Shown: positions 1 through 8,571 of the stretch, piece after piece
Layout: every line of letters starts with the position of its first letter
How positions within the stretch are numbered: position 1 is the first letter of the stretch
NCBI GenBank assembly: GCA_030620925.1
Contig: JAUXIQ010000064.1
Coordinates: 1-8,571, forward strand
Source of the DNA: JAUXIQ01 sp030620925 [NCBI: Nitrospinota bacterium]
GTDB taxonomy: Bacteria > JAUXIQ01
Reading direction: 5' to 3'
Length of the DNA stretch: 8,571 nt
The notes under the pieces: model-generated
Told to the model about the DNA's origin: nothing
Databases searched by the model: none
The model's input: the letters and a program-made list of their open reading frames with translations, nothing else
Program-made: the position numbers and the translations under genes

Positions 1-44
1 CGGCGTTTATGCGCTGTTCGCCTGCGTAAATCCATCGATTTCAG

Positions 45-49
45 AGGAG
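45..49 (+). promoter_or_regulatory. Ribosome binding site of the thiamine-binding-family gene
   Basis: AGGAG lies 7 bases before the ATG at 57, within an AGAGGAGA run. It fixes the start codon. No promoter is visible in the 56 bases before the gene, so the gene may be transcribed from further upstream. Confidence 0.8.
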
Positions 50-56
50 AAGAAAA

Positions 57-362
57 ATGTTGGCTTTCTTCAGCGTTTCGCCGGCCGGCAAAGGGGAACA
101 CCTGAGCGAGTACGTAGCTAAAAGCCTTGAGCTCATAGAAACAAGCGGGCTCGATTACATGCTGGGGCCCATGGGGACCACCGTGGAAGGTGAACCGGAG
201 GAAATTTTCGACCTGATAAAGCGCTGCCACATGCAAATGAGAGAAGTAGCAGACCGCGTCGGCACTTCCATAAAAATAGACGATCACGTGGGGCGCAAGG
301 GACGGCTTTCGGGGAAGGTGAAATCGGTTGAAAAAGCACTGGGACACGAAGTTAAAAAATAA
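57..362 (+). CDS. MTH1187/YkoF-like thiamine-binding family protein (DUF77)
   Basis: This 101-residue protein is full length for the small MTH1187 family (Pfam Thiamine_BP, formerly DUF77), whose members are ferredoxin-like alpha/beta proteins of about 100 residues that form oligomers. Recognisable family features are the first strand (residues 2-8, LAFFSVS), the GPMGT turn at 37-41 followed by the EGE acidic stretch, the IKIDDH strand at 72-77, and the K-G-R-L-x-x-K-V segment at 81-88. The usual family motif is KIDDR; here it is KIDDH. There is no signal peptide or membrane segment, so it should be cytoplasmic. Family knowledge suggests binding of thiamine or a related small molecule, but the physiological role is poorly defined and no thiamine genes or TPP riboswitch are in the window. 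It converges on pilM with an 80-base gap. The family call is confident; the ligand is inferred. Confidence 0.85.
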   Translation: MLAFFSVSPAGKGEHLSEYVAKSLELIETSGLDYMLGPMGTTVEGEPEEIFDLIKRCHMQMREVADRVGTSIKIDDHVGRKGRLSGKVKSVEKALGHEVKK

Positions 363-420
363 TCTGAGGGAATTACATATAAGCGCATAAAATCGGGCAG
401 GATTGAGGGGAATCAGATTA
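360..420. repeat. 8-bp inverted repeat in the convergent gap between the thiamine-binding gene and pilM
   Basis: TAATCTGA (360-367, starting in the stop codon) is perfectly complementary to TCAGATTA (413-420), with 45 bases between. A smaller GATT/AATC hairpin (401-404 with 411-414) could form as an alternative. There is no T-run on either strand, so it does not look like a classical intrinsic terminator. It may be a folded 3' end or chance. I see no other terminator in this gap. Confidence 0.3.
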
Positions 421-442
421 AGGTGGGGTACGCTTTCTAAGC

Positions 443-1528
443 TCAGGCTGAGGTTACTAACTTATCTTCGAATTTTCGCATGGCGAGGCCCACCCCCACA
501 ACAGCTATGGGGGCCATATACTCTATATATTCGGGGTCGTAAACTTTCTCGTTCACTTCGATTTTCCTGAAGGAATTCGCTATCTCCACGGGTATATCCA
601 GTTTTCCCGACATAAACTTATCGATCCCCTCGATCTTGGCCGTGCCTCCGGTCAGTAAAATTTTCTCTATAGCAGCCTCTGAAGTCTCTCGGAATAGCTC
701 GAATGAGTTGCTGACCTCGGAGCACAATTCCTCCAGGGCTTCTATTATTATTCCCTTTATTTTGAGAGGCGAGATTCCTTCCATCACCGCCCCTTTCTTC
801 AACTGCTCGGCCATTTCCACGTCTATTTCCAGCTCATCGCGAATGGTAAAAGTAATCACATCCCCCCCGCAGTTGATATCTCTCGTGAAAGTGGTGATGC
901 CCTCCTCCAGTATGTTTACACTGGTTACACCGGCTCCCGCGTCTATTAGAGCTATCACGGCGTCTTCATCCACCCCGTAATTCAGTTCATACCCGTTTTC
1001 GATGGCGAAAACGTCCACATCCACAACGATGGGATTGAGACCGGCCTCCTCGACCAGAGACTTATAATCGTTTACCTTCTCTTGCTCCGCGGCTATCAAG
1101 AGCACTTCGCGCTGAGCGTCTTCATCGTCTTCAATTGTTTCACTCTCGGATATGATATGGTAATCGAGGGCGGCTTCGGAGACATCGAAAGGAATATACT
1201 GCTCGGCCTCTATGCTCAGCAGGTCCCCGACGTCGTATTCTGAGGAAGCCGGCAGGGTTATCTTTTTTATTACCACAGCCCTTCCAGGAATAGCCACTAC
1301 AGCGTTCTTCGTGCTTACGTTCTCTGTGCTCACAAGGGTTCGAATGGCGTTGACAATGACTTCCGGTTTCTCGATGTTATCCTCGTAGATGGTTTCTCTT
1401 TCAAGCTCGAAGCTACCGAATGCCTTAAGAGAATGTCCCCCTTTGGCCTCCTCAAGCTGCACCAATTTTACTGAATTGCTTCCGATGTCTATGCCTACGA
1501 CGGGGTCTTTTTTGGAGGGAAACAACAT
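443..1528 (-). CDS. pilM: Type IV pilus assembly protein PilM (actin-like ATPase)
   Basis: A 361-residue protein, normal length for PilM, the cytoplasmic FtsA/actin-like component that in known systems binds the N-terminal tail of PilN and links the inner-membrane alignment complex to the motor. The N-terminal nucleotide-binding loop is VVGIDIGSNSVKLVQ (residues 10-24, with D14 and G16). The second phosphate loop is ALIDAGAG (193-200, D196), and the adenosine loop is ILLTGGTAKIEG (about 290-301). The region between the two phosphate loops is the expected SHS2-like insertion. There is no signal peptide or membrane helix. The start is ATG at 1528, preceded by AAGGA; an in-frame TTG five codons upstream overlaps that Shine-Dalgarno sequence and is unlikely. 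It lies 74 bases downstream of the PilB-like ATPase on the same strand and is probably co-transcribed. The usual partners pilN, pilO and pilQ are not next to it: the gene is followed by a convergent unrelated gene. Confidence 0.92.
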   Translation of the reverse strand: MLFPSKKDPVVGIDIGSNSVKLVQLEEAKGGHSLKAFGSFELERETIYEDNIEKPEVIVNAIRTLVSTENVSTKNAVVAIPGRAVVIKKITLPASSEYDVGDLLSIEAEQYIPFDVSEAALDYHIISESETIEDDEDAQREVLLIAAEQEKVNDYKSLVEEAGLNPIVVDVDVFAIENGYELNYGVDEDAVIALIDAGAGVTSVNILEEGITTFTRDINCGGDVITFTIRDELEIDVEMAEQLKKGAVMEGISPLKIKGIIIEALEELCSEVSNSFELFRETSEAAIEKILLTGGTAKIEGIDKFMSGKLDIPVEIANSFRKIEVNEKVYDPEYIEYMAPIAVVGVGLAMRKFEDKLVTSA

Positions 1529-1535
1529 GGCTTTT

Positions 1536-1540
1536 TCCTT
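1536..1540 (-). promoter_or_regulatory. Ribosome binding site deciding the pilM start
   Basis: On the minus strand AAGGA sits 7 bases before ATG 1528. Because it overlaps codons 1-3 of the longer TTG-initiated reading (TTG at 1543), it argues for the ATG start and a 361-residue PilM. Confidence 0.7.
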
Positions 1541-1602
1541 CAAAGATAGTCTATTAACTCAAGAGGCTTCTCTTTTCAAAGCCCCATTCCCCATAGCTTT
1601 TC

Positions 1603-3933
1603 CTAATCGGCCGGACGAATGGGAACCCGCTTCTCTGGTTTCGCAGCCTTTGGGGGTTCCTGAACTTTATTCTTCTCCTTATTCTTATCTTTATCCTTAT
1701 CGTTATTCTTATCGATATCTGTTTCCTTATTCTGACCGCTCAGCCGCAGGTTTGCCTCCTGGAGCCTGTTCGAAAGCGAGCTGATCAGCTTGAGAGATAT
1801 ATCGGGATATTTTTCGATGGTTTCTTTGAGCTTATCCCCCGGGAATAGTTTTACAACACTCTTACCTTTGGACCACACCGAAAACGGCCTGGCAGAACCG
1901 GTCACCGCGCTCATCTCACCGAAGTATTCCCCGGGCTGAGTTATTTCCCCCACTGTTACTCCATCGACGGTCATCACCAAACGACCCTGGATAAGTTTGT
2001 AGAAACTGTCGTCACTGTTGCCCTCTTTGATGACCAGGTCTCCATCCTCATACACCTTTTCATCGGGGTTCAGCAGATAGGCGGGCATCATCTCCTTTTC
2101 TTTTATCGTCTTTCTTAAAACCTCATCGAGTGTGGTTACCCCTTCTTTGACCTTAATCAGCCCTTCCTGCCTCAGGGTATTCATGCCTTCCTTCATCGAT
2201 ATTTTCCTGAGCTGGTGTTCGGTCACGTTTGCGGTTATGGCTTCCTTGACAACTTCGTTCACTTCCAATATCTCGTATATCGCTACCCGCCCTTTAAAAC
2301 CTGTTCCTCCACAGGTGGGGCATCCCCGCCCGTAATACAGTCGCAACTTGGAGAATTCATGCGGCAAGAAGCCCGCCTCTTTAAGCATGCCGGCGTTTAT
2401 TCTGGTCACCGGTGTTTTGCATTCCTGGCAAATCCGCCTCAGCAGTCTCTGGGATACCACCATGGAAACCGATGACGCGACCATGTATGACGGCACACCG
2501 ATATCGATCAGTCGGCCTATGGTAGCGGGACAGTCGTTGGTATGCAGCGTGCTGAAAACCATGTGGCCGGTCATAGCTGCCTTGATGGCGATATCGGCGG
2601 TCTCCAGGTCACGGATTTCACCTACCATGATGATATCAGGGTCCTGCCTGAGAAAAGACCTCAAGGCGGCAGCGAAGGTAAGGCCAACGTCTTCTCTCAC
2701 CAACACCTGGTTGATGCCCTTGAAGTTGAACTCCACGGGGTCTTCCGCCGTCAATATCTTGCGATCAGGTGTATTAAGCACGTTGAGGGCTGAATAGAGG
2801 GTAGTGGTTTTTCCGCTTCCCGTGGGGCCGGTGACTAAAACCAGGCCGTAGGGTTTATAAATGGTCCTCTTGAATATCTCGTAGCCATCCTCCGTGAAAC
2901 CGAGCTTGGTCAAATTAACGTTGAGGTTGGATTTATCAAGAATACGGAGAACGATGGACTCCCCGAAAAGTGTGGGAAGCGTGGAGACACGGAAATCGAC
3001 TTCTTTCTGGGCCCCCACTTTCATTTTGATTCGGCCGTCTTGCGGCACACGGCGCTCAGATATATCCAGGTGCGAGAGTATTTTTATCCTGGAGGTGATT
3101 GCGTTCTTCAACTGAAGGGGCAGGTTCATAGACTGAAAAAGAGACCCGTCCAGCCTGTACCTGACGTAAAAAGCTTTCTCGAACGGCTCTATGTGAACGT
3201 CGCTTATGCCGTCTTTAACAGCTTTGATCAATATACCGTTCACCAGTTTTATAATGGGGGCGTCTTCTGCTTTGTATAATTCCGCCTCTTCCTTTTGCGT
3301 CAACACCTCTATTGACATGTCATCCGCCGCCTCGGAAGCGAGGGAGCCGAAATCATCAATATCCTGCATGGATACAGTCTCTTCCTGCTCCTCCACAACC
3401 ACAGGCGTGGCGTCTATAAGGCTCTTATACTCTTCCTCGCTTATCTTGTAGTACTTTTTATAGGCTTCTGCGATGCTCTTTTCCGTGGCCACGTAAGCTT
3501 TTATGGATAGCTTTGTCTTGCTCTGGAGGGTTTCGACAGTGAGGAAGTTCGTGGGGTCTGCCATGGCCACGGTGAGGACATCATTCTGAGTTTCTATGGG
3601 GAAGACGAAATGCTCGCTGGCCAGTTCATAAGGGACCAGGTTTGTAACTTCTTCCTTAATCTTATGCTGAGCGATATCTATGATAGGGAAATTATACTGG
3701 CGGCTTAAGAAATTGACTATGGTATCGTCCTCGATATAGCCCAATTTCACCAGTACGCTGCCCAGCCTGCCCGCGTTCTTCTTCTGGAATTGAAGCGCCT
3801 CGTCCAATTGATACTTGGTTATCTGGCCGGCGCGAAGTAAAAGTTCTCCTATTTTCCGTTTGGCTCTATCGGAGGACCCGTCACGGACAGTCTTCTTGAA
3901 GGCAGTTTTCCTTTCGTCAAGCTGAGGAGCCAT
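1603..3933 (-). CDS. pilB: PilB/GspE-type pilus or secretion assembly ATPase with MshEN and C-terminal cyclic-nucleotide-binding domain
   Basis: A 776-residue hexameric secretion ATPase that would power pilus extension (or pseudopilus assembly) at the inner membrane. Domains in order are as follows. MshEN/T2SSE_N is at about 27-150, with two 24-residue motifs at 27-50 and 56-79 separated by five residues, the pattern known to bind c-di-GMP in MshE. The ATPase core is at about 205-610, with Walker A GPTGSGKTTT (369-378), Asp box TAEDPVEF (395-402), Walker B DPDIIMVGEIRD (431-442, E439) and His box STLHTND (461-467). A zinc-type tetracysteine is C502, C505, C538, C541. An extra CAP_ED cyclic-nucleotide-binding domain spans about 620-735, with FGE (E673) and R682 at the usual ligand-contact places. 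A charged tail is at 735-756, then a Pro/Lys-rich end. Typical PilB or GspE proteins are about 500-570 residues, so the last 160 or so are an addition. ATG 3933 has AAAGGA upstream. The gene is first of two with pilM. PilB versus GspE is chosen from the pilM neighbour; PilT is excluded by the N-terminal domain and tetracysteine. Confidence 0.93.
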   Translation of the reverse strand: MAPQLDERKTAFKKTVRDGSSDRAKRKIGELLLRAGQITKYQLDEALQFQKKNAGRLGSVLVKLGYIEDDTIVNFLSRQYNFPIIDIAQHKIKEEVTNLVPYELASEHFVFPIETQNDVLTVAMADPTNFLTVETLQSKTKLSIKAYVATEKSIAEAYKKYYKISEEEYKSLIDATPVVVEEQEETVSMQDIDDFGSLASEAADDMSIEVLTQKEEAELYKAEDAPIIKLVNGILIKAVKDGISDVHIEPFEKAFYVRYRLDGSLFQSMNLPLQLKNAITSRIKILSHLDISERRVPQDGRIKMKVGAQKEVDFRVSTLPTLFGESIVLRILDKSNLNVNLTKLGFTEDGYEIFKRTIYKPYGLVLVTGPTGSGKTTTLYSALNVLNTPDRKILTAEDPVEFNFKGINQVLVREDVGLTFAAALRSFLRQDPDIIMVGEIRDLETADIAIKAAMTGHMVFSTLHTNDCPATIGRLIDIGVPSYMVASSVSMVVSQRLLRRICQECKTPVTRINAGMLKEAGFLPHEFSKLRLYYGRGCPTCGGTGFKGRVAIYEILEVNEVVKEAITANVTEHQLRKISMKEGMNTLRQEGLIKVKEGVTTLDEVLRKTIKEKEMMPAYLLNPDEKVYEDGDLVIKEGNSDDSFYKLIQGRLVMTVDGVTVGEITQPGEYFGEMSAVTGSARPFSVWSKGKSVVKLFPGDKLKETIEKYPDISLKLISSLSNRLQEANLRLSGQNKETDIDKNNDKDKDKNKEKNKVQEPPKAAKPEKRVPIRPAD
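1667..1732. repeat. 11-unit hexanucleotide tandem repeat (TTATYN-type) inside the ATPase gene
   Basis: Read on the plus strand, eleven consecutive 6-base units run TTATTC, TTCTCC, TTATTC, TTATCT, TTATCC, TTATCG, TTATTC, TTATCG, ATATCT, GTTTCC, TTATTC. On the coding strand they encode eleven dipeptides, mostly Asp/Asn/Glu-Lys, forming residues 735-756 after the cyclic-nucleotide-binding domain. Units are degenerate, so the array is not freshly expanded. Because each unit is two codons, any gain or loss keeps the frame and only changes linker length. Confidence 0.85.
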
Positions 3934-3942
3934 TTCTTATCA

Positions 3943-3958
3943 TCCTTTTACAAAAGGA
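3943..3958 (-). promoter_or_regulatory. Hairpin sequestering the Shine-Dalgarno site of the PilB-like ATPase
   Basis: The plus strand reads TCCTTTTACAAAAGGA, a near-perfect palindrome. In the minus-strand mRNA, UCCUUUU (from 3958 to 3952) can pair with AAAAGGA (3949 to 3943), and the latter is the Shine-Dalgarno sequence, 9 bases before ATG 3933. With a realistic loop of UUGUAA the stem is five base pairs, so it is only moderately stable. It would hide the ribosome binding site unless melted. The RBS assignment is solid; the regulatory role is inferred. Confidence 0.5.
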
Positions 3959-4065
3959 ATTTTTTACGATATAAACAAAATGTATGATTGTCTCATTATG
4001 GTTGCAGATGTGGGATATTCGAAAACTACACTATTAAGATTAAGCATTCTATTGTAGCCCAAAAT

Positions 4066-4191
4066 TGCCTATCTTAATATTATAAGTTGGCGTTTTAAAT
4101 ACGTCAAGTTTTAACCCTGAAAACCCCGTTTACGCATTTAGCGTTTAAATATAGGCATTTGCCCATCCCAAAACTCTTGCCTATATCTATA
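4066..4191. repeat. Three copies of a TGCCTAT motif around the divergent promoters
   Basis: A 14-base motif, consensus TGCCTATATYTAWA, occurs at 4066-4079 (+), 4144-4157 (-) and 4178-4191 (+). Copies two and three form a perfect 9-base inverted repeat, ATATAGGCA (4149-4157) and TGCCTATAT (4178-4186), with 20 bases between. Copy one overlaps the predicted transcription start and the -10 element of the pilB promoter. This spacing resembles a set of binding sites for a dimeric regulator. No regulator is identifiable from the window. Confidence 0.4.
4079..4107 (-). promoter_or_regulatory. Sigma-70/sigma-A promoter for the pilB-pilM operon
   Basis: On the minus strand, TTGACG (4107-4102) and a perfect TATAAT (4084-4079) are separated by exactly 17 bases. 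This is the best core promoter in the window. The predicted transcript starts near 4072 and has an untranslated leader of about 140 bases before ATG 3933. Confidence 0.8.
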
Positions 4192-4219
4192 TCGAATAAG
4201 TTGAAGGAACTCTTGAGGG

Positions 4220-4249
4220 TTGATGTGAAATCTTTTTTTATGCTATCAT
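4220..4249 (+). promoter_or_regulatory. Candidate promoter for nth (extended -10)
   Basis: TTGATG (4220-4225) and TATCAT (4244-4249) are 18 bases apart, and TG at 4241-4242 gives an extended -10 element. Transcription would start near 4256, roughly 45 bases before the nth start. The 12-base palindrome AGTTTATAAACT (4273-4284) would lie in this leader. Confidence 0.55.
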
Positions 4250-4303
4250 TGAGATTAGTTTAATATTGTCGGAGTTTATAAACTTAACTGATTGAATTTA
4301 TTA

Positions 4304-4963
4304 ATGATATTTAAAAGGGATAGGCGATTGACCTCTCAGGCCGGCGAGATTTTCGACATCCTGGACGACCACTATCCCGAGGCGGCCATCGCCCTCAACT
4401 TCGAGAGCCCCCTGCAGCTTTTAGTGGCCATCATCCTGGCCGCCCAGTGCACCGATGAAAGGGTAAATTCTGTCACCGAAGGTCTTTTCAGGAAGTACCC
4501 CACTGTAAAGGATTACGCCGGGGTAAAGCTCCAGGAATTGGAGGAAGACATAAGGTCCACCGGATTCTACCGGAATAAGGCCAAAAGCATTAAGAACGCC
4601 GCCGCCCTGATAGTTGACGAGTTCAATGACAAGGTACCTGATAACCTGGACGACCTGGTTAAACTTCCGGGTATAGGCCGAAAATCCGCCAACATAATCC
4701 TCAACGAATGCTTCGACACCCCTGCCATTGGGGTAGACACTCACGTCCTGCGCTTAAGCCGGCGGCTGGGCTTCTCAGACGAGAAGAATCCGGACAAGGT
4801 GGAGAAAGACCTGTGCGCTGTAATTCCGTCGGAGAAATGGCACCGGGTTACCCGCGTGCTCACCCTGCATGGAAAAACCCTGTGCAGCGCCAGAAAACCA
4901 CTTTGCGGCCAGTGCCCCGTGGAGAAGCTTTGTGCATGGCGTAAAACCGAATCCGGCTCATGA
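4304..4963 (+). CDS. nth: Endonuclease III (DNA N-glycosylase/AP lyase, HhH-GPD, 4Fe-4S)
   Basis: Base-excision-repair enzyme removing oxidised pyrimidines and cleaving the abasic site. The 219-residue product matches the usual 210-220. Residue numbers here are from the ATG at 4304. The helix-hairpin-helix is LPGIGRKSANIILN (121-134), with catalytic lysine K127 in GRKSAN (E. coli K120). The catalytic aspartate is D145 in VDTH (E. coli D138). The iron-sulfur cluster ligands are C194, C201, C204 and C210, in the exact C-x6-C-x2-C-x5-C spacing. LAAQCTDERVN (45-55) matches the conserved SAQATD region. Neither start is well supported: an in-frame TTG at 4292 would add four residues, and no good Shine-Dalgarno site precedes either codon. 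GGAG at 4271-4274 is too far from both. ATG is preferred by codon type. It is probably monocistronic from the promoter at 4220-4249, as the next gene begins 100 bases on. Confidence 0.95.
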   Translation: MIFKRDRRLTSQAGEIFDILDDHYPEAAIALNFESPLQLLVAIILAAQCTDERVNSVTEGLFRKYPTVKDYAGVKLQELEEDIRSTGFYRNKAKSIKNAAALIVDEFNDKVPDNLDDLVKLPGIGRKSANIILNECFDTPAIGVDTHVLRLSRRLGFSDEKNPDKVEKDLCAVIPSEKWHRVTRVLTLHGKTLCSARKPLCGQCPVEKLCAWRKTESGS

Positions 4964-5047
4964 TACAGATGTCTGTTTTAGGATAGTAGTTGTTATTTCT
5001 TTGCCGGTGGGTGAATGCGCCCTTAAGATCAACCCGTTTTGAGGAAG

Positions 5048-5053
5048 AGGAGG
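5048..5053 (+). promoter_or_regulatory. Ribosome binding site of the enoyl-CoA hydratase
   Basis: AGGAGG, 10 bases before ATG 5064, sits within a longer GA-rich tract (5041-5063). The preceding 100 bases after nth show no clear promoter or intrinsic terminator; a weak ACAGA/TCTGT hairpin followed by TTT at 4965-4979 is too short to call. Confidence 0.75.
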
Positions 5054-5063
5054 AGAAAAGAGA

Positions 5064-5840
5064 ATGGACACCGTAATTTACGAAATCAAAGACAAGATAG
5101 CCTACATTACCATCAACCGGCCTGAAGCCTACAACGCATGCGATCAACCCACCTACGATCGGCTCTCAGAAGTCTGGCACGATTTCCGGGATAATGAAGA
5201 CGCCTGGGTGGCCATCCTCACCGGCATGGGAGAGAAAGCCTTCTGCGCCGGCAGCGACATCAAGCTCAATTTCTCCTTCATGCCCCATCCCTCCGAAGCT
5301 TTCGAGCCTCAGGCCGATAGGGACATAATGCGGGGGCTGGACATTTGGAAACCCATCATTGCGGCCGTTAACGGGCACTGCAACGGCGGGGGCATGGAGA
5401 TGGCCCTATCCTGTGATATAAGGGTCGCCTCGGAGAACGCCCAGTTCGGCCTGGGCGAGGTGAAGCTGGGTCTTCTGCCCGGCGGAGGAGGAACGCAAAG
5501 GCTCCCCAGGACGGTTCCCCTCTGCCACGCCCTGTGGATGCTCTACACCGGCGAGCGGATCGACGCCCAGGAGGCTTACCGGATAGGTCTGGTGAATAAA
5601 GTAGTCCCTCTTGCCGATCTCATGCCCACCGCTGAAGAGATGGCCGGGAAAATCCTGGCCGCCGGCCCCCTGTCGGTTAGGGCCATCAAACAGGCAGCCA
5701 TAAGAGGAATGAGCATGCCCCTCGAGGACGGCCTGGGGTTGGAAGCGCAACTTTTCCGCCTCCTGCGTGTAACCGAGGACAGTGTGGAAGGCCCCCGGGC
5801 TTTCGCCGAGAAACGCCCGGCGGAGTGGAAAGCCAGGTAG
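5064..5840 (+). CDS. Enoyl-CoA hydratase/isomerase (crotonase family)
   Basis: A 258-residue, full-length crotonase-fold protein, expected to be a cytoplasmic hexamer adding water across the double bond of a 2-enoyl-CoA, as in beta-oxidation. The first oxyanion-hole segment is AFCAGSDIKL (59-68). The second is NGGGMEMALSCDIRVA (107-122). Both catalytic glutamates of the rat enzyme (E144 and E164) are present, as E112 in GGGMEMA and E132 in GLGEVKLG, which favours true hydratase activity over isomerase or hydrolase members lacking one of them. The GLLPGGGGTQRLPR segment (136-149) and C-terminal AFAEKRPAEW (246-255) are also typical. The chain-length preference cannot be read. ATG 5064 has a strong AGGAGG. 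It is followed by a hairpin and then the mutase-like gene with its own promoter, so it is probably its own transcription unit, though a shared acyl-CoA pathway is possible. Confidence 0.93.
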   Translation: MDTVIYEIKDKIAYITINRPEAYNACDQPTYDRLSEVWHDFRDNEDAWVAILTGMGEKAFCAGSDIKLNFSFMPHPSEAFEPQADRDIMRGLDIWKPIIAAVNGHCNGGGMEMALSCDIRVASENAQFGLGEVKLGLLPGGGGTQRLPRTVPLCHALWMLYTGERIDAQEAYRIGLVNKVVPLADLMPTAEEMAGKILAAGPLSVRAIKQAAIRGMSMPLEDGLGLEAQLFRLLRVTEDSVEGPRAFAEKRPAEWKAR

Positions 5841-5858
5841 CAGGTTAACGGGTATTGA

Positions 5859-5892
5859 GGTAAGGGGGCTCTCAGACTGGCGCCCCCTTACC
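5859..5892 (+). terminator. Strong GC-rich hairpin after the enoyl-CoA hydratase
   Basis: GGTAAGGGGGC (5859-5869) pairs perfectly with GCCCCCTTACC (5882-5892): an 11-base-pair stem with a 12-base loop, beginning 19 bases after the stop codon. It is followed by GCTCCTTCG rather than a T-run, so it is not a textbook intrinsic terminator. It may act as a U-less terminator or as a 3'-end stabiliser. It insulates the hydratase from the next promoter. Confidence 0.6.
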
Positions 5893-5945
5893 GCTCCTTC
5901 GAGTCAAAGAGCGCCTCAGCGATGGGCCGTAAAATCGTTGTGTGC

Positions 5946-5984
5946 TTGACAATTGAGGATTTTTATTATGGGGAATGTTATAAT
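5946..5984 (+). promoter_or_regulatory. Extended -10 promoter for the mutase-like gene
   Basis: TGTTATAAT (5976-5984) is a perfect extended -10 element in an AT-rich stretch. The -35 side is unusual: TTGAGG (5953-5958) is 20 bases upstream and the better TTGACA (5946-5951) is 27 bases upstream, both longer than the normal 16-18. The extended -10 may suffice, or the long spacing may need an activator. Transcription would start near 5991, giving a leader of about 45 bases. ACAATT (5949-5954) and AATTGT (5991-5996) form a short inverted repeat flanking the core. Confidence 0.6.
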
Positions 5985-6022
5985 GAATATAATTGTAATA
6001 AAGCAATGGGAACATCCATTTT

Positions 6023-6028
6023 AAGGAG
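6023..6028 (+). promoter_or_regulatory. Ribosome binding site deciding the mutase-like start
   Basis: AAGGAG ends 7 bases before ATG 6036. An in-frame ATG at 5922 would start upstream of the promoter -10 element and has no comparable ribosome binding site, and the extra 38 residues look unlike the family, so 6036 is the start. Confidence 0.85.
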
Positions 6029-6035
6029 CGATATC

Positions 6036-7664
6036 ATGGGTAATTCAGATGCGAAAAAGAATCATCAGGAAGGCCTGAAGGAAGTAGAGCTGCCTTCGGG
6101 TATAAAGATCAAACCCGTCTACGGCCCGGAAGACACGGCACACCTGGATTATCAGCAAGACGTGGGAAACCCGGGAGAATACCCCTATCTCCGGGGCCCC
6201 TACGGCACAATGTACAGGGGCCGCCCCTGGACCAAGCGCCTCTACGCCGGCTATGGCACCTCTGAAGACACCAACAAGCGCTTCAAATTCCTCATGGAGA
6301 ACGGCCAGACCGGCCTGAGCATGGCTCTGGACCTCCCCACTCAGTTGGGCATGGACTCCGGCGACCCGCTGGCGGTGGCCGACGTAGGCCGCGTGGGCGT
6401 GGCCATCGACACACTGAAAGACTTGGAGGGCGTCTTCGAGGGCATCGACCTCGGCAATATCAGCACATCATTCACCATCAACTCCACCGCCGCCATCCTT
6501 CTGGCAATGTACATCGCGGTGGGAGACAAGCAGGGGGTGCCCCAGGAGAAACTGACCGGCACCATCCAGAACGACATTCTCAAAGAATACGTCGCCCGGG
6601 GGACGTGGATATTCCCCATCGAGCCTTCAGTGCGTCTCATCGGAGATACCATCGAATACTGCGCCAACCATATTCCCAGGTTCAACTCCATAAGCATCTC
6701 CGGCCCCCACATGCGCGAGGCGGGCGCCACCGCCGTGCAGGAGCTGGCCTACACCTTCGGCAACGCTAAAGAGTATATAAAAGAGGTGCTGAGGCGAGGA
6801 TATGATATAGACGACTTCGCCCCCAGCCTCTCCTTCATATTCTGCAACCGGGACAACTTCTTCGAAGAGATATGCAAGTACCGTGCGGCCAGACGCTTAT
6901 GGGCCCGCATCATGAAAGAGGAATACGGAGCCAAGAACCCCAAATCCATGATGCTCCGCTTCGCCGCCGGAGGAGGCGGCCTGTGCATGACCAAGAACCA
7001 GCCCAAACTGAACATAGCCCGCAGCACACTGGTGGCTCTCTCTTCGGTGCTGGGAGGCACCCAATCGCTGCTGCTGGCAGCCTATGACGAAGCATATGCC
7101 ATCCCCACCGAGGAATCGGCCCGCCTGGCGCTTATGATTCAGAACCTGCTGGGCGAGGAAGTGGGCGTGGCCGATACTGCCGACCCCCTGGCGGGTTCCT
7201 ACTTCATAGAATCTCTGACCGATGAAATCGAGAAGAAAACCAGGGAGGTCATTGAAAAGATAGACGTCATGGGCGGGATGGTGAGCGCCATAAAGGAGGG
7301 GCTTATCCAGCGGGAACTCGCCCGCGAGGCCTACATTGAGGAGATAAGCATCCAGAAAGGCGAAAAGGTCAAGATAGGGATAAACAAGTACGTAGTCGAA
7401 GAAGACGAAGAAGAGGATATGGAAATCCACCAGATGCCGGAGGACACCATCAGGAAACAGGTGGAGAGCACCATGAAGGTAAAGGAGGAGCGCGATCAGG
7501 GCAAGACTGACGAAGCGCTCATCGCCCTTTCCGAGGCGGCCAAGGGAACGGAAAACATGATGCCCTACCTGATAAACGCGGTAAAGGAATACGCCACCGT
7601 GGGCGAGATAGTATCCACGTTTAAAAGCGTCTTCGGAGCCTACCAGGAGATCACCGGAATATAG
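6036..7664 (+). CDS. Methylmalonyl-CoA-mutase-like acyl-CoA mutase large (catalytic) subunit, divergent active site
   Basis: A 542-residue homologue of the TIM-barrel catalytic chain of B12-dependent acyl-CoA mutases, complete through the C-terminal ERD...ATVGEI...VFGAY segment (485-537) but without the cobalamin domain, which is a separate subunit in such systems. Comparison is from memory with Propionibacterium MutB. CoA-channel residues are kept: Y56, M59, R63, T66, R68 (MutB Y75, M78, R82, T85, R87), Y70 (Y89), T176 and Q178. R188 (R207, which holds the methylmalonyl carboxylate; Gln in isobutyryl- and 2-hydroxyisobutyryl-CoA mutases) and H225 (H244) are also kept. Changed positions are Y243 to P224, R283 to S264, the HSQ motif (H328-Q330) to AAG at 310-312 within AAGGGG, and HTN (364-366) to LLA at 346-348. 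Q343 and E352 remain. An acidic patch lies at 455-460. No B12 subunit, epimerase or MeaB/ArgK gene adjoins it. The family is certain. The substrate, and even mutase activity, are open. Confidence 0.85.
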   Translation: MGNSDAKKNHQEGLKEVELPSGIKIKPVYGPEDTAHLDYQQDVGNPGEYPYLRGPYGTMYRGRPWTKRLYAGYGTSEDTNKRFKFLMENGQTGLSMALDLPTQLGMDSGDPLAVADVGRVGVAIDTLKDLEGVFEGIDLGNISTSFTINSTAAILLAMYIAVGDKQGVPQEKLTGTIQNDILKEYVARGTWIFPIEPSVRLIGDTIEYCANHIPRFNSISISGPHMREAGATAVQELAYTFGNAKEYIKEVLRRGYDIDDFAPSLSFIFCNRDNFFEEICKYRAARRLWARIMKEEYGAKNPKSMMLRFAAGGGGLCMTKNQPKLNIARSTLVALSSVLGGTQSLLLAAYDEAYAIPTEESARLALMIQNLLGEEVGVADTADPLAGSYFIESLTDEIEKKTREVIEKIDVMGGMVSAIKEGLIQRELAREAYIEEISIQKGEKVKIGINKYVVEEDEEEDMEIHQMPEDTIRKQVESTMKVKEERDQGKTDEALIALSEAAKGTENMMPYLINAVKEYATVGEIVSTFKSVFGAYQEITGI

Positions 7665-7668
7665 TTCA

Positions 7669-7692
7669 GCAGGAAACCGGGGCTAGGCCTGC
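7669..7692. terminator. Weak hairpin in the convergent gap after the mutase-like gene
   Basis: GCAGG (7669-7673) can pair with CCTGC (7688-7692), extended by CC/GG inside after a three-base bulge, and is followed at 7699-7706 by a T-rich stretch (TTATTTTT). It overlaps the end of the opposing MBL gene. It could terminate the plus-strand transcript, but the stem is short and bulged. Confidence 0.25.
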
Positions 7693-8571
7693 GCCTCATT
7701 ATTTTTCTGAAAATATTGAAGGAAACCCTCCACCGCGGAGAGCAAAAGCTCCCCGAAGGTTTCCGCCTGACGGTTTTCCTGGGCTACGCTGAACATGGGG
7801 GCCTCCAGCAGCGTTCGGGCCATCCCCTCCGGACTGACTCCCTCCCGATGGAGACGGGAAAGAACGGAGTGTATGTGCTCTATCTGCGCTTTAGAAAGGG
7901 CTAGGGTCTCCGCCACTCTTTCGGTGAACCCGAATTGCGAAAAGCAGAGCATATCGGGCTCAAGCAAAGCCAGTTTTTCCAGGCTTCTCAGCGTTTCCGG
8001 ATAATCGAAGCCCGGGGGGGCGATGGCGGGATAAAGTATATCCCCGACGGGTATATAGTGGCCGGGAAGCTCTCCCACGAATGCGAGCTTTCCACCCTCT
8101 TCGAAAATCAACAGATGATGAGGCGCGTGGCCCGGCGCGGGGTAAATTCGCATGGAGACGCCTCCCCCGGCGTCTATGACCGCATCCTCGACGGGAACTA
8201 CGTTCTCTTCGGGAACGGGAATTATAGGACCGTGAATCTTCAGCACCGCCTCTCGCCCTCCGTAAACCTTATCAGCGCTCGCCAGCAGGCGGGAAGGATC
8301 GATAAGATGCCGGGCGCCACTCTTGTGCACGTAAACTTTAAGCCAGGGCAACTCACGGACCAGCCAACCGGCCCCGCCCGAGTGGTCCAGATGGATGTGA
8401 GTGACGATGACGCCGGCTACATCTTCCCTGCCTATCCCCAGGCTATCCAGCGAGCTGAGAAGAAGGGAAGCTAACTCCTCGGTACCCGTTTCCACCAGGT
8501 ATACCTTTTCTCCCCGGATGACGTAGGAGCCGCTACCCGGCGTGGTTACTGTCCCCAGGGTGGACAGATAA
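7683..8571 (-). CDS. MBL-fold metallo-hydrolase, 5' end cut by the window edge
   Basis: 295 residues are visible; the frame is open through the last base of the window, so the true start lies beyond it. A GTG at 8495 is in frame, but the 25 residues before it (ending GSGSYVIRGEKVYLVETG) form the expected first beta strands of a metallo-beta-lactamase fold, so that GTG is internal. The metal motif HIHLDH gives H58, H60, D62, H63 in visible numbering, and the PGHAPHH loop gives H148. The usual bridging aspartate position reads GEL (E167), and the usual final histidine position reads SQFGF (Q211). The C-terminal 80 or so residues are a helical extension typical of the glyoxalase-II-like branch. 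The activity would be a hydrolase, perhaps a thioesterase or lactonase, but no substrate can be named. It converges on the mutase-like gene with 18 bases between stops. Confidence 0.85.
   Translation of the reverse strand, partial: YLSTLGTVTTPGSGSYVIRGEKVYLVETGTEELASLLLSSLDSLGIGREDVAGVIVTHIHLDHSGGAGWLVRELPWLKVYVHKSGARHLIDPSRLLASADKVYGGREAVLKIHGPIIPVPEENVVPVEDAVIDAGGGVSMRIYPAPGHAPHHLLIFEEGGKLAFVGELPGHYIPVGDILYPAIAPPGFDYPETLRSLEKLALLEPDMLCFSQFGFTERVAETLALSKAQIEHIHSVLSRLHREGVSPEGMARTLLEAPMFSVAQENRQAETFGELLLSAVEGFLQYFQKNNEAQA

Follow-up and report, generated by a model that had tools for sequence, protein, structure and literature searches.

An acyl-CoA mutase catalytic subunit lacking the HxQT and HTN motifs belongs to a distinct subfamily with a candidate dicarboxylyl-CoA substrate

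Introduction

To our knowledge, few substrates are known for B12-dependent acyl-CoA mutases, and annotation gives the members of this family the name methylmalonyl-CoA mutase. The window analyzed here, a stretch of 8,571 nucleotides on contig C374, encodes a homolog in which residues of the substrate side are kept and both motifs facing the cofactor are replaced. The question raised by this locus is whether such a protein is still a mutase and, if so, of which acyl-CoA. We consider it likely from the comparisons below that this protein serves as the catalytic subunit of an adenosylcobalamin (AdoCbl)-dependent acyl-CoA mutase from a distinct subfamily, working with a B12 subunit supplied in trans on a dicarboxylyl-CoA, and this substrate could be new. 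The subfamily is named GG type here because its members have a Gly-Gly within the residues found in place of HxQTSG.

The assembly holding the window contig (genome G000) is 2.50 Mb in size and consists of 445 contigs, with 89.47% completeness and 3.55% contamination. The nearest of 40 genomes searched as its relatives shared the same domain at best, and a phylum search returned G000 alone. The assembly gave no match for 16S rRNA.

Results and Discussion

The window mutase gene and its product

The genes and signals of the window considered in this study are as follows.

1603-3933 (-), PilB-type ATPase whose N-terminal part carries an MshE-type c-di-GMP motif; its C-terminal stretch 609-730 is weakly CRP-like (27.1 bits)
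5064-5840 (+), crotonase of the enoyl-CoA hydratase/isomerase family (PF00378, 228 bits), a possible pathway neighbor
5859-5892 (+), hairpin of 11 bp in the gap between the crotonase and mutase genes, rich in G+C and lacking a T run
6023-6028 (+), AAGGAG, ribosome-binding-site-like, for the ATG at 6036
6036-7664 (+), acyl-CoA mutase catalytic (substrate-binding) subunit of 542 aa without a C-terminal B12 domain (TIGR00641, PF01642; PDB matches 4r3u, 2xij, and 1req)
7683-8570 (-), metallo-beta-lactamase-fold protein with weak family matches only, oriented convergently to the mutase gene and truncated by the end of the contig

Judged from its sequence, the ORF at 6036-7664 (+) is a real gene with a methylmalonyl-CoA-mutase-type catalytic domain. 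Its product matched the catalytic-domain profiles of the family over their full length, with 664.8 bits against TIGR00641 (cut-off 303.8; positions 4-524 of 528) and 656.4 bits against PF01642 (positions 3-512 of 512). The score against the methylmalonyl-CoA mutase equivalog NF006944 was 578.1 bits, below the cut-off of 876; this model has 721 positions and reaches over the B12 domain, which the window mutase does not have. The best PDB match was 2-hydroxyisobutyryl-CoA mutase HcmA (4r3u, 533 bits). Identity to canonical enzymes reached 54%, and none of the matches listed outside G000 exceeded this value when the window protein was used as the single query. A second in-frame ATG is present upstream at 5922 in the ORF list, but the start at 6036 was favored because of the AAGGAG sequence at 6023-6028.

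A consensus scan found no promoter-like site in 4900-7760. Eight terminator-like sites were found in the same interval (mean of shuffles 3.6, sd 2.1), each of them on the minus strand and several within the mutase gene. No Rfam match was obtained at the gathering score.

Active-site residues

The window mutase was aligned to the PDB sequences of MutB, human MUT, M. tuberculosis MutB, and HcmA. All four alignments were ungapped around both motifs, which rules out that the HxQT and HTN positions are filled elsewhere in the protein. The residues that distinguish the window mutase are encoded at the following positions.

6243-6245 (+), codon Y70, equivalent to MutB Y89, kept
6597-6599 (+), codon R188, equivalent to MutB R207, kept
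6705-6710 (+), codons P224-H225, equivalent to MutB Y243-H244, with Tyr replaced and His kept
6825-6827 (+), codon S264, equivalent to MutB R283, replaced
6963-6980 (+), AAGGGG, residues 310-315, at MutB H328-S329-Q330-T331-S332-G333
7071-7079 (+), LLA, residues 346-348, at MutB H364-T365-N366

The residue table agreed with the original prediction at each position that it had named. The equivalents of MutB Y75, M78, R82, T85, R87, Y89, T195, Q197, R207, H244, Q361, and E370 are kept, whereas Y243 is replaced by P224, R283 by S264, H328-S329-Q330 by A310-A311-G312, and H364-T365-N366 by L346-L347-A348. The protein thus retains the catalytic Y89/R207/H244 set as Y70, R188, and H225, including the carboxylate-binding Arg of the substrate side, and carries AAGG and LLA where methylmalonyl-CoA mutases have HxQT and HTN. 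We take MutB Y89, R207, and H244 to lie on the substrate side, with R207 binding the substrate carboxylate, and H328-Q330 and H364-N366 to face the cobalamin and adenosyl groups. With these roles, the kept residues would face the thioester, the carboxylate, and the radical, and the replaced ones the corrin and adenosyl groups.

Compared with the catalytic part of methylmalonyl-CoA mutase (MutB, human MUT, and the archaeal-type split enzymes), the window chain shares the family, the ungapped alignment around the motifs, and Y89, Q197, R207, H244, and E370, but it differs in lacking the B12 domain and in the replacement of HxQT, HTN, Y243, and R283. HcmA is a separate large subunit, as is the window mutase; however, HCQT and HTN are intact in HcmA, while Y89 is replaced by I and R207 by Q, a pattern opposite to that of the window mutase.

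Since the side chains of H328, H364, N366, and Y243 are absent, the substrate is probably bulkier than succinyl-CoA; a pocket opened in this manner suggests a preference for a substituted, bulkier dicarboxylyl-CoA over methylmalonyl-CoA. The AlphaFold model of the window mutase had a mean pLDDT of 69.7 and values below 50 at residues 313-388, and the pocket was therefore not read from this model.

Motif census and the Ecm-type exception

A census was taken of 144 distinct homologs from outside G000, after 10 partial matches had been dropped, in a sample biased toward close homologs. Y89, R207, and H244 were all kept in 109 of them; 99 of these 109 also kept HxQ and HTN/D, and 10 had lost both. 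Among the other 35 homologs, both motifs were present in 29, HxQ only in one, and neither in five. The co-occurrence of kept substrate residues and lost motifs is, at the level of sequence, beyond chance. The ten proteins with Y89/R207/H244 and neither motif comprised three Ecm-type proteins, one protein from a Desulfosarcina MAG (L053), and six GG-type members.

The Ecm-type protein L190, encoded on a Tritonibacter plasmid whose record is unannotated, has GVQV and QLPA at the motif positions and keeps Y89/R207/H244. A ccr gene (TIGR01751, 618.2 bits; cut-off 378.55) is located approximately 1.5 kb away on the other strand. L190 was assigned to the ethylmalonyl-CoA type by this nearby ccr and by its own clade, not by a published assay, and L160 and L161 were assigned to the Ecm type by clade only (100/100). 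A 2008 report by Erb presents Ecm, in its title, as a new subclade within the B12-dependent acyl-CoA mutases. It had been claimed for this locus that the methylmalonyl-, isobutyryl-, ethylmalonyl-, and 2-hydroxyisobutyryl-CoA mutases without exception retain H-x-Q-T and SLHTN; L190, with its assignment by context and clade, contradicts that claim. Because an Ecm-type mutase lacks both motifs, their loss need not mean the loss of B12 chemistry. Mutase activity in the GG type would show that HxQT and HTN determine specificity and are not required for B12 chemistry, a view to which the Ecm-type sequences already point. L190 resembles the window mutase in keeping Y89/R207/H244 and in having lost H328 and HTN, but it shares only 34% identity with it, has a fused B12 domain, and belongs to a separate clade.

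The Desulfosarcina protein L053 (4916-7001) has FTGSCGS and IHTAC at the motif positions, with HT kept but not N. Its gene is followed by that of a B12 subunit with DGHDRG, and the protein fell outside the GG group in the tree built without motif columns.

Phylogeny and distribution of the GG type

In a first tree of 56 rows, the window protein formed one clade with two paralogs from G000, C39 and C41 (100/98), and L127 of genome G072 was sister to these three (94/96). C41 is a 5' fragment in which the motif regions are missing. The second tree, of 50 rows, was built with 43 motif columns blanked; from the first tree, 17 divergent rows were dropped, and plasmid proteins of Marinobacter, Sulfitobacter, Diaphorobacter, and Paraburkholderia, L196 of genome G275, and Ecm-type proteins were added. 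Nine GG rows grouped at 93/97, just under the star level of the program (95/80), with the trio from G000 at 99/96 and the four plasmid proteins at 100/100. The Ecm-type proteins formed a separate clade at 100/100, which does not include the window mutase. As the GG clade holds without the motif columns, the motif change agrees with the history recorded in the rest of the protein.

A four-member profile was searched against 386 genomes. C374, C39, and L127 scored at least 989 bits, and the next genome was G275 with 802 bits; its protein, L196, carries GVVCGG and FTCA. In the 30 loci tabulated from this search, 27 others carry HxQT and HTN. Matches at E <= 1e-235 were found in 12 of the 18 genomes of the phylum of G275, all with G[VT]VCGG and FTCA. 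With AAGGGG and LLLAA, the window mutase has diverged further at the motifs than the operon relatives, which have GVVCGG and FTCA. The window mutase shows the combination that marks the GG type, namely Y89/R207/H244 kept with HxQ and HTN lost.

The proposal that the protein could define a separate subfamily was thus borne out by a clade that persists at 93/97 after removal of the motif columns and by homologs from other phyla. The expectation concerning automated labels also held, since public records call the members just "methylmalonyl-CoA mutase family protein." By these trees and profile searches, the GG type is a distinct subfamily that occurs in several phyla and beyond G000. No description of it was recognized in full-text literature searches that covered only a minority of subscription journals and whose hits were judged mostly by title and start of abstract.

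Gene neighborhoods of GG-type mutases

The gene of L127 lies in a row on one strand consisting of ccr (564.3 bits), acyl-CoA dehydrogenase, mutase, B12 subunit (TIGR00640, 144.3 bits), and 3-hydroxyacyl-CoA dehydrogenase. A different row, crotonase - mutase - B12 subunit - CoA transferase, was found in all four Pseudomonadota plasmid regions opened, which were taken from seven plasmid records (that of Marinobacter included) with a protein sharing 60% or more identity with the Marinobacter one. The B12 subunits adjoining L127 and the four plasmid mutases all contain DxHxxG. One plasmid CoA transferase was scanned and resembles family III enzymes. The gene after the CoA transferase was MeaB by PF03308 in the three plasmids scanned, two of which were also compared with NCBIfam and scored 222.1 and 228.7, just under the cut-off of 240.75; the Diaphorobacter counterpart is annotated as a GTP-binding protein. 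Transporter genes follow downstream in Sulfitobacter, Diaphorobacter (a substrate-binding protein), and Paraburkholderia, whereas the Marinobacter row has an adenosyltransferase gene instead. Neither ccr nor acyl-CoA dehydrogenase occurs in the annotations of the four plasmid regions, and among L127, these regions, and the window, ccr lies beside a GG-type mutase only in the case of L127.

In the phylum of G275, a crotonase gene is directly beside the mutase gene in 11 of the 12 loci, the 12th being truncated where its contig begins. A search of these 12 short loci found no B12 subunit, and GG-type genes therefore do not generally adjoin a B12 gene. Adjacency to a crotonase gene is not general either, as it was absent for L127, C39, and C41 in the stretches read.

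In the window, the crotonase gene ends 195 bp upstream of the mutase gene, and its best PDB match is the short-chain-enoyl-CoA hydratase 5z7r. Its product showed 27-35% identity to five crotonases of other GG-type members, so it was regarded as a family-level match only; conserved synteny was rejected because it is not an orthologue of the operon crotonases. The fold of 5840-5920, around the hairpin between the two genes, was weak (-30 kcal/mol, z -1.04, 33 of 200 shuffles equal), and the hairpin is absent from the terminator scan list. Crotonase and mutase may be on separate transcripts.

The window has no gene for a B12 subunit, for MeaB, or for a CoA transferase. In the rest of G000, a CoA transferase family III gene follows the C39 mutase gene (437.8 bits) and another precedes the C41 mutase gene (400.1 bits). 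G000 has 12 B12-binding matches, and small mutase-subunit-like B12 proteins with DxHxxG are encoded on C13, C253, C122 (the first of two), C311, C330, and C439. The second B12 protein of C122 (L106, 6896-7309), beside the second C122 mutase, has DAQHDRG, which is DxHxxG with an extra residue. MeaB gave one strong match in G000, on C209 (315.6 bits), and three weak ones.

Proposed function and alternative explanations

Radical chemistry on a different acyl-CoA or a non-mutase role had been thought likely for the window protein. The gene contexts do not support the latter as likely, since L127 and the four plasmid mutases adjoin a B12 subunit with DxHxxG and MeaB follows in three of three plasmid operons, although neither the window nor the 12 short loci in the phylum of G275 include a B12 subunit. 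A different acyl-CoA would fit these contexts.

We take YgfD of E. coli to be a MeaB-type GTPase. The Sbm operon of this organism, sbm-ygfD-ygfG-ygfH, encodes a mutase, YgfD, a methylmalonyl-CoA decarboxylase of the crotonase superfamily, and a CoA transferase, which together decarboxylate succinate to propionate, as described (PMC3850637). This set of functions equals that of the plasmid GG operons, which suggests, by analogy, a route from a dicarboxylate to an acyl-CoA via CoA transferase, mutase, and crotonase. The GG operons differ from the Sbm operon in the separate B12 subunit of the mutase, the family III-like CoA transferase (one scanned), the transporter genes in three of four, the other motifs, and a decarboxylase role that would have to be assumed for the crotonase. 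The best family and PDB matches of the crotonases are enoyl-CoA hydratases and related hydratases, so that the decarboxylase assignment was not adopted as a result.

In the proposed mechanism, a CoA transferase would activate a dicarboxylate, R188 would hold the free carboxylate of the dicarboxylyl-CoA, and a B12 subunit encoded elsewhere in G000 would dock on the barrel. The CoA-carbonyl group would migrate between succinyl-type and malonyl-type skeletons by radical rearrangement, and the adjoining crotonase would act on the mutase product.

Several other explanations were weighed against this proposal. The GG type may correspond to a known but poorly labeled function, that of phenylsuccinyl-CoA/benzylmalonyl-CoA mutase (IaaG of the anaerobic indoleacetate pathway) or of alkylsuccinyl-CoA mutase. 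IaaGH works after the CoA transferase IaaL, as described (PMC8360864), several GG-type genes likewise adjoin CoA transferases, and an opened pocket would suit a substituted succinyl-CoA. By analogy, IaaGH may itself be a GG-type member. However, the likeness is one of description rather than of sequence and none of the four plasmid regions has an annotated acyl-CoA dehydrogenase, which leaves this identity possible but doubtful. It is less probable that the GG type is a second solution for ethylmalonyl-CoA/methylsuccinyl-CoA, apart from the Ecm clade. L127 is located between an acyl-CoA dehydrogenase and a B12 subunit behind ccr, both motifs are likewise missing from the Ecm-type clade, and C39 has LPA like Ecm, but among L127, the four plasmid annotations, and the window, ccr was seen only with L127.

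The remaining explanations concern the window copy more directly. Its motif changes are stronger than those of the operon members and the window has no B12 subunit, as would be expected if it were an inactive copy serving as a CoA-binding partner or a structural subunit like the inactive MutA chain of P. shermanii, which is likewise without both motifs. MutA has Ile at H244, however, whereas the window mutase keeps Y89, R207, H244, Q197, and E370, and C39 keeps them too with different replacements elsewhere. These kept catalytic residues argue against a MutA-like chain, and we regard loss of activity as improbable. Least probable by far is an ordinary methylmalonyl-CoA mutase that has undergone neutral drift at the two motifs. 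Its identity of up to 54% to canonical enzymes would allow this, but both motifs are kept in the 99 of 109 census sequences mentioned above, G000 has a canonical-looking copy (fragment C176), and the replacements recur through a clade.

The preferred reading thus remains an AdoCbl-dependent mutase of the GG type. A more far-reaching version is put forward tentatively, at somewhat less than even confidence: the GG type would be a new subfamily with a substrate undescribed for the family and a compact dicarboxylate-to-acyl-CoA route (CoA transferase, mutase, and crotonase) that spans Pseudomonadota plasmids and uncultured phyla, and in the lineage of G000 the mutases would have multiplied to 17 or more that differ in their active sites. 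As a clade with replaced motifs has a conserved, catabolic-looking operon in named bacteria, its substrate is directly testable.

Expansion of acyl-CoA mutases in G000

PF01642 gave 19 matches in G000, comprising 13 near full length, four N-terminal fragments, and two C-terminal fragments, which correspond to at least 17 catalytic-subunit genes. They are located on contigs C374, C39, C439, C311, C176, C282, C330, C122 (two), C118, C398, C154, C262 (two), C226, C97, C353, C41, and C73. Since no pair exceeds about 64% identity, these genes are not assembly duplicates. The GC content of the mutase contigs (0.505-0.587) overlaps that of other G000 stretches (0.486-0.571). In a first-look count over 386 genomes, with three candidates scored per genome, G000 had the most matches (19), followed by G086 (14), the others listed having nine or fewer; 154 genomes were without a match. 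Full scoring gave 13 for G086 and five each for G264 and G288, in which gene pieces may count twice. Such a number of mutase genes in G000 would point to unexplored acid metabolism.

Many of the G000 paralogs are altered at Y89, R207, or H244 too. Their HTN position reads, for example, HCC, QTA, or QTC, and B12 subunits in G000 are fewer than mutase genes. The C226 paralog L110 (1423-3183) has TAH for HSQ and VFP for HTN, keeps the R207 and H244 positions, and falls outside the clade of the window protein in the first tree. Several of the G086 mutases (L156, L159, L162, L165, L168, and L171-L178) lack Y89/R207/H244 as well as HxQT/HTN. Genes of the NADH:flavin oxidoreductase family (PF00724) adjoin the mutase genes of C97 (L111) and C118 (L105), and the C118 mutase gene is also adjoined by a gene for a 2-hydroxyglutaryl-CoA dehydratase D-component (PF06050).
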